This document shows positions 1 to 64,000 of a DNA stretch of 64,000 bases, piece by piece. Within the stretch, counting starts at the first letter, position 1. Each line of letters opens with the position of its first letter. The position numbers and the translations under genes were made by a program. This DNA comes from a virus, in the IMG/VR virus record IMGVR_UViG_3300030119_000552, positions 1 to 64,000 of that record; one strand, given 5' to 3'. Below the pieces are notes generated by a model, which was not told the DNA's origin, made no database searches, and saw only the letters and a list, made by a program, of their open reading frames with translations.

Positions 1-1
1 C

Positions 2-496
2 GAGTACATTGTTTCTTCATTTGAAAACAAAACGGGTTCTCTTTACGAAAGTGTTACCGCAAGAAAGTTTGATCACTTTAAAACTGAGCATTCCTATAAA
101 ACGGTACTTAATATTATTAACAATCGTGTTTTCAAACAAGTCTGCATTCTTCTTAAAGATTCTGGCAACGATGAATTGGTAAAAGAACTTTTCAAGATTC
201 GTAGAATCATATCTATCAATCGTGATGCTTCCAAGAATATATCTGAAGAAGATAATGGATTCGCAAATGACTTTTCAAACTTTGCAAGGTATGCTCGTAA
301 ATTCAATGATAATAGTCTTACTTCATACTTTGCTTGTAAGGTATCATACGAACTCAAGAGCATCTATAAGATGCTCTCCAAAGATTATCCTATGGTAAGA
401 TATATGGGAAATGCTTTAGACGGTTCTGGTAACTATGCCAATGCAATGAATAATCTCGTAGAATACATGGAATTAGTAAATTCCACAAAAAAATAA
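2..496 (+). CDS. 3' part of an unrecognised protein (5' end outside window)
   Basis: The frame is open from base 2 to a TAA at 494-496 and gives 164 visible codons, so the start lies upstream of the window. The visible part is mostly helical-looking and charged, with no transmembrane segment and no motif I recognise. It lies directly upstream, on the same strand, of the rIIB-like gene. In T4 rIIA precedes rIIB, but nothing seen here identifies this as rIIA. The internal TTG at 176 is unlikely to be the true start because coding continues in frame to the edge. Confidence 0.75.
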   Translation, partial: EYIVSSFENKTGSLYESVTARKFDHFKTEHSYKTVLNIINNRVFKQVCILLKDSGNDELVKELFKIRRIISINRDASKNISEEDNGFANDFSNFARYARKFNDNSLTSYFACKVSYELKSIYKMLSKDYPMVRYMGNALDGSGNYANAMNNLVEYMELVNSTKK

Positions 497-527
497 AATC
501 AATGAATACTAACAAGTCTAAGGAAAG

Positions 528-559
528 TTTTTTTTGATTCCGAATGGAATTAAAAAAAA
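528..559. terminator. hairpin with T8/A8 arms, possible bidirectional terminator
   Basis: Eight T then GATTCC, a four-base loop (GAAT), GGAATT and eight A form a stem of about 14 pairs (528-541 with 546-559, one G-T pair). It lies between the partial gene ending at 496 and the promoter at 561. The position fits termination, but the stem is A-T dominated. Confidence 0.35.
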
Positions 560-560
560 G

Positions 561-589
561 TTGACGAGAGACGTTTTATGAAGTATTAT
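561..589 (+). promoter_or_regulatory. sigma-70-type promoter
   Basis: TTGACG at 561-566, a 17-base spacer, then TATTAT at 584-589. It points at the small gene at 630 and the operon behind it (rIIB-like, ClpP, IF-1). The leader would be about 33 bases, longer than at the other sigma-70 promoters in this window. Confidence 0.65.
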
Positions 590-629
590 TATAATATTAA
601 ATTTAATCACAATCAAATATATATAAACT

Positions 630-764
630 ATGAAAGCATCACAACATTGGAAGCATCGTCTTAAGAAAAAGTTTGGAATGGGCAAGCAAGCAAAATTAGC
701 AAAAAAGTACAAGTATGTACAAATAGAAGAAACTAGAGATAAAAATAGGGATAACACACAATGA
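630..764 (+). CDS. 44-residue basic protein of unknown function
   Basis: ATG at 630 opens 44 codons ending in TGA at 762-764. The product is strongly basic, with a lysine/arginine-rich first half (WKHRLKKKFGMGKQ) and a polar tail. The stop overlaps the next start as ATGA (761-764), a standard translational-coupling arrangement that supports this as a real gene despite its size. It is the first gene after the promoter at 561-589. No family recognised. A nucleic-acid-binding role would be a guess from charge alone. Confidence 0.6.
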   Translation: MKASQHWKHRLKKKFGMGKQAKLAKKYKYVQIEETRDKNRDNTQ

Positions 765-988
765 GTAAAAAAGGAAAATCCGAAAATCAACTACCTTCTA
801 AAGAAAAGCATCCAAAATTGTATGCTGTCGTAAAAAAATCCGGTCGAAGTTCCGGTCCTTTGGTAAAAGGAATTTATGGCACGATGGTTACTCCTAAAAT
901 TAATCGTTCTCAAATCGCAAATAAAAACAAAGCAAGAAAAAAACACGGCCTTGCTCCTCTTGGAGAAGATGGTCAACCACAATCTTAA
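761..988 (+). CDS. 75-residue basic protein of unknown function
   Basis: This small lysine-rich protein starts at the ATGA overlap with the preceding 44-codon gene, so the two are probably translated together. It has no membrane segment, cysteine motif or domain that I can name. The composition (many K, S, P, G) suggests a flexible, possibly nucleic-acid-associated protein. The rIIB-like gene follows 12 bases downstream with its own Shine-Dalgarno site (AAGGA). Confidence 0.6.
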   Translation: MSKKGKSENQLPSKEKHPKLYAVVKKSGRSSGPLVKGIYGTMVTPKINRSQIANKNKARKKHGLAPLGEDGQPQS

Positions 989-1000
989 AAGGAATTAATT

Positions 1001-2713
1001 ATGCAAAGTATCATCACCGACTCAACTATCACTTTAATTGCCAAAACGGGTCCATCCGTTATCGGTAAAACTCATCCTAATTTCTATAAAATCAAAAAAG
1101 CATTGCTTCAAAAAAATTTCCTCGAAGTTGAAAATATGCTTGATGTCAAAAATGGATACAAAGAATTTTCTAATGGCCGCATTGCCGTTGACGGAGATAA
1201 TCTTATTTATGACGGAGCAATCATTCACAATGTTCTTACACAACGCATTGTAGAAATGATTCATAACGGAGACGAAGCAACTCCTATGTTGAACTTCCTC
1301 GTTAATCTTATGGATAATCCCTCTGAAGGTAGCATAGACCAACTTTATACCTTCTTGGAGCATGAGAACCTTCCTATCACCGAAGATGGATGTTTTCTTG
1401 CTTACAAGGCAATTAATCGTGATTATACCGACAAGTATACCGGAAAAATTTCCAATAAGGTCGGTGAAAAGGTCAAGATGCCTTATGAAGAAGTAACTGC
1501 TGACCCTAAACTTCATTGTTCAAGTGGACTTCATTGTGGTAGCATTGAGTATGTTCGTTGTTACGGAAACTTTAAAACCGATGAAAATGGAGAACACATC
1601 GGTGATCGTCTTGTTACCGTTAAAGTTAATCCTAATGCGGTAGTTAGTGTACCGGAAGATAGTGATCGTCAAAAGGTTCGGGTATATCGTTATGTTGTCC
1701 ACGAAGAAATTGAAAATCCTTATGATTTAGTTCCTAAGTATGAAGCACCTGTGTATTATGATGACGAGGGTAATGTATATGATGAAGATTATGATGATTA
1801 TGAATCTTACGATGATGAATATAGTTGGGATACTCACGGAGAATGTGAAGACGAAGAAGGTCATGATGATTCAAATCTTTATTCGGAGAGTGGAGCAGAA
1901 TGCACACCGGGTGAATATGATACCACTGCGGACTCGGATGACTTATTAAATGAACCTGGCAATCCCATAGATGGTCTTATTGACTTTGATGATGTTAATC
2001 GTAAAGAATCAATTATTGCGGGATGCATTCGTCAAAGCACCGATAACCCTCTGAAAAAAAATTCTTTCGAGTCATCGGATGGACACGTTGAACGACGTGA
2101 CCCTTACGATTCTGAAGGTAATATTGATGTAGATATGATTAATGCCATGTACAATAACACGGATTATGCAACCGGGCAGCCTTCCGAAAAAAATTCGTTC
2201 GACTCCGTCGAAAAGACAAATGAATCGGATAATAGTTTTACAATGTCGTGGGATGGTACTGGTATCAAATGGGATATTAAGTCTAAAATAAAAGACCATA
2301 ATTGGAATGACGATAGTGTATGGTCTAATGTACGTCGTGAATGGAATGAATGGAGAGAAACACATTCATATGAACCCAAAAACTACGATCACCTACATCC
2401 CGATGCCGCCGAGATAGTAAAACGATATGAAGATTGGTATGGCATAGGTATAGAATGGAACGGAATGATTGACACTGTCATTTATGATGATTTACGTCAT
2501 GCGTTGTATTCTGCTGGATTTGATGCGAATTGTCGTAGACTTGAAGACCCAAAACAAACGAATTTTATGGAAGATATATTCCAAGACACTGCTTCTTATG
2601 TGGCAAAGAATGCTGAAAAAAATTCCTTCGACGTTGTCGAAAAACACTATAATGATGAAAGTGTTGTAGAAGTTGAAAAACCAAACAACATTATTCTTCC
2701 TGACAATAACTAA
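1001..2713 (+). CDS. rIIB: rIIB-like protein with acidic insert and C-terminal extension
   Basis: The first ~240 residues match the T4 RIIB-type family. The signature near residues 118-139 (FLEHENLPITEDGCFLAYKA) is followed by a G-rich stretch, MP at 160-161, and a CSSGLHCG segment at 173-180. RIIB proteins of T4 act with RIIA in membrane-associated exclusion and lysis-timing phenotypes; their biochemistry is poorly defined. Beyond about residue 245 the protein has a very acidic D/E/Y-rich linker and a W-rich C-terminal region that I do not recognise, bringing it to 570 residues against roughly 310 in T4. Three copies of a KNSF(E/D) motif are spread through the C-terminal half. AAGGA lies 6 bases before the ATG. 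Start and family are clear; the extension is unexplained. Confidence 0.8.
   Translation: MQSIITDSTITLIAKTGPSVIGKTHPNFYKIKKALLQKNFLEVENMLDVKNGYKEFSNGRIAVDGDNLIYDGAIIHNVLTQRIVEMIHNGDEATPMLNFLVNLMDNPSEGSIDQLYTFLEHENLPITEDGCFLAYKAINRDYTDKYTGKISNKVGEKVKMPYEEVTADPKLHCSSGLHCGSIEYVRCYGNFKTDENGEHIGDRLVTVKVNPNAVVSVPEDSDRQKVRVYRYVVHEEIENPYDLVPKYEAPVYYDDEGNVYDEDYDDYESYDDEYSWDTHGECEDEEGHDDSNLYSESGAECTPGEYDTTADSDDLLNEPGNPIDGLIDFDDVNRKESIIAGCIRQSTDNPLKKNSFESSDGHVERRDPYDSEGNIDVDMINAMYNNTDYATGQPSEKNSFDSVEKTNESDNSFTMSWDGTGIKWDIKSKIKDHNWNDDSVWSNVRREWNEWRETHSYEPKNYDHLHPDAAEIVKRYEDWYGIGIEWNGMIDTVIYDDLRHALYSAGFDANCRRLEDPKQTNFMEDIFQDTASYVAKNAEKNSFDVVEKHYNDESVVEVEKPNNIILPDNN
2051..2645 (+). repeat. three dispersed copies of an A-run plus hairpin repeat inside the rIIB-like gene
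   Basis: Copies lie at 2051-2078, 2183-2216 and 2612-2645. Each has 7-8 A, then a TTC and a TTCGA core. In copies 2 and 3 the core is a perfect inverted repeat, TTCGAC-3 nt-GTCGAA (2198-2212 and 2627-2641). All three are in the same reading frame and encode KNSF followed by E or D. On the minus strand, copies 2 and 3 read as a hairpin followed by a T-run. Confidence 0.7.
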
Positions 2714-2727
2714 AAATATATGTATAT

Positions 2728-2940
2728 ATGAGCAAAAAAGAAATGTCGCAAGAATCCACGAAGCAACAGCCCGAAGTGTTCGTTGTAACCCGTGACAAAC
2801 GCAGAACTTCCGATAGGAACTTCACCAACGAAGAAGATGCCAAACGAGAAGCACAATACTGGATTGGGATTTGTAAGAACTATGATCCTTCATCCAAGGT
2901 TTCCATCGTCAAAACCAATAAACCCAAGAGGATACGATAA
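2728..2940 (+). CDS. 70-residue charged protein of unknown function
   Basis: A small lysine/arginine- and glutamate-rich protein in the rIIB-ClpP operon, 14 bases after the rIIB stop and 2 bases before clpP. The centre (DAKREAQYWIGICKNYDPSS) could form a helix followed by a strand ending in a basic tail. No known family recognised. Confidence 0.6.
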   Translation: MSKKEMSQESTKQQPEVFVVTRDKRRTSDRNFTNEEDAKREAQYWIGICKNYDPSSKVSIVKTNKPKRIR

Positions 2941-2942
2941 TA

Positions 2943-3587
2943 ATGAATTGGGAATATTACAATAGTGACGATAATCCTCCGCCAAAGAAGGTCAAATCTA
3001 CTCGCAAAAAGGTTGTCAAAAAGAATGATTCTAGTGGAGCAATGGAAACGGTTGATGGTGACGATAACATCATTTACTTTTATGCTGGAGTTACTGGTAA
3101 AGAAAACTTTAAGTTGAATCATAAGATTTCTCATCTTGATAGAGAAATGCAAATGGTTGCGGTTAAGTTGGGTATGGAAATTCCTCCACCTATTCATCTT
3201 CATATCAATAGTTACGGTGGTAGTGTATTCGCTGCGTTTGGTAGTATTGATTATATTATGAGTTCCAAAACCCCTGTATATACATATATTGATGCATGTG
3301 CCGCTAGTGCAGGAACCATTATGAGTGTATGTGGTAATCGTAGATATATAGGAGAACACGCATATATGCTCGTTCACCAACTTAGTTCTACTCATTGGGG
3401 AAAATATCAGGAACTAAAAGACGATATGGAAAACAGTGATAACCTTATGGCACGAATCAAGGAAATCTATCAACAAAAGACCAAAATTCCAAAGACTAAA
3501 ATGGATGAGATCCTTAAACATGATTTATGGTGGGATGCTAAAACTTGCCTGAGATATGGTTTGGTTGATGATATTAAAACTTCTTAA
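2943..3587 (+). CDS. clpP: ClpP-like serine protease (S14)
   Basis: Encodes a ClpP-family protease, the proteolytic chamber that works with ClpX/ClpA-type unfoldases in the cytoplasm. The triad is visible: Ser122 in ACAASAGT, His145 in LVHQLS and Asp194 in KHDLWW, at spacings close to those of E. coli ClpP. The INSYGGSV stretch (88-95) is the usual glycine-rich segment before the active serine. Residues 1-40 are a lysine-rich extension absent from bacterial ClpP. The protein has 214 residues, close to bacterial length. AGAGGA precedes the ATG. No Clp ATPase is seen in this window, so the partner is either encoded elsewhere in the phage or supplied by the host. Phage ClpP proteins can act in head maturation as well as general proteolysis; this sequence does not show which. 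Confidence 0.93.
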   Translation: MNWEYYNSDDNPPPKKVKSTRKKVVKKNDSSGAMETVDGDDNIIYFYAGVTGKENFKLNHKISHLDREMQMVAVKLGMEIPPPIHLHINSYGGSVFAAFGSIDYIMSSKTPVYTYIDACAASAGTIMSVCGNRRYIGEHAYMLVHQLSSTHWGKYQELKDDMENSDNLMARIKEIYQQKTKIPKTKMDEILKHDLWWDAKTCLRYGLVDDIKTS

Positions 3588-3596
3588 TAATTAAGA

Positions 3597-3899
3597 ATGT
3601 CACGTAAAAATAATTCTGATATACTTGAGTTTGAAGGAGAAGTCAAAAAACTTCTTCCTGGTACGATGTTTGAAGTTGAACTCGAAAATAATGGTTCAAA
3701 AGCAACTATTCTTTGTATACTTGCTGGTAAGTTAAAGCAACACTTTATCAAGTTGACAGTGGGAGACCGAGTAACTGTTGAAGTTAGCAAATACGATATG
3801 GCAAAAGGAAGAATTACTTACCGTCTCAAGAATAAAAAATCTTATACACCCAATTCTGCTCAACCAATCAAGAGCAAAGGACCGAATCGTAGAAAGTAA
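3597..3899 (+). CDS. infA: translation initiation factor IF-1 homologue
   Basis: The S1/OB-fold core (about residues 9-80) carries the bacterial IF-1 pattern: EGEV, LPGTMFEVELENN, GK near 40, GDRVTVEVSKYD and KGRITYRLK. IF-1 binds the ribosomal A site and helps select the start codon with IF-2 and IF-3. The phage copy has 100 residues against about 72 in bacteria; the excess is a short N-terminal lead and a basic 20-residue tail. It lies 9 bases after clpP in the same operon. With the tRNA genes it suggests the phage adjusts host translation, perhaps favouring its own unusual start regions (inference). It converges with dnaJ. Confidence 0.92.
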   Translation: MSRKNNSDILEFEGEVKKLLPGTMFEVELENNGSKATILCILAGKLKQHFIKLTVGDRVTVEVSKYDMAKGRITYRLKNKKSYTPNSAQPIKSKGPNRRK

Positions 3900-3916
3900 A
3901 GTCTCAACAAGACTTT
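3898..3916. terminator. hairpin between convergent infA and dnaJ
   Basis: AAAGTCT, a five-base loop and AGACTTT form a perfect 7-bp stem at the junction of two convergent genes. There is no clear T-run, so termination is plausible from position only. Confidence 0.35.
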
Positions 3917-4968
3917 CTGTATAATTCTAAAATACTTTTCTGTTCTGGTGTAAGTCTTGCTGGGAATTCGGCACTTACCACAACATACAAATCACCCATA
4001 TGCCCACTTCGCATATTAGGTACTCCGTGTTCAGTTACCTTTAATACTGCTTCGTGTTTAGTTAAAGACGGAACAGATACATTAACAGTGCCATGTGGAG
4101 TAGGTATTTTCTTTTTAGTTCCAAGTATCATATCTTGAAAAGGAATCTTTTCCTTGCAAATTAAATCATCACCATCACGATCAAAATACGAATCTTTTTT
4201 AACATTTACTATTACATATAAATCACCTGCTTGGGCATCTTTGGATTCATGTCCACCACCAGATACTCGTAATTTTGTTCCTGTATATGAACCTTTTGGT
4301 ATTTTGACTTTAATATCTGTTTTAATTGGTGTGACTCCGTGACCATTACATGAATTGCACGGGTCAGTCATGCTATCACCTGTTCCTCCACATGATGGAC
4401 AAGTTTGTTGAACTTGCATAATTCCAAGTTGTCGGTACACAACTCCTTGGCCACGACACTGAACGCATGGTTCAATTTTTGTATTAGTCGACTTTCCTGT
4501 GCCACGACACTTCATGCATTTTTCGTTTTTTTCATATCGAAGTTCACGTTCAACTCCTGTTATTATTTCATTTAAAGTTACTTCCAAGTCTATTCGTAAA
4601 CTTGCACCAGATTTTGGCTGAGAGCGACGATTTTCTTGATTAAACATATCCGAAAAACGACCACCATTGCCTCCACCAAAAAAACTATTAAACATATCAA
4701 ACGGATCAGAATGAAAACCACCTCCCCTCGGTTGTCCTGATGTCTGTTCAAAAACTGCATGACCAAACTGGTCATATTGTTGTCTTTTCTGTGGATTTGA
4801 CAATATGTCGTATGCTTCTGAAATTTGTTTGAACTTTTCTTCTGCCTCGGGATTATCTTTATTTTTATCTGGATGCCATTTTATTGCTAACTTACGATAT
4901 GCTTTTTTGAGCTCGTCTTCAGTTGCAGTTTTTGATACTCCGAGTAAATTATAGTAGTCCTCTTTCAT
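3904..4968 (-). CDS. dnaJ: DnaJ (Hsp40) co-chaperone
   Basis: Full-length type I DnaJ of 354 residues. It has an N-terminal J domain with the HPD motif (WHPDKN), a G/F-rich linker, four CxxCxGxG zinc repeats ([32 protein letters not shown]) and the two C-terminal substrate-binding beta domains. It delivers clients to Hsp70 and stimulates its ATPase; a phage dnaK lies at 9623. The start at 4968 ([10 protein letters not shown]) is chosen over an upstream in-frame ATG because it begins the J domain and has the ATATTTAT box 7 bases away. No zinc ligand is missing. Confidence 0.95.
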
Positions 4969-4975
4969 TTTATAT

Positions 4976-4983
4976 ATAAATAT
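4976..4983 (-). promoter_or_regulatory. ATATTTAT box upstream of dnaJ
   Basis: ATATTTAT on the coding strand ends 7 bases before the dnaJ ATG. No Shine-Dalgarno sequence lies between. Confidence 0.55.
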
Positions 4984-5121
4984 GAAATTGTATAGATTAT
5001 CCCAAATACTATATACACCCAAATAATTATCATCAAGTAAAAAGGTAAACTTATCAAGTTAAATTGTTGATGATTTATTGGATGAAGGTAGTTATTCATT
5101 GCATTATTTGTGTATATTGAT

Positions 5122-5129
5122 ATATTTAT
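5122..5129 (+). promoter_or_regulatory. ATATTTAT box before the gene at 5134
   Basis: The box ends 4 bases before ATG 5134. It favours this start over an upstream in-frame ATG at 5110. Confidence 0.55.
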
Positions 5130-5133
5130 ATAC

Positions 5134-5502
5134 ATGATTAAAACACTTCTCGCAAAGTTATTTCGCAAAAAGTTGTACAAAGCAGAAGTATTGTTGGTAG
5201 AGGATGACTTTATTGCTGAGTATCACAATGACAAACTTGGAAACTGCCTTGCGTGGACATTAAACGGATTACAAGAAGCACATAATAGCAACACTGATAG
5301 TAAAATGTCACATACAAAGGGTGTATATGGACGTATAATGCCTTTAAAAGTTATAAATGTAACTCAATCCTCAATCGGTATAATGTCATATAAGAAGCCG
5401 TGTTCTGAGGACTATTTATTTATGACTGATACAATGATTCATGTACCAGAGTCGGTTTTAAAGATTGCAAGAAAAGAAGAACCTGACTTAAATTTTAAAT
5501 AA
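5134..5502 (+). CDS. 122-residue protein of unknown function
   Basis: I do not recognise this protein. It has a basic, amphipathic N-terminus (MIKTLLAKLFRKKLYKAE), then a mixed alpha/beta-looking body with no catalytic pattern. It overlaps the end of the convergent glutamate dehydrogenase gene by 8 bases and is divergent from dnaJ. The N-terminal helix could be membrane-surface associated, but there is no true transmembrane segment. Confidence 0.6.
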   Translation: MIKTLLAKLFRKKLYKAEVLLVEDDFIAEYHNDKLGNCLAWTLNGLQEAHNSNTDSKMSHTKGVYGRIMPLKVINVTQSSIGIMSYKKPCSEDYLFMTDTMIHVPESVLKIARKEEPDLNFK

Positions 5503-6838
5503 TTCCATGTGCAATAGCTGCATTTGCTACTCGTAAAAAACCACCTGCATTTGCACCCAAGGTATAATCACCTTCTGCTCCGTATTTTCGTGCGTGTTTC
5601 AAGCATAAATTGTGTATTTGTTTCATGATTGCTCTTAGTTTATTATCAACTTGAGGGAATGACCACTTATCCCATCCTGCGTTCTGACGCATCTCTAGTG
5701 CTGATACTGCTACTCCACCTGCGTTTACTGCTTTGGAGGGAGCAACTACCACTAATTTGTCATTAAAGAGTTTTATTGCTTCTTCTGTACATGGCATATT
5801 AGCTGCTTCTACAACAAACTTACAATCATTATCAATGAGCATTTCCGCATCTTTTTCTGTAATTTCGTTTTGAATGGCACTTGGAATTGCTATATCACAT
5901 TGCACTTCCCAAGGTTTTCTGCCCTTGATATAGTCCACTCCGAATTTTTCTGCGAATGGTTTTACAATGTCTTTGTTACTTTCACGAAGAACTTCCATAT
6001 AAGGAATCATGTTCTTTTTGATACCATTCTTCATGTGTACATATCCGTCTGGTCCTGATATCGTTACTACTTTTGCACCCATTTCAACTGCTTTTTTTAC
6101 AACTCCAAACGATACTTGACCGAAACCACTAACAGTAATAACTTTTCCTTTAATATCTGTATGATGATTTTTAAGCATCTCTTCTGTAAAATAAATCGTT
6201 CCAAATCCAGTTGCTTCTTTTCTTCCATGAATCCCACCCCAAGCTGGTGATTTACCTGTTAGTAGACCTGGTTCATATTTACTATGTAATGCCTTATACT
6301 GACCAAATAAATACCCTATCTCTTTGTATCCGACCCCAATGTCACCCGCAGGTACATCCGTCTTGTGGCCGAGGTGGTCGTGCAGTTTAGTCATAAACGA
6401 CTGACAGAATCTCATAATCTCTAAATCAGATTTTCCGTTTGGATCAAAATCACTACCTCCTTTTGCTCCACCGATTTGTAATCCAGTTAAACTATTTTTA
6501 AAAGTTTGCTCAAATCCAAGAAACTTCATTGTTCCTAAATTAACACTTGGATGGAATCTCAATCCACCTTTATATGGACCAAGCACACTATTGAATTGAA
6601 CACGATATCCACGGTTAACATGAACATTCCCTATTTCGTCAATCCACGGAACACTGAATACGATTTGTTTTTCTGGTTCGGCAAGCCTTTCAAGTAGATT
6701 TGCTTTTTTGAACTGTGGATGTTTTGCAATAACATTGTGTAAACTTGAATAAACTTCGTTTACTGCCTGTATGAACACGGGTTCTGAGTGGTTCTTTGCT
6801 TCAACCTTTTTAATTACGTCATCAACGTATTTGCTCAT
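5495..6838 (-). CDS. gdhA: glutamate dehydrogenase, GPDG-type copy
   Basis: Full-length hexameric glutamate dehydrogenase (447 residues, the size of E. coli GdhA). It interconverts glutamate with 2-oxoglutarate and ammonia using NAD(P). Substrate and catalytic residues are present: Lys90 in [11 protein letters not shown], Lys126 in [12 protein letters not shown] and Asp166 in PAGDIGVG. The Rossmann region contains SGFGQVSFG, followed by ISGPDGY, whereas the neighbouring copy has SDSSGY there; this region contacts the cofactor, so the two may differ in cofactor or regulation (inference). It lies 18 bases after the stop of the second copy, in one operon. Glutamate dehydrogenase is not a usual phage gene, and two divergent intact copies are striking. 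Confidence 0.95.
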   Translation of the reverse strand: MSKYVDDVIKKVEAKNHSEPVFIQAVNEVYSSLHNVIAKHPQFKKANLLERLAEPEKQIVFSVPWIDEIGNVHVNRGYRVQFNSVLGPYKGGLRFHPSVNLGTMKFLGFEQTFKNSLTGLQIGGAKGGSDFDPNGKSDLEIMRFCQSFMTKLHDHLGHKTDVPAGDIGVGYKEIGYLFGQYKALHSKYEPGLLTGKSPAWGGIHGRKEATGFGTIYFTEEMLKNHHTDIKGKVITVSGFGQVSFGVVKKAVEMGAKVVTISGPDGYVHMKNGIKKNMIPYMEVLRESNKDIVKPFAEKFGVDYIKGRKPWEVQCDIAIPSAIQNEITEKDAEMLIDNDCKFVVEAANMPCTEEAIKLFNDKLVVVAPSKAVNAGGVAVSALEMRQNAGWDKWSFPQVDNKLRAIMKQIHNLCLKHARKYGAEGDYTLGANAGGFLRVANAAIAHGII

Positions 6839-6856
6839 GTATATAACTATATTTTT

Positions 6857-8239
<1,383 letters not shown>

Positions 8240-8251
8240 CTAAAATACCCC

Positions 8252-8280
8252 TTGACTTTGTGTATTTAATCACTTATTAT
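8252..8280 (+). promoter_or_regulatory. sigma-70-type promoter
   Basis: TTGACT (8252-8257), a 17-base spacer, TATTAT (8275-8280), with an overlapping TATAGT at 8278-8283. The ATG of the next gene is at 8292, so the transcript would be leaderless or nearly so. Confidence 0.75.
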
Positions 8281-8291
8281 AGTATGTAACG

Positions 8292-8576
8292 ATGAAATTT
8301 TATATAAAAGACTCAACACTAAAAGATACTCCCGTTAAGTTATTCGATAATACTAACTTTGCAATTCAATATATGAAGTCAATGGTTCAAAGAAAGACGG
8401 GTATGAATTATGAACAATATTTAACACACCTTGCAGACCTTGGACACTTTGGTTATGACGAACGTGAATTCTATGAAAGTTTAAGAGATACTTTTGAAAG
8501 TGGAGTTCTTCGTGGTAATAAACTAATCCGTTGTAGTATATATGAAGCAATTGGTTCAACGGACGGGAGTGATTAA
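8292..8576 (+). CDS. 94-residue protein of unknown function
   Basis: First gene after a strong sigma-70-type promoter and 2 bases before the RecB-like nuclease gene, so probably an early-expressed partner in that operon. It is a small alpha/beta-looking protein with several tyrosines and no recognised motif. Promoter placement implies translation from the very 5' end of the message. Confidence 0.65.
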   Translation: MKFYIKDSTLKDTPVKLFDNTNFAIQYMKSMVQRKTGMNYEQYLTHLADLGHFGYDEREFYESLRDTFESGVLRGNKLIRCSIYEAIGSTDGSD

Positions 8577-8578
8577 TT

Positions 8579-9517
8579 ATGACAGAAGTAGCAGCTGGAG
8601 AAAAAAAGCAAGTTAAAGAAAAGAAGTTCAACAAGTATGTAAGTTTTTCACAATACTCAATGTATTATAAATGCCCACGTAGTTGGAAACTTGCATATGT
8701 AGATAACCTTCGTAAGAAAGAAAGTAACATACACTTGGTGTTCGGTACTTCTATGCACGAAACAATCCAAGAATATCTTGAGATGATGTATAACCAACCC
8801 CATCTTGATGTTGAATCGATTGATTGGAAAGCAAAATTGTTGCAAACTATGAATACCATTGCAGATGACGAACGCAATCTTATTGAGGGTAAACGTTGTA
8901 TGACCGATGATGAGTTTAACGAGTTTGTTGAAGATGGCAACGAAATACTAGATTACTTTTTACAAGAAGATGTAAGACGTAAGTATTTCTCAAAAACACG
9001 TCATACATTATCTGGCATTGAAACTTCAATTGACTTGGAAGTAAGAAAGAATGTAGGATACATTGGGTTTCTTGATGTGGTGCTATTTGATAAAATCAAT
9101 CAAAAGTATAAAATAATTGACTTGAAAACGTCAACCCGCGGATGGAACAAGTGGCAAAAGTCTGACGAAAGCAAAACTCACCAGTTGTTGTTATATAAAG
9201 TTTTTTATGCAAAAGAATTTAATGTCCCCTTGGATAAAATAGAGGTTGAATTTATTATTCTTAAACGCAAGCACGATCCCGATGATGTTTGGAGTGGTGA
9301 TCGTATTCAACGATTTGTTCCACCACACGGTACAATGAGCAGTAAAGAAGCATGGTCTAGTTTCAACAGATTCTTAAACGAATCATTTACCAAAAGTGGT
9401 GAATATAATATGGATTATTCATTTCCAAAAACACCTGGTAAAAACAAAAAGAATTGTCGTTGGTGTGAGTTTGCTTCTAAGGCAGGAGGTCCGTGTGACG
9501 GAAAAGAAGGAGAATAA
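8579..9517 (+). CDS. RecB/Cas4-type PD-(D/E)XK nuclease with Fe-S cysteines
   Basis: The RecB-family nuclease pattern is complete: GTSMHE with His60/Glu61, Asp166 in GFLDVV, Asp181-x-Lys183 in IDLKTS and the QLLLYK motif with Gln202. Cys32 near the N-terminus together with Cys293, Cys296 and Cys306 at the C-terminus make the four-cysteine layout that holds an iron-sulfur cluster in Cas4 and AddB nucleases. At 312 residues it is a stand-alone nuclease, probably an exonuclease acting in recombination, replication or end processing. No cas1 or CRISPR array is nearby, so an adaptation role is not supported. GGGAG precedes the ATG, and it is in an operon with the gene at 8292. Confidence 0.9.
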   Translation: MTEVAAGEKKQVKEKKFNKYVSFSQYSMYYKCPRSWKLAYVDNLRKKESNIHLVFGTSMHETIQEYLEMMYNQPHLDVESIDWKAKLLQTMNTIADDERNLIEGKRCMTDDEFNEFVEDGNEILDYFLQEDVRRKYFSKTRHTLSGIETSIDLEVRKNVGYIGFLDVVLFDKINQKYKIIDLKTSTRGWNKWQKSDESKTHQLLLYKVFYAKEFNVPLDKIEVEFIILKRKHDPDDVWSGDRIQRFVPPHGTMSSKEAWSSFNRFLNESFTKSGEYNMDYSFPKTPGKNKKNCRWCEFASKAGGPCDGKEGE

Positions 9518-9531
9518 AAGTATTTTAGATT

Positions 9532-9587
9532 ATATTTATATAAAGATAATGCTCAACTGAGATTGTCTAGAATGCTCAAACGAGATT
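9532..9587 (+). promoter_or_regulatory. ATATTTAT box and twin 17-bp repeats upstream of dnaK
   Basis: An ATATTTAT box (9532-9539) is followed by two 17-bp direct repeats, 9548-9564 and 9571-9587, matching at 15 of 17 positions with starts 23 bases apart. The first contains the palindrome CTCA-AC-TGAG. If the box is a promoter, the repeats lie at the start of the leader and could be an operator or RNA element controlling dnaK. Confidence 0.55.
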
Positions 9588-9622
9588 CAAACAAAACTAA
9601 CAAAATAAAAGAGGAATAGAAA

Positions 9623-11551
9623 ATGGCTAAAGTAATTGGCATTGATTTAGGTACATCGAACAGTTGTGTTGCGGTGGTAGAAGCAGGAGAACCAAAGGTG
9701 ATAACCAACTCAGAGGGAGCAAGAACTACCCCAAGTATAGTTGGATTTGCAAAAGACGGAGAAAGACTTGTAGGTCAGTCCGCAAAAAGACAAGCAATCA
9801 CTAATCCAGAGAATACAATTTTTTCAGCGAAACGTTTAATCGGAAGAAAATACAAGGAAGTAAAAGACGAAGTTAAAAATCTTCCTTATGAAGTTGTCTC
9901 GGGTAAAAACGGAGACGCATATATCAAGTGCAATGATGGTGGTGAAGATAAAGAATATGCACCCGAGTTTATTGCGAGTATTGTTCTCGGTAAGTTGAAA
10001 GCAGATGCAGAATCATATCTTGGTGAAGAAGTAAAACAAGCAGTTATTACTGTACCTGCATACTTCAATGATTCACAAAGACAAGCAACCAAAGACGCAG
10101 GTGAAATCGCAGGACTTGAAGTATTGCGTATCGTTAACGAACCAACAGCTGCATCACTTGCATATGGATTAGAAAAGAAGAACGAAGAAATTATTGCAGT
10201 TTACGACCTTGGTGGTGGAACTTACGATGTTTCTATTTTGGAAATCGGTGACGGAGTATTTGAAGTTAAGTCTACCAATGGTGACACCCAATTGGGTGGT
10301 GACAATTGGGACGAAAAACTTATTCAATATTTGTTGGACGAATTTAAAAAAGATTCTGGTATTGATTTAAGTAATGATGGACAGGCAATGCAACGTCTAA
10401 AAGAAGAAGCAGAAAAAGCAAAGGTTGCGTTATCGTCTAGTGCGTCCACCGAAATTAATCTTCCGTTTATTACTGCGGATGCAAGTGGACCAAAGCACTT
10501 GAATGTAGAAGTTACTCGTTCAAAGTTTGAACAAATCTGCGATTCTTTATATGCTCGTACAAAAGAACCATTTGAAAAGTGTCTTGATGATGCTGGTATT
10601 ACAATGGAAGAAGTTAATAATCTCATTCTTGTGGGTGGTATGACTCGTAGTCCAAAAGTTGTAGAAATTGCAAAAGGACTAGCAGGAGGCCGTGACCCAA
10701 ACCAAGGAGTTAATCCCGATGAAGTGGTTGCATTGGGTGCAGCTATTCAAGGTGCTATTCTTGCGGGTGACGAGGGTGTTAGTGATGTTTTGTTGCTTGA
10801 TGTGACTCCTCTTACTCTCGGAATTGAAACCGCAGGTGGTGTGTCTACTCCAATGATAGAACGCAATACTACAATTCCAACCAAGAAGTCGCAGATATTT
10901 TCAACTTATGCTGACAACCAACCGGCAGTTGATATTGTAGTTCTTCAAGGTGAACGTTCTATGTCTGCTGATAATAAAAATCTTGGTACATTTAAGTTAG
11001 ACGGTATCGTTCCTGCACCAAGAGGTACACCACAAATTGAAGTTACATTTGATATTGATGCAAATGGTATTCTCAATGTAAGTGCAACTGACAAGGGTAC
11101 TGGTAAGGATCAGAAGATTACCATTAGTAATTCGTCTGGACTTGATAAAGACGAAGTTGAAAAAATGAAGGCAGATGCAGAAAAATATGCCGAAGAAGAT
11201 AAGCAAAAGAAAGAAACCATTGAGTCTAGAAATGAACTTGATAATTTGTCATATCAACTTGAAAAGTTTGCGGATGAACACAAAGACAAACTTTCGGAGG
11301 ATGATAAGTCTGAAGCAGATTCTTTGTGTAAGGAAGTAAAAGAAACATTAGAATCCTCTGATACTTCAACGGCCTTTATTAAAGAAAAAAACGAAAAGGT
11401 TGTTGCATTGCTTCAGAAACTCGGAGGTAAAATACAACAACAAAAACAAGAAAATCAACAAACTCAACATAATTCTAATGCAGAAAACCAATCCGAGGAA
11501 ACGGAAGATGTAGTTGATGCAGATTTTGAAGTTGTTGATGATAAGGAATAA
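9623..11551 (+). CDS. dnaK: DnaK (Hsp70) chaperone
   Basis: Complete 642-residue Hsp70. The N-terminus begins [15 protein letters not shown] (phosphate loop 1), with [11 protein letters not shown] (phosphate 2) and [11 protein letters not shown] (adenosine region) further on. The substrate-binding domain, helical lid and a Q/N-rich linker lead to an acidic end resembling DnaK (VVDADFEVV). It folds or remodels proteins with DnaJ (gene at 3904) and a nucleotide exchange factor; no GrpE gene is seen here, so host GrpE may be used. A clear Shine-Dalgarno site (AGAGGAA) precedes the ATG. The leader is unusually long for this genome and carries twin repeats (9548-9587). Likely role: folding of abundant phage proteins or replication-complex remodelling (inference). 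Confidence 0.97.
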
Positions 11552-11555
11552 TGTT

Positions 11556-12395
11556 ATGGGAAAACCTCTAGATGAATCATGGAAAAATTGGACTAAAGAA
11601 AATCTTGGTCTCGGAGTACCACATAAAACTATATTCAAAACATTAACAGATAACGATTTCGATTTGAAAGAAGTTGTTGAAGTTATGCAATGGACTCCAA
11701 ACGAAAAAGATATTGAAGTATCAAATACACCAAAAAAACTTAAACCTATTTCTAGGACTGTTTATATAGACGGTGCTGAAAAGGTCGATACTAAAGATGA
11801 TGTTCTTGAAATATATAAAATTGAGAACTTTCTTTCAAATGATGAATGTGATGAACTTGTAAAACTCATAAAATCTAATATGAGAAAATCCCAAGTATCT
11901 ATTGCAAGCAAGGCTAAAGGTTACGTCGATGATTCGGTTAGAACAAGTTCTACTTGTAATCTTACAACTTCTTTGTCTAACATAGTGGGTGAAATTGATG
12001 AACGCATATTGTCGTGTATTGGAATTCATTCAAGTAGAGGTGAGGCTATTCAAGGTCAGCACTATGACAAAACACAAGAATTCAAACAACACACCGATAC
12101 CTTTGCACCAAATTCCGATGAGTATGAATTGCATTGTACGACTACTGGTCAAAGAACATGGACATTCATGATTTACTTAAATGAAACGGAAGAAGGTGGT
12201 GAAACCAAATTCAATATAACTAAAACTTCAAATAACGAAGATTTGGTGTTTTCTCCGAAGATGGGTTGTGCAGTTTTATGGAATAACTTGCTTCCAAATG
12301 GAATTCCGAACAAATATTCTTTGCACCAAGGATGTCCAGTAAAAAAAGGTGAGAAAACTATAATCACAAAATGGTTTAGAGAACGAAAACGATAA
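11556..12395 (+). CDS. prolyl 4-hydroxylase-like 2-oxoglutarate/Fe(II) oxygenase
   Basis: The C-terminal two thirds carry the P4H double-stranded beta-helix signature. His179-x-Asp181 (QHTD) and His257 (SLHQG) bind iron, and Lys267 (GEKTII) binds 2-oxoglutarate. The family hydroxylates prolines in proteins with release of succinate and CO2. The N-terminal ~85 residues are a separate small region I cannot name. The start at 11556 lies just after the dnaK stop; a longer in-frame reading would begin inside dnaK. A rho-independent terminator follows. The natural substrate is unknown. Hydroxylated residues could be glycosylation sites for the glycan cluster at 49-61 kb, which is speculative. Confidence 0.85.
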   Translation: MGKPLDESWKNWTKENLGLGVPHKTIFKTLTDNDFDLKEVVEVMQWTPNEKDIEVSNTPKKLKPISRTVYIDGAEKVDTKDDVLEIYKIENFLSNDECDELVKLIKSNMRKSQVSIASKAKGYVDDSVRTSSTCNLTTSLSNIVGEIDERILSCIGIHSSRGEAIQGQHYDKTQEFKQHTDTFAPNSDEYELHCTTTGQRTWTFMIYLNETEEGGETKFNITKTSNNEDLVFSPKMGCAVLWNNLLPNGIPNKYSLHQGCPVKKGEKTIITKWFRERKR

Positions 12396-12423
12396 AATAT
12401 ATTTATATAAATATTCATAAAAA

Positions 12424-12450
12424 GACGAGAGTTTTCTCTCGTCTTTTTTT
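12424..12450 (+). terminator. rho-independent terminator
   Basis: GACGAGAG, TTTT, CTCTCGTC gives a perfect 8-bp stem (12424-12443), followed by seven T. It ends the dnaK-P4H transcription unit. A-richness on the 5' side could also let it work in the opposite direction. Confidence 0.9.
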
Positions 12451-12469
12451 ATAAAAACTACTTTTTATA

Positions 12470-12477
12470 ATATTTAT
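12470..12477 (+). promoter_or_regulatory. ATATTTAT box before the gene at 12482
   Basis: The box overlaps an ATG at 12476 and ends 4 bases before the in-frame ATG at 12482, the spacing seen at many other starts in this genome. Confidence 0.5.
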
Positions 12478-12481
12478 GGAC

Positions 12482-12679
12482 ATGAAGAAGTATAACAAAA
12501 TAGATGTTATAAGAAGAATGGAAGACAGAGCATATCGTCTAAGACACCGAAGGAGTGAAGGATTTGACGATGAATCTTTAGTTTCTGAATGTATTATACA
12601 AGAAATAAAATATTTATTTAGAATGCTAGATAAGCAAACTCAGAAAGAAGTATTAAACAAACCATGGCTAGATCAATAA
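12482..12679 (+). CDS. 65-residue helical protein of unknown function
   Basis: A small, charged, probably all-helical protein (MKKYNKIDVIRRMEDRAYRL at the start). It follows a terminator and an ATATTTAT box, opening a new transcription unit whose next genes are the phosphomannomutase and cytidylyltransferase. It overlaps the phosphomannomutase start by 16 bases. An alternative start is ATG 12476, two codons upstream. No family recognised. Confidence 0.6.
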   Translation: MKKYNKIDVIRRMEDRAYRLRHRRSEGFDDESLVSECIIQEIKYLFRMLDKQTQKEVLNKPWLDQ

Positions 12680-13362
12680 ATTACGTATTTGATGTTGACG
12701 GAACTCTTACTCCCAGTAGATTAAGAATGGATAACGAGTTTAGAAAGTTTTTTAGAAACTGGATAAAAGACAAAAATGTTTACCTTTTAACTGGTTCAGA
12801 CCACGATAAAACAATAGAACAGGTAGGTGTAGATGTTTGGAGAGAAGTAACCGAGTCGCACCAATGTGGTGGTAATGTAGTATATAGACAAGGTGATTTA
12901 ATTGAAGTTAGTAAGTGGCAACCAAGTAAAAGTTTAATTGATACTTGTCAAAATCTGATTGATATTAGTAAATATCCTGTTAAAGCAGGTAATCACATAG
13001 AAGAACGTGTGGGTCTTCTTAATATTAGTGTAGTTGGTAGAAATTGTACACAAGAACAACGAATTGCCTACAATGAATGGGACAATTTGAATCGTGAACG
13101 TGAGTTTATATGTAAATCACTTACAACCATGTTTCCCGAATTAGAAGCAACTGCTGGTGGTCAAATAAGTATAGACATACATGAGTATGGAAAAAACAAA
13201 TCTCAAATACGAAGAAAACTTGATGGTGTAATTTATTTCTTTGGAGATAAAACTGAGAAAGGTGGTAACGATTATCCAATTGCAAGTATACTAGAAGAAC
13301 CAGACAAAGTATTCCAAGTAGATGATTGGGAGCATACATATAAGCTTTTAAAGGAAATTTAA
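12664..13362 (+). CDS. phosphomannomutase, eukaryotic PMM/HAD type
   Basis: A HAD-superfamily protein whose motifs match the eukaryotic-type phosphomannomutase group (PMM1/2), which converts mannose-6-phosphate to mannose-1-phosphate. Motif I is FDVDGTLTPSR with the two catalytic aspartates. A GGQISIDI segment lies near residue 165, and FFGDKTEKGGNDYP near 200 holds the last HAD motif. Length is 232 residues, typical. The neighbouring cytidylyltransferase and the mannose-6-phosphate isomerase-type cupin at 50411 suggest a shared supply of activated sugar for the phage glycosyltransferases (inference). Confidence 0.85.
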   Translation: MARSINYVFDVDGTLTPSRLRMDNEFRKFFRNWIKDKNVYLLTGSDHDKTIEQVGVDVWREVTESHQCGGNVVYRQGDLIEVSKWQPSKSLIDTCQNLIDISKYPVKAGNHIEERVGLLNISVVGRNCTQEQRIAYNEWDNLNREREFICKSLTTMFPELEATAGGQISIDIHEYGKNKSQIRRKLDGVIYFFGDKTEKGGNDYPIASILEEPDKVFQVDDWEHTYKLLKEI

Positions 13363-13364
13363 TT

Positions 13365-13814
13365 ATGGCAGAAAAACTTATTAAAGGATTTACTTGTGGA
13401 GCAATGGACGTATTTCATGCGGGTCATGTGCTTATGATGGAAGATTGTAAACGTCATTGTGATTATTTAATTGTAGGTCTTCATACAAATCCTCAATTAG
13501 ATCGTGCAGAAAAAAACAAACCAATTCAATCGGTTGTAGAAAGATATATACAACTTCGTGGAAGTAAGTTTGTTGATGAAATTATTCCATACGAAACCGA
13601 ATCGGACTTGATTGAGATACTAAAAGGAATTGATTACGATATTAGGTTTGTAGGTGACGATTGGAAAGATAAACCATTCACTGGACATGATTTACCTGGA
13701 CATCTTGATAAGGTAATGTATAATTCTCGTAAGCACGATTATAGTAGTTCTGCACTAAGACATAGAGTTGCTGAAGGTGAATTGAGAGAAAAGAAGTCTA
13801 AAAACAACAAGTAA
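13365..13814 (+). CDS. cytidylyltransferase-like nucleotidyltransferase (TagD/Pcy type)
   Basis: Short (149 residues) member of the HxGH nucleotidyltransferase superfamily. GAMDVFHAGHVLMM near residues 12-25 carries HAGH, the nucleotide-binding histidines, and the C-terminal YSSSALRHRV segment matches the usual STS-x-x-R region. The family activates small alcohol phosphates or sugars with CTP, glycerol-3-phosphate being the best-known substrate. It lies 2 bases after phosphomannomutase with AAGGA before the ATG. A substrate cannot be read from sequence alone. It differs from the second nucleotidyltransferase at 49999. Confidence 0.8.
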   Translation: MAEKLIKGFTCGAMDVFHAGHVLMMEDCKRHCDYLIVGLHTNPQLDRAEKNKPIQSVVERYIQLRGSKFVDEIIPYETESDLIEILKGIDYDIRFVGDDWKDKPFTGHDLPGHLDKVMYNSRKHDYSSSALRHRVAEGELREKKSKNNK

Positions 13815-13879
13815 TAAACAATATATATTATACTTAATAATAACAAGGGTTATGTCAACTTCCTACAAGGAGATTGGTG

Positions 13880-14344
13880 ATGAGTCTTGTTATATTTATA
13901 TGTCCAGAAAATCAGTATCTATCAAAGTATTGTGAAGCATTTTACAATTATATAAACTTTGGTTACATTAAAACACACTCATGGGCAAACCAATCTGGAT
14001 CATATGTATCACGCAAACGAGTTGCGATGTGTAGACTTCCAATGAAGAAAAACATTCCATCTAAAACTCAAATGAAAGCAAATGATGTTACACTTGAGAG
14101 AATTTATAGAAAAGTTATAAGCAACGATTGTTATGATCACTCGTACTATAAGTTAGAAGAACAAGAATTAGAGGACAATGCAGTTGTTGTGTTTTTAACT
14201 GACAATCGTAACCCTCAGAGTGTTCCCTCGTATTTAAGCAAAACTGATGTTATAGTTTGGAAGATGTCAAAAATAAATAATATAACCAATTCAAAATGGG
14301 AGTTGATTGAGAAACTGATAAGGAAAATGCTCAAGAAGGATTAG
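13880..14344 (+). CDS. 154-residue protein of unknown function
   Basis: The ATG at 13880 has an excellent Shine-Dalgarno site (AAGGAG, 7-base spacing) and is preferred to an upstream TTG. The protein begins with a hydrophobic strand (MSLVIFICPENQY) and contains many charged residues, with FLTDNRNPQS near residue 105. It might be a Rossmann-like or receiver-like small domain, but I cannot assign it. The end overlaps the convergent gene at 14331. Confidence 0.65.
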   Translation: MSLVIFICPENQYLSKYCEAFYNYINFGYIKTHSWANQSGSYVSRKRVAMCRLPMKKNIPSKTQMKANDVTLERIYRKVISNDCYDHSYYKLEEQELEDNAVVVFLTDNRNPQSVPSYLSKTDVIVWKMSKINNITNSKWELIEKLIRKMLKKD

Positions 14345-14696
14345 ATGGTGTATATACTATTCTGTGTATACCTTCTATTTCCTTTCCCTTACCATCCAAC
14401 TTCACAGTCTTGTCAGATATTCTTGCAACTTGTTTTATTTCAGTTGAACCTAATTCTTCTAGTTTTGTTTTTAGTGCTTGAGCAGGATTAATTGGATTTT
14501 CTCCACGGGCTGCTTTTCTTTTGCTGAGTGATTCGTTATGCTTTTTTGAAGTTTCATCTGCTGAAAAGTAGACTACTTCTTCTGCCAAGTCGTTAATTTT
14601 GTCTTCAAATATTGGCTCGGCAATTACGTGTGTAATTCCATTGTCTTTGAGATACTTTGCCAATCCCTCTTTTGTAAAGTAATGCATGATGTTCAT
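14331..14696 (-). CDS. 121-residue protein of unknown function
   Basis: A charged, lysine-rich protein downstream of, and same strand as, the triple-zincin gene at 14721. It overlaps the convergent gene end at 14344 by 14 bases. An alternative start is the in-frame ATG three codons in. The upstream sequence TATATATTCGC resembles the phage AT box but is not exact. No motif recognised. Confidence 0.6.
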   Translation of the reverse strand: MNIMHYFTKEGLAKYLKDNGITHVIAEPIFEDKINDLAEEVVYFSADETSKKHNESLSKRKAARGENPINPAQALKTKLEELGSTEIKQVARISDKTVKLDGKGKEIEGIHRIVYTPSNPS

Positions 14697-14720
14697 GCGA
14701 ATATATATGTATGTATTTTT

Positions 14721-17420
14721 CTAATCGTACAAATTGCCTACGATTTCACCAAAATTTCTCATAATAATACCAGCACAAGCATTTGCTTCGTTCTCAATGT
14801 CACTTCCTGTTTGTCCACTATCCACTTCAAGAACACCTAATTCGTTTTGCTTTTGATGAACTAGTTCGTGTGCAATGCTTCTGCATATATCTGCATATGC
14901 TCTGCCTTTTGTATATATAGAAATCTCATTTGTGTTTGGGTCATAGCAAGCAGCCGTCATATTCTCATGTCTTTTTTCCAAAAGTTTTACCGATACCTTT
15001 TCTTTTAATTGCAATGCGTTTTTTGCAAACTTGATAAACTCATGAACATTGTCTTTGTTCATTGCGACTTCGTTTAATGCTTCTTTTATATATTTCATAT
15101 CTGGATGTTTGGTATCTGAATTGTTTTTGGAAATTATTTTGTTGTTAGAAAAGGATTCCGCAGGAATATCATTGCCAAGATACATTGCTTTGAATTCCTT
15201 GAACCATTGTTCAAATGTAAAGTCTCCGATTCGCAATCCATAGTCGTGGATAGTTTGTTCTTTAAAGTGATTTGCAACTCCACCTATAAAGTGATAATAA
15301 CTTCCACTTTTTTGTACTTTGACATTTGGAAATCCTTTGTCTTTTAACATTTTGGAAACTTGTGCACCTGATTTAGGTGATGACTTCATATTGATTTCTT
15401 GTATCTTCATTTCGTTTATATTTGCTCCACCTGTTCTAACAATTTCACGAAAGAACCAACGAGTCCACTCTCCGAGTTTACCGGGTCCTCTCACTATATA
15501 TAGTTTAAATGCTTCTGCAAATGCTTCCTCTGCATTTGTATTTCCGTAACTTGTGATGTGTTCTATTGGTATTTCTTTACCGGGACCAACCCAACGATCA
15601 CTTAACTTTGTTGCAACTTCTTCTCTGTTGTATGTTGAATAAACTGGTGTCATTTGTAATGCCTTGAACTTTGCTTTGGTCTCGGCGTTGGTTTCTTTTT
15701 TATCAATGACTTTTAATCCTGCTTTTCTTTTGTAAAGTCTTTCTCCGTGTTTATTAAAATACTTTTTAACATACTCATCAACATCTTCAAAATCTATTGC
15801 TACCTTTTTGCTTTTGATTGTATCTTGCCAATGTTTCTTTGCGTTAGATGGAAGTTCACGATACCAAAAACGATGACCGAGTTCATGTGTGAACGTATCT
15901 TGTGTCATTCCTGCTCCGTATAACTTGAGCATATCTTTGTTCATATAATACTCACCGCTTACCATATCTCCACCTTCACCCGTTAATCCGAAATCGATAT
16001 CTACGGTCAATCCTTCTATGCATTTTCCAAATCCTGCTTTTTGGATTTTCTTTGACCAACTTTTGATTCCATCTACAAGTTGCTTGAAACTTCTTTCACG
16101 ACTTGCTTCTCCTTGTTCACTTCCACCTTTTCTTTTGAAGTTATGAATAACCAACTTGACTGGTCCTATTTGTGCTTGCTCAATTGGTTTTTCTCGTTCT
16201 TGGTCACCATTAATTGCAATGTACTGAAGAAGTGCGTTTATACCTTCACGAAACGCCGCACGATACCTTCTAATATTTTTTTCTCGTTCTCTTGCAAGTA
16301 TTTGTGGACTTACACGATGTTTTTTAGTTTGAAAGTCCCACATCTCTGGAAAGTTACCACCAAGACTTGTAACTGCTCTCCAGCATTTTTCACGAACTTC
16401 TTTTTCTTCCCAAGTTTCAACTCTTTCTTTTGAACCAATCCATTTGTATTGTAAAAAGAATTTGTAAACCCAATCTTCAAAGTTTTGCTGAAATGTACCA
16501 AATGCTCTTCTTACTTTTTTAAAGTCTTTGATTGTTTGTGGGTCTTCACTATTATCACCGATTTGCTTATATGCTTTAGTAAGAACTCTTAAATCCTTCG
16601 ACCACTTTTTAATAGAGTTAGTATCAACCTTAATTGTGTCTTCCGAAATGATTTCCGATAGATTCCCTTTTTGTATATACATATATAAATTTGCCAATCG
16701 TTTTTTAAATTTCTTTAAATACTTTTTGTCGATATATGTTAGAAAGTCACGATCAAAGAATTGTACATCTATTACCCACGATTGAAATGCTTTGTAACTC
16801 TCCAAACGTTTCTTTTTAAAGTCATCTGGTAGATTTTTCCACATACGAACAATCTGATTTTGTCCTTCTTGGTAGTATGCATTAAATTCTTCAGGTGTAT
16901 TGTAGTATCCTTCTATATCTTGTGTATCTAAGTACTTGGCACTTGTTTTGCTTAAACCACGACTACGATACCTTAAATGATCAAGAAAGTGTATATATTC
17001 GTGAATGAATGTATCCTTATCAAGACGAGTATCCATATACTTGCCATTATAATCACCAATTAGATTTGCATTTACAATTACACCTTTAAATGATATTCCA
17101 CCGACTTTCAAACTTTTGTTTGTAAAACCACCGGCGATTGTTACTCCACCACGTGATGTACTTTTTGTTGGAATGAAAAATAATACCACTTCACTTAAAG
17201 ACGGAAAGTTTTTGTCTATGTCTGTTCCTCTAAGAGCAACACCTTTCCATTGTGTAAGTGGAATGAAAGGTTTATTTACTATACTATTCTCACCTTCACC
17301 TTCTAATTTATCTTTATGTTTAGTTAAAAACCGTACCACTTTATCATATGCTTTTTCGGCAATACCTGTATAATATAGGTCATTCTCTATATTTGCTTCT
17401 TTAATGTGGGTACTATTCAT
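14721..17420 (-). CDS. 900-residue-class protein with three zincin (HExxH) modules
   Basis: Three gluzincin-like modules can be read along the chain (numbered from the upstream Met at 17423): HEYIH at 141-145 with a downstream PEEFNAY around 177-183; HELGH at 513-517 with NAEEAFAEAF at 630-639; and HELVH at 852-856 with IENEANA at 876-882. In such enzymes the two His and a downstream Glu bind zinc and the Glu of HExxH is catalytic. The linkers are lysine-rich and probably helical. No signal peptide is seen. I know no named family with this three-module layout. It could be a virion-packaged or maturation protease, or a set of toxin-like peptidases. The start at 17420 is 5 bases from an ATATTTAT box; 17423 is the alternative. 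Confidence 0.8.
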   Translation of the reverse strand: MNSTHIKEANIENDLYYTGIAEKAYDKVVRFLTKHKDKLEGEGENSIVNKPFIPLTQWKGVALRGTDIDKNFPSLSEVVLFFIPTKSTSRGGVTIAGGFTNKSLKVGGISFKGVIVNANLIGDYNGKYMDTRLDKDTFIHEYIHFLDHLRYRSRGLSKTSAKYLDTQDIEGYYNTPEEFNAYYQEGQNQIVRMWKNLPDDFKKKRLESYKAFQSWVIDVQFFDRDFLTYIDKKYLKKFKKRLANLYMYIQKGNLSEIISEDTIKVDTNSIKKWSKDLRVLTKAYKQIGDNSEDPQTIKDFKKVRRAFGTFQQNFEDWVYKFFLQYKWIGSKERVETWEEKEVREKCWRAVTSLGGNFPEMWDFQTKKHRVSPQILAREREKNIRRYRAAFREGINALLQYIAINGDQEREKPIEQAQIGPVKLVIHNFKRKGGSEQGEASRERSFKQLVDGIKSWSKKIQKAGFGKCIEGLTVDIDFGLTGEGGDMVSGEYYMNKDMLKLYGAGMTQDTFTHELGHRFWYRELPSNAKKHWQDTIKSKKVAIDFEDVDEYVKKYFNKHGERLYKRKAGLKVIDKKETNAETKAKFKALQMTPVYSTYNREEVATKLSDRWVGPGKEIPIEHITSYGNTNAEEAFAEAFKLYIVRGPGKLGEWTRWFFREIVRTGGANINEMKIQEINMKSSPKSGAQVSKMLKDKGFPNVKVQKSGSYYHFIGGVANHFKEQTIHDYGLRIGDFTFEQWFKEFKAMYLGNDIPAESFSNNKIISKNNSDTKHPDMKYIKEALNEVAMNKDNVHEFIKFAKNALQLKEKVSVKLLEKRHENMTAACYDPNTNEISIYTKGRAYADICRSIAHELVHQKQNELGVLEVDSGQTGSDIENEANACAGIIMRNFGEIVGNLYD

Positions 17421-17425
17421 CATCT

Positions 17426-17433
17426 ATAAATAT
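17426..17433 (-). promoter_or_regulatory. ATATTTAT box upstream of the triple-zincin gene
   Basis: Coding-strand box 5 bases before ATG 17420 (2 bases before ATG 17423). No Shine-Dalgarno site. Confidence 0.5.
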
Positions 17434-17449
17434 ATACATTCTTATTAAA

Positions 17450-17477
17450 TTGACTATTTTAAGTGTGTATGTAATAC
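17450..17477 (+). promoter_or_regulatory. sigma-70-type promoter of the methyltransferase gene at 17485
   Basis: TTGACT (17450-17455), a 16-base spacer, TAATAC (17472-17477). The ATG at 17485 follows after 7 bases, so the mRNA should start at or next to the start codon. Confidence 0.65.
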
Positions 17478-17484
17478 TATCATA

Positions 17485-18501
17485 ATGTCTGTTGATACTA
17501 AACCTTTTTTTGAAGATATTACGATACCTTATCTTAATTCAATTGTTAATGGTGATTGTTATGAACTTTGTAAAGAACTTCCACCAAATTCCATTGATTG
17601 TGTCATTACGTCACCACCGTATTTTCAGCAAAGAGATTATGGAAGTAGTGTTGGTGAAGAGGAAACAATAGACGAATATATATACTCGTTAACCAAGGTT
17701 GTAAAAGAACTCGTAAGAGTTGTTAAACCAACAGGTAGTATTCTATATAATATCGGAGACAAGTATTTGCCCAACGATGGACTTCAACTTATTCCATATA
17801 AGTTTGCGGAACACATTAAAAATGAACTTAATTTATATTTGGTGAATGTTATTCAATGGCATAAAACGAACCCAACTCCTCATCAATGTAAAACAAGACT
17901 TGTTAATTCTACCGAACCTTTTTTTCACTTTGCATTAGAAAAAGGTTATTACTACAACAAAGATGAATATGAAAAAACTGATATTGATTTAAGTTGCAAT
18001 CGGTCTGATACAAAAGGGCTAAAATATCTTGATATGCTGAGTGAATCTGATTTATCTAATTCTGAAAAGATATATGCTGAACAAGAAATCAATAAAGTTA
18101 TCAATGAATATAGACAAGGTGAATTATACGACTTTCGTATAAAGATTCGTGGTGTTCATGCACCTGCTTATGGTGGTCAGCAAGGTGGAAGAACAAATCA
18201 ATTAAGAAACCAAGGATTCACCATTATTCGTATGCACGGACAAAAAATGAAAACAGATGTATTGAGTCACGCAGTTGGTAATCATAAAAATACAAATCAT
18301 TCTGCGATGTATCCAAGTTCTTTGATTGAAAGAATCATTCCGTTGGTATGTCCTGAAAATGGTATTGTTATTGATCCTTATATGGGAAGTGGTAGTACGG
18401 CAATTGCTTCTCAAAATCTAAATAGAAACTTTATTGGATTTGAACTTAACTCGGAGTACTGTGTGTTAGCCAATAATCGAATAAAAAAGAACCAACCCTA
18501 A
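17485..18501 (+). CDS. DNA methyltransferase, SPPY (N4-cytosine type)
   Basis: Amino-methyltransferase of 338 residues. The catalytic motif TSPPYF lies near the N-terminus and the SAM-binding motif DPYMGSGSTA near the C-terminus; this IV-before-I order is the beta arrangement. SPPY is the form usual in N4-cytosine enzymes. The long middle segment is the likely target-recognition region. It is transcribed alone on the plus strand from its own sigma-70 promoter with a predicted leaderless start, so probably early. Function may be self-protection against host restriction. No cognate restriction nuclease is adjacent. Confidence 0.88.
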   Translation: MSVDTKPFFEDITIPYLNSIVNGDCYELCKELPPNSIDCVITSPPYFQQRDYGSSVGEEETIDEYIYSLTKVVKELVRVVKPTGSILYNIGDKYLPNDGLQLIPYKFAEHIKNELNLYLVNVIQWHKTNPTPHQCKTRLVNSTEPFFHFALEKGYYYNKDEYEKTDIDLSCNRSDTKGLKYLDMLSESDLSNSEKIYAEQEINKVINEYRQGELYDFRIKIRGVHAPAYGGQQGGRTNQLRNQGFTIIRMHGQKMKTDVLSHAVGNHKNTNHSAMYPSSLIERIIPLVCPENGIVIDPYMGSGSTAIASQNLNRNFIGFELNSEYCVLANNRIKKNQP

Positions 18502-18513
18502 GATTGGTTCTTT
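18480..18513 (-). terminator. rho-independent terminator for the clamp/clamp-loader operon
   Basis: On the minus strand AAAGAACCAA, an 8-base loop and TTGGTTCTTT form a 10-bp stem (18486-18513) continuing into a T-run (18483-18488). It lies just past the clamp-loader stop and overlaps the 3' end of the convergent methyltransferase gene, so it may also slow plus-strand transcription. Confidence 0.8.
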
Positions 18514-18531
18514 AGAAGACTCTTTAAAGAA

Positions 18532-19488
18532 TTAAAGTGTCTGAACTATTTGTGCGATTGTAGATGCAAAGGTAATTTCCTTATCAACCACCAAACTATC
18601 GTGATAGGTTTGTTGGTCAAGAAGAATTACAATACTTGCACTTTTGCCCGATGCGTATTCATCTACATTATCAAACAAAAACTTATATACATCGGTGAAG
18701 TCGTTTATTTGCTCATCGGCAATTAGTTGTCGTGCATCTTTCCATGCAGTTTTTTTATCTTTGGATGCAGTTTTTAGAATGTCCAACAATTTTAGTTTAT
18801 AGTCACCTTCAATAAGATCATCTTTGACAATCTCAAGTGTACCCTTAATACTATTTTGTTGTGCATTGTTGATTACCTTACGGATGTCTGGATAACCTTT
18901 ATTGACAAGCAATGCAATATCATCAGGTTGTGCTTTAACAGATTCCTTTGCAAGAATCTTTGCAAGATGAACTGCAACATCTTTACGATTGGGAGGAACG
19001 ATGTTGAATGTTTGGCAACGACTGACAATCGGTTCAATTATTTTTTCGTGGTAATTACAAGTAAGAATAAAACGAGTAGTAGCACTGAACTGCTCCATAA
19101 GATTTCTTAAAGCAGCCTGTGCATTACCTGTAAGAAAGTCACACTCATCAAGTAGAATAATCTTGAGGTCATTGAAACCCATACTACTTGCGAAAGACTT
19201 AATCTTTGTACGAACGGTATCTACATTGTTTTCGTCACTTGCGTTGATGTACAAATAATCACACGGAACTTGTTTGGTAATCAACTTACCTAAAGTTGTT
19301 TTACCCGTACCTGCTTTGCCATACAAAAGCAAATGAGGAATATCTTTAGTTTCAATCCAAGATGCTACTCGTTTCTTAAGAGGTTCGTTCCCAATATAAT
19401 CGGGTAAGTCTTTGGGTCTGTATTTTTCAACCCAAAGACTATTTTCCGATTCAACTGGAGACTGCGATGTTTCCTCTAAGAAATTCAT
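18532..19488 (-). CDS. clamp loader ATPase subunit (T4 gp44/RFC-small-like)
   Basis: AAA+ ATPase of 318 residues, the size of T4 gp44. Walker A is GKAGTGKTT at 57-65, Walker B LLDECD at 112-117 and the arginine-finger SRC motif at 156-158; WVEKYRPK near residue 19 is the typical RFC N-terminal box. It opens the sliding clamp encoded just upstream and places it on primer-template DNA for the phage polymerase. The start overlaps the clamp stop as TAATG. No obvious gp62-like small subunit is recognised; one of the small unknown genes near 20254-20872 could be diverged, but the sequence does not show it. Confidence 0.93.
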   Translation of the reverse strand: MNFLEETSQSPVESENSLWVEKYRPKDLPDYIGNEPLKKRVASWIETKDIPHLLLYGKAGTGKTTLGKLITKQVPCDYLYINASDENNVDTVRTKIKSFASSMGFNDLKIILLDECDFLTGNAQAALRNLMEQFSATTRFILTCNYHEKIIEPIVSRCQTFNIVPPNRKDVAVHLAKILAKESVKAQPDDIALLVNKGYPDIRKVINNAQQNSIKGTLEIVKDDLIEGDYKLKLLDILKTASKDKKTAWKDARQLIADEQINDFTDVYKFLFDNVDEYASGKSASIVILLDQQTYHDSLVVDKEITFASTIAQIVQTL

Positions 19489-20213
19489 TAATCGGTTGTT
19501 TGAACTTCAACCAAATAATAACTGCTACGAAAGTCACCCACTTCAAACTCAATGCTCGCAATTCCCTTGGAACTTACATTCAACACACTCTTTTCAGAGT
19601 CACTGTTGGCATTTAGAATTTCCTTAAGATACTTTGCGGAAAAACTTATGGGATCATCAAGTGTTCCCTTACCTTCATTGATGGCACTAAGAGATACACG
19701 ATTGCTATTGATTGTAGAATAACCAATTACCAGTTGAATGCCGTCTTTATTAGGCACAATGGTAAATGTGTCACAATCACTCAACGCACTTGCTGAACGA
19801 ACGAACTTCTTTGCAAAGTCGTTGCTAAAAGGAATTTGCAAATCAAATTCTGGCAAATCCTTTAGAGCAGGAACATTGGGGATTACTGCTAAGTCAGCAA
19901 GCATGAAGTTGACGCTAGTCGTGTCATCCGACACACCAATACTAACATTCTTTTCGTTCTTTTCAACGACTTCAACATTAATATCGTCACCAACAACAGA
20001 CAGTAACTGCTTTAACTTTGCAGTATCATAAACTCCTACTTCACCTTCTCCCAGTTCAAAATCCTTTACAGATACTTGACCAAGAACACTCTTGTCATCA
20101 GTGATAAAGGTGGTTTCGCATACGTTGTCTCCGTTGGTTTCCCACTTAACTGCTTCTACGTTACCATTAAGATTGTAACGTGAAATGAATTGTAGTACTT
20201 TTTCTTTTTTCAT
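19488..20213 (-). CDS. sliding clamp (T4 gp45-like)
   Basis: A 241-residue protein with the T4 gp45/PCNA-like pattern, close to the 228 residues of T4 gp45. The central IPFSNDFAKKFVRSASAL and the C-terminal SYYLVEVQ region match this family. It forms a ring that tethers the polymerase and, in T4, also couples replication to late transcription. It is the first gene after a perfect sigma-70-type promoter, with the -10 ending 7 bases before ATG, and the clamp loader follows with coupled start. Proteins elsewhere in the operon system end with FFAF-type tails that may bind it. Confidence 0.88.
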   Translation of the reverse strand: MKKEKVLQFISRYNLNGNVEAVKWETNGDNVCETTFITDDKSVLGQVSVKDFELGEGEVGVYDTAKLKQLLSVVGDDINVEVVEKNEKNVSIGVSDDTTSVNFMLADLAVIPNVPALKDLPEFDLQIPFSNDFAKKFVRSASALSDCDTFTIVPNKDGIQLVIGYSTINSNRVSLSAINEGKGTLDDPISFSAKYLKEILNANSDSEKSVLNVSSKGIASIEFEVGDFRSSYYLVEVQTTD

Positions 20214-20220
20214 AATTTAT

Positions 20221-20249
20221 ATAATAGTTTTTTTTGGTTTGCTTGTCAA
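20221..20249 (-). promoter_or_regulatory. sigma-70-type promoter of the sliding clamp gene
   Basis: On the minus strand: TTGACA (20244-20249), a 17-base spacer, TATTAT (20221-20226). The clamp ATG (20211-20213) follows after 7 bases, predicting a leaderless message. Confidence 0.85.
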
Positions 20250-20253
20250 CAAA

Positions 20254-20511
20254 TTAATCATCTGTTTCTTCAGAAGTTTTGATTGTTTCGTAACTATACC
20301 CATCTGTGTTGTTTGCACATTTCATTACTAATTCATGTACATAATGATTCAAGTCTTCCACAGAAATCGTAGATACATTTTTTTCTTTCTTTATCATGTC
20401 AATAAATTCATCATTGACTTCAAAAGTAAGTTCTGACTTGCCTTCTTCATCTGGTTCTACACTTAATACTTTAATGTGTGGTGTTTTATTTTCCGAGGTC
20501 GATTTTTCCAT
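20254..20511 (-). CDS. 85-residue acidic protein of unknown function
   Basis: Acidic, with a strand-rich middle (SELTFEVNDEFIDMIKK) and a serine/threonine/glutamate tail. Its 3' end lies 5 bases past the -35 element of the clamp promoter. It overlaps the upstream gene by 26 bases, suggesting coupled translation. No recognised family. Its place next to the replication genes is the only functional hint. Confidence 0.6.
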   Translation of the reverse strand: MEKSTSENKTPHIKVLSVEPDEEGKSELTFEVNDEFIDMIKKEKNVSTISVEDLNHYVHELVMKCANNTDGYSYETIKTSEETDD

Positions 20512-20872
20512 CTGTAACCATGCTCCTTAGTTGTGTGGGTAGTAATTTTATTTCTTTGTTCTTTGTATTTTTTAGTACAAGGTGATGACTATGAGTTTTT
20601 GCTTCCATGAAACTTTCAACATCAAAGAAATGAATGTCATCCAAGTAAGAAACTTCAAGTATTCGTTCACCTGGTTTCATGCTATTAATAGGATATAATA
20701 TATGTTCGTACATATGATTGTTTATCATGATAACATGGCAATTCATAAACGCAGAATACAACTTATAAAATCTTTTTTCTCGTTGAACTTCGTATATAGA
20801 GCCCATAGGTGGATTATACCTTTTGGGTTTATCGTATTCTTCTTCTATGTCAAATAAGTCTTCGTAAAACAT
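20486..20872 (-). CDS. 128-residue protein of unknown function
   Basis: Starts with an acidic segment, followed by a strand-rich body containing several histidines and tyrosines (MINNHMYEHI and HSHHLVL). The layout could be a small beta barrel, but no motif is decisive. It lies between the aminopeptidase gene and the replication genes on the same strand. The sequence before the ATG is an AT-rich TATATAC run, not the exact AT box. Confidence 0.6.
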   Translation of the reverse strand: MFYEDLFDIEEEYDKPKRYNPPMGSIYEVQREKRFYKLYSAFMNCHVIMINNHMYEHILYPINSMKPGERILEVSYLDDIHFFDVESFMEAKTHSHHLVLKNTKNKEIKLLPTQLRSMVTDGKIDLGK

Positions 20873-20912
20873 ATGTATATATTATAGTATATATGTATAT
20901 AAAAATCAACTA

Positions 20913-22031
20913 CTATTTTAGTAATTCATCTGGATTGAGTGGTATCAAATCACTCACCACAAACTCACCATCCTTACGAATAAGTTCATCGTCAAAGTAA
21001 ATTTCACCTCCACCATAATCTGGTCGTTGAATCTTCACCATATCCCAATGAACCTGTGAATCGTTTCCGTTGCTTGCATCGTCATAACATTGACCAGGTG
21101 TAAAGTGAAAACTTCCACCAATCTTTTCATCAAACAAAATGTCACGCATTGGGTGGACAACATAAGGATTAAATCCAATAGCAAACTCACCAATGTATCT
21201 TGCTCCGTCATCACTATCAAGAATCTCGTTTAGTGCTTCAGTGCTTGCATCATTATTTGCAGTTGCATTAATAATCTTTCCACTCTTGAATTCCAACCTA
21301 ATTCCGTCAAAGTCGCAACCACGATAAATTGTCGGAGCATTAAACTGAATGTGTCCTTCAACACTATTCTTTATAGGACAACTAAAAACTTCTCCGTCTG
21401 GAATATTATGTGTACCACCACAAGCAACTGCGTTGATATCTTTGATGGAGAAACGCAAATCGGTGTCATCACCTTTGATGTGAACCTTGTCCGCGTTCTG
21501 CATTCTTTTTTGTAGGTTGGTCATTCCAGGATTAAACTTGGCATAATCAAATGTACATACATCAAAGTAAAAGTTCTCAAATGCTTCGGTACTCATATTT
21601 GCTTGTTGTGCCATAGCAGGATGTGGCCATCTTAAAATACACCACTTGGTTTTGTTTACACGATAATCAAGATATGGTTTAGTAATCTTAGACATCATTG
21701 TTTTAATATCTGGATCAACATCACTTGTTTCGTATATATTATGAGAACCTGCGATAGCAATGTAAGCATCCATTTCTTGAATCTTGGGCATACTAAACTT
21801 CATAAAAATTTCCATTTGCTCTTTGGTTGCGTGAAGCATAATTTCACGACCTATACGACTCTGTGATGTTTGTACAAAAGGTATTCCTTCGTATTCACGA
21901 ACTGCACGAACGAGTGCAATTGTCATATTTTCCGGCACTTCTGTGTTGTCTATTAATACCTTTTCTCCTTTCTGTAAAGACACACTATGTCTTACAAGAA
22001 GATCTGCTAGTTTTGTATAATTTTGTTCCAT
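20913..22031 (-). CDS. M29-family aminopeptidase
   Basis: Full-length (372 residues) member of the M29 metallo-aminopeptidases (AmpS/PepS/aminopeptidase T type), cytoplasmic enzymes that remove N-terminal residues from peptides. The family metal ligands are visible: Glu214 in PDGEVFS, Glu282 in YIGEFAIG, His309 in GGSFHF, His328 and Asp330 in VHWDMV. It lies upstream of clamp-related genes on the same strand and downstream of the FkbM gene. Unexpected in a phage. It could finish peptide breakdown started by the phage ClpP, returning amino acids to the pool (inference). Confidence 0.9.
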
Positions 22032-22042
22032 AGTTTTCTTTA

Positions 22043-22636
22043 TTACACTAGATTATCAAAAAACCAAATATCCTGTGGTTCGTAATCGTCTTCGACATAT
22101 ATAGAATAATTTTTATCTATCATATAATTTTTAAAATCTTGCTCGTCAATTCCGTGGGTGGGTGTGTGTATTATTTCCATTTTAATCTTTGACGGTCTGA
22201 TTGAAAAATCGTAAGCATACAAAATTTTAGCATCTCTGCCTTCTATATCTATTTTTAGAAAATCAATGCTCTTTACATTATACTCTTCTATAATTGAATT
22301 TAATGTTTTTACATTTACATCAAAAGTAATAGTAGGCCAATCTGGATTCAACTTCATGTTATTTGTATCAAGGTTTGTATTTCCTACTCCACGTTTCCAC
22401 ATGAAATCACCTATTTCATTTTGCTCTAACCATTGTGCATCATAATTTATAAATTGAGTTGTTCCATTGTAATCTAATACTGCACTATTTTCATAAAAAC
22501 AATTTTCAAATCTTTTTAATTTAGATAGATACCAATTGTCTGGTTCTATGAATATACCTGACCAACCTTGTTCTGCTAAACCAACTAAAGTATTAAAATT
22601 AGAAGTTCCTATTTCTATAAAAAATTTACTAATCAT
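22043..22636 (-). CDS. FkbM-family SAM methyltransferase
   Basis: A 197-residue Rossmann methyltransferase of the FkbM type. [11 protein letters not shown] at the start forms the SAM loop, FIEPDNW is the second strand acid, and TLNSIIEEY followed by [16 protein letters not shown] is the typical FkbM core. These enzymes O-methylate sugars and small molecules, often in glycan clusters. An ATATTTAT box lies 14 bases upstream. Its substrate could be a sugar of the phage glycan, but it is not inside the glycan cluster. Confidence 0.82.
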
Positions 22637-22650
22637 TTAGAATAGTTTAT

Positions 22651-22658
22651 ATAAATAT
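22651..22658 (-). promoter_or_regulatory. ATATTTAT box upstream of the FkbM gene
   Basis: Coding-strand box 14 bases before the ATG at 22636, a wider spacing than usual. Confidence 0.4.
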
Positions 22659-22673
22659 GTAAATATATACAAG

Positions 22674-24104
22674 TTAAAAAGCAAAGAACTCTTTGCTTTT
22701 GTTTTTCTCGGAAGGTTGGTTTGGTGATTCTGCATCGTCAACTCTTGTTTTAGCAATGATAGCATAATCTTTTTCTTTTTCTATTCCGATATATTTTCTA
22801 TCGAGCATTTTAGCCGCAATACAAGTTGTTCCACTTCCAACAAACGGATCAACAACAACATCATTTTCACGACTTCCAAGTGTTATTAAATAACTCATTA
22901 GTTCAATGGGTTTAACGGTTGGATGAACATTTTGTTTTTCCGTGACAAATCTACCAGTAACATCGTGGTCGATTTTGCTATTGCTCATATCTTCTGCATT
23001 TCTTCTTCCTGGCATTGAAGAACTTTTCTTTTTAGGAAGATGTTCAAGACCTTTGTTTTTTTCTGCTTTGCTTGCTTTTGCAACAATCATAAAAGGAAAA
23101 GTCTTTTGAACACTTTCGGGCAATTTGTGTATTTGTGATTTCCACCAAGAATCTAAATCGTAAAAACGAGAAAACGATCCTTCGTCTCCGTAAGTTCTTC
23201 CGGCGGGTTTGCCTGTGCTTTCTTGCCAAATACCACCCGATCCACTTCCACTATCTGTGTGTTTTCCTTTGCTTCGTTTTACTCCGTCATTAAGTACATC
23301 GTCTTGTATAATTAAATTGGCTGCGAATCTTCCGTCTGGTTGTTTATATTCACCTGCACCACCTCGTTCAAAGCACTTGGTTTCTTTTTTTCTGTCGGAA
23401 GTCCACATATCCTTTCCTTCACGTGGTGTTGGATTTTTTGCATATGCTCCACCATCTAAACTTTCGTCCGTTGGAATTCTACAATCGTCTAACCAAGTAA
23501 TGCCTTTGCCATTTTTCATTGCTTGTTCAATATAAGATGATTCTTCAATAGGTTTCATTGCAACAAGCACAACTTCTACCGCAGGTTTAGGTTGATAACC
23601 TACATAAGACCCATCAAGTTCTTTTGCTTCATCAGATGTTGCTTCAAACTTTTCATATTCCGATTTGAATGAATCCTCTTTTCGTCCTGCGAGTTTTCCA
23701 TTCCATTCGGAGTTTTGTTTCCCCATTCCTTTGACTTTTCCTAAAGATTTTGCTTTTACTTTCAGTTTTTTATCAACTGCCCTACTAACATTTGTTGCTT
23801 TTGGAAATCCTGTTGCGTATGTCCAATAAATCGGAGTGAATCCAATATTGAATCCTGCGTCTTCTAAACGAACCATCATACGACTTTGTACATCTGAACG
23901 TGGTGCTGACATAACGAAACAGAATCCTCCTGGTTTCAAAACTCGTAAACACTCTTGCCAAATTTCTAATGCAGGAACTGCTTTGTCCCAATCACGATTC
24001 ATAAACGAGTATCCATAAGGTGGGTCTGTACAAACTAAGTCTACCGATTCGTCCTCAAGTTTCTTGAGAACTTTTAAACTATCTCCATTTATTATTTTAT
24101 TCAT
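22674..24104 (-). CDS. DNA methyltransferase, DPPY type, with FFAF tail
   Basis: A 476-residue DNA amino-methyltransferase. TDPPYGYSF near the N-terminus is the catalytic motif, of the N6-adenine form. DPFVGSGTTC near the C-terminus binds SAM, and TVKPIELM before it is typical. The long lysine/glycine-rich middle is the target-recognition region. The start at 24104 (MNKIINGDSL) is preferred to an upstream ATG inside the preceding gene. It follows the polymerase and another methyltransferase in one operon. The last residues are KSKEFFAF, nearly the same as the polymerase end (NAQKFFAF), which suggests a shared sliding-clamp-binding peptide. Confidence 0.88.
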   Translation of the reverse strand: MNKIINGDSLKVLKKLEDESVDLVCTDPPYGYSFMNRDWDKAVPALEIWQECLRVLKPGGFCFVMSAPRSDVQSRMMVRLEDAGFNIGFTPIYWTYATGFPKATNVSRAVDKKLKVKAKSLGKVKGMGKQNSEWNGKLAGRKEDSFKSEYEKFEATSDEAKELDGSYVGYQPKPAVEVVLVAMKPIEESSYIEQAMKNGKGITWLDDCRIPTDESLDGGAYAKNPTPREGKDMWTSDRKKETKCFERGGAGEYKQPDGRFAANLIIQDDVLNDGVKRSKGKHTDSGSGSGGIWQESTGKPAGRTYGDEGSFSRFYDLDSWWKSQIHKLPESVQKTFPFMIVAKASKAEKNKGLEHLPKKKSSSMPGRRNAEDMSNSKIDHDVTGRFVTEKQNVHPTVKPIELMSYLITLGSRENDVVVDPFVGSGTTCIAAKMLDRKYIGIEKEKDYAIIAKTRVDDAESPNQPSEKNKSKEFFAF

Positions 24105-24993
24105 AACTAAAAAACTTATTTGAGTTAACACGAAGTTTGTCTTGCTCACAATACTCAGGTATTTCATATTCACCTTGTTTGCGGAAAACCATAATATATT
24201 CGTGTATTTTACTTGTATATCTTTTGCTTGCTACTTTCGCACATTGAACATAAGCAAACGGACTAAGATTCTTCATAATGATTGTATCGTGATGAATCAT
24301 TCCTTCATTTACAAATGCAGTAATCAAGTCCGAGTGAAATGAATGCAGTCCACTTCCATCTATAGCTCTCCAGTCTGCGACTACCCATACACAAAACGCA
24401 CCTGGTTTCAAAACACGATTTACATTGCGACCACACTTTTGAATTTGATCCATAAAATCGTTGTAAGTTTCACATTCACTTAATTGATTTTTTGCGGTTT
24501 CATACTTTTCAAGATTATGATACGGAGGACAAGTAAACACCAAATCAGCAGTTTCATTTTGTGTGTGAAGCATTTCTGTTCCATCACAATTAAAAAGTTT
24601 AGGGGATACCTTGAACTTTTCAAAATGCCTCGTACATCGTGTATATGTTTGTTGTGATACTTCATAACCTTGATAGTCACGACCTAGTTTACAAGCAACC
24701 ATAGCACGGGTAGCACGACCTGCAAATGGGTCTACAACTATACTTCCACGCATACTCCAATAATTAAGTATTTGTTCTGCTACACCCGCATGAAATTCAC
24801 TGAATCTAAGACCAGGAAGATTCTCCGCATCTAAACTTCTTTTTCTTTCACAAATGCCATCGTCAAGATACGCTTCCGGCCACTGTTCACGATGATCACG
24901 ACTTGGTTCTAATACACTCAAAGGCAACCAACCGAATTGTTCATCAATTCTACAATCTTTTCTGATTGGAAGTATTTGATTATAGTTTGCCAT
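24097..24993 (-). CDS. DNA methyltransferase, CPPY type, with FF-containing tail
   Basis: A 298-residue methyltransferase with SAM motif VVDPFAGRAT near residue 88 and catalytic motif FTCPPYHN near 154, so the order is I then IV, unlike its downstream neighbour. The tail ends NKFFSYE, again an FF pair at the extreme C-terminus, like the polymerase and the next methyltransferase. Its start overlaps the polymerase stop as TAATG, so it is co-translated with the replicative polymerase. That placement and tail suggest methylation tied to the replication fork (inference). The base modified cannot be read with certainty. Confidence 0.85.
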   Translation of the reverse strand: MANYNQILPIRKDCRIDEQFGWLPLSVLEPSRDHREQWPEAYLDDGICERKRSLDAENLPGLRFSEFHAGVAEQILNYWSMRGSIVVDPFAGRATRAMVACKLGRDYQGYEVSQQTYTRCTRHFEKFKVSPKLFNCDGTEMLHTQNETADLVFTCPPYHNLEKYETAKNQLSECETYNDFMDQIQKCGRNVNRVLKPGAFCVWVVADWRAIDGSGLHSFHSDLITAFVNEGMIHHDTIIMKNLSPFAYVQCAKVASKRYTSKIHEYIMVFRKQGEYEIPEYCEQDKLRVNSNKFFSYE

Positions 24994-27500
24994 TAGAAAG
25001 CAAAAAACTTTTGAGCATTTGCAAGATTCTCACTTGCAAAGTCCCAACTAAGTGCATCATAAAAGTCACGCAACTTTCCTTCAAGTTCTCGTTCAAACAA
25101 TTTATCTTTGTCTGCATACTTTTCAATGAACTCTAGTAACTCGGGTGGATCATCATAACCACGAAATGCAAGTGCATCTAAACCAAGTTCATTGTTCTTC
25201 AAATAAATCCACTTGATTTTCTCACCATCACGAATTGGTTCACTTTGAATATTAAATTTTCTAAGAAACTGATTATGAATGATACTAGACTTAACGTGTG
25301 CGGGTGTGCTTTTTGCACACTCACCCATAACTGCACCTTTATCCATCATCTTTACATACTTGGATATATTCTTAACGGCACTTGTTTTTGCAATATCATC
25401 AACTGATTCGTTCTTGACTTGCTTTTTGAGTGTAACAATCTTTTCATCAATTTCTTCTTTCGGTACATCCTTCAAAATATCTTTGAGGATTTCCGTCATA
25501 AACTCACGAAACCTTGTTGGAAAACTACTACGCACAACATCAAGACCCTTTACTTCCAATTCGTCACAAGTAACACCATTGTTATTGATAATCCATTGTG
25601 CATATCGTTTTTTTGCTAACCACATACTTGCTTTTGCAATCACTTCTTGTTTAATGTCATACCGATGCTCTTCAATATTAAAGAAACGTTTTGCCATTAC
25701 ATCATAACTTTTATTAATGAAAGTTTGTACGTTATCTGCGACTTCAAGAATTGCGGTTGCCATTTCATTGTCATTTTTAACATCAACATGAGGCATCGTT
25801 TTTTCTACGATAGGCAATGCCGAAAAGAAAACTGAATCAGTATCAATGTAAATGCAATGATCTTCGGTGTCACCAAGAATTTTGTTGTAATAGTGATTGG
25901 CAATTTTGCGACTGAACTTAATCACGGACACACCCGTGGTTGTAACTGCTTCTGCATTGTCCACGTCATAAAAACGAAAGATAGGCAAACCAAGAACACC
26001 ATACAATGAATTAAGAAGAATCTTTTGAACGTGCTGACGTCGTTTGTAAAACACGTACTTGGCATCGTCACCTGCATTACCATACTCTTTCATTTTGTTC
26101 TTAAACTCAACCCGTTGATTGAACCATTGATCAAGAATCGCAGGAATAAGTCCGACCTTTTCTTTGGTATACATAACTCCATTACTGCTGATAGAAAGAT
26201 TGTTATCTTTTAGAAATGTCTTGAACTCACCTGCTGAATATGTTTCACCACGAAATCCTACTTCAGTTTGCTCTCCGTCACAAAACTTTTCAGGACTCCA
26301 ATTATCAACAACACCCACTTTGGTTTCGGGTGAAATATTCGTGGACATAATAATAGATGGATACAGAGAAGTTAAATCCAAGTCAAACACCCACTTATAT
26401 TTACCAGGTGTCGGTGCAGCCACATACGCACCACTAAACTTCTTGGATTCGTCTCCTTTGATTTCATTGAATCGTTCACGGCCGTTTGGGTCTTTATTTG
26501 GTGCGACCAAATTGTGTCTGCGAAGATAAGTAAGCAACGCACCTTCAAGGTAACGAGAAGAAAATAATATATCTTCATACGGAACATGACCAACATGACA
26601 AATACTACGAGTCAATTCAATGAGTTCCATTTTTTTGTCAATCTCAACAACAATCTTCACGTCATTCAAATTGTATTCAATAAACTTCTCAATATCTTTC
26701 GCAAACAAATCATCGAGGTTACCTTCATATTCAATTTTACCTAATCCAACTTCTTTGCGACCAATCGCATCCAAACGATAACTTGGTTCAACACTAAATG
26801 TAAAGTTCTTGTATAATGCAAGATAATCCAAGCAACTAACACCTGCAATTACAATTCGTTTCTTGAACTGATGATAATACGCATGACCAATTGGACTTAA
26901 TCTGCTTGCTTCTTCTTGTCCTAAAACTCTTGCAAGTCTGCGATACAAATAAGGAACATCAAAGAAATCAATGTTCCAACCCGTCAAAATTGTCGGACTA
27001 ATCTCTTGGTAAAAATCAAGAAAGTGAGAAAGCATTGCTCGTTCATTATCATAAGAGTAAACTGAAACTTCTTCATTAGAATAGTCTGTGATTTTATCTT
27101 CTTTATCGAGAATCAGCACCACATAATTATTGGAACAACTATCGTGCCATGCGATAGAGGTAACGGGATTGTTTGCTTTCTCGGTGTCAGGCAATTCACC
27201 TTCCATGCTTACCTCAATATCAAAATTCATAACGCAATGACCGGTACTTGGTTCATCATCGTCTTCGTACAAATCAATTAAATTACGAGTCTCAACAGGA
27301 ACATCAGATTCAAACAAACCTTCATCTTCATACCTATAACGAGTAACTTTCTCAAGTTTGTCACCATACATACTGCGATACATTCCGTGTGGAGATTTTT
27401 TGTATGCGTATGGTTTGTTCTTGAATGTTACCAACCCTTGTTTGTCATCCCACAGAAAAACCATGTTGTCTTTTTTACTTACAAAAATATTTTGATACAT
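24993..27500 (-). CDS. family B replicative DNA polymerase (T4 gp43-like)
   Basis: The 835-residue polymerase has Exo I (FDIEVS, 93-98), Exo II (GWNIDFFD, 174-181), Exo III (YNLND, 276-280), Pol A (DLTSLYPS, 375-382), Pol B (KILLNSLYG, 493-501) and Pol C (YIDTDS, 551-556). Both the proofreading and polymerase aspartates are present, so it should be active. It is slightly shorter than the 898 residues of T4 gp43. The C-terminus NAQKFFAF resembles the clamp-binding tail of T4-type polymerases. It is the first gene after a consensus sigma-70-type promoter with a predicted leaderless start, and is followed by two methyltransferases in the same operon. Confidence 0.97.
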   Translation of the reverse strand: MYQNIFVSKKDNMVFLWDDKQGLVTFKNKPYAYKKSPHGMYRSMYGDKLEKVTRYRYEDEGLFESDVPVETRNLIDLYEDDDEPSTGHCVMNFDIEVSMEGELPDTEKANNPVTSIAWHDSCSNNYVVLILDKEDKITDYSNEEVSVYSYDNERAMLSHFLDFYQEISPTILTGWNIDFFDVPYLYRRLARVLGQEEASRLSPIGHAYYHQFKKRIVIAGVSCLDYLALYKNFTFSVEPSYRLDAIGRKEVGLGKIEYEGNLDDLFAKDIEKFIEYNLNDVKIVVEIDKKMELIELTRSICHVGHVPYEDILFSSRYLEGALLTYLRRHNLVAPNKDPNGRERFNEIKGDESKKFSGAYVAAPTPGKYKWVFDLDLTSLYPSIIMSTNISPETKVGVVDNWSPEKFCDGEQTEVGFRGETYSAGEFKTFLKDNNLSISSNGVMYTKEKVGLIPAILDQWFNQRVEFKNKMKEYGNAGDDAKYVFYKRRQHVQKILLNSLYGVLGLPIFRFYDVDNAEAVTTTGVSVIKFSRKIANHYYNKILGDTEDHCIYIDTDSVFFSALPIVEKTMPHVDVKNDNEMATAILEVADNVQTFINKSYDVMAKRFFNIEEHRYDIKQEVIAKASMWLAKKRYAQWIINNNGVTCDELEVKGLDVVRSSFPTRFREFMTEILKDILKDVPKEEIDEKIVTLKKQVKNESVDDIAKTSAVKNISKYVKMMDKGAVMGECAKSTPAHVKSSIIHNQFLRKFNIQSEPIRDGEKIKWIYLKNNELGLDALAFRGYDDPPELLEFIEKYADKDKLFERELEGKLRDFYDALSWDFASENLANAQKFFAF

Positions 27501-27508
27501 TGCAAACT

Positions 27509-27537
27509 ATTATATCGGAAGTTATATAAAAAGTCAA
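27509..27537 (-). promoter_or_regulatory. consensus sigma-70-type promoter of the DNA polymerase gene
   Basis: On the minus strand: TTGACT (27532-27537), a 17-base spacer, TATAAT (27509-27514). The polymerase ATG (27498-27500) follows after 8 bases. The -35 overlaps the last codons of the dUTPase gene. Confidence 0.88.
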
Positions 27538-28061
27538 GCACCAGTGCTTCCAAACCCACCAGTTCCTCTGTCTGTTTCCGACAAATCTTCTGCAATTTCA
27601 AATTCAACAGAGTGCGTTTCGGCAACTACGAGTTGGGCAATTCTGTCTCCTTTTGAATAAATTTTGTCCATATTTACATTAGTGTACAACGGAATTGTTG
27701 CTTGGTGTCCATGAATTCTTGCATATACATCTTCTGGTTGTATAATATATTTGAAACGAACAAGCAATTCTCCACGATATCCTGCGTCAATTAAGCCAAC
27801 TGAATTAGCAAGCATAAGATTTTTATTGCTGATACTGCTTCTTGGAAATATGTTAGTGTGATAAACTTTTTCATCTACGCATGGTTCAATATATAAATCC
27901 GTATGATATTGTATATAGTCAATTCGTGACCATGCTTGCATCTCTTCATTGTATTCTCCTGCAATTGCTGGATGAGAGGATGCCACAATATCATATCCGA
28001 CATCGTATGACGTTAAATTTTTTGGTATAATACTTCCAGTATTTTTTACTTTAATTTTCAT
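27534..28061 (-). CDS. dut: dUTPase
   Basis: Trimeric-type dUTP pyrophosphatase (175 residues) hydrolysing dUTP to dUMP, keeping uracil out of DNA. All five family motifs are readable: YDVGYDI (I), PRSSIS (II), GLIDAGYRGELLV (III), GDRIAQLVV (IV) and RGTGGFGSTG (V, the C-terminal arm closing the site). Two insertions make it longer than the ~150-residue norm. The gene overlaps the upstream P-loop-like gene by 11 bases, and its 3' end carries the polymerase promoter. Confidence 0.96.
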   Translation of the reverse strand: MKIKVKNTGSIIPKNLTSYDVGYDIVASSHPAIAGEYNEEMQAWSRIDYIQYHTDLYIEPCVDEKVYHTNIFPRSSISNKNLMLANSVGLIDAGYRGELLVRFKYIIQPEDVYARIHGHQATIPLYTNVNMDKIYSKGDRIAQLVVAETHSVEFEIAEDLSETDRGTGGFGSTGA

Positions 28062-28527
28062 TCAAATATGATACTGCATCTTCAAAGGAATGTACAACAA
28101 AAATATCATTTTCTTTTGCTTCGTGTTCAAGCATATGTCTCCAAAACTTTATCGTTCCCCACATATGACCTTGGTTTATTTCCAATAAATTTTGCTTATG
28201 TCGTTCTTCATCAATAGTAACGAGGACATTGGGTTTTACATTCCATTCCCAAAAACTTCTTGCACTCCACACTTCAGGTATACTTAAAATTTTATCGTTA
28301 TTTTTTAACCAAGATTCCAAAACTTTCCAAGAATCTTGTGAAAAAGAGACTGCAATGTCATGTTCATCTATGTAATTACAAGAATATGATTTATGCGAGA
28401 ATTCTTTTTTGTTAAAGTGTGGTGGCCACCCTAGTTCATTTGCTATGATTTCATCACAATCTGCAAATCCAAGTGTCTTACTATAATAGGTTTTTCCCGA
28501 ATGCCTAACTGCTGATATTACTTTCAT
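28051..28527 (-). CDS. 158-residue protein, possible degenerate P-loop kinase
   Basis: The N-terminus reads VISAVRHSGKTYYSK, resembling a Walker A loop ending SGKT but lacking the first glycine of the consensus. A CDEII segment follows, and FVVHSFEDAV near the end suits a Rossmann-type fold. Its place directly before dUTPase makes a nucleotide kinase attractive, but this is weak evidence. It overlaps the DUF4326 gene upstream by 23 bases and dut downstream by 11. Confidence 0.6.
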   Translation of the reverse strand: MKVISAVRHSGKTYYSKTLGFADCDEIIANELGWPPHFNKKEFSHKSYSCNYIDEHDIAVSFSQDSWKVLESWLKNNDKILSIPEVWSARSFWEWNVKPNVLVTIDEERHKQNLLEINQGHMWGTIKFWRHMLEHEAKENDIFVVHSFEDAVSYLNEN

Positions 28528-28864
28528 GGGAATAATACTTTTGAATTAATTTTACAAGAACATCTCCGTGGCATGGCTTTGGTTTACACCAACAACCGAG
28601 TATTTTTCCTTTAAGTGTTTTTAATTCTTCTATGAGTTGGGGTTGAGATTCAATCCATTCTTCGTATTTTTTAATTGCCTCGGAAGTACTATCGACACGA
28701 TACTTTGCTATAGTCCCATCTTTTGATGAAAACGGATTTCCCCATAAAGAAGGCCTTCCGATGTAGATATCATATTCTGATTTCTTGCAATGGACTACTT
28801 TAGTTGTATTTGTGCTGATTTCTAAATTAGAATAAAATGATAAATTAACTTTTGGTTTTGTCAT
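28505..28864 (-). CDS. DUF4326-family protein
   Basis: The 119-residue protein fits the DUF4326 pattern: YIGRPSLWGNPF near residue 33, then AIKKYEEWIESQPQLIEEL and the cysteine-rich LGCWCKPKPCHGDVLVKL near 90-107. The family is common in phages and its biochemical activity is not established. It lies in the dUTPase operon between two small genes, overlapping each by about 20 bases. Confidence 0.82.
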   Translation of the reverse strand: MTKPKVNLSFYSNLEISTNTTKVVHCKKSEYDIYIGRPSLWGNPFSSKDGTIAKYRVDSTSEAIKKYEEWIESQPQLIEELKTLKGKILGCWCKPKPCHGDVLVKLIQKYYSHESNISS

Positions 28865-29186
28865 CCAAATCTATATCAGTATCTTTATCAAAATTTTCCA
28901 TATCGGAGAACAATTCTTTAACGAAGTCAAATTCTAACTGATTACCAGAAAACTCTGGTTCGTTGATGTGTGAATAATTTACATTAGTAGAATTGTTGTA
29001 GGCATCTACGAATTCAAGGTGTCCATCAAACTGAAAACCTGCTCCTTTCAGAAATAACTCAAACGCATTTAAAACTTCATCTAGAGTTTCTTCTGTTGTA
29101 GAGTGTCTTGTTCGTGATACAAGATTATCATCAGAATCCCTCCATGTGTAGTCAAATGTGAATTTTGCTGTATTATTGTATTTCAT
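28845..29186 (-). CDS. 113-residue acidic protein of unknown function
   Basis: First gene of the operon leading to dUTPase. The N-terminal half looks strand-rich (KFTFDYTWRDSDDNL); the C-terminal half is acidic and ends in a D/K-rich tail. An ATATTTAT box ends 6 bases before the ATG. No family recognised. Confidence 0.62.
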   Translation of the reverse strand: MKYNNTAKFTFDYTWRDSDDNLVSRTRHSTTEETLDEVLNAFELFLKGAGFQFDGHLEFVDAYNNSTNVNYSHINEPEFSGNQLEFDFVKELFSDMENFDKDTDIDLDDKTKS

Positions 29187-29192
29187 ATATAC

Positions 29193-29200
29193 ATAAATAT
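29193..29200 (-). promoter_or_regulatory. ATATTTAT box before the gene starting at 29186
   Basis: Coding-strand box 6 bases before the ATG, with no Shine-Dalgarno site. Confidence 0.5.
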
Positions 29201-29228
29201 ATAGAAATATACTAGGTAAGTAAAGTCT

Positions 29229-29435
29229 TTATTTAGACTTCACACCTAATACTGCTGATTTTATGATTATCTGTAAGTAAAATTGTAAGAATATCGCAGC
29301 TGCCCAATTTGTTAGACTATACTCTATATTTGTTGCAAATAAGGTATTGATTGCCCAAATAATCCCGAGTGGCAGAAAAATTATTCCGATTATACCTAAA
29401 ACTAAAGCAAGCAAAGAAGTAGTTTTGACTTCCAT
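29229..29435 (-). CDS. 68-residue membrane protein with two predicted TM helices
   Basis: Two hydrophobic stretches are clear: LLALVLGIIGIIFLPLGIIW (about residues 8-27) and WAAAIFLQFYLQIIIKSAVL (about 44-63), joined by a short polar loop, with a basic tail (GVKSK). It should sit in the host inner membrane. Small size and two helices are compatible with a holin-like or host-membrane-modifying role, but no lysis gene is adjacent, so function is open. It starts 2 bases after the gene at 29438. Confidence 0.7.
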   Translation of the reverse strand: MEVKTTSLLALVLGIIGIIFLPLGIIWAINTLFATNIEYSLTNWAAAIFLQFYLQIIIKSAVLGVKSK

Positions 29436-29437
29436 TT

Positions 29438-29725
29438 TTATTTTCTAATCTTGCAGATTTTTTCGTACAACAATTCCAAATCATCGTATGTCATCCCAAA
29501 AATTGCTTCCACACCTTCTACCATTTTGTCAAACGAAATTATTGTCCCACACTCATCTGGATCACCTTCGGACTCTATAATTTTATATTTTATTTCCATT
29601 TCATCGGAAAGTTCTTCAAGTTTACAAAGTGTCATGTGTTCATATAATGTAACAAAGTCATCAACTGAACAACTTGCTAGAAACTCTAGTGATTCTCTTT
29701 CCATTGTGTTTTCGTCTGATTTCAT
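29438..29725 (-). CDS. 95-residue acidic protein of unknown function
   Basis: Glutamate/aspartate-rich with hydrophobic heptad-like spacing, probably helical, and three cysteines. It precedes the two-helix membrane protein with a 2-base gap, so the two are probably co-expressed. No recognised family. Confidence 0.6.
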   Translation of the reverse strand: MKSDENTMERESLEFLASCSVDDFVTLYEHMTLCKLEELSDEMEIKYKIIESEGDPDECGTIISFDKMVEGVEAIFGMTYDDLELLYEKICKIRK

Positions 29726-29784
29726 ATTTGAATGTTAGTTTGAGATTATGTATACATATAAATATATATTATAGAGACGGAATG

Positions 29785-31002
29785 TCAATTCTTTTTCCAA
29801 ATCCAAATTGGTTCTGCGAATGCAACATCTTTGGTTTCTTCGGTAATTTCCTTAAGGCCTTCCGAAAAATACTCACTCTTGGCATTTCCTGCACCACCTG
29901 AATTAAATCGTTTCGTCATTTCCATTCCAATGCAACCAAGATATTCAAGACCTTGTGATTTAATAAAGTCATTCATTGGATTTGTAATTTCAACATAGTC
30001 GTTGATGGGAGCATTAAATACATCTGCGATATTGATTGCAAGAATACCACTCTTCTTTATTGTCGGAATTATCTTACCAAGTGTAGTGTGAAGAAACTTC
30101 TCGTTCCAATCATCTATTTTTTTATATCTCACCCAAGATTGCGTATCATCTTCCGAATACTTTTCTGTATTAAAATATGGTGGACTTGTAAACACCGTAT
30201 CAAAGTAATTTTCGTATTGTGAGTAATCTACGTCTTCGGCAGGACTTTCTATTAGGTCTACTTTTCTATCTTGTTCAAAAAAGGTAGAATACTTTTCATA
30301 GAACTGAATTTGCTTTTGGTAGTTAGGATGATTAAGTGTATTGGGATCGATTCCAACATAATGCTCTGTGGTTTCACCTGTATAAAATCCTGCTAGTCTA
30401 TCACCCCATCCTGCACTAAAGTCTAATATGTTCTTGCTTTGAAAGTGATCGTAAAATGCTTTTGCTACTGCCGGTTTGAATTGTGATGCGACATACTTGC
30501 GAAGAGTGGTAGCAACACGGAGAGTGTTAATATCGACTTGATTAAGAACTTTATCTAACGTCCAATAAGCACGAACGATTGTTTTGATTCCTTTTACTGT
30601 TTGCCAAGTTTTCCAACCACTTGGAGTTCTTGTCCAATCTACTTTCCAACGAGTTTCTACATGAAATGGATTGGAAGCATTATTACCAGAATTGTTTCTT
30701 TTCAACAGAAACTGAGAATCTTTGTAGTTAAGGTGGTAGTTGCTTTTTCTTTCATTGCGAGGAAACCACTTTTTTTCTACAAGTACATCATTGTGCTTTA
30801 TTCCTTTTAACTTATTCAAACTATCAAGAGTTTGTTTATTTGTAATTTTAGGTAGTGGAGCGGGATATGTGTGTAATACTTTTGCCAATTCTTCTACAAC
30901 ATCTTCTTTTTCATACTTTTGCATAATGTCTTTCCACTCATCCTCTTCAATGAGGAGATATGGTTTCATGTTGTAGAACTTTTTGAAATGCTCTTGTAGC
31001 AT
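29785..31002 (-). CDS. methyltransferase-like protein, SAGWG/SPPY family (member 1)
   Basis: The C-terminal half holds a DNA-methyltransferase-like domain: SAM loop ILDFSAGWGDR, a following GIDPN acid strand and catalytic FTSPPYFN followed by EKYSEDDTQSW. The same SAGWG[DG]R and SPPYFN blocks recur in the tandem pair at 43310-46473, so these three form one family in this genome. The N-terminal ~150 residues are unfamiliar and differ from that pair. SPPY suggests amino methylation of DNA, N4-cytosine more likely than N6-adenine. The DFSAGWG loop replaces the more usual DPF-GSG form. Confidence 0.8.
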   Translation of the reverse strand: MLQEHFKKFYNMKPYLLIEEDEWKDIMQKYEKEDVVEELAKVLHTYPAPLPKITNKQTLDSLNKLKGIKHNDVLVEKKWFPRNERKSNYHLNYKDSQFLLKRNNSGNNASNPFHVETRWKVDWTRTPSGWKTWQTVKGIKTIVRAYWTLDKVLNQVDINTLRVATTLRKYVASQFKPAVAKAFYDHFQSKNILDFSAGWGDRLAGFYTGETTEHYVGIDPNTLNHPNYQKQIQFYEKYSTFFEQDRKVDLIESPAEDVDYSQYENYFDTVFTSPPYFNTEKYSEDDTQSWVRYKKIDDWNEKFLHTTLGKIIPTIKKSGILAINIADVFNAPINDYVEITNPMNDFIKSQGLEYLGCIGMEMTKRFNSGGAGNAKSEYFSEGLKEITEETKDVAFAEPIWIWKKN

Positions 31003-31007
31003 ACACC

Positions 31008-31616
31008 TTATTGAGACTCAGACTCTTCAGAAGTTTTGGCTTGTTCTTGTGCTTTTCGTTCAGCCTTTTTCTGATTATGAATAGCAAGTTGACGAGCAAC
31101 TTCATCGTCTGTAATTTGTTGACCTTGTGAATATGTCGATTGTGGGGTGTTTACTTGTGGTGCATGAGGTGAATCGGGTGTAGATGAACTCGTTATATCG
31201 TGTATAGATGGTCTGTTATCTATTTTAGGGTAACCATCTTCGTATCGTAATTTAGAAACAGTTTGCTCTACCTCAATTTCTTCAGAAACCGTGTCTTGTT
31301 CCTTATTTAGCAATTTATCAATTTGCTCTTCCGAAACTTCATTTTGTGGTGACGGTGTTGGGTTTCCAATGACTGAGTTAGAAGTTAACTTAATAGTTTC
31401 ATACTGACCTGATTCTGCTTTTTTTGGATCGCGATTTTTTAATTTTTCTTGAAACGCAGCTAAAAGACCAGTTAATCCTGGATTCTCGAATTTGGTTTCG
31501 TACTTAACTTTTTCTTCAACTTCTTCTTGATTTAACTCTTCTTCTCGTTTGATGTCGGTCTTGCGAGGTGTTTGAGCAATCTTCTCAAATTTTTTATCTA
31601 ATTCTTCAAAGGACAT
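31008..31616 (-). CDS. 202-residue hydrophilic, probably disordered protein
   Basis: Very rich in E, K, Q, S, T and P with almost no large hydrophobic clusters apart from GLTGLLAAF near residue 50. Probably largely disordered. The start lies 4 bases from an ATATTTAT box and its stop is 5 bases before the methyltransferase start at 31002, so the two share a transcript. A scaffold or virion-internal role is possible but not shown. Confidence 0.62.
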   Translation of the reverse strand: MSFEELDKKFEKIAQTPRKTDIKREEELNQEEVEEKVKYETKFENPGLTGLLAAFQEKLKNRDPKKAESGQYETIKLTSNSVIGNPTPSPQNEVSEEQIDKLLNKEQDTVSEEIEVEQTVSKLRYEDGYPKIDNRPSIHDITSSSTPDSPHAPQVNTPQSTYSQGQQITDDEVARQLAIHNQKKAERKAQEQAKTSEESESQ

Positions 31617-31620
31617 AGTA

Positions 31621-31628
31621 ATAAATAT
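31621..31628 (-). promoter_or_regulatory. ATATTTAT box before the gene starting at 31616
   Basis: Coding-strand sequence TATATATTTATTACT immediately precedes the ATG; the box ends 4 bases away. No Shine-Dalgarno site. Confidence 0.55.
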
Positions 31629-31650
31629 ATATGTATGTATTTATATTTTA

Positions 31651-31878
31651 TTAAAAAAAGTCATCACCCAATGCAATAAAAGTATTTCCCTTGTAGGTTG
31701 CAACCTGCGAATTATCATTACTTTTTATTTGAGCAATAGGACACATTTTGTCTTTTTTAAGATACCAAGTACCAAGAACCCAACCGTTTGTTTCGGTTTT
31801 TTCGGGTATATAAATGGTGTCTACTACTTGGTTTGTTGCGGTGTCTCTTACTTCGTATTCGTGGTGTAACTTACCCAT
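31651..31878 (-). CDS. 75-residue protein of unknown function ending in DDFF
   Basis: Small strand-rich protein with YEVRDTATNQVVDTIYIP at the N-terminus and WVLGTWYLKKD in the middle. The extreme C-terminus is GDDFF, an FF ending reminiscent of, but weaker than, the tails of the polymerase and methyltransferases. It lies 3 bases after the gene at 31882. No family recognised. Confidence 0.6.
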   Translation of the reverse strand: MGKLHHEYEVRDTATNQVVDTIYIPEKTETNGWVLGTWYLKKDKMCPIAQIKSNDNSQVATYKGNTFIALGDDFF

Positions 31879-31881
31879 TAA

Positions 31882-32139
31882 TTAGTTTGAGGTAGTTTCA
31901 AACAGTAAGGTGGGTCTTCCAATCTCACCTTCAATCTTCCCAACAGATTTAATTGCTCCTGATTCAAGTGCTTTTTTTACTCTAAAACGAAGAGTAATGG
32001 GAACTGCCGTGGGGTGTGTTCTTTCTAAATCAGCAATACTAAACTTTCCAGTTGGCCAATTAACTACCAACTTTTCCTTCTTTGGACGGACTTGAGTTTC
32101 TACTCTGATTTCTTTTTTAATTTTATTTGTATCTGTCAT
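31882..32139 (-). CDS. 85-residue protein, possible winged-helix DNA-binding domain
   Basis: After a lysine-rich start, the segment FSIADLERTHPTAVPITLRF followed by VKKALESGAI and GRPTLLFE fits the helix-turn-helix plus wing layout seen in small winged-helix proteins. A regulator of phage transcription is possible, but the match is by eye only. It is first in a small operon with the gene at 31651. Confidence 0.58.
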   Translation of the reverse strand: MTDTNKIKKEIRVETQVRPKKEKLVVNWPTGKFSIADLERTHPTAVPITLRFRVKKALESGAIKSVGKIEGEIGRPTLLFETTSN

Positions 32140-32181
32140 AATTGTGTTGATTTATTTAGTTTTAAGATAAATCAAAGAGAA

Positions 32182-32367
32182 TTAACTCTTTGATTCCGCA
32201 ACCGATGCCTTTCTGTATTCGGTGGCCAACTTCTTGATTTCACCGATTGCCTTACGGGCACGTGTACCAGATGCCTTAGTTCCGGATTCTGCGTTTTGGG
32301 TATGGTTTTCTTCAAATGCTTCGTACAAAGCTTTGATTTGTTCATATAGTTCTTTTGATGTAGCCAT
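32182..32367 (-). CDS. histone H1-like (Hc1-type) small DNA-binding protein
   Basis: The 61-residue protein has two helical parts: an N-terminal ELYEQIKALYEAFEENH and a C-terminal GTKASGTRARKAIGEIKKL. The SGTRARKA..E.KKL....RK.S pattern is typical of the short histone H1-like Hc1 proteins found in Chlamydia and Bacteroidetes and in some phages. These bind and compact DNA. A Shine-Dalgarno-like AAAGG lies upstream. It could coat phage DNA or remodel the host nucleoid (inference). The match rests on a short motif. Confidence 0.65.
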   Translation of the reverse strand: MATSKELYEQIKALYEAFEENHTQNAESGTKASGTRARKAIGEIKKLATEYRKASVAESKS

Positions 32368-32438
32368 ATTTAACCTTTCATGTTTTATTGTTATTAAAAT
32401 ATATAATATATCTTTTTTAATATTTTTGCAAGTAAAAT

Positions 32439-32858
32439 TTATGCGAAGAAAATTACATACGCATTATCATCAGTAGTCACATTCATGTGTCTAAACACCC
32501 AACGTTCATTGTGCATTTGTTGAATTAAGTCTGCGTATGCCTCTGATGTTTTGTCGATTTTAACTACTTTACCTGCAACCGGTGTTGCTTGATGTCTACG
32601 AACAAAGTCTGCCCAATTAAGTTCGGTTGAGTTATTTTCTATAAACTCATGGGTAAATAAATTAACATCGTTGGTGTTTTCTTCGTAGTGTTTTATTATA
32701 TCACCACGACAATCGCATCCAGGATCAACAGAGAAACTCAAAGCATGAGTTTCATTTGTTGGATATTTTTGGATATATGCGTTTAGAAACTTTTGAGAGG
32801 TTGTCAAAAGTTCTAGAATTGCTAATAGTGCGTATTTGTTAAACTCGTCTTGATTCAT
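32439..32858 (-). CDS. 139-residue protein of unknown function
   Basis: The start at 32858 (MNQDEFNKYA) is chosen over an upstream in-frame ATG, because the upstream extension runs through the promoter-like AT-rich region. Helical N-terminus, a CDCRG motif near residue 50, and a strand-rich C-terminus ending VIFFA. No family recognised. It is divergent from the HNH gene. Confidence 0.58.
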   Translation of the reverse strand: MNQDEFNKYALLAILELLTTSQKFLNAYIQKYPTNETHALSFSVDPGCDCRGDIIKHYEENTNDVNLFTHEFIENNSTELNWADFVRRHQATPVAGKVVKIDKTSEAYADLIQQMHNERWVFRHMNVTTDDNAYVIFFA

Positions 32859-32879
32859 GCTAATTAAATATTTATTATA

Positions 32880-32908
32880 ATTAAATACAATTATGAGCAA
32901 TCTGTCAA
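32880..32908 (-). promoter_or_regulatory. possible sigma-70-type promoter
   Basis: Minus strand TTGACA (32903-32908), a 17-base spacer, TTTAAT (32880-32885). It points at the gene starting at 32858 with a leader of about 15 bases. The -10 is weaker than at the other promoters. Confidence 0.45.
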
Positions 32909-32957
32909 TCGGTATTTTTTTGTTGTAGAAATTAAGATTATCATTTAAAGTATCATC

Positions 32958-33566
32958 ATGTATCAATATGTTAGTTCCACCGAAAACTTGGTCCTACTAC
33001 TTACCCACTACTGGACTCCATTGAATGTTACATCCGTAAAAGAGGGTTTGAAAAAGTTAATGGGTGCTAAAGAAAGATTCCACAAAACAAGACCGAAAGT
33101 GATGGCAGTTGCCAGTGATGGAACTACCTGTGACTGGAATACTTGGATTGAATATAAGCATGGGTTTTATCCAAACCAACCATTTGTTCGTTCGGTTAAT
33201 CACGTGATTCCCGTTCCTACAATTTTATTAACAACTGCAAATTTCACTTACAATGCTAAAAGGAAACCTTCCTTAAAATATCTGTACAAGAAGTACAACG
33301 GAATGTGTCAAATATGCGGAGAACACTTTCCTCAAAATAAATTGACCATAGAACACATAAAACCAAAAAGCAAAGGTGGTGATAACGATTATTTCAATTT
33401 GACATTAACTTGCGTAAAGTGTAATTCACGAAAAGGAAGTATATTTCCATACTACGATTACAAAGGTGATGTGTTGAAGGCAACTCCACCAAAACCTTTT
33501 TATGAAGTGGGTGGTGCTGGTCGTGAAGAATGGAAACCATATCTATTTAAAAATTCTTCTTTTTAA
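32958..33566 (+). CDS. HNH endonuclease
   Basis: A 202-residue protein with a classical HNH domain in its C-terminal half. CQICGEHF supplies the first zinc-cysteine pair, LTIEHIKPKSKGGDN carries the catalytic histidine, and NLTLTCVKCNSRKG supplies the asparagine and second cysteine pair. The N-terminal ~100 residues are not recognised and may bind DNA. It lies directly before the tRNA promoter, a common place for free-standing homing nucleases, although a host-DNA or restriction-type role is equally possible. Confidence 0.88.
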   Translation: MYQYVSSTENLVLLLTHYWTPLNVTSVKEGLKKLMGAKERFHKTRPKVMAVASDGTTCDWNTWIEYKHGFYPNQPFVRSVNHVIPVPTILLTTANFTYNAKRKPSLKYLYKKYNGMCQICGEHFPQNKLTIEHIKPKSKGGDNDYFNLTLTCVKCNSRKGSIFPYYDYKGDVLKATPPKPFYEVGGAGREEWKPYLFKNSSF

Positions 33567-33569
33567 TTG

Positions 33570-33598
33570 TTGACATTTCTTATAATAACAAGTATAGT
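33570..33598 (+). promoter_or_regulatory. consensus sigma-70-type promoter of the tRNA cluster
   Basis: TTGACA (33570-33575), exact consensus, a 17-base spacer, TATAGT (33593-33598). It directs transcription of a leader of about 95 bases followed by tRNA-Cys, Thr, Pro and Glu. Confidence 0.88.
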
Positions 33599-33604
33599 GG
33601 TGGC

Positions 33605-33698
33605 ACAATTAATTCTTCCTATGTAGGAAACATAGGCATAACGGCCGATAAGGGGTGTCCAAACCATTCGCAATGAGAGGGGCAAAACATTTCTTTCA
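33605..33698 (+). ncRNA. structured leader before tRNA-Cys
   Basis: The transcribed region between promoter and tRNA-Cys has no ORF. CCTATGT (33618-33624) pairs with ACATAGG (33630-33636), leaving AGGAA in a five-base loop. Other G-rich stretches follow. It may only be a 5' trailer removed by RNase P, or a small RNA. It does not fold into a tRNA by eye. Confidence 0.35.
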
Positions 33699-33775
33699 CG
33701 CATCGGTGGCTCGAATGGTTAGGCAAGGGACTGCAAATCCCTATTATGCAGGTTCAAGTCCTGTCCGATGCTCCA
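33699..33775 (+). tRNA. tRNA-Cys (GCA)
   Basis: Acceptor GCATCGG/CCGATGC, D-arm GGCTCGAATGG region, anticodon loop CTGCAAA giving anticodon GCA, T-arm GGTTCAAGTCC, discriminator T and encoded CCA. First tRNA of the cluster. Confidence 0.95.
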
Positions 33776-33789
33776 TAAACAATTTTTAT

Positions 33790-33865
33790 GCCACCTTAGC
33801 TCAGTTGGTAGAGCACCTCACTTGTAATGAGGATGTCGTCAGTTCGAATCTGACAGGTGGCTCCA
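33790..33865 (+). tRNA. tRNA-Thr (TGT)
   Basis: Acceptor GCCACCT/AGGTGGC, D-arm AGCTCAGTTGGTAGAGC, anticodon stem CTCA with loop CTTGTAA (anticodon TGT), T-arm AGTTCGAATCT, CCA encoded. Confidence 0.95.
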
Positions 33866-33876
33866 TTTTAATGTGT

Positions 33877-33953
33877 CGGGGTATAGCGTAGCCTGGTATC
33901 GCGCTTGCTTTGGGAGCAAGAGGTCGCAGGTTCAAATCCTGCTATCCCGACCA
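33877..33953 (+). tRNA. tRNA-Pro (TGG)
   Basis: Acceptor CGGGGTA/TATCCCG, anticodon stem CTTGC/GCAAG around TTTGGGA (anticodon TGG), T-arm GGTTCAAATCC, encoded CCA. The unusual C1-G72 pair is typical of bacterial tRNA-Pro. Confidence 0.95.
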
Positions 33954-33956
33954 TGT

Positions 33957-34033
33957 GTCCACATCGTCTAGTCAGGTTAGGACACCGGGTTTTCATCCCG
34001 GCAACCGGAGTTCGAATCTCCGTGTGGATGCCA
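33957..34033 (+). tRNA. tRNA-Glu (TTC)
   Basis: Acceptor GTCCACA/TGTGGAT (one G-T pair), anticodon stem CCGGG/CCCGG around TTTTCAT (anticodon TTC), T-arm AGTTCGAATCT, encoded CCA. A terminator-like hairpin follows. Confidence 0.93.
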
Positions 34034-34052
34034 TTTTGATTCAAAACACAAT

Positions 34053-34093
34053 AGGGTCGGATAAGTTTTATTCTTATTCGACCCTTCTTTTTT
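34053..34093 (+). terminator. strong terminator-like hairpin inside the tRNA cluster
   Basis: AGGGTCGGATAAG, a 7-base loop and CTTATTCGACCCT form a 13-bp stem (34053-34085, one non-Watson-Crick pair), followed by a T-run ending at 34093. The T-run abuts the first base of tRNA-Val at 34094. Confidence 0.85.
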
Positions 34094-34170
<77 letters not shown>

Positions 34171-34186
34171 TTTTTAGTTTAAAGTT

Positions 34187-34194
34187 ATATTTAT
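34187..34194 (+). promoter_or_regulatory. ATATTTAT box before the gene at 34203
   Basis: The box ends 8 bases before the ATG; no Shine-Dalgarno site. Confidence 0.5.
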
Positions 34195-34202
34195 ATATTC
34201 AC

Positions 34203-34934
34203 ATGGAAACAACAGAACTTAAACAATTGATAAAAACTTGTATTTCTGAACTATTATCTGAGGAAGGTGGGTTTAAATATAATGTAGCAAATTTAAGTTT
34301 AGATAAAGCAAGAGATTATGCTGAATCCGAGTTTATTAATGCAGGACAAACATTAAACGAAGTAATTCCAGATTTTGATAAAAATTACATGAATCTTCAA
34401 AAGGCGTGTAAATCTGCTTTAGATATTCCACGAATTGATATGCCTGTTATTGAACCGACTGATATGAAGTTATTCACCAAAAAACTTGCTCTTGGTCATA
34501 TTGATATTTTTAAACCTTACAAAATTGATTCTTTTATTGGTAGATTTCCAAAAGGATTGAATAAAAAAGTAGGTAAGCAATGGGTAAATCTCGGAATGCA
34601 AGATGGCAACCCAAAAGATGATGTTATCAAAGGTAAATGGACAAAGTTTCCTGCAAAGAATTTAAAACCAACTCAAAGTCAAATTTGGTTGGAAAAACTC
34701 GTTGGTAATATCATTCAATTTGGTGTACCATTAGATGGTTCTCCTATTACCAAAGCATCTGTTATTGCTTCACAAGAAGGTTATATATTAGACGGACATC
34801 ACCGTTATGGACAGGCAATGCTTGCTAACCCACCATTAAAGTTGTCAGCACTTTATATACCATTAGACATTAAAACACTACTTGCAATGGGTAGGTCATA
34901 CGGTAATGCAATAGGCAATAAACAAAAAGGTTAA
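34203..34934 (+). CDS. ParB/Srx-fold-like phage protein
   Basis: 243 residues. The C-terminal part contains SQIWLEKL and then EGYILDGHHRYGQAML, resembling the GxxRxxA-type phosphate-binding box of ParB/sulfiredoxin-fold proteins. The N-terminal 20 residues (TTELKQLIKTCISELLSEE) form an amphipathic helix of the type seen at the start of other putative virion proteins in this region. The family can bind DNA or hydrolyse nucleotides; the role here is unknown. It is nested between tRNA-Val and tRNA-Ala. Confidence 0.65.
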   Translation: METTELKQLIKTCISELLSEEGGFKYNVANLSLDKARDYAESEFINAGQTLNEVIPDFDKNYMNLQKACKSALDIPRIDMPVIEPTDMKLFTKKLALGHIDIFKPYKIDSFIGRFPKGLNKKVGKQWVNLGMQDGNPKDDVIKGKWTKFPAKNLKPTQSQIWLEKLVGNIIQFGVPLDGSPITKASVIASQEGYILDGHHRYGQAMLANPPLKLSALYIPLDIKTLLAMGRSYGNAIGNKQKG

Positions 34935-35003
34935 TTCACCTTTATCATTTTTTATATAAATGTATATGTATATTCAATGGATATATATACATATATTTTA
35001 ATT

Positions 35004-35079
35004 GGGGCTGTAGCTCAGCTGGAAGAGCATCTGATTTGCATTCAGAAGGTCATCGGTTCGATCCCGTTCAGCTCCACCA
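35004..35079 (+). tRNA. tRNA-Ala (TGC)
   Basis: Acceptor GGGGCTG/CAGCTCC (one G-T pair), D-arm AGCTCAGCTGGAAGAGC, anticodon stem TCTGA/TCAGA with loop TTTGCAT (anticodon TGC), T-arm GGTTCGATCCC, encoded CCA. Separated from the other tRNAs by the ParB-like gene. Confidence 0.95.
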
Positions 35080-35098
35080 ATTTTAAAGGAGCATCGTT

Positions 35099-35284
35099 AT
35101 GAAAGTAGAAATAGACAAAGAAACCAACGAAGTAGTTATTCGTTTGCCAATAGAAAAAGAACCAAAAGACTCTGCAAGTGGTAAAACAAAAATCATTGCA
35201 TCGTCAAGTGGAAGAAATGTTACAACCGAGTCATATGAAGGAAAGCAGTTGATGGTAACTGCTAGTGTTTATTATAAACCATAA
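35099..35284 (+). CDS. 61-residue protein of unknown function
   Basis: A strand-rich small protein (KVEIDKETNEVVIRLPIEKE at the start) directly behind tRNA-Ala, with a strong Shine-Dalgarno site (AAAGGAG, 7 bases before ATG). Possibly a small beta protein. No family recognised. Confidence 0.65.
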   Translation: MKVEIDKETNEVVIRLPIEKEPKDSASGKTKIIASSSGRNVTTESYEGKQLMVTASVYYKP

Positions 35285-35302
35285 CTTTTTTGTAATAGAT
35301 AT

Positions 35303-35310
35303 ATATTTAT
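35303..35310 (+). promoter_or_regulatory. ATATTTAT box before the gene at 35316
   Basis: Sequence TATATATTTATTATAC directly before ATG 35316; the box ends 5 bases away. It fixes this start rather than an upstream in-frame ATG at 35265. Confidence 0.6.
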
Positions 35311-35315
35311 TATAC

Positions 35316-36458
35316 ATGAAGTCCGAAAATATTGTTTGTGAAGAGTGGAAGGGGTATCGTCCCAATATGCCTGTTCAAGTTGTTGGTGTAAAAAACGGAA
35401 AGATTACATCCAATGGTGGTGGAGTTGAAGTATTTAAAAATCTCAAGGATGCACAGAAAAAGTATTCAGACCTTGATCATGAAGAAAATTCAAAGAGATT
35501 CACTTGGGTTATGCGAGGAGAGGTCAATGGAAAAGATGCCGGACGATTTGAAACATGGCAAGCAAATAAAATGTATTCTATGGAAGAGCAAACATTCCAA
35601 GATACAATGAAAGAAGCAAAATTTAATTCTCGTATTCTACCTGCTAATGTGGAAGACCTTGAAATGAAAACTTTAATTGTTGCAATCGGAAGTGCAGTTG
35701 TTGGGTTGCTAGATAAAATAAAAAAGAACACGGGATCAAATGCTAATCCAGTAAGTTTGCAAGTTATCAAAGGTGGAGATGCTATTAAATCTGCACTAAA
35801 AAGTCAAATGGATTTGAAAGGTAAAGATGCTCTTGTTGCGTTCTTCAAAGAAACAAATAAACACTTTGATGCGTCTGCTCCTGTTATATCAAGTATAGTG
35901 AGGAAATATAAATTGAAATCAGATAAGTATAGTGGTAAGGTATTCGCAGAACAAGAAACAAAATTACGTGAACTTGTTCGTGGTTATTTAAAAAAGATGT
36001 CAGAAAAGGTAGATGTAAACATTCCTGATAACATAGTTGATTTACAGGATCGTATTGCCCAAAAGAAGAACGATGTTTTTTGGTGGGAAAAGCAATTACA
36101 GAAATCAAGAAAGAATAGTTTAATTGCGATGCGGTCAATGCACCACCAACAAGCAAAGAAAGATTTAAAAGATTTGGAAAAAGCACTTAAAAAAGCACAA
36201 AAGAACGAGTCAACCGAAGAACCGATTGAAGAAGCAAAGAAAAGTAAAATGATTCCTATGGAAAAGTACGGAGCTGCCTTTATGGTTGATAATGGAGTTC
36301 TTTTATCTGTTCCTATGTTGCGTGATGGTGGGTTTGAAACCTTTGGTGGAGAACTTGATTGGGGTGAAGTAACTGCTCCGGAATCTCAAAAATTTCTTGA
36401 TGACATCAACAAAAAATTTAAGACGAAGTTCAAAATGAATGACTTCGCAGGTAGATAA
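35316..36458 (+). CDS. 380-residue protein of unknown function, possible virion protein
   Basis: N-terminal region strand-rich with repeated glycines, a hydrophobic helix near 118-130 (LIVAIGSAVVGLLDKI), then a lysine-rich helical stretch (about 230-305) that looks coiled-coil, and a compact C-terminal segment ending FKMNDFAGR. Not a recognised family. Its own AT box and its place in the plus-strand block with other large unknown proteins suggest late expression. The stop overlaps the SET-domain gene start. Confidence 0.65.
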   Translation: MKSENIVCEEWKGYRPNMPVQVVGVKNGKITSNGGGVEVFKNLKDAQKKYSDLDHEENSKRFTWVMRGEVNGKDAGRFETWQANKMYSMEEQTFQDTMKEAKFNSRILPANVEDLEMKTLIVAIGSAVVGLLDKIKKNTGSNANPVSLQVIKGGDAIKSALKSQMDLKGKDALVAFFKETNKHFDASAPVISSIVRKYKLKSDKYSGKVFAEQETKLRELVRGYLKKMSEKVDVNIPDNIVDLQDRIAQKKNDVFWWEKQLQKSRKNSLIAMRSMHHQQAKKDLKDLEKALKKAQKNESTEEPIEEAKKSKMIPMEKYGAAFMVDNGVLLSVPMLRDGGFETFGGELDWGEVTAPESQKFLDDINKKFKTKFKMNDFAGR

Positions 36459-36787
36459 TGTATAAATTGGGTGAATCCAACATTCACGGGCATGGTTTAA
36501 TTGCTACTGAAGATATTGAACCAAATGTAGATATTGGATTAAGTCATATTGGTATTGGTTTGGTGAATGGAAAAGTTGTTGCCGGTGAAGCAACCGATAT
36601 AGGCAATTTTCAAAATCATAGCAATACACCAAATTGTGTTAATAGGATTGTAGACAAAGACCTACATATGGTTACCACACAAACAGTAAAATGTGGAGAC
36701 GAATTGACTGTAAATTTTTACGAAAATACAAATATTTGTGTTAACATAGAAAACTCCGAAAGTTGGAATAAAAGTCAATTTTTATAA
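36458..36787 (+). CDS. SET-domain protein (putative lysine methyltransferase)
   Basis: The 109-residue protein is a minimal SET domain. The N-terminal SNIHGHGLIATEDI (7-20) matches the start of SET folds, NHSNTPNC (53-60) is the SAM-binding/knot motif and GDELTVNFYE (80-89) matches the GEELTxxY end motif with the catalytic aromatic position. SET enzymes transfer methyl groups from SAM to lysine side chains of proteins. Bacterial and phage SET proteins of this compact size have poorly known targets. It is coupled to the preceding gene (ATG overlaps the stop). Confidence 0.8.
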   Translation: MYKLGESNIHGHGLIATEDIEPNVDIGLSHIGIGLVNGKVVAGEATDIGNFQNHSNTPNCVNRIVDKDLHMVTTQTVKCGDELTVNFYENTNICVNIENSESWNKSQFL

Positions 36788-36794
36788 TATTTAT
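36787..36794 (+). promoter_or_regulatory. ATATTTAT box before the gene at 36802
   Basis: The box ends 7 bases before the ATG; no Shine-Dalgarno site. Confidence 0.5.
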
Positions 36795-36801
36795 AGATGT
36801 T

Positions 36802-37131
36802 ATGGGAAATAAAAAAGAATTTAGTGGGAAACCTTTTACAAAAGAAGATCGTGAACAATCACTTCAAGATATTCTTCCGTGTGAGATGGATGATAAAAGA
36901 ACCGTGTGCAATGTTGTTAGATTAATTTATCAATCTGCACAAGATGAAGCATATAATCTTGGTGCTATTCGTGAACTTGCCTTAGAAGCAATGTGGATGG
37001 GAAAACGAATGAATGATAAGTTAGAAAAAAATCGTCAAGAACAAATGTACGAAGAGTATATAAACCAAGACGAAAGTGATCTCAACTATAATTCTGATAT
37101 GTACGATCTTGCTCAAGGAAACTGGGATTAA
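36802..37131 (+). CDS. 109-residue acidic protein of unknown function
   Basis: A charged, mostly helical protein with an acidic, asparagine-rich tail. No motif recognised. It has its own AT box and lies before the lipase-GDPD fusion gene. Confidence 0.6.
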   Translation: MGNKKEFSGKPFTKEDREQSLQDILPCEMDDKRTVCNVVRLIYQSAQDEAYNLGAIRELALEAMWMGKRMNDKLEKNRQEQMYEEYINQDESDLNYNSDMYDLAQGNWD

Positions 37132-37162
37132 ATAGTTATCGTTCTGATATGTATATATTGGA

Positions 37163-38716
37163 ATGACTAAACCAACTTGCTCAGACGAAACTTGCTCATA
37201 TCCAGAGACGTGTGACTGGAATAATATGTGTATGGCAGACCAATTAGAAATAGGTAATGAAGTAAGAATGTATGAAACCTCAATTGATAAGATTGGGGTT
37301 CTTTTGTGTCATGGTTTTTTATCAAAGCACGAACAGATGGTCCCACTCAGCAATTATATATACGAAACACTTGGTTGGGAAACAAGTTTGGTTGAACTAA
37401 CTGGACATGGTTATGATGAAGAAAATATTACAAGTGCAACTTGGTCTGATTGGGTGGATGACGTAAAAACCAAGTATTTGAATCTCAAACAAAGATGCGA
37501 TAAAGTTTACATGATTGGATTTTCGTTGGGTGGTTGTATATCTGCATATGTTGCAAGTTTGAAAAGCATCAAACCCGAAGGACTGATAATCATAAACGGA
37601 GTGTTTGGTGTAAAGAATGTTTTCAATAAACTTCTTCCTGGTGTTATGATATATAATAAAGTTTGCAAAAAGTTAAAACTACAAAAGATTATGTTGGAAT
37701 CCATTACCAATGATAGTGAGGCACCTGATTTGAACCAACCTCTTGTCAATTTATATGCTACAAACGAACTTCGTAAGATGTCCAAAATTACAGGCACTAT
37801 ATTGAAAGACATAAGATGTCCCACTTTCTTGATTCAGGAATATAACGATCCAACTGTATTTTATGGAAGTGGGAAACGAGCATTTAAAAAATTGGGTGCA
37901 ACCTTCAAAAGATTTCACACAACAAAACTGAATACCCACCTTACCATTTACGACAAAGGAATGGAGTGTAATGTATTTTGTAAAATTTTGGAGTTTCTGA
38001 AAGATGTTGAAAAAGACACATTTCTAAATATTGCTCACCGTGGTGCAAGTGGTGATTTTACCGAAAACACATTACAGGCATTTGAGGAAGCAATTCGACG
38101 TGGGTGCGATGCTATTGAATTTGATGTACAACCAATTGGTAATCAATTCCGAGTATTTCACGATGATAACTTTAAAAGAATGTTTGGTGTTGATAAAGAT
38201 TCAAATAAAATAAAAGAAAGTGAAGTAACCAAGTTGGTTTACCCAAATTTAGAAAAAATACCCACACTACAAGAAGCACTTGATTGTATTGCAGGTAGAG
38301 TTCACATAAACATTGAGATAAAGAGTTCAGAAGTTGCTACAAACATTGCTAATATTACAAGAACTTATCTTAAAAAACCAGAGTGGAACAACAAAGACAT
38401 AGTACTTTCAAGTTTCAGTAATGCCACTGTTAATATGCTAAGAAGACATTACAAGGAATTAAAGTTATCGTACTTGGTTTACGATCACTATTGTAATTTA
38501 AAAGATATGAAAGTTTTGAAAAGCAATTACTTTAGATATAATCTTCATTCTCTGAATCTTCCGTTGGAAGGTATTACACCTGAAATTGTAGAGTATTGCA
38601 ACAAAGATAATATACAGATATATGTATATACCGTAAATGAAACTAAACAAATTCGTTATTTAAGAGAACTTGGTGTAAGTGGAGTATTTACTGACTTTCC
38701 AAGATTGATACGATAA
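37163..38716 (+). CDS. alpha/beta hydrolase fused to glycerophosphodiester phosphodiesterase
   Basis: Residues ~40-280 form an alpha/beta hydrolase of the monoacylglycerol-lipase/carboxylesterase type: LLCHGF (oxyanion), GFSLGG with Ser121, and a late His in LNTHLTIYDK. Residues ~285-517 form a GDPD domain: AHRGASGDFTENT with His292, Arg293 and Glu301, then IEFDV with Glu319/Asp321 and His333 in VFHDD. The pair could deacylate a (lyso)phospholipid and then cut the glycerophosphodiester to glycerol-3-phosphate plus alcohol (inference). The N-terminus carries four cysteines (6, 11, 17, 23) that may bind metal. No signal peptide, so the substrate is probably reached from the cytoplasm or after lysis. 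Confidence 0.88.
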   Translation: MTKPTCSDETCSYPETCDWNNMCMADQLEIGNEVRMYETSIDKIGVLLCHGFLSKHEQMVPLSNYIYETLGWETSLVELTGHGYDEENITSATWSDWVDDVKTKYLNLKQRCDKVYMIGFSLGGCISAYVASLKSIKPEGLIIINGVFGVKNVFNKLLPGVMIYNKVCKKLKLQKIMLESITNDSEAPDLNQPLVNLYATNELRKMSKITGTILKDIRCPTFLIQEYNDPTVFYGSGKRAFKKLGATFKRFHTTKLNTHLTIYDKGMECNVFCKILEFLKDVEKDTFLNIAHRGASGDFTENTLQAFEEAIRRGCDAIEFDVQPIGNQFRVFHDDNFKRMFGVDKDSNKIKESEVTKLVYPNLEKIPTLQEALDCIAGRVHINIEIKSSEVATNIANITRTYLKKPEWNNKDIVLSSFSNATVNMLRRHYKELKLSYLVYDHYCNLKDMKVLKSNYFRYNLHSLNLPLEGITPEIVEYCNKDNIQIYVYTVNETKQIRYLRELGVSGVFTDFPRLIR

Positions 38717-38730
38717 AGTTGTTTTAATAT

Positions 38731-38738
38731 ATATTTAT
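38731..38738 (+). promoter_or_regulatory. ATATTTAT box before the gene at 38744
   Basis: Sequence TATATATTTATTTCGT directly before ATG 38744; the box ends 5 bases away. Confidence 0.6.
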
Positions 38739-38743
38739 TTCGT

Positions 38744-40300
38744 ATGGATGTTGTCCAACACTATTTGTCGGGATTTGATTTGCACGAAGTTACTTCTAAT
38801 TTAAAAGAATTATTGCACGAAGCTGCCACTACAAATGCTTCGGATGCCGAGGTTGCTATTTGTGTTGCGTACAACATCAAACAAGGTAAAAAAGAAGCAG
38901 ATGCTCTTAAATCAGCAGGTGTAGACAAAGCAACTTGGAAAAAGATTAAAGCAAACAAAGCAGTATACAATGCAGGTAAAAAAGTTGCGAAAGGATTAAA
39001 AAACATCGGTGGATCATTAACATGGTCTGGTAAAACATCTGCTACTACATTTTACAAAAGTGGAAAAAAAGAAGCAGGTAAAGCAGATATAATTGGTAAT
39101 AATCGCAATAGACTTTCTGTAAAACAAGCAAGCAGTTCTGCAAAAAGTGCTCAACTTGTTAGTGGTACGTCTGGTGAAGCAGTTGGATTATTCGAATATG
39201 CGGTAAAGCATTTAGAAGCAAGTGGAAGAAAACTTGCAAATGATTCCGAGTTAAAAGATTTATTTGACATACTTGAAAAAGAAATGGCAAAAGCAGTTCG
39301 CAATGACATCAATGTTGAAGTTGGAAAGGGTAAAAAAGATTTTCGTGATTGGGTAATTGCCGACAGTGGAAGGTATGATGAAGTTAAAGCAAAAGCAAAA
39401 AATGCGACTGACGAAGAAATCAAAAGACATATTCGTGCAGAACTTGCGGTTGCAAATGCTATATCTAATGCCGATGCTCCAAAACTTGAAGGTGATTATA
39501 TAAAAGGAGTTAAACCTATTACTCAAAAGCAGATTTCTAAAATGAGAGCAGATTATATTGGTTCGGATATGAAGATTGGTGATGTTACTATTGCAAAAGA
39601 CTATCTCGAAAAAGCAAATGTTCCGTCTGAATTATTAACCAAAGAAGCACTTAGAACACAAATAATGGATTTGATTGATGTGGCATTAAAAGCAGATTCT
39701 TGGAAAAATCGTATTCGTGAAATTATACAAAACAACTCGGAACTTAAAAAGTGGATCGTTTACGAGGCTGCAAGTGGTCTTGGAAAGTTTACAGGTAAAG
39801 CATCTAAAGGTGGAAATTATTTTGGTGATAATGTTGCAGTTGCAAATAAAATACTCGTATTTGATGCTAATGGTGTAAAAAAAGTACATGACCTGTACAA
39901 ATGGTCGCAAAGCAACGGAGATTTGTGTAATAATGTTGATATAAGTTTCAAAGGAAGTGGAAGACGTAAATTTGTAAAATTTGGATTGGCTGCTGAATCA
40001 ATAGAAAATGATATTAGTAATATCATCAATGAACAATATTTTGAATTTGAAAAACAACTTAAAGTTTTGAACGAAGGAAAAGTTTGGGATACCATAAAAA
40101 GTGGTTTTGATTCTGCTTCGTCTTGGGTAAAATCTTCTTATGAAAAAATAGAAGCATTAATTTTACAATTCTATGAAAGTGTAATAAAGAAAGTTCTTGA
40201 TTACTTTTGGGAACTATTTCAAAAAGGATTAAGTCCAGTTTTAGAAAAAATGGGATATATTATGGAAGGAGTTGTTTCTTTATCTGTTCCCATTTGGTGA
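38744..40300 (+). CDS. 518-residue probable virion/internal protein (paralogue 1 of 3)
   Basis: The first of three consecutive large proteins whose N-termini share a pattern (here MDVVQHYL). The middle is K/A-rich and helical. Near residue 345 it has VYEAASGLGKFTG, matched in the next protein by FEAATGSVKFGD. Around 390-405 a DISFKGSGRRK segment recalls the D...K core of PD-(D/E)XK nucleases. The C-terminus is amphipathic and W-rich with a hydrophobic stretch at the very end. Function unknown. A capsid-packaged protein is the best guess from context. Confidence 0.65.
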   Translation: MDVVQHYLSGFDLHEVTSNLKELLHEAATTNASDAEVAICVAYNIKQGKKEADALKSAGVDKATWKKIKANKAVYNAGKKVAKGLKNIGGSLTWSGKTSATTFYKSGKKEAGKADIIGNNRNRLSVKQASSSAKSAQLVSGTSGEAVGLFEYAVKHLEASGRKLANDSELKDLFDILEKEMAKAVRNDINVEVGKGKKDFRDWVIADSGRYDEVKAKAKNATDEEIKRHIRAELAVANAISNADAPKLEGDYIKGVKPITQKQISKMRADYIGSDMKIGDVTIAKDYLEKANVPSELLTKEALRTQIMDLIDVALKADSWKNRIREIIQNNSELKKWIVYEAASGLGKFTGKASKGGNYFGDNVAVANKILVFDANGVKKVHDLYKWSQSNGDLCNNVDISFKGSGRRKFVKFGLAAESIENDISNIINEQYFEFEKQLKVLNEGKVWDTIKSGFDSASSWVKSSYEKIEALILQFYESVIKKVLDYFWELFQKGLSPVLEKMGYIMEGVVSLSVPIW

Positions 40301-40316
40301 TAAACTTTTAAAGTAT

Positions 40317-40324
40317 ATATTTAT
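40317..40324 (+). promoter_or_regulatory. ATATTTAT box before the gene at 40329
   Basis: Sequence TATATATTTATTGTC directly before a GTG start at 40329; the box ends 4 bases away. It mirrors the box before 38744. Confidence 0.55.
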
Positions 40325-40328
40325 TGTC

Positions 40329-41954
40329 GTGGACATTGTAGAGCATTTTATCAAAAATATTGATTCATCTTTTGAGGTAGATGATATTTTATGCGAACTT
40401 GCATTACATGATTTATTCAAAAGAGACAATAAACAAAGGTTTATTGATAAGGTTGATAACAACGAAATGCTTGATGATAAAAATAATCCACTTAAACTAA
40501 AAAGTGGAACTACATCTTTATGGAATGATATGAAAAAACAACTTTTATCTGCGAAAGATAAAGACGGAATATCTGATTGGGGTGGTCGTGGTGATACTAA
40601 AATAAAACAACTATTTGGTGTACCTATCAGTAAAATAGGCAAATCACAGAATGATATGAGTGGTGGTGCTAGTAGTGGAAATCCAAGTGGTGAAGATTGG
40701 GAAGCAATGATTGCTATTGGACTTGCCACTATTGAAAACAAAGACCCGTCAAAAGAAGTGCCAGATGAATGGTCACGAATAGAAAGAAAAGGTTTTTGGA
40801 ATAGTGATTTTAATCGTGACATTGCCGAAAAACTTGCAACTGCATTTAAAAAGAATGGATACAATCCAATTTCTCAAACAGGAAGTGGAAAGGGTGGTGC
40901 TGGTGTATCAGGTGAGTGGGGAGATATTTATAAAGAATACGGAAGTGGTTCTATGAACAAAACTCCGAAGACTGACATTAAAGGTGGGTCAAAGAAAATC
41001 TCTTTAAAGAAAGCAGGTGGTTCTCAAGCAATGAGTGCCAAGCAAGCAGAAGCAGCCGCAACATTTGGAGCAGCCGTTAGAATGTATGGCAAGAATTATC
41101 CAAGTAGTGTTAATACTATTTTAGATAAATTTAAAACTTCTGTGTTGGATTTATCTGATAGTAATTATCGTGGAAGCATTGATGCTCTTGAAAAAGATAT
41201 TAAAAGTAGTCAAGGTGATCCAAAGAAAATGAGAAATTTAAAACCCGTGATCGACAATTTAAAACAAGCACGTGACGATGGTAAGTTTATTACTTCGGAA
41301 ATGAATCGTGTATTTTTGTCTGATTCTAAGTTCAAAAATTTATTTGTATTTGAAGCAGCCACCGGTTCTGTTAAATTTGGTGATACATCAGAAAGTCGTG
41401 CTGATACAATGGTTGAAATTGATACTGATAGTGGTAAGATTACATCTCAATATAAAATGGACACACCAAATGACATTTCTTCTCTTGCCAATCAATACAA
41501 GTTTTATTTGTCATTCAAAACAAGTGGTAATAGTGTTCCTTATATGGCACTGCGAGGGAATATGGAACAAGACCCAAAGAAGGTTACGGGTTGGATGAAA
41601 AATCAACTAATGGAAAATAAAAACTTTTCAACGATATGTCCAACTTTTTTCAACATCATTAAAGAAGGATTTGAACAAGATGCTTTTGGTAAAAGACTTT
41701 TAAATGAATCAAGTTTTCAAAATCTAAACGAGTGGCAAATGCTAAAAAAAGTTCGTGACGGAATTACTTCTGTTAGCAACAAAGTAAAAGACCGTTTTGT
41801 TAAAATTTGGAATTGGATTTCTGAAAGAATATCCAAGGCATTTGATTGGATCAAAAAACAAGGTGCAAGAGCATTAGAATATTTGCAAAAGTTTTTTGGA
41901 ATCAAACTTGACAAGTGTGGAATAAGTGGAAAGTTAGAACTCTTTTCAAAATGA
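40329..41954 (+). CDS. 541-residue probable virion/internal protein with SLK motif (paralogue 2 of 3)
   Basis: The GTG start at 40329 is inferred from the AT box and from the resulting N-terminus VDIVEHFI, which aligns with its neighbours; an ATG at 40272 lies inside the previous gene. Near residue 215 it reads NKTPKTDIKGG then KKISLKKAGGSQAMS, which resembles the D...S-x-K core of PD-(D/E)XK nucleases. FEAATGSVKFGD (near 340) is shared with paralogue 1. The C-terminal ~70 residues are amphipathic and aromatic (IWNWISERISKAFDWIKKQG). Possibly a packaged nuclease. The stop overlaps the next ATG as ATGA. Confidence 0.65.
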   Translation: MDIVEHFIKNIDSSFEVDDILCELALHDLFKRDNKQRFIDKVDNNEMLDDKNNPLKLKSGTTSLWNDMKKQLLSAKDKDGISDWGGRGDTKIKQLFGVPISKIGKSQNDMSGGASSGNPSGEDWEAMIAIGLATIENKDPSKEVPDEWSRIERKGFWNSDFNRDIAEKLATAFKKNGYNPISQTGSGKGGAGVSGEWGDIYKEYGSGSMNKTPKTDIKGGSKKISLKKAGGSQAMSAKQAEAAATFGAAVRMYGKNYPSSVNTILDKFKTSVLDLSDSNYRGSIDALEKDIKSSQGDPKKMRNLKPVIDNLKQARDDGKFITSEMNRVFLSDSKFKNLFVFEAATGSVKFGDTSESRADTMVEIDTDSGKITSQYKMDTPNDISSLANQYKFYLSFKTSGNSVPYMALRGNMEQDPKKVTGWMKNQLMENKNFSTICPTFFNIIKEGFEQDAFGKRLLNESSFQNLNEWQMLKKVRDGITSVSNKVKDRFVKIWNWISERISKAFDWIKKQGARALEYLQKFFGIKLDKCGISGKLELFSK

Positions 41955-43060
41955 AAAATATAATTGAGCACTTCTTAGAAAAAAATGTATCTGAGGCATA
42001 TAATATTGTTCCAAATTCTGTGGAAGAAATTGATTCACTCAAAAATACCGCAGTTGATATTGAAACTATAAAGTCGGTTTATTCTTATATATTTTCTAAA
42101 AACTCTTCACTTGCAAACCCTATTGCAGTTAGTTCCAATTCGAAAGAAAAACACATAAAAGTTGCAAGAGACATTGCGGACGATTTCGATTTAAATTCAC
42201 TATCTAAAAAGTTCGGAGTTAAGTTAACGGCAGGTGACGGTTCACGTGGTCGCCGTGGTTCAAATAACCAAGGAACTGGGTTTGAGAAGGATCTTGTAGA
42301 CGATATAAATCTATTCATCGAAGAGGGAATTGAGTCAACGTCGTTCAAGTATCCATCTTTAATACAAGACTTGTATAAAGACATACTTTCCAAACACAAA
42401 AGCATTCAAGTTAATTTAGAGGGAGGTGCTAACACAAAACGACCACTTGAATTTACCGAGATAGGTGCTGTTATAGGTGGTACTGCAATTAACGTTGGTC
42501 ACGTGGTTACTGATGTTACTATAATCGGTGACGGAACTACATACTACTATTTATCTCTAAAAAGCTCAGGTACCGTCACCTTTTTCAATTGTGGTGTCAG
42601 AAAAATTTTAACAAAAGACCAATTTGAAAATGGAAAAATTACTAACAAAAATGGAAAAACAATTTTAGATATGTTTGGTATTGACGAGAAAAAATTTATT
42701 AACATTTTTCAATCATATAAAGGTAAAACAAAAAAACGTAGTAAAAAAGAAACCGAGGATGTTACTTCCAAGGTAAACAAAAGATCTCTTCACAGAATGT
42801 TGCTCACTGGAATTGGATATGGATATTATATGCTTCATAAACGAGGAAAGAATGTTGAATACTATAAAATGAATGTGGCAAATCTTAAAAAATCTGTAAA
42901 AGTTAAGAAGGTGGTGATTCTATGGCCTGCTCCAGGTTCTGCAAAAAGAATTGATATTCAGATTTTAACTGACAAGTATGTGTTTAAGGTAAATATAAGA
43001 AATAAACAGGGTGGTTTATATCCTACTCACATTATGTGTGATTATAGGTATATACAATAA
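41951..43060 (+). CDS. 369-residue protein with nuclease-like SLK core (paralogue 3 of 3)
   Basis: Begins MKNIIEHFLEKN, the third copy of the shared N-terminal pattern. Residues ~110-120 (GTGFEKDLVDDIN) supply an early acidic helix, and TDVTIIGDGTTYYYLSLKSS near 190-210 has the D then x-L-K spacing of a PD-(D/E)XK active site. This is the clearest nuclease-like core of the three. The C-terminal half is lysine-rich and strand-rich. Start 41951 (ATGA overlap with the previous stop) is preferred to an upstream ATG at 41915. A restriction-like or packaged nuclease is possible; no family name can be given safely. Confidence 0.65.
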   Translation: MKNIIEHFLEKNVSEAYNIVPNSVEEIDSLKNTAVDIETIKSVYSYIFSKNSSLANPIAVSSNSKEKHIKVARDIADDFDLNSLSKKFGVKLTAGDGSRGRRGSNNQGTGFEKDLVDDINLFIEEGIESTSFKYPSLIQDLYKDILSKHKSIQVNLEGGANTKRPLEFTEIGAVIGGTAINVGHVVTDVTIIGDGTTYYYLSLKSSGTVTFFNCGVRKILTKDQFENGKITNKNGKTILDMFGIDEKKFINIFQSYKGKTKKRSKKETEDVTSKVNKRSLHRMLLTGIGYGYYMLHKRGKNVEYYKMNVANLKKSVKVKKVVILWPAPGSAKRIDIQILTDKYVFKVNIRNKQGGLYPTHIMCDYRYIQ

Positions 43061-43090
43061 TTACTTTTTGTAAAACACAAAGATAGGTTC
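43061..43090 (-). pseudogene. fossil C-terminal tail of a third SAGWG/SPPY methyltransferase copy
   Basis: Read on the minus strand, these 30 bases encode EPIFVFYKK and a stop. They match the end of the methyltransferase at 43310 at 28 of 30 bases and also match the copy at 44884. No methyltransferase body is attached: an unrelated small gene begins 3 bases away. This is best explained as the remnant of a deleted tandem copy. Confidence 0.75.
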
Positions 43091-43093
43091 TGT

Positions 43094-43264
43094 CTATGAA
43101 GTTTGAGTTTCTAATTGAACTCTGACATACGGTTCACCCGTTTCCTCTTCATCTATATCGGCAATGTTGCAATTTACCAACTTTAAGGGTAATTTTTCAA
43201 CCGACCCATCTACCTCAAACGAACATAGATCGTTTCCAAAGTAATCTTCTATTTTAATTTTCAT
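43094..43264 (-). CDS. 56-residue acidic protein of unknown function
   Basis: ATG at 43262-43264, 56 codons, stop TAG at 43094-43096. The product is a small, acidic, strand-rich protein (KIKIEDYFGNDLCSFEVDG). A sigma-70-type promoter with -10 ending 6 bases before the ATG supports it as a real, early-type gene. It sits between the fossil methyltransferase tail and the intact copy. Confidence 0.65.
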   Translation of the reverse strand: MKIKIEDYFGNDLCSFEVDGSVEKLPLKLVNCNIADIDEEETGEPYVRVQLETQTS

Positions 43265-43270
43265 ATATAT

Positions 43271-43299
43271 AATATAATATTATTATTATAATAAGTCAA
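43271..43299 (-). promoter_or_regulatory. sigma-70-type promoter of the small gene at 43264
   Basis: Minus strand TTGACT (43294-43299), a 17-base spacer, TATATT (43271-43276), 6 bases before the ATG. Confidence 0.65.
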
Positions 43300-43309
43300 G
43301 GTATTTATA

Positions 43310-44887
43310 TTATTTTTTGTAAAACACAAAGATTGGTTCGTACTTGTGCAACTCTCCGTTTATTTGACAACAATTTTTGATTGTGGTTCTATCTCCACGC
43401 ATTGTTGCCATAAGCATTTTAAGAGTTTCAACATACTCAAGACCGTATTCTTGTAAAATGTTTTTGCTATCTTCTTCAAGTGGTATATATCCACCATCGT
43501 GAGTGATGTCCGCAATATTCCACAATAAATACCTGTCGTTTCTTAAATATTGAGATGCAGTTTTTAATGTGGGACGAAGAAAGTTTTCTTTCCAATCTTC
43601 GTATGATGGAAACTTCTTGAAACTTTGTGTGTCATCTGATGAATATTGTTCACGATTAAAATAAGGTGGACTTGTAAATACTAAATCAAATGTTCCTTTA
43701 TACTTTTCAAATTCTTTGTTTCGGTGAATAACCTCACTTCCTTCTTGAAACAAGTCGTATGTATTGCGATGACCAAAGAACGGATTACCACCATTTGTTT
43801 TGTCGTTGAAAAAATCTGCTACATATTCGTATCTTGATTTGTTAAGTTCATTTATATAGTTGTCTGTATTTGGGTCTGTTCCAACATAATGTATTTGACG
43901 ATCATCTATGCTCATAGCACCAAGTATTCTTCCTCCCCATCCTGCACTTGGATCATATACAGTGAGATCATTTTTGTTTTCAATGTGGTCTGTATATTTT
44001 TGATAAACGAATTTTGCAGTTAATGGTGGAAAGTTTACGGCAGGATGTCTTCCGAGTCCAAGACGAAGTGCTTCCATGGCCGATGGAAAGATAGTTGATG
44101 TTTTGTCGTAGTAACGAACACTAAATTTATATTGAGTTTCATCAAGTGTATCAAGTTTATCAAAGTCTGTATTAAAGTCTGTTGTTTTTTCTAAATTGCT
44201 GATATTGTTGTGTTCAAGAAGGCCTTCTTTATACAACCGAAGTATTTGTTGAGCAGATAACAATAAATGATTTTCTTCATAGTCTTCAAACTTTCTTTCG
44301 GTGAAAAGTTCAATAATCCAAAAGTCATTGTCGGGATATAAATGTTTTTCTGCTATAAAGTTTCTAATCCAAGTTTCTCCATCGTTCGTTGGATATGGTA
44401 CTTCATCATCGTTTTTTCTGATTGTTTTTCCGTGAGCAAAAAAAGCATCTCGTCTAATTGTTCTTCTCATTGTGACGTGGAAACTATCTCTTTTATCTGG
44501 ATCAACAAAATAGTCGTAAATGCTTTCTGAATGTGTACCGGTTTGCAATGCCATTTTCGTTTTAAGCATTGTTGGAAAAAACTGATCAATAACCGTTGCG
44601 AACTTGTTAAAGTTTTTTATGATTGTGTTTGTTTTGTCAAGTTCATCAATATGTAAAAACTTGCTAACATCATATCTTTGTAGTTTATTAAATTGTGCAA
44701 TAATATCTTTTTCGATTTTACCACTTCTTGGTGGAATTCCTTTTTCATTCCAAGTAGTAACAATATAATCTCTTAAATCATCCAACCAAATTTCAAGTTC
44801 CTCTTTGCTTTTTAAAAGTAACTGATGGAAGGTTGTGTTTTGCTCCCAATCTACGAGGTTGTTTTTCTCGTAAAAATATTTCTTCAT
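43310..44887 (-). CDS. methyltransferase-like protein, SAGWG/SPPY family (member 2)
   Basis: A 525-residue protein, closely similar along its whole length to the gene immediately upstream (44884-46473). The C-terminal part holds VYDPSAGWGGR (SAM loop), GTDPNTDNY and FTSPPYFNREQYS (catalytic). The ~300-residue N-terminal region, with RRTIRRDAFFAHGKTI and WIIELFTERKF, is shared by the pair and probably recognises the substrate. The start MKKYFYEKN at 44887 overlaps the upstream stop as ATGA, and upstream in-frame ATGs fall inside that gene. Likely a DNA amino-methyltransferase. Two divergent copies may recognise different sites. Confidence 0.82.
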   Translation of the reverse strand: MKKYFYEKNNLVDWEQNTTFHQLLLKSKEELEIWLDDLRDYIVTTWNEKGIPPRSGKIEKDIIAQFNKLQRYDVSKFLHIDELDKTNTIIKNFNKFATVIDQFFPTMLKTKMALQTGTHSESIYDYFVDPDKRDSFHVTMRRTIRRDAFFAHGKTIRKNDDEVPYPTNDGETWIRNFIAEKHLYPDNDFWIIELFTERKFEDYEENHLLLSAQQILRLYKEGLLEHNNISNLEKTTDFNTDFDKLDTLDETQYKFSVRYYDKTSTIFPSAMEALRLGLGRHPAVNFPPLTAKFVYQKYTDHIENKNDLTVYDPSAGWGGRILGAMSIDDRQIHYVGTDPNTDNYINELNKSRYEYVADFFNDKTNGGNPFFGHRNTYDLFQEGSEVIHRNKEFEKYKGTFDLVFTSPPYFNREQYSSDDTQSFKKFPSYEDWKENFLRPTLKTASQYLRNDRYLLWNIADITHDGGYIPLEEDSKNILQEYGLEYVETLKMLMATMRGDRTTIKNCCQINGELHKYEPIFVFYKK

Positions 44888-46473
44888 TTCTTGTAAAACA
44901 CGAAGATAGGTTCGTACTTTTGTAACTCTCCGTCTATCTTGCAACAATTCTTAACCGTTTCTGCTTTAACACCACGCATTGTTGTCATAAGCATTTTAAG
45001 AGTTTCAACATACTCAAGTCCGTATTCCGCAAGAATATCACGACTATCTTTTTCTAATGGCATAAATCCATCTCCATCTGCAATGTCTGCGATATTCCAA
45101 AGCAAGTATCTATCGTTCTTCAAATATTCGGCAGCCGTCTTCAAAGTAGGACGAAGAAAGTTATCTCTCCAATCTTCATACTCTGGAAACTTTTTGAAAC
45201 TCTGAGATTCATCTGCTGAATATTGTTCACGATTAAAATATGGTGGACTCGTAAAAACCAAATCAAGTTTGCCTTTGTATTTTTGGAAACTTGGATTTTT
45301 GGAAATTTCCTCACTTCCGTCTTGGTAAACATCATAAGTGTTACGGTGACCAAAGAACGGATTACCTCCGTTTGTTTTATCATTAAAAAAGTCGGCAAGA
45401 TATTCATAACGACTTTTACCAAGTTCATCAATATAGTTGTCGGTGTTCGGATCAGTTCCTATATAGTGAATTTGCCTATCATGTACTGACATAGCACCAA
45501 GAATACGACCACCCCAACCTGCACTTGGATCATATATATGAAGATTGTTTTTGTCTTCAATGTGGTCTGTGTATTTTTGGTATATATATTTTGCAGTCAA
45601 CGGAGGAAAGTTTACTGCTGGTTGACTAAGACCCAACTTAAATGCTTCCATTGCCGATGGAAAAATTCTTGAGTTCTTGTTATAGTAACGAATGCTGAAA
45701 CGAAATTCTACTTCTTTGTCATCTTCAAGTATAACATCATTTATATTTTCAATATCATCACCAAAGTTTGCAGTTCTTTCTAGATTTCTGATGTTATTGA
45801 TTTCAAGCAAACCTTCTTTGTGAAGTTTTTTAATTTGCTTTGCGGTGAGCATCAAACTACTTTCTTCATATGAATCAAACTTCTTTTCGGTGAATAACTC
45901 AATGATCCAAAAGTCGTTGTTTGGGTGTAGGTGTTTTTCTTTTACAAAATTCCTAACCCACTCTTCTCCGTCTTCGGTTGGACAAGGAACATCATAATCA
46001 TTTTTCTTGATTGTTTTACCGTGTGCATAAAACGAATCTCGTCTTACCGTTCGTCTCATGCAGGTGTGAAAACTTTCTCGTTTCTCTGAATTGGCAAAGC
46101 AATCATATACACTCCACGACGTGTGTTTGCTTGAACCTATTTTTGTTTTAAGCATGGTTGGAAAAAACTGGTCTACTACCGTTGCAAACTTGTTGAAGTT
46201 TTTAACGATTGTCATTGTTCCGTCCATTTCATCTTTGTGTAAAAACTTATAGGTTTTATATCCTGCTAACTTGTTGAAGTTGGCAATTATGTCTTTTTCG
46301 TTTTTACCTGTTCGTGGAGGAAGACCTTCTTTATCCCATGTTTCAACTATATAGTTTCTGAGTTCATCTATCCACTCTTCTAACTCTAAACCATTCTTTT
46401 GTAAAAGTTCGTGGAATGTAATATTAACCTTACACTCTGTTAAATTGTTTTTCTCGTAAAAATATTTTTTCAT
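44884..46473 (-). CDS. methyltransferase-like protein, SAGWG/SPPY family (member 3)
   Basis: Tandem paralogue of the next gene, 529 residues, with the same start MKKYFYEKNNL and the same motifs: YDPSAGWGGR, GTDPNTDNY and SPPYFNREQYSADESQSF. Differences cluster in the middle (about 225-275) and near the N-terminus, as expected if target recognition has diverged. It starts 1 base after the PLP-type enzyme stop. The N-terminal half is not a domain I know. A function in DNA base methylation is inferred from SPPY; small-molecule substrates are not excluded. Confidence 0.82.
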   Translation of the reverse strand: MKKYFYEKNNLTECKVNITFHELLQKNGLELEEWIDELRNYIVETWDKEGLPPRTGKNEKDIIANFNKLAGYKTYKFLHKDEMDGTMTIVKNFNKFATVVDQFFPTMLKTKIGSSKHTSWSVYDCFANSEKRESFHTCMRRTVRRDSFYAHGKTIKKNDYDVPCPTEDGEEWVRNFVKEKHLHPNNDFWIIELFTEKKFDSYEESSLMLTAKQIKKLHKEGLLEINNIRNLERTANFGDDIENINDVILEDDKEVEFRFSIRYYNKNSRIFPSAMEAFKLGLSQPAVNFPPLTAKYIYQKYTDHIEDKNNLHIYDPSAGWGGRILGAMSVHDRQIHYIGTDPNTDNYIDELGKSRYEYLADFFNDKTNGGNPFFGHRNTYDVYQDGSEEISKNPSFQKYKGKLDLVFTSPPYFNREQYSADESQSFKKFPEYEDWRDNFLRPTLKTAAEYLKNDRYLLWNIADIADGDGFMPLEKDSRDILAEYGLEYVETLKMLMTTMRGVKAETVKNCCKIDGELQKYEPIFVFYKK

Positions 46474-46474
46474 A

Positions 46475-47296
46475 TCAAGCACCAACATTCCAAAACAAAG
46501 CACCTGGTTTTGCGTGTTCTTTTACAAATTTCCATGCCTTCGCATCATAAGTTGGAGCAGATGGAAATGGTGGCATTTCGTTTTCTTTTATTGCTTTATC
46601 AAATGAATAATCTGACCTGTAATATGTTGCTCGTCCTATTTCTCTTTCATTCATTTTATGTCCAACAGATACTACACTAACAGGTATCTCAGGAAATGCA
46701 AGTTGTAAACCACGACTAATCGTTCCACTTGAACCAACACTCCATATTTCACTCGGAGGGTTTTTTGATAATGCGTTTCGTGCAACTTTTATAATACTTG
46801 CAACAACCGTTGGGTGTTCTAACCCAATTGGAAACTCCATTCTGTTTTCTGGATCTTCAGCTACATATTTTTTTGCTCTTGATTTGGTTACTGATAGCAT
46901 TCCCATGTTAACCCATTCGTAAATAGCACCAAGTTTCATTCCCCTTTTTTGATATTCGTGGTAGTTCTCTGGATTTCGTTTTGCCATGAACAATATGACC
47001 TTTTTATCATACTTTTTTGCTACAGCAGGTAAAGATATTTGTGCATATCCCGTTGCGGGACAACAACCGAATACTATTTCTTTTGCGGTTGTTTCTTTTA
47101 TGAATTTATCAACGAATCTAATTTTGCTTCCGTGGTTTAAAAGGTCATCTCTGACTACATCAATACCATCATAGTTGATAATAACTGGATCTGGATTTGG
47201 GTCTTCCCAATTATCTACCAATTCAAGAAGTTGGTCTTCACTCCACATATTTCCTGTGTTGTCTTCGTATATTGATTCTATAAATTGTGATAACAT
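46475..47296 (-). CDS. fold-type II PLP-dependent-enzyme-like protein
   Basis: About 273 residues. HGSKIRF near residue 60 matches the GNKxRK box in which the lysine holds pyridoxal phosphate in ACC-deaminase/D-cysteine-desulfhydrase enzymes. GCCPATGYAQISLPAVAKKY resembles the following Q-S-N-x-x-x-x-A-A-x-A region, and GSSGTISRGL matches the later phosphate-binding GSGGT loop. The ATG at 47296 overlaps the upstream stop as TAATG and has AAAGGA at good spacing. The position beside two DNA methyltransferases is curious: some phages use PLP enzymes in DNA hypermodification, but nothing here proves that. It could also act in amino-acid or sulfur metabolism. Confidence 0.65.
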   Translation of the reverse strand: MLSQFIESIYEDNTGNMWSEDQLLELVDNWEDPNPDPVIINYDGIDVVRDDLLNHGSKIRFVDKFIKETTAKEIVFGCCPATGYAQISLPAVAKKYDKKVILFMAKRNPENYHEYQKRGMKLGAIYEWVNMGMLSVTKSRAKKYVAEDPENRMEFPIGLEHPTVVASIIKVARNALSKNPPSEIWSVGSSGTISRGLQLAFPEIPVSVVSVGHKMNEREIGRATYYRSDYSFDKAIKENEMPPFPSAPTYDAKAWKFVKEHAKPGALFWNVGA

Positions 47297-47766
47297 TACC
47301 ATTCCTTTGTGTTTACTTTTTTAGCTCGGGTTTCACTTAGTTCAACTCCCATTAGTTTTCCAAGCAACCTAGTTCTTTGGGAAGGACCTGGATTGCCTTG
47401 AGTGTTGTACATAAAATAACATTTTTTTGCTTGTGTGTAATCAATGTCTTCAAAGTTGGGAAACTGGTCAACTGCCAAATCGACTATTGAATAATCTGGC
47501 CACATTATGAAACGATGCAATCCATCGTCTCCTGGTATTCCAGGTAGTTTGTATGGTTTAGAACCTCTTGGTGACAAATAGTAATACACGAACTCGGCAA
47601 TTACATAGCAATAGTTTTTGGTTGGGTTGTCTTCTGACCAAGATTCTTTCATTAACTTTGTTTTAAGATGTTGTGTTCCCATACACCTAAGTGATTTGTG
47701 TAATCTTTCTTTGGTTACACCTGCTAATTTATACATTTCTTGAAGTCGTTCTTCCGAAATTTTCAT
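47296..47766 (-). CDS. YunG-like protein of unknown function
   Basis: A 156-residue protein. WSEDNPTKNYCYVIAEFV near 43-60 and HRFIMW followed by YSIVDLAVDQFP near 84-103 match by eye the conserved W..xNPT..xC..xA and H..W...x..DLT..QF blocks of the YunG family. A Cys, His and Asp in that order resemble a papain/transglutaminase-type triad, although catalysis is not established for the family. The ATG overlaps the hydroxylase stop as ATGA. Confidence 0.62.
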   Translation of the reverse strand: MKISEERLQEMYKLAGVTKERLHKSLRCMGTQHLKTKLMKESWSEDNPTKNYCYVIAEFVYYYLSPRGSKPYKLPGIPGDDGLHRFIMWPDYSIVDLAVDQFPNFEDIDYTQAKKCYFMYNTQGNPGPSQRTRLLGKLMGVELSETRAKKVNTKEW

Positions 47767-49049
47767 TCAATATAATCGTCTGCTTCTTTTGTTGGTGGGT
47801 ACAATGTACTACTTTCCACTAACCAATCTCTGAAGTTCTGATTTGCTTTTAGGTCGACAACTAGATGGTATCTATCTTCCGTTCCACCATTGAATGCAGT
47901 GTGTGGTTTTCTCATATCAAGATACCACAACTCACCTTCTTTCATTTTGTCTACCGTTTTAGAACCATCTGTATTCCACAATGTGAATTGAACCTTTGGG
48001 TTTGTTCTGATGGGAAAGTGTACTCTTGCCCATTGATTGTCTGATATACCTGCGTCTTTATCTTGTCGGTCTGTATGACGTTGAAGTTCACCTTCTCCAC
48101 CTGCAAGTTTAAGAATTCTGATTCTTTCAAACTCATATGGAAGTAATTTTAAGTACTCTTCTACTGCCGGAAGTTTTTCACGCAACGGAGTGTCTTGAAC
48201 TTTCCACTTTAGTTTTTCTGGATTTTCTTTTCTCCATTTGTTGTTCATTTCACTTGGTTTGATGATAAAGTCCCACTCACCTCCGTATCCTGATATGGTG
48301 ATACCCGACCAAGAATCACTTTTGTTGTAATTAGAATAGTGATTTGAGAAATCTGAATTTACCTTATCTAGTTGTTCCATAATATTCTTTGGATTTGGAA
48401 TCTTGGGCATGGCAAGTCTTTGTAAAGCAATTTCCTGTGCAGGATCTATATGTGGGTGTTCTCCACCCTTGAACCAAAATCCGTACATATCTGCGAAACT
48501 CGAAATTAAATTATCTTTGCGTTTGTAACCTATTGACTCAAGAAGTTCACGGATTCTTTTCAACTGCATATCGCATTCTATTACTGTAGTTCCGTCTTCA
48601 AAGAAGTTTCCTTTTGCTTCGTGTTTTTGTATGAGTTTTCCTAACCATTCTTCGTATCCCGGATAACACGCAACTTCTTGTATATAAGAATCGTTGGAAC
48701 TCAATGTAATTTCTCTACCGGTGAAACTTACAATTTTCTTTTTCTTGGAGTGCATCTTAGGTATATCGAAGTATAAGATACAGGCTCGTATTTTTCCGTC
48801 TGTATCTTCTACCCAATCAACTTTTTCGTATGTATCTTCTTTATGACCAAGAAGTTTTTGGTTGGTCATGTTGTTTATTTTTCTGAATGGGTCTCTTAAA
48901 CGAGGGGAATCTTTAAAAGAATCTTCTGGATGTTGTGTTTCCCAAAAACAACTTAAAAGGTTTTCGTATATAGGACTATCTTCATAAACCCACTTCTTTC
49001 CATTGTGAAATGGTTTTGGGTATTCGAGTTCGTATTTTCTAAAATTCAT
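47763..49049 (-). CDS. GNAT-like domain fused to aspartyl/asparaginyl beta-hydroxylase
   Basis: The C-terminal third (residues ~300-410) is a 2-oxoglutarate/Fe(II) oxygenase of the aspartyl/asparaginyl beta-hydroxylase type: RHTDRQD with His325/Asp327, KPHTAFN with His383 and DRYHLVVD with Arg393. The N-terminal part (about 75-185) looks like a GNAT acyltransferase fold (DGKIRACILYF, CDMQLKRIRELLESIGYK), less certain. The fusion has 428 residues. It is the second 2-oxoglutarate hydroxylase in the window. Substrate unknown. It is cotranscribed with the YunG-like and PLP-type genes. Confidence 0.78.
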   Translation of the reverse strand: MNFRKYELEYPKPFHNGKKWVYEDSPIYENLLSCFWETQHPEDSFKDSPRLRDPFRKINNMTNQKLLGHKEDTYEKVDWVEDTDGKIRACILYFDIPKMHSKKKKIVSFTGREITLSSNDSYIQEVACYPGYEEWLGKLIQKHEAKGNFFEDGTTVIECDMQLKRIRELLESIGYKRKDNLISSFADMYGFWFKGGEHPHIDPAQEIALQRLAMPKIPNPKNIMEQLDKVNSDFSNHYSNYNKSDSWSGITISGYGGEWDFIIKPSEMNNKWRKENPEKLKWKVQDTPLREKLPAVEEYLKLLPYEFERIRILKLAGGEGELQRHTDRQDKDAGISDNQWARVHFPIRTNPKVQFTLWNTDGSKTVDKMKEGELWYLDMRKPHTAFNGGTEDRYHLVVDLKANQNFRDWLVESSTLYPPTKEADDYIE

Positions 49050-49070
49050 CCATATATTATATGGATTATT

Positions 49071-49976
49071 TTACTTTCCGTCAACAATTTTTTTAATGTA
49101 ATCTTCCAACTTAATTTTTGCTTGCCAACCAAGATGTTGGTACGTTAAAGAAGGAATTGCTTTTCCGTAAAATCGTTCACCACGACGTTCTGGAATCATA
49201 ATGTGCTTATGATTAAACATTTTTGCCACATCAATTATTTTATGTGGAACACCAGTACCAAGTGGGTACTCTCCTTGTTGTCCTTTTTCGGCTGCTAATA
49301 CAACTCCACTTACGATGTCTTTGATGTGAGTAAAATCTCTTGATTGTTCTCCCGGTTCTACAACCGTAAGTGGTTCTCCGTTTGCATATTGCTCTTCAAA
49401 GATTCCTATCACGGTCGCGTAGTCACCTGTTCTTACTTGTCCAGGACCATACGCATTATAGAAGTATGTGATTTCAAATTTAAGACCAAACCAATCTGCG
49501 TAATTGTTGATAAGTTCAACCATTTTTGCTTTCATCCATGCATACGGAGAAAGGTTTTCATCTTTACCATCATTACCGAATTTACTTGAACTTGCTGAAT
49601 AAATTAACTTTGCTTTTTTTGCGACACAATAATCAAGAACCATTTTTGTTCCTTGCATATTAAAGTCCCAACAATTATCGAAAGCATCAAAGCTCGTTAC
49701 GATTCGTGAAAACTCCCCAAAGTGAAATACAACATCTGGTTCAAACGCATCTGCAATATCCATCTTGGTATTGTTTACGTCAAATTTTTTTGGAATCAAA
49801 GTCTGAGTGTCTTTGTTAAGATAAGTTACTTTTTTACTTTTGATGTGATTGCTTTTACAACCACTACTATAATTGTCAATACTTACTATTTCTATACTCG
49901 GATACTTTTTGAGTAGTCTTTTAATTAGTGCAGTACCAACGAATCCTGCTCCACCTGTGATTAACACTTTATTCAT
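49071..49976 (-). CDS. NAD-dependent sugar epimerase/dehydratase (extended SDR)
   Basis: About 302 residues of an extended short-chain dehydrogenase. LITGGAGFVGTALI is the NAD-binding loop, SASSSKFG holds the catalytic serines, and YAWMK is the YxxxK motif. The YNAYGPGQ block matches nucleotide-sugar epimerases and dehydratases such as UDP-glucose 4-epimerase. It interconverts or oxidises a nucleotide sugar for the phage glycosyltransferases in this block. The start at 49976 is chosen by the AT box 5 bases away. Confidence 0.88.
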   Translation of the reverse strand: MNKVLITGGAGFVGTALIKRLLKKYPSIEIVSIDNYSSGCKSNHIKSKKVTYLNKDTQTLIPKKFDVNNTKMDIADAFEPDVVFHFGEFSRIVTSFDAFDNCWDFNMQGTKMVLDYCVAKKAKLIYSASSSKFGNDGKDENLSPYAWMKAKMVELINNYADWFGLKFEITYFYNAYGPGQVRTGDYATVIGIFEEQYANGEPLTVVEPGEQSRDFTHIKDIVSGVVLAAEKGQQGEYPLGTGVPHKIIDVAKMFNHKHIMIPERRGERFYGKAIPSLTYQHLGWQAKIKLEDYIKKIVDGK

Positions 49977-49981
49977 TATCA

Positions 49982-49989
49982 ATAAATAT
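49982..49989 (-). promoter_or_regulatory. ATATTTAT box before the epimerase gene
   Basis: Coding-strand box 5 bases before ATG 49976; no Shine-Dalgarno site. Confidence 0.5.
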
Positions 49990-49998
49990 TATGTAAAC

Positions 49999-50406
49999 CT
50001 ACTTCCTCTCTTTTAGACCAGTTAAATCACTTGAACTACGTATTTTATCGCCGAGACCATCAATCATTTCAATTCCATGTTTCTTGCAAACAACACTTTC
50101 TGGAACTTCACCCACACTTCTATCTCCACCATTTGCAAAGATGTTGGGTTTTATTGCATCAAGAGAAGCACACACACTTTTGTCTTCATCAATACTGAGA
50201 AATGCTTCATCTACTATTCCGAGTGCTTCTACGATTTTTACTCGGTCTGCTTCGTCCATAAATGGTTTGCCTTTTTTAAGAACACATTGATGGTTGTTGT
50301 TTACGATAACGACAAGACGATCACCGAGTTGTTTTGCCAATTCAAGATATTCCAAATGCCCTACGTGAATTGGATCAAAGTATCCACTAACTGCTACTGT
50401 TTTCAT
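49999..50406 (-). CDS. HxGH nucleotidyltransferase (RfaE2/TagD-like)
   Basis: 135 residues starting MKTVAVSGYFDPIHVGHLEY, with HVGH as the nucleotide-binding motif and IRSSSDL near the end as the conserved STS-like segment. This size and layout match small cytidylyl/adenylyltransferases such as glycerol-3-phosphate cytidylyltransferase or heptose-1-phosphate adenylyltransferase. It would activate a precursor for the glycan made by this block. A longer reading upstream runs into the cupin gene and is not favoured. Confidence 0.85.
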   Translation of the reverse strand: MKTVAVSGYFDPIHVGHLEYLELAKQLGDRLVVIVNNNHQCVLKKGKPFMDEADRVKIVEALGIVDEAFLSIDEDKSVCASLDAIKPNIFANGGDRSVGEVPESVVCKKHGIEMIDGLGDKIRSSSDLTGLKERK

Positions 50407-50410
50407 AATG

Positions 50411-50782
50411 TTACTCCGATTCGTGTTTTTCTGGACGATCATAGTCATCTTGAACTCGGACAATGTCATCTTCACCAAAATAAGTTCCTGTTTGAACTTC
50501 CACCAAAATCATATCTTCTGAATCACTTGGGTTTGCCATACGATGTTTTGCTTCAAGTGGAATCAATACGGTTTCACCTGGTTTGTAATCTTCCGTGACA
50601 TCATCCAAGGTTATTCTTGCAACACCACTAACAACTGTCCATGCTTCTTGTCGTTTGTGATGATACTGATAACTTAGTCTTTGTCCTGGTTTTACAAAGA
50701 TGCGTTTAACTTTGCAGTATTCTGCGTCTAGGAGAATTTCATAATTTCCCCAAGGTCTAATGCTTTCGTCTTGTTTACTCAT
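50411..50782 (-). CDS. mannose-6-phosphate isomerase-type cupin
   Basis: 123-residue cupin of the ManC C-terminal/type II phosphomannose isomerase family. RPWGNYEIL at the start, KPGQRLSYQYHHKRQEAW (metal histidines) and GETVLIPLEAKHRMAN (distal histidine) are the family blocks. It interconverts fructose-6-phosphate and mannose-6-phosphate, feeding the phosphomannomutase encoded at 12664. The partner nucleotidyl domain found in bacterial ManC is missing. Confidence 0.87.
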   Translation of the reverse strand: MSKQDESIRPWGNYEILLDAEYCKVKRIFVKPGQRLSYQYHHKRQEAWTVVSGVARITLDDVTEDYKPGETVLIPLEAKHRMANPSDSEDMILVEVQTGTYFGEDDIVRVQDDYDRPEKHESE

Positions 50783-50786
50783 AAAT

Positions 50787-51038
50787 TTATCCCCACCTAT
50801 CAGCCAAATCTTGTTCAGAAATGTCGGACTTTGTTTCTACTGATTTTATTTCCATATCAAGTTCTAATGTATCTATAATTCCATTTGCGGTATTTACCAA
50901 GTCTTCACATACTTGTTTTGGGTCTGACCACAACTTCAAATCGTGCATCATGGTAATATCATCACCGATTCCGTATGTACGAAAATCAAACTTTAGAACT
51001 ATCTGGTCGTTTTCTATTTTAACATCTGATAATTTCAT
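50787..51038 (-). CDS. 83-residue acidic protein of unknown function
   Basis: Acidic, strand then helix rich (KIENDQIVLKFDFRTYGIG, then helices). It lies between the sulfotransferase and cupin genes and is probably cotranscribed. No motif recognised. Confidence 0.6.
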   Translation of the reverse strand: MKLSDVKIENDQIVLKFDFRTYGIGDDITMMHDLKLWSDPKQVCEDLVNTANGIIDTLELDMEIKSVETKSDISEQDLADRWG

Positions 51039-51044
51039 ATATAT

Positions 51045-51674
51045 TTAAATATCTTTCTTGGGAACAGGACCACACGTATAATTGAATTTTTCTATTGATT
51101 TTCTGTGTCGTTGAGCAACAATTGCTCCTGAATGATAGTTGTAGTATTTCCAGTATTCTTCGTTTTTCTTTTTAAATGGAAATGTTCCAATTTTCCTTAG
51201 ACTTTTGTATTCAATGTTTAACTTTTCACATAAAGTTTTATAGTCTTCGTCAAGATTCTCAAATCGCATATAATGATCCATTGTAGGACTACCTTTTTTA
51301 TCAAAGTAAAATGGTTGGTTGAAGTGAGTATAATTTCCAATCCACCTTGCAAACTGCTCTTTGAATTCATAACCATCAAATTTCATTTTTAAAAGTTTAT
51401 CAATGTTCTCTCTGTGATTTTTTCCAACTAAACCACCATCTTGCCACCAAAAATAAGAAACCATACGATCCCAAGGATTTCGTGTAATTGTAAACTTAAA
51501 ATAATTGTTGAACTTTTTTTTGCCTACTATGTGTAGTGTATCTTTGGGGTTTCTGTGAGTGGTGTCTATAACATCTTTATCACCACACTGCTCAATCAAA
51601 TTGTGTTCAACACTATTACCACCGACCTTCCAAGGTTTGAAAAATATAAACTTGTGTTTGTGAGATATAATCAT
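51045..51674 (-). CDS. sulfotransferase-family protein
   Basis: 209 residues of a carbohydrate-type sulfotransferase. The 5'-phosphosulfate loop is FFKPWKVGGNSVE (11-23), and the 3'-phosphate motif FTITRNPWDRMVSYF (about 60-74) carries the conserved R-N-P-x-D-R and Ser. These enzymes move sulfate from PAPS to a sugar or protein. In this glycan cluster the likely product is a sulfated sugar (inference). No PAPS synthesis gene is seen, so the host must supply the donor. Confidence 0.85.
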   Translation of the reverse strand: MIISHKHKFIFFKPWKVGGNSVEHNLIEQCGDKDVIDTTHRNPKDTLHIVGKKKFNNYFKFTITRNPWDRMVSYFWWQDGGLVGKNHRENIDKLLKMKFDGYEFKEQFARWIGNYTHFNQPFYFDKKGSPTMDHYMRFENLDEDYKTLCEKLNIEYKSLRKIGTFPFKKKNEEYWKYYNYHSGAIVAQRHRKSIEKFNYTCGPVPKKDI

Positions 51675-52624
51675 TTTCCATACACTTCTTTAAATTTTTC
51701 TATGAACTGATTTAACTCCGATATAGGTAATTCGTTTACACCCGCTGCTTTCTCACGACCACCACCTGTTGGGAATTGCAATGCAAGTTTGCTTGCTCCA
51801 AATGGATTGGTTTTTGGTGACCGAATACTTACACGATAGTTTTCTTCGTCTACCAATGTTAAAATCGCGAAGGCTTTGTTTGGATTATCAGTAGTTTGTT
51901 GATTACTATATATTCCCGAATAACGGATTGATGCTTTGGTGTCGGGAAGTAGTATCACTTTACCTTTGTCTGTATCGTGTAAAATCTCAGAAGAACTTAG
52001 TTCTGCTTTATCTGAAATCATTTGCGTATAAATTTTGTTAAAGATTTCCGATTTTTTTCTGTATTGAAACGGAGATTCATATTGATGTAAATCAAGATAC
52101 ACGTCTTTCGGATCAACTGTTAAATCCGATAATTCATTTCCGTATCCATTGTAGTTTAGTGTTTCACCAATTTCTTTTAGTTGACTCATAGAACTTTCAT
52201 TGAAGCAAGGATTTAGTTTTTCTGCTTGTTCGTGTAAATTATCTCCATAAGCACCACATATTGTCCACGGACGATACAATCCTTCAAGAAAATTATCTAC
52301 AAGAATGTTGGTGCAACAATTTGGGTCTGCGTCTACTTTTATTGAAAAGTTATCACCAAGTTCAGTTTCACCTGGTTCGTGGTGATCAAACCATCTTACT
52401 ATGTTATTGTTATTTAGTATTTCATCTATGTAGTCTTTGTTAGACAATAATGAAATATCAAAAACAGAAAGAGTTGAGTTTTTAAAACTGACTGCGTGTC
52501 TTAAAAGTTTTACATCTCGTTTTACTCCTGTGAAAACTTCACTTTCTTGTGGAAAATGCAAACGATATTGATGCAAACTGATTATACCATCTGCATCTCC
52601 ATTGAAGAAATCGTAGTACTTCAT
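51671..52624 (-). CDS. DHH-family phosphoesterase
   Basis: 317 residues with the DHH superfamily motifs: FNGDADGIISL (D-x-D), FDISL, FDHHEP (the DHH box) and GGGREKAAGV near the C-terminus (DHHA1 glycine box, with R where H is usual). Members cut nanoRNA, pAp or cyclic dinucleotides. pAp is the by-product of sulfotransfer from PAPS, and the overlapping neighbour is a sulfotransferase, so pAp removal is an attractive role (inference). The start MKYYDFFNGD at 52624 is preferred over an ATG inside the upstream gene. Confidence 0.85.
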   Translation of the reverse strand: MKYYDFFNGDADGIISLHQYRLHFPQESEVFTGVKRDVKLLRHAVSFKNSTLSVFDISLLSNKDYIDEILNNNNIVRWFDHHEPGETELGDNFSIKVDADPNCCTNILVDNFLEGLYRPWTICGAYGDNLHEQAEKLNPCFNESSMSQLKEIGETLNYNGYGNELSDLTVDPKDVYLDLHQYESPFQYRKKSEIFNKIYTQMISDKAELSSSEILHDTDKGKVILLPDTKASIRYSGIYSNQQTTDNPNKAFAILTLVDEENYRVSIRSPKTNPFGASKLALQFPTGGGREKAAGVNELPISELNQFIEKFKEVYGK

Positions 52625-52625
52625 T

Positions 52626-53468
52626 TTATTCCTCGGCAACTGCACGACCTTTGTCTGCTTTCCAATCCTGCTCTGGTCGATCTATTTCTTCATTTCTTTT
52701 AATTACTGCATCTAAAATTGGTGATTCAATTCCATTTTCTTTTGCAAAATTGGCCAATGCGTTTGTGTCTTTTGGAAAACAAGTTCCTCCAAACCCACGA
52801 TGACCATCGTGTCCTGGTACTTTGGTATGACCTGTTCCGATTCGTTTATCTTGTGTAGCAATACAACGAACATTTTCATAATCAATACCAAGCTCCGAAC
52901 ATATGCTTTCAAGTTCGTTAAAGAATCCAACCTTAACACTTAAAAACACATTCTTCAAGTACTTGATCATTTCTGCTTCACTTGGTTTGCATTGAATAAC
53001 TTCTTTATTGACAACCGAACCATTTCCATTATTATATGCCAATTCAAACATACGTTTTGTTTTTTCATATAAAAAAGGATCAGTAGAACCAAGTATCCAT
53101 TGATCGCAATTCTTAAAATCTTCTTCCCAATTTTTCTCGGTAAGAAATTCTGGCATGAAGTTTACGTCAAGTTCTTCACTTGTTCCAGGTGGAATTGTGG
53201 AACGTAACACGATATATTTGCTATCATCTATTTCTTGAATTTCTTCACATACTGCACGAACAATATCAAGATTTGCACTTCCGTCTGAATTCATTGGTGT
53301 GGGAACTGCAACGAAAATAATTTCGGACTCCTCTACAAATGTTTCAATATCCAATGTTTTAGGGTCTCTTTTTTCGGGAACTACATCCCATACCAATACT
53401 TCTACGTGTGGTCTAAGCAATGTCATTGCATGACCCACGAAACCATTACCAACTACTCCAATTTTCAT
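52626..53468 (-). CDS. UDP-glucose/GDP-mannose dehydrogenase family protein, short form
   Basis: 280 residues. KIGVVGNGFVG is the NAD-binding loop, VPTPMN and STIPPGT the following conserved blocks, and GFGGTCFPKD holds catalytic Cys230. Such enzymes oxidise UDP-sugars to UDP-uronic acids in two steps. The family usually has ~390-430 residues; the C-terminal UDP-binding domain is absent, so this is a natural short form or a truncation. The Met at 53468 starts the Rossmann fold. It fits acidic-sugar synthesis for the glycan cluster. Confidence 0.87.
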   Translation of the reverse strand: MKIGVVGNGFVGHAMTLLRPHVEVLVWDVVPEKRDPKTLDIETFVEESEIIFVAVPTPMNSDGSANLDIVRAVCEEIQEIDDSKYIVLRSTIPPGTSEELDVNFMPEFLTEKNWEEDFKNCDQWILGSTDPFLYEKTKRMFELAYNNGNGSVVNKEVIQCKPSEAEMIKYLKNVFLSVKVGFFNELESICSELGIDYENVRCIATQDKRIGTGHTKVPGHDGHRGFGGTCFPKDTNALANFAKENGIESPILDAVIKRNEEIDRPEQDWKADKGRAVAEE

Positions 53469-53535
53469 ATAACGCAATCTCCATTTAATTAATGCGATAT
53501 AACCTTTTATAATAAATATGTAATAGATTGCTTTA

Positions 53536-54348
53536 TTACTTGAATTTGCGTTTTATTCTATCAATTACATTTTTATCAGAAGCATTTGTTGAGTTTCCTA
53601 ACGAAGACCCAAATATACTCAATACCTCATTTTTGGATAACTTTTTATCATCGTCAACTGCACGGATTTTTTCTTTAGCATCGTGGACACCCTTGATGAT
53701 ATTTGATGTCATTTGACTGCTTGTGATCCCCAACCAAGATATTAGTCCTGGTATTTTACCCACCAACCAAGCTATGAATTGTGTGATAATCGGCAATAAC
53801 GCAGGACCCGCTATAATACAAACTGCTATTGCTCCAAGCAAACCGAATGTTCCTGTCAACCATGCCCATAACGATGAAAAGAATCCATCTTTGTTTTCTT
53901 TTGCTTTCAACTCACCTAAACTGATTAGTTTTTCTTCGGTGTCTTTTAAGTCATGTCCGAGAATTTCTTTGCGTCTACTTAATTCAACCACGTCTTTATC
54001 TCTGTCTGCTATATTCTTCACTGCAATTTCATTGTTACTTATCACATCTTCTACGTGGATTTTATCACCAGGTTGCGGTAGTCCAACTATCTCTTGTGCT
54101 TTTTGAGCAAACGACAATGCCACTAAATCTTCTCTGGACTTGTCTTCTGATAAAGATAAAGCATCTACGGTTCCTGATACGAATGCTCTTGTGTGACGAT
54201 TAAGTTCTCCTTCTTTTCTTGCAATCTCACCAGCAATTTCTTGTCGTTGTTCTTTTAGACCCCATGTTACATTAAAGCAACCTTGGTTCGTGGTAGTTAC
54301 AAATAATACAAATGTTGTGGTTAGGATATGTCGCAGTTTCATATCCAT
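53536..54348 (-). CDS. putative lipoprotein/membrane protein, spanin-like layout
   Basis: 270 residues. A basic-hydrophobic N-terminus (LRHILTTTFVLFVTTTNQGC) looks like a lipoprotein signal with Cys24, although the lipobox (NQGC) is weak. A helical charged ectodomain follows, then hydrophobic stretches at about 155-200 (WAWLTGTFGLLGAIAVCII, LLPIITQFIAWLVG) and a basic C-terminal tail. Lipid anchor plus transmembrane segment recalls unimolecular spanins that join inner and outer membranes at lysis, but the long cytoplasmic tail and the location among glycan genes argue for caution. An envelope protein linked to the glycan is the alternative. Confidence 0.65.
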   Translation of the reverse strand: MDMKLRHILTTTFVLFVTTTNQGCFNVTWGLKEQRQEIAGEIARKEGELNRHTRAFVSGTVDALSLSEDKSREDLVALSFAQKAQEIVGLPQPGDKIHVEDVISNNEIAVKNIADRDKDVVELSRRKEILGHDLKDTEEKLISLGELKAKENKDGFFSSLWAWLTGTFGLLGAIAVCIIAGPALLPIITQFIAWLVGKIPGLISWLGITSSQMTSNIIKGVHDAKEKIRAVDDDKKLSKNEVLSIFGSSLGNSTNASDKNVIDRIKRKFK

Positions 54349-54361
54349 ATATATGTAGTTT

Positions 54362-55222
54362 TTATAGTTTTCCTCGAAATGCAGAAACTTCTGTTGCGAA
54401 TTGCTTGTTGCAGTTTGCTCTGAAATCTTGTGTGTTGGTTTTCAATGTCGTACTTGATTTTATGGGTTGTCTATTTTCAACAACTACCATGTTCGTTAGT
54501 ATATATTGTTGTATATTTTTATTGTGTGTTTTCATAATCTTACAACACTCCATAACAAAGGTGTCATCGGGACCGTATCCAACAAATGATTTGGGTATGC
54601 CTATGTATTTTAATAGATTTGCAGAAATTGCATTAAACCAACCACCACCCCATTTAAATGTATCATTGGGTTTCAAACCAACAGGTCCATAGTTGGTATT
54701 TGCTATTTCGTGTGCATTTGCAGTCTTATAGTAATCGTGAGATTTTTTTAAGAAATTGTGATTTACAATGCAATCCCACGTATTGTCCCACAACTTTATT
54801 ATTTGAGGTGTTATTATGTAGTATTCGTTTATATGCTTAACGTGTTCAACTGCATTTAATTGGTTTGCCAATAAAGTTTCATCAAAGTGTAAATCCGAGT
54901 CGAGAAATATAATGGTGTCTGAGTCGTTTGAATTTTTTATGGTGATTCGTCTGTGTTCGTTTACACCCAAAAACATTTCGTTGTTGTGAATATTGCAGTT
55001 TGACTTTACTGAAATTTTGCTACACACACCTTTGAATGAATTTACTATATTGTCGTGTGTTTCGCTTTTCCAATCAATTAAGGTTGGGTTTGTGTTCAAC
55101 GATACATCGAGTAAAATATCAGAAGTATCGTCTAGGTACTTGATAGAGTTTTCAAAAGTTTCAACGATACCTTGAAATCTTTTTATTTCATGTGGAAAAA
55201 TGTGAATTGAAATTATTATCAT
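54362..55222 (-). CDS. glycosyltransferase (GT-A, DxD, C-terminal GT7-like block)
   Basis: 286 residues. FLDSDLHF holds the DxD metal/sugar-nucleotide motif. WGGGWFNAISANLL followed by GYGPDDTFVMECC matches the GG(A/W)...GxGxEDxD acceptor block of galactosyltransferase-like enzymes. The start MIIISIHIFP at 55222 overlaps the upstream stop as ATGA. It transfers a sugar from a nucleotide donor, but donor and acceptor are unknown. Confidence 0.8.
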   Translation of the reverse strand: MIIISIHIFPHEIKRFQGIVETFENSIKYLDDTSDILLDVSLNTNPTLIDWKSETHDNIVNSFKGVCSKISVKSNCNIHNNEMFLGVNEHRRITIKNSNDSDTIIFLDSDLHFDETLLANQLNAVEHVKHINEYYIITPQIIKLWDNTWDCIVNHNFLKKSHDYYKTANAHEIANTNYGPVGLKPNDTFKWGGGWFNAISANLLKYIGIPKSFVGYGPDDTFVMECCKIMKTHNKNIQQYILTNMVVVENRQPIKSSTTLKTNTQDFRANCNKQFATEVSAFRGKL

Positions 55223-56955
55223 GTTAATATCAACTCCCAACTTCTATTGATGTAATCTGCTTCTTCTGAATCGTGTAGGTTTATCAAACGACCATGAAGT
55301 GTTTCGTAAAATGCTTTTTCTTTTTTTAATATACAATCCCTACCCACAAAAAAAGAATTGTTTATATTGTATCGGAGTTGTACACCATCGTGGATTACCA
55401 CATTATTTGTTTTCTTTCCTATGGTTCTTTTTAGTAATGTGACTGACTGAGTTGGTATATATTTGGTAACCCAATTTATATAGTTATGATGACTGTCAAC
55501 TACATTGTGTTTTTCATAATCTTTGATGTGGGTATCATCATTAACATAAAAGTTTTTAAATCCAGTTGTAATGTATGTTAATCTAGTTTCGTTGGTGGCA
55601 TCTGTTATTAAAGTGTTTATAGTTTTTTGATACGAATTATCTGAAATCTTCAGTTTATCCGAGAGGAACACCACCACATCGGGTATGTTGTCGTAATTGG
55701 TTACTATAAAATTCAAATATGTTTCTGCGTCACCAGAGCCTATGTTTGATATTAAAGTTGAACTATTCGGATGAGGTGACTTATCAACTACCACATGAAA
55801 ATCGGCGACTATTCGTTTGATTGCAAAATACTCTTCTTTTGTTTTTGATGCAACTATTCCAACTTTCAAATTTTTATTTATTTTTGGCATTCTCGATGTA
55901 ATTTGTTTTTTGAGTTGCAGTTCGTGTAAGTTGTCGGTTTCAAGTTTTGTAACATCGTATTCTGGATTTTTTTTCAATATTAGTTTTAATATTTTATTTC
56001 TATAAGATAAGTTTTTATTTATCACTCCAATGAAACCATCCTCGTCTCTTGTTTTAAAGTATGTTCTTATTTCTGATTTAAGTTCTTTGTTATTTAATGT
56101 ATACAAACCCGAGGAAGTTGGTAATAGGTCTTTTTTTGGGTTGTACATTGTTCGTTTTATTATAGATTCTCTTGACTGATATTTTCTTTTGGTAAAAGTC
56201 CCATGATATTCGACATATATTGTATTTGGTGCAAACGAAACTTTATTTATTTTTGTGTAATTCCGATCAACCCAATCTAGGTAATCATTTAAAAATTCTG
56301 ATGTAGTTCCTTTGAAAAATCTATCGTCTTTGATAGTTGGTATTAACTCATCCTTTGAATAAACACAGCCGAGTAAATTCAAGAAATCTCCTGTTCCAAC
56401 TATTGCGTTCTCGTATAAATAAAAATGTTCAAGGACATCTCGGTGGTATCCATATGCATATCCTGGCTCACCAGGTCGCTTCAAAATTTTGTGTAGTTCG
56501 GGTTTGGTATTATTAAAATAATAACTCGTAGATTTCATAACACAACTTTTGTTTGATGGTAGTAACTTTATGCAAGTTTCAAACAACTGAACCACTTTGT
56601 GCTTCTTGATGGATTTAATTGACTTGGTCACCCAATCGTGGTTGGAGAATAAAATGTCTGCATCAACCCATGCGATATACTTGTATCCACGTTTGTATAA
56701 ATCACGAATTCCTATATTAAGTAATTGCTCTTTTTGCCAATACACCTCGTTTGATTGGAGTGAGATTGTGTTTTTGTGAATGTTTGATGCTCTATACTTT
56801 GCATCATCAGAATACGATTCAACTACGACAAGTTCTATATCGTCTTGTTCTGATATTTTTTGGTGGAATGATACAAAATTAATATATCTAGACAAATAGT
56901 TGCACGGATTGAAATAACAACACACCACACCAAGTTTATCATCTTTGAGTTCCAT
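55219..56955 (-). CDS. two-domain glycosyltransferase (GT-A plus DUF3431-like)
   Basis: About 578 residues. The N-terminal half is a GT-A domain: GVVCCYFNPCNYL then WVDADILF (DxD) and GEPGYAYGYHRDVL. The C-terminal half (about 370-578) includes AETYLNFIVTNYDNIPDVVV and a late CILKKEKAFYETL, which resemble DUF3431-type glycosyltransferase-related domains. Two catalytic domains in one chain could add two sugars in turn. The start at 56955 (MELKDDK) overlaps the upstream gene by 17 bases. Confidence 0.78.
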   Translation of the reverse strand: MELKDDKLGVVCCYFNPCNYLSRYINFVSFHQKISEQDDIELVVVESYSDDAKYRASNIHKNTISLQSNEVYWQKEQLLNIGIRDLYKRGYKYIAWVDADILFSNHDWVTKSIKSIKKHKVVQLFETCIKLLPSNKSCVMKSTSYYFNNTKPELHKILKRPGEPGYAYGYHRDVLEHFYLYENAIVGTGDFLNLLGCVYSKDELIPTIKDDRFFKGTTSEFLNDYLDWVDRNYTKINKVSFAPNTIYVEYHGTFTKRKYQSRESIIKRTMYNPKKDLLPTSSGLYTLNNKELKSEIRTYFKTRDEDGFIGVINKNLSYRNKILKLILKKNPEYDVTKLETDNLHELQLKKQITSRMPKINKNLKVGIVASKTKEEYFAIKRIVADFHVVVDKSPHPNSSTLISNIGSGDAETYLNFIVTNYDNIPDVVVFLSDKLKISDNSYQKTINTLITDATNETRLTYITTGFKNFYVNDDTHIKDYEKHNVVDSHHNYINWVTKYIPTQSVTLLKRTIGKKTNNVVIHDGVQLRYNINNSFFVGRDCILKKEKAFYETLHGRLINLHDSEEADYINRSWELILT

Positions 56956-57571
56956 CTGCGTTGTAATTCCTATCGTATCTGTCGTTGTTTGCAACTTGCC
57001 CTTCTATATCTTTTATATGAAGTATATCAAGACCTACATTACCAGGAAGTCTTCCAAATGTGACATGACCTTCTATGTATTCATGTAAGGGTCTTACCCA
57101 TTTTATTTCGTTAGAGTTTTTATATATACGACCTTGATAATCTGGATAATTAATTCGTTGTTTTTCATCACATACCCAATTCCACTTTGTTAAATGATGT
57201 TGTTGTATACCGTGAACTATATTCTCTCTTGGAACGAGTAACAAATCGACTTTGTTTGCATTTATTATTTCTTTAATATTGTGCAATAATAACTCGGTTG
57301 GTAATTCGTCTGCATCTAATTGGAATATGTACTCTTTGGTACACAACCTGTTAAGGTTGTTTTTATGTTCTGCGTAATTACCGGTGAACTTTGATGAGTG
57401 TACATTTTTACATAAATTTAATGTTTTTAAAGTATGCGTATTTGTAGAATAATCATCTAATATAATCAACTCATCGTCTGTATCTATATACTGATTTATT
57501 CGGTTTACCAACTTTTCAAAAGAAATTGTTTCGTTGTGTGTGGTTATTGCATAACTGATTGATGTTGTCAT
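56939..57571 (-). CDS. family 2 glycosyltransferase
   Basis: 210 residues. ISYAITTHNE at the start is the GT2 nucleotide-binding strand, LIILDDYSTN follows, and FQLDADE is the DxD motif. The C-terminal WVRPLHEYIEGH is the usual acceptor region. Part of the glycan operon; its stop overlaps the next gene's start. It is shorter than most GT2 enzymes, so probably a minimal catalytic domain. Confidence 0.86.
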   Translation of the reverse strand: MTTSISYAITTHNETISFEKLVNRINQYIDTDDELIILDDYSTNTHTLKTLNLCKNVHSSKFTGNYAEHKNNLNRLCTKEYIFQLDADELPTELLLHNIKEIINANKVDLLLVPRENIVHGIQQHHLTKWNWVCDEKQRINYPDYQGRIYKNSNEIKWVRPLHEYIEGHVTFGRLPGNVGLDILHIKDIEGQVANNDRYDRNYNADGTQR

Positions 57572-58290
57572 TTTAGTAAATCGTCTATTTCATTCATGTC
57601 AGTTGTGGATGTTTCATCTATATACTTTTCAATATCAAGCACCGCCTCCACGAAATTATCAACACTTCCAAATCTTGATAAAATTAATTTTGTAAATATA
57701 TCATCTTTTAATTTCATCGTATTAACATTTACAACTTCATTTAAAACCCTTACCTCATCTTGTATGTCTTTTAATGTTTCTTGTTTACTGATTAATAAGT
57801 CTCTTGCTTTTTTATTAGAAGGAGGGAATAGTGTGGCATAATTTAATGTTCCCACCTTGGGTTGTTTTATTAAGTGAGTAAAATAAGTACGGTAGCAAGG
57901 ATAAGTTCCTAAATAAGTTTGTATATATTTTTGATAAAAAGTCTTAGGCCTGTCAATTATCTCAGTAATCGGTGCTTTCATTTCATATCTTCTTTTTATC
58001 AAAGTAAGTGTGTCTTGAGTAATCAATCTCTTAAGAAAAGTTCTGAATTCCAACCAAGGTACATGGGATAAATTTAATCCATGAAGTAATCTACCTCCAC
58101 CTGCTGGATTTAATCTCTGATTTAATACGAATACTAATCTAGGTACAGTACCAGTTCCACTTGATTTCCGTCGACTTCTTTCTTCTGGATATCTGAATGT
58201 TATTAATTGACCACGTTTAACTTTGGGAATGGAAGTTGGGAGGAATCCCGCAACCATTTTGTTTCGGTATGCAGGGAAATAGGTTTTCAT
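57568..58290 (-). CDS. 240-residue phage protein of unknown function
   Basis: The N-terminal 100 residues contain KRGQLITFRYPEERS, LVFVLNQ and LLHGLNLSHVPW, which look like a small beta-barrel (SH3-like) followed by a motif seen in phage proteins of unknown role. The C-terminal half is helical with acidic ends. It is embedded between glycosyltransferase genes, with ATGA-type overlap at its end, but has no glycosyltransferase motif itself, so it may be a replication or structural gene captured in the operon. Confidence 0.65.
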   Translation of the reverse strand: MKTYFPAYRNKMVAGFLPTSIPKVKRGQLITFRYPEERSRRKSSGTGTVPRLVFVLNQRLNPAGGGRLLHGLNLSHVPWLEFRTFLKRLITQDTLTLIKRRYEMKAPITEIIDRPKTFYQKYIQTYLGTYPCYRTYFTHLIKQPKVGTLNYATLFPPSNKKARDLLISKQETLKDIQDEVRVLNEVVNVNTMKLKDDIFTKLILSRFGSVDNFVEAVLDIEKYIDETSTTDMNEIDDLLK

Positions 58291-58291
58291 G

Positions 58292-59533
58292 TCAAGGAAG
58301 TTTTTTGATAGTAGGTAGTTTTATTTCAACACATTCTGCTTTTTGTGGGATGTACTTGTTGAATATATTGTCATATATATTAAATATTGATGTCTTACTA
58401 AACTTATCAACATTGATTTCCGCAAGAACCTTTGCCCTTTTAAGATGCTTATCGTAGTTACTGAATACGTCAATCATCAATTCACGACTTCTGTTTTCAT
58501 CTACATTAAACCACTTTGCTCCTTGGCAGAATAATGAATTAACCACACCGACCTCCGTTAGTTTTCCAGGAATCAAAGATGAATGTTTCTTTGGCAGAAA
58601 GTCCAAATGGCCTGACCACTTTGATGCTATTACTGGTTTCCCACTCAAAGATGCTTCCAACAAGGGTCTACCAAAACCCTCTCCCTTTGTATGACTGATG
58701 TGACATTTTATTTTTGAATGATTATATAAAGTTGCCATTTCCGATTCGGTTAAATCTCCGTGGAGTAGGTACACACTAGGTGGATTATTTATCTCACCTA
58801 CACACTCTCTGATTCTTTTTTCAATATCAACTTGGTCAATTAAACTGAAACCCGTGCCACTTGTTTTTAATATAAGTGCTGGTTTGTTTTCATCTGCATC
58901 AAATGTAGATGTGAATGTTTGAATTAGTGACTTTATGTTTTTTCTACCACCATCATCTGATGTAGATGTTATCCATTGACCGACAAACAGAAAACAAAAC
59001 TCTTCTTGTATAGAATCGAGTTTAGAGTTTATAGTCTCACTGTTTGGTTGATTTTTGTAATAGAAATTTTCACTAACGGATTCTGGTATTACTTCAATTG
59101 GTGTTGTACATTTTATCTGTTCACCCTCATGTGAGTATTGTGAGTTTGTTAATGTTTCTTTTGTAAACTCCGATGGAACTAAAACCAAGTCCATTTTGTT
59201 ACACCCTTCTATAAATTGAAGTGGGCATATATTTGTTTCTACTCCGGCGGTTATTCCGACATTATATTTTCCAAGTGTCTTAAATTCTGTTGGTAAACCA
59301 AGGTGAATGCATACGTCGTACTCACCACTCGTTGCCGATGGTTGTATACGTTCTATTAATTTTTTGGTAACAGACAACTCATTATCCAAGGCATTCATTG
59401 GATTGCTCCCCCAATTCGTGACTACAAATGAAGAATCCCAATCACATAAATACTCACCAACTTCACGTGCGTGTTCTCCATATCCACTTCTAGATGCAAG
59501 TGGTGAAATGAATATTGTTTTATTATTTTTCAT
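58292..59533 (-). CDS. GT-B glycosyltransferase (GT1/GT4 family)
   Basis: 413 residues. The C-terminal EGFGRPLLEASLSGKPVIA motif (near 295) is the E-x7-E donor-binding block of GT4-type enzymes; SRSGYGEHAREVG near the N-terminus is the usual acceptor-side glycine-rich start. It transfers a sugar from a nucleotide donor in the cytoplasm. It is co-translated with the upstream GT (TAATG overlap at 59533). Confidence 0.87.
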   Translation of the reverse strand: MKNNKTIFISPLASRSGYGEHAREVGEYLCDWDSSFVVTNWGSNPMNALDNELSVTKKLIERIQPSATSGEYDVCIHLGLPTEFKTLGKYNVGITAGVETNICPLQFIEGCNKMDLVLVPSEFTKETLTNSQYSHEGEQIKCTTPIEVIPESVSENFYYKNQPNSETINSKLDSIQEEFCFLFVGQWITSTSDDGGRKNIKSLIQTFTSTFDADENKPALILKTSGTGFSLIDQVDIEKRIRECVGEINNPPSVYLLHGDLTESEMATLYNHSKIKCHISHTKGEGFGRPLLEASLSGKPVIASKWSGHLDFLPKKHSSLIPGKLTEVGVVNSLFCQGAKWFNVDENRSRELMIDVFSNYDKHLKRAKVLAEINVDKFSKTSIFNIYDNIFNKYIPQKAECVEIKLPTIKKLP

Positions 59534-60792
59534 TACACTACCTTAATACATTTGAAACTTTCACGTGGAGTATGGGTTTCTATTGCCGTTTCAATTCCTC
59601 TGTATACACCTTCACACATATCTTCAAGTGTATATCCATTGTTTAATATAAAATCTCTACCAAGCAATCCCATTGCTTTTCGTTCATCATAGTTTTTTTC
59701 ATATAGTTCGTTTATGGCAGTTGCTACTTCTTCTGCACAACATATATCATCGTATATATAAGGCACATTAGGACTTCCTATCAAGTTGCGAACTTTGGGT
59801 GATATACCAATTCCCCATGAATTATCTGAATCAATTTGCTCTGACAATCCTCCTGTTTTGTTAACGATAATTGGTGTTCCTGCGGATAACGATTCTAAGG
59901 TGGAAAGACCAAATCCTTCGTTTGATGCTAAGTTGATGGTAACATCTGCTGAATTATACATTTGATTTAACGTTTCGTCCGAAACGACTTGGTTTGAAAA
60001 TATTATGTTTCGATTAGGATATAATTCATTAACGAGTGTATGTAAGTTTGAACCATATGGGTTTTCGGGATTCGTATGAACCAATAAAGCAACATTTTCG
60101 GCATCGGATGCTTTCAAGTTTCCACAAAATTTATCAAACGCATCAAATGTGAGTAATAATTGCTTTCGTCTTATATTCGTATTATTTGCAAACACCATAA
60201 ATTTACATGAGTTTTCTAGAATGTTCTCACGACATCTTATTGAGTTTGATTCGTTAAGTGGACTATAAACTTTTGTATCAACTCCGTGGGGAACATATGA
60301 ATGATTTTCAAAGCTACTCGTACTTTTTACACATTCATGTGTCAACTTGCTTATACACCCAATCCAATCACATGAGTCATATATAGTCTTATTATACATT
60401 GGAACTGGATCATTATCCCATACATGATAATAACACAGTGGAATGGTTTGTCTGATTTCGTTTTCCATTCTATACATCCATTCCCAATTCCTTGGATCGG
60501 TTATGTGTAATATTGCATCGGGATTTTCTTGACTAATAACTTGTCTTAAAATAGAAGGACTTCCATAACCAGATGTACAATATAATCTTACATACGAGTT
60601 TTTGCAATTAACTAAATTATTAACAGACTCAGATACGTCTACTACATTACCATCATCAGGATTTGTTTTTTGAGCAGCTATTTGAATCCAATCATATTTT
60701 TCTACACCCGACAAAACAAGTTGTTTGCATACGCGGGACACACCTGATATAACTCGAATATCGTCCCCTAGAAGCAATATTTTTTTCTTCAT
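59533..60792 (-). CDS. GT-B glycosyltransferase (GT4 family)
   Basis: 419 residues. Starts KKKILLLGDDIRVISGVSRV (GT-B N-domain glycine-rich loop) and has NEGFGLSTLESLSAGTPIIV (E-x7-E block) and GGLSEQI in the C-domain. It is the first gene of the glycan operon after a consensus sigma-70-type promoter whose -10 ends 6 bases before the ATG. That implies early or host-polymerase expression of the glycosyltransferase operon. Confidence 0.88.
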   Translation of the reverse strand: MKKKILLLGDDIRVISGVSRVCKQLVLSGVEKYDWIQIAAQKTNPDDGNVVDVSESVNNLVNCKNSYVRLYCTSGYGSPSILRQVISQENPDAILHITDPRNWEWMYRMENEIRQTIPLCYYHVWDNDPVPMYNKTIYDSCDWIGCISKLTHECVKSTSSFENHSYVPHGVDTKVYSPLNESNSIRCRENILENSCKFMVFANNTNIRRKQLLLTFDAFDKFCGNLKASDAENVALLVHTNPENPYGSNLHTLVNELYPNRNIIFSNQVVSDETLNQMYNSADVTINLASNEGFGLSTLESLSAGTPIIVNKTGGLSEQIDSDNSWGIGISPKVRNLIGSPNVPYIYDDICCAEEVATAINELYEKNYDERKAMGLLGRDFILNNGYTLEDMCEGVYRGIETAIETHTPRESFKCIKVV

Positions 60793-60798
60793 ACAAAA

Positions 60799-60827
60799 AC
60801 AATACTAAGTAATTGCACGAAAGTCAA
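60799..60827 (-). promoter_or_regulatory. sigma-70-type promoter of the glycosyltransferase operon
   Basis: Minus strand TTGACT (60822-60827), a 17-base spacer, TATTGT (60799-60804). The ATG (60790-60792) follows after 6 bases: predicted leaderless start. It abuts the end of the ribbon-helix-helix gene at 60828. Confidence 0.78.
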
Positions 60828-61025
60828 TCAATACTTTTTATTGTTTGTGATTGGGGCAGCCTCGTCGAGTTGTTTCTTAAAATCAGACTCACTAAGATAT
60901 AAATGAATAGCACGATTAACAAGTTTTTGCAAAGTCATATCAGAATTTAATGTTTTCATTTTAAATTCGGAGTAGTTTTCTGATAACACTTTAACCGTGG
61001 TCAGTTTGTAATTGGCATCGTTCAT
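60828..61025 (-). CDS. small ribbon-helix-helix-like protein
   Basis: 65 residues with TTVKVLSENYSEFKMKTL then MTLQKLVNRAIHLYLSES, the strand-helix-helix pattern of Arc/MetJ-type DNA-binding proteins. These bind DNA as dimers, often near their own promoters. The glycosyltransferase promoter lies directly downstream, so local control is possible (inference). An ATATTTAT box ends 6 bases before the ATG. Confidence 0.65.
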   Translation of the reverse strand: MNDANYKLTTVKVLSENYSEFKMKTLNSDMTLQKLVNRAIHLYLSESDFKKQLDEAAPITNNKKY

Positions 61026-61031
61026 TTAATG

Positions 61032-61039
61032 ATAAATAT
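61032..61039 (-). promoter_or_regulatory. ATATTTAT box before the ribbon-helix-helix gene
   Basis: Coding-strand box 6 bases before ATG 61025; no Shine-Dalgarno site. Confidence 0.5.
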
Positions 61040-61092
61040 ACATGAAAAACACTTTTCGCACAATCTTCCAAAAAATGATAGAGTTTTTATAA

Positions 61093-61488
61093 TCATACCA
61101 CGTCCCACTTAGGTGGGTTTAATGGACACCGACTTGTTGCAAGAAGTAATTTTCCACTACTACAGCCGCATTTTTTACATCTAGCTATATTGGTAGTACC
61201 TACTTCTTGCCAAAACTCGCAACTTCTACAAATTATAATTCTCTCATTCCATTGTTCTGAAGTGACCACTGGACGGCCTGCTTTTTGCCACGCAATTAAT
61301 GATGTAGTTAAATTCTTTGCCAATCCAAAAAAACCCAACCTTTCAGCATTTGATTGCGTGGGTTCATTTTGTAAAGTGCTATCTTTTTTAGTAACGGGCG
61401 TTGGAGTTGATTTTATCGTTTCCTTTAATATTGGTGCAGGAGTAGGTGTATCGTCTTCTTTTTTATATCTTTTAAAAATTTTACCCAT
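61093..61488 (-). CDS. 131-residue zinc-ribbon-type phage protein
   Basis: The N-terminal half is basic and proline/threonine-rich (disordered). The C-terminal half has ICRSCEFW, ARCKKCGCSSGKLLL and SRCPLNPPKW, giving a C-x2-C...C-x2-C-x-C...C array that should bind zinc. Similar small zinc proteins occur in T4-like phages with unknown role. It is divergent from the gene at 61539. Confidence 0.68.
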   Translation of the reverse strand: MGKIFKRYKKEDDTPTPAPILKETIKSTPTPVTKKDSTLQNEPTQSNAERLGFFGLAKNLTTSLIAWQKAGRPVVTSEQWNERIIICRSCEFWQEVGTTNIARCKKCGCSSGKLLLATSRCPLNPPKWDVV

Positions 61489-61538
61489 TTGACTGAGAAC
61501 CTTTGTAAAATTAAATCTATCCTAAATACTTATATATG

Positions 61539-61868
61539 ATGAGTGCAAACATTTTAGTAATCCCGAAGGAGAACGATGAATTGAATGCTGATATAAAAGC
61601 AAACAAGGAAAAATATATGAAGCATATTTTAAAATGTTTTTCAGAACTTGTCAAAGATTCTCTTATTCCATCGAAAATTTCTTTATTTAAGTTTAGAAAT
61701 ACTAACCTTGAAATAGTGGTCAAACAAGAAAGTTACATTCCCAACTTGCAAAATTTACTAGACTATTATATAGAATTAGAGAAATATGAAAATTGTACTA
61801 TTATAAAAGACATTATAAAAAAAATAGAAAATATTAATAATAAAGACGAACCAGTTGAACAAGACTAA
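61539..61868 (+). CDS. 109-residue protein of unknown function
   Basis: Helical and charged, with a hydrophobic N-terminal strand (SANILVIPKEND) and an acidic tail. No known motif. It precedes the PhoH gene on the same strand. Two adjacent in-frame ATGs (61536 and 61539) leave the start uncertain by one codon. Confidence 0.6.
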   Translation: MSANILVIPKENDELNADIKANKEKYMKHILKCFSELVKDSLIPSKISLFKFRNTNLEIVVKQESYIPNLQNLLDYYIELEKYENCTIIKDIIKKIENINNKDEPVEQD

Positions 61869-61909
61869 TTAAACAGTAGACTCACGTCATAATAAACAGG
61901 AAACTCATC

Positions 61910-62653
61910 ATGTCAAGCAAGAAATCAAAAACAGTTACAAAAAACTTAATTCACGATTGTCACTTGCAAGATAATATGAGAAGCAATCAACTTACTCGGA
62001 AATTGCAAATCAAGCATAAACCGTTTACAGACAAACAAAAAGCATTCATTGATATAGCTTTAAATGAGAATACAAAAATGATGTTTATTCAAGGTCCTGC
62101 TGGATGTGCGAAAACCTATTTAAGTGTATATTGTGGTCTTGAGTTGATAAGTAATGCAAAAGTTAGTGAACTTGTTTATATTAGAAGTGCAGTAGAAAGT
62201 GCTGATTCCAAGTTAGGATTCCTTCCGGGAGCACAAGAAGACAAGATGGCTCCTTATTTAGAACCATTTAAAGATAAACTTGAAGAATTTCTATCAGCAG
62301 TTGATGTAAGGTATTTACAAGAAGAAGAAAGAATTTATGGAATTCCTGTGGGATTTCTAAGAGGTGCAAGTTGGACAGATAAGTTCGTTATATTAGATGA
62401 AGCACAGAATATGACAGAAAAAGAACTTATAACTACTATGACAAGAATAGGTGAAAACACTAAAGTTTTTATATGTGGTGATGTCATGCAAAGTGACATT
62501 GGAAACAAAGGAGGATTGAAAAATATAATTGATCTTTTCTCCGATGATGAATCAAAAAGTAAGGGAATTTTTAACTTTGAATTTGACGAAGAAGACATAA
62601 TTCGGTCAGAACTAGTAAAATTCATAGTCAAGAAGATAAAAAGTTTAAGGTAG
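61910..62653 (+). CDS. phoH: PhoH-like ATPase
   Basis: 247 residues of a PhoH-type P-loop NTPase: IQGPAGCAKTYLS (Walker A, 62-69), YIRSAVES, LGFLPG and FVILDEAQNMT (Walker B), then ICGDVMQSDIG. PhoH is widespread in marine and T4-like phages; its function is uncertain, possibly RNA-linked helicase or NTPase. AGGAA precedes the ATG. It is a common marker gene, consistent with a large T4-like phage. Confidence 0.95.
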   Translation: MSSKKSKTVTKNLIHDCHLQDNMRSNQLTRKLQIKHKPFTDKQKAFIDIALNENTKMMFIQGPAGCAKTYLSVYCGLELISNAKVSELVYIRSAVESADSKLGFLPGAQEDKMAPYLEPFKDKLEEFLSAVDVRYLQEEERIYGIPVGFLRGASWTDKFVILDEAQNMTEKELITTMTRIGENTKVFICGDVMQSDIGNKGGLKNIIDLFSDDESKSKGIFNFEFDEEDIIRSELVKFIVKKIKSLR

Positions 62654-62684
62654 ACAATATTTATGAAAATATAAAAATATATGT

Positions 62685-62692
62685 ATATTTAT
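62685..62692 (+). promoter_or_regulatory. ATATTTAT box upstream of the fibre-like gene
   Basis: The box lies 25 bases before ATG 62718, a longer leader than usual for this motif, and here an AAGG sits next to the ATG. Confidence 0.4.
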
Positions 62693-62717
62693 TATATATA
62701 TTGTTAGCACACAAGGT

Positions 62718-64000
62718 ATGGCCAACCAAAAAATAACAGATTTAAACAAGATGCAGAAGCTGTCCAAATCGGATTTGCTTATTGTAGTGGACACAGATGC
62801 CTCTGGGTTATCGGGTTCTCCAACAGGTGAAACGATGGCAATTGAGGCAAACACACTTGCTTCACAACTTGCAGAAATCCAACAGGGTGATGTAGGTATA
62901 AGTTTACCATCTTTGTCAGATGTCCCTAATGATTACACTGGATGGGGTGGAGGATATCTGCAAATTAATGAATCAGAAGATGGTGTATCATTTACAGACT
63001 CACCTGGTGCATCTGAGTTATCAATACCCATTGCAAATGAAGATGGAATTTTAAACTTTTATGTTCCTGCGGGATCTTCACCTGAAGCAGAATATCAAGT
63101 AGGTAATGTATTAACACGCAACGGAACTAAATACAGAAAAGCATCATCAGTTTATCGGTCGGACGAATTAAATGCAGTTGTTGATGATACACTCATGGAA
63201 GTTGTCGGAGTAATTCGTAAAATAAAAAGAGAAGATGTATCTGATGCTAATTCTAAGATAGAGTATATAAACATTGCATTCGGAGGTCATGTTCAATTTG
63301 AAGGTGCTGACGGCAAACCTATAAAACCACATACATCAGAAATAGTTGATTCAGACGGAAATCCACAACCTACAGCTTTGGCAGATGGAGCAACATACTT
63401 TTTATCTTCCGACAATTTAAACGGAAATGAGGGTATGTTAAGCAGAAGTGACCCGTCACAATCATTTTCAGATGCGTTGAGTCATGTTTCAAAACCTGTG
63501 CTAGTGGCAACAAGTGAATCATCAGGTGTATTAGTAAATTACCGAGGACTAATATGTGAAAGTGGAGAAGAACCACATAAGTTCGTAATTGAAGTTGATG
63601 CATCTTGTAGTAATGTTAAAGTTGGTGATGTTGTGCGTCTTAAACGAAAAATTACAAGAAATCTAGATGGTTCGTTTGGAATAGATCCAACTGGTCCATT
63701 TGAAGAAGTAAACGAGGGTGCTAAACCTGCGTATTTAGATGTGGTTATTGATGGTAATCATATAATGTCAAATGCAAGAGCAGCTAGTGGAGTACTTAAT
63801 GAAAAAGACAAAGCATATTACGCAGATGTTCTTGGAATTGTTATTGTGTCAACATCGGACTACTTTCAAGTTCAAACAGCGGGAATGGTAAATTTTGAAA
63901 AACCAGCTGGTATTTTGAATGTTGGAAATAATCAAAACAGAACAAACGCAATTTTCAAACAAGGATACACCTATTACTTGGATGCGTTTGAACCCGAAAC
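62718..64000 (+). CDS. fibre- or tail-type structural protein, 3' end outside window
   Basis: The frame is open from ATG 62718 to the right edge (about 427 codons). The start NQKITDLNKMQKLSKSDLL resembles the N-terminal attachment segments of phage fibre and whisker proteins. The body is G/S/T/D-rich and beta-looking, with at least two related blocks: one near residues 150-200 (MEVVGVIRKI then NIAFGGHVQFEG) and one near 370-400 (ADVLGIVIVSTSDYF then TAGMVNFEKP). DGATYFLSSDNLN and KQGYTYYLDAFEP also pair up. Internal repeats of this type are common in trimeric fibres. Likely a virion surface protein, possibly host-binding. Confidence 0.7.
   Translation, partial: MANQKITDLNKMQKLSKSDLLIVVDTDASGLSGSPTGETMAIEANTLASQLAEIQQGDVGISLPSLSDVPNDYTGWGGGYLQINESEDGVSFTDSPGASELSIPIANEDGILNFYVPAGSSPEAEYQVGNVLTRNGTKYRKASSVYRSDELNAVVDDTLMEVVGVIRKIKREDVSDANSKIEYINIAFGGHVQFEGADGKPIKPHTSEIVDSDGNPQPTALADGATYFLSSDNLNGNEGMLSRSDPSQSFSDALSHVSKPVLVATSESSGVLVNYRGLICESGEEPHKFVIEVDASCSNVKVGDVVRLKRKITRNLDGSFGIDPTGPFEEVNEGAKPAYLDVVIDGNHIMSNARAASGVLNEKDKAYYADVLGIVIVSTSDYFQVQTAGMVNFEKPAGILNVGNNQNRTNAIFKQGYTYYLDAFEPE

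Follow-up and report, generated by a model that had tools for sequence, protein, structure and literature searches.

The DNA stretch analysed here (hereafter the window) covers positions 1 to 64,000 of the IMG/VR virus record IMGVR_UViG_3300030119_000552. On its forward strand, it carries a gene that joins an alpha/beta hydrolase to a glycerophosphodiester phosphodiesterase (GDPD). The open reading frame starts with ATG and has limits at exactly 37163-38716 (+). The locus comprises the following features:

36802..37131, + strand: upstream neighbour gene (109 aa), which precedes the fusion gene in relatives
37163..38716, + strand: fusion gene (517 aa; cysteine cluster, alpha/beta hydrolase, GDPD), from its open reading frame, Pfam and 10 other viral contigs
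37178..37231, + strand: four-cysteine cluster C6, C11, C17, C23 (C-x4-C-x5-C-x5-C)
37298..37957, + strand: alpha/beta hydrolase domain, residues 46-265, from Pfam PF12146 and alignment to monoacylglycerol lipase
37523-37525, 37847-37849 and 37937-37939, + strand: hydrolase triad S121, D229 and H259
38036..38704, + strand: GDPD domain, residues 292-514, from Pfam PF03009, alignment to 2pz0 and a fold match
38744..40300, + strand: downstream neighbour gene (518 aa); this or a similarly starting gene comes next after the fusion in relatives

An earlier note on this DNA, made from the sequence alone, had described a single chain combining an alpha/beta hydrolase, recognised by its GFSLGG motif, with a complete GDPD. 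In agreement, both domains match their Pfam families above the gathering cut-offs (Hydrolase_4, PF12146: E 5.3e-15, 55.8 bits versus a cut-off of 27; GDPD, PF03009: E 7.8e-34, 118.3 bits versus 23.6), and the expected motifs are present in the 517-residue protein, with GFSLGG at residues 119-124 and HRG at 292-294.

Full-length fusion proteins with 60-81% identity to the window protein are encoded in 10 other IMG/VR contigs, four of which were recovered by a whole-protein scan of viral contigs and six more when a segment of the hydrolase domain served as the query; an extra profile scan of viral contigs returned the same ten copies. The fusion is uninterrupted in all of these contigs and its neighbours match, which rules out a host gene or an assembly chimera. 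Rough pairwise dN/dS values, obtained where synonymous change was estimable and with many pairs near saturation, are ~0.03-0.13 for the hydrolase and 0.11-0.29 for the GDPD domain. These values are well below 1, and purifying selection thus acts on both domains. Together with the invariance of the catalytic residues and cysteines, this shows that the fusion is neither a chance open reading frame nor a chimera confined to one contig.

The surroundings of the gene are also conserved. In the loci read, the product of the small upstream gene (~109 aa) ends in AQGNWD or a similar sequence, and the large downstream proteins begin with MD(V/I)(V/I)(E/Q)HY(L/I); neither neighbour in the window has a Pfam or PHROG match. 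Inspected by eye, the successive proteins at 38744, about 40330 and 41951 (+) share similar starts (MDVVQHYL, MDIVEHF and MKNIIEHFL); a capsid-targeting leader common to packaged proteins is one possible reason. A gene for a small SET-domain protein (36458-36787, +; PF00856, E 1.5e-7) lies two genes ahead of the fusion and is kept in several relatives. The virus itself is T4-like, as indicated by a PolB-type DNA polymerase that shares 47% identity along its full length with the enzyme of Microcystis phage Mel-JY01, and by a protein at 41915-43060 with relatives in Synechococcus phages. Mel-JY01 does not appear in the set of phage records that matched the fusion at any point.

Outside the fusion, the most surprising feature of the window is probably a pair of glutamate dehydrogenase genes, unexpected in a phage, which lie in tandem at 5495-6838 (-) and 6857-8239 (-) (ELFV_dehydrog, E 1.2e-76 and 4.8e-88). 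The two genes recur in related viral contigs, one copy with 89-91% identity in five of the ten. The window further encodes a DnaK (Hsp70)-like protein of 642 aa (9623-11551, +), which has a full-length match to phrog_22485 and ~58% identity to dnaK elsewhere, and a eukaryotic-type phosphomannomutase (12664-13362, +; PF03332, E 2.2e-28), near which sugar-nucleotide and glycosyltransferase genes are found.

The N-terminal four-cysteine cluster pointed out in the earlier note is present, with all four cysteines invariant in the 11 copies. It is embedded in the most rapidly diverging part of the protein (residues 1-40; 28-42% identity between distant copies), where Y13, P14 and N20 are also kept. 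Such invariance within a fast-changing segment suggests that the cluster is probably important for function. Searches of the window, of the related viral loci and of the phage records found no relatives of the cluster.

The GDPD domain carries a complete set of predicted active site residues. H292, R293, E319, D321, H333, E385 and K387 are invariant in the 11 copies and, aligned with 2pz0, provide two catalytic histidines, the metal-binding Glu/Asp/Glu and a lysine. All catalytic and metal residues are thus common to the fusion and the bacterial GDPDs (PF03009; UgpQ; 2pz0 and 1o1z). Consistently, GDPDs rank first in a PDB fold search with the AlphaFold model (2pz0, target TM-score 0.82), and phage and giant-virus GDPD proteins make up most of the top of a viral-library fold search, with alpha/beta hydrolases lower. 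The model has a mean pLDDT of 60.8, and its GDPD part lies mostly at 70-93. The best NCBIfam name for the domain is UgpQ-type PRK09454 (NF006989), with a score of 75.1 bits that lies far below the equivalog cut-off of 264. The best cellular matches, which are stand-alone GDPDs, share about 29-36% identity with it. The bacterial GDPDs compared here likewise stand alone, whereas the phage GDPD is joined to a hydrolase. Cytosolic UgpQ has no signal peptide, and hydrophobicity analysis similarly revealed neither a signal peptide nor a transmembrane segment in the fusion protein. Two Bacteroidota proteins of ~520 aa (L078 and L079) resemble the phage fusion in having a C-terminal GDPD, but their N-terminal domain appears by eye to be of the endonuclease/phosphatase type, unlike the phage hydrolase.

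Some GDPD-fold enzymes act as lysophospholipase D, and two entries in the fold search (7ym0 and 8ghh) belong to this kind. The phage GDPD might accordingly produce lysophosphatidic acid, with the hydrolase trimming that or another lipid in the course of host membrane remodelling. We regard this as unlikely, since both entries rank under ordinary GDPDs and the NCBIfam model for lysophosphatidylglycerol phospholipase D gives 24.9 bits where its cut-off is 450.

GDPD domains encoded by phages are known from other contexts. The domain matches phrog_16641, a tail-fibre family (E 6.5e-31), and, in both sequence and fold searches, the central spike of phage phi812 (9eul), and one could thus imagine a virion depolymerase like the GDPDs with which staphylococcal phage spikes attack cell-wall polymers. 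This reading is highly improbable: the matches are limited to the GDPD domain, and no tail, spike, fibre or baseplate sequence was recognised by Pfam or PHROG in the fusion protein or the neighbours scanned. A GDPD gene of a Microbacterium prophage has previously been assigned to phosphorus acquisition from its sequence (PMC9030533). The tail and spike GDPDs and this prophage enzyme share with the fusion a phage-encoded GDPD, but no phage record searched combines the hydrolase and GDPD at one place over 80% of the query.

In the hydrolase domain, the 11-sequence alignment contains a Ser-Asp-His triad with a GxSxG elbow, formed by the invariant residues S121, D229 and H259; in a HMMER alignment, the last two fall on the catalytic Asp and His residues of the Bacillus monoacylglycerol lipase. 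A loss of the catalytic Ser or His, which the earlier note had named as refuting its proposal, is therefore not observed. The AlphaFold model is poor in this part, with pLDDT <50 for residues 146-220 and 226-271, and monoacylglycerol lipases reach target TM-scores of only ~0.55-0.60 in the PDB fold search, whose entries include a D196N mutant of the Bacillus enzyme. Given the poor model and the low rank in the fold search, identification of the hydrolase rests on sequence, and the model was left out of claims about the pocket.

Comparison with cellular proteins relates the phage hydrolase to a specific bacterial group. Among the cellular matches listed, the best lie in long proteins (L074-L077, L064 and L065-L067); together with L088-L091, these are bacterial proteins of ~550-900 aa that carry an alpha/beta hydrolase at the C-terminus. 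L074 matches residues 43-284 of the phage protein with 31% identity (E 6.6e-35), and Pfam places an acyltransferase domain (PF01553) in the N-terminal and Hydrolase_4 in the C-terminal part of L074, L064 and L077. Scored with a profile of the phage copies, these bacterial proteins reach 69-124 bits, and the alignment reveals a similar stretch in the cap (NDSEAPDLN in the phage, NDTESPDVN in L074). In a tree of 32 hydrolase domains, the phage sequences (support 100/100) group with the acyltransferase-linked ones (94/96), apart from a second group that contains the monoacylglycerol lipases and LipS; one row of this tree (L006) is wrongly labelled as acyltransferase-linked, its upstream stretch being a mere open frame. 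Because of the length of the phage branch (2.31), its exact sister is unsure and its function may have shifted.

From these comparisons, the phage hydrolase is placed in a lineage with the bacterial acyltransferase-linked hydrolases, not with the monoacylglycerol lipases. The Bacillus monoacylglycerol lipase (3rli and relatives) shares the fold family, the GxSxG elbow and the Ser-Asp-His triad, yet it scores only ~62-67 bits and falls outside this tree group. The PlsC-type proteins (L064 and L074-L077), on the other hand, have a hydrolase of the same lineage and the cap motif NDSExPDxN but differ in their partner, which is an N-terminal acyltransferase instead of a C-terminal GDPD; Pfam detects no N-terminal acyltransferase domain in the 517-residue fusion protein. 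The tie to PlsC-type acyltransferases points to a role in phospholipid turnover. We know of no tested substrate for the bacterial acyltransferase-linked hydrolases.

This placement bears on whether the two domains act in sequence. Alpha/beta hydrolases are promiscuous enzymes, and the solved sequence relatives of the phage domain are monoacylglycerol lipases and carboxylesterases. The hydrolase might hence act on other esters as a monoacylglycerol lipase, carboxylesterase or thioesterase, while the GDPD separately salvages existing glycerophosphodiesters. We consider this rather doubtful, because in the tree the phage domain groups with the acyltransferase-linked domains to the exclusion of monoacylglycerol lipases and LipS, and because the stability of the fusion in 11 copies suggests that the substrates are linked. 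Two consecutive steps are the simplest reading of a chain in which a hydrolase of the acyltransferase-linked lineage is joined to a GDPD, an enzyme for deacylated phospholipids.

The earlier note had also held that its proposal would fail if the same fusion were a common host gene, but no such gene was found in the bacterial genomes searched. No place in 50,697 phage records or 72,556 plasmids covers 80% of the fusion, and no match listed for 944 bacterial genomes (399 Pseudomonadota, 346 Bacteroidota and 199 Planctomycetota) spans both domains. A close-relative scan of 84,980 GTDB species genomes, the only one of these scans to cover Cyanobacteriota, likewise returned no fusion, and nine long open frames that matched one domain each lacked the other. 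Within these genomes, the idea of a common cellular fusion thus finds no support. The record MT835764.1 was rejected as a relative, as it matches residues 8-264 without the GDPD and looks bacterial. We found no paper on a hydrolase-GDPD fusion in a literature search that mostly did not extend to subscription journals. The combination is thus real, conserved and new in one phage lineage, although both enzyme families were already known; its novelty lies at the level of architecture and applies within the collections searched, namely phage, plasmid and bacterial genomes, with metagenome contigs outside this scope.

The sequences ahead of the genes were inspected for signals of transcription timing. 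The late-type promoter TATAAATA is missing just ahead of the fusion gene on the coding strand. A different motif, ATATATATTTATT, occurs seven times in the window with up to one mismatch, versus 0.57 expected (sites 31620, 35299, 38727, 40313 and three more). At 38727 and 40313, it or its one-mismatch form stands just before the start codons of the genes at 38744 and about 40330, and in the relatives it is kept before the gene that follows the fusion; it may be a promoter or a translation signal. The fusion gene itself is preceded by a different AT-rich stretch, not by ATATATATTTATT.

The direct position of the fusion ahead of large genes that possibly encode virion proteins, together with its complete lipase-type triad, could be taken to indicate a lysis or membrane-damage effector that acts late in infection, helping release by degrading the inner leaflet. 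Such a role seems distinctly unlikely: besides the missing late-type site, the protein has no signal peptide or membrane segment, its GDPD contributes nothing obvious to lysis, and no recognised lysis gene adjoins it (Pfam, PHROG). The earlier note had also suggested an attack on the host membrane; such an attack from the outside is similarly unlikely, as neither export or membrane-spanning signals nor a tail context are present.

The absence of such signals instead suggests a cytosolic location, and we see an even chance that this T4-like phage lineage produces the fusion during infection as a bifunctional cytosolic enzyme for phospholipid degradation. In such a scheme, the S121/D229/H259 hydrolase would gain access to the host membrane at its inner face and deacylate lysophospholipids or phospholipids there, and the metal-dependent GDPD would then cut the resulting glycerophosphodiester into sn-glycerol-3-phosphate and the head-group alcohol. 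The products could serve lipid remodelling or the supply of phosphate, glycerol or acyl chains. We infer catalysis, substrate, coupling and the use of the products from the enzyme families. The earlier idea of acyl stripping followed by glycerol-3-phosphate release is compatible with the sequence, since both predicted active sites have their full set of residues and the hydrolase lineage is linked with acyltransferases in bacteria. A more specific version, in which the single chain forms a route from phospholipid to glycerol-3-phosphate, a putative metal site at the cysteines anchors or regulates it, and host lipid feeds phosphate, glycerol and acyl chains, is tentative. Phosphate recycling, which the earlier note had linked to PhoH, is plausible for the predicted enzyme. 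A PhoH gene is present at 61910-62653 (PF02562, E 1.8e-52), 23 kb from the fusion, and this is co-occurrence only; to our knowledge, the presence of PhoH in a phage does not by itself prove a phosphate-linked function.

The two domains are ordinary, but their joining and conservation in one phage lineage are not. The fusion also draws attention to the bacterial group of acyltransferase-linked hydrolases, whose joint function seems worth testing. If the two steps are coupled, a phage enzyme would take host phospholipid fully to a central metabolite, and the use of host membrane lipid as a supply by phages would become testable.
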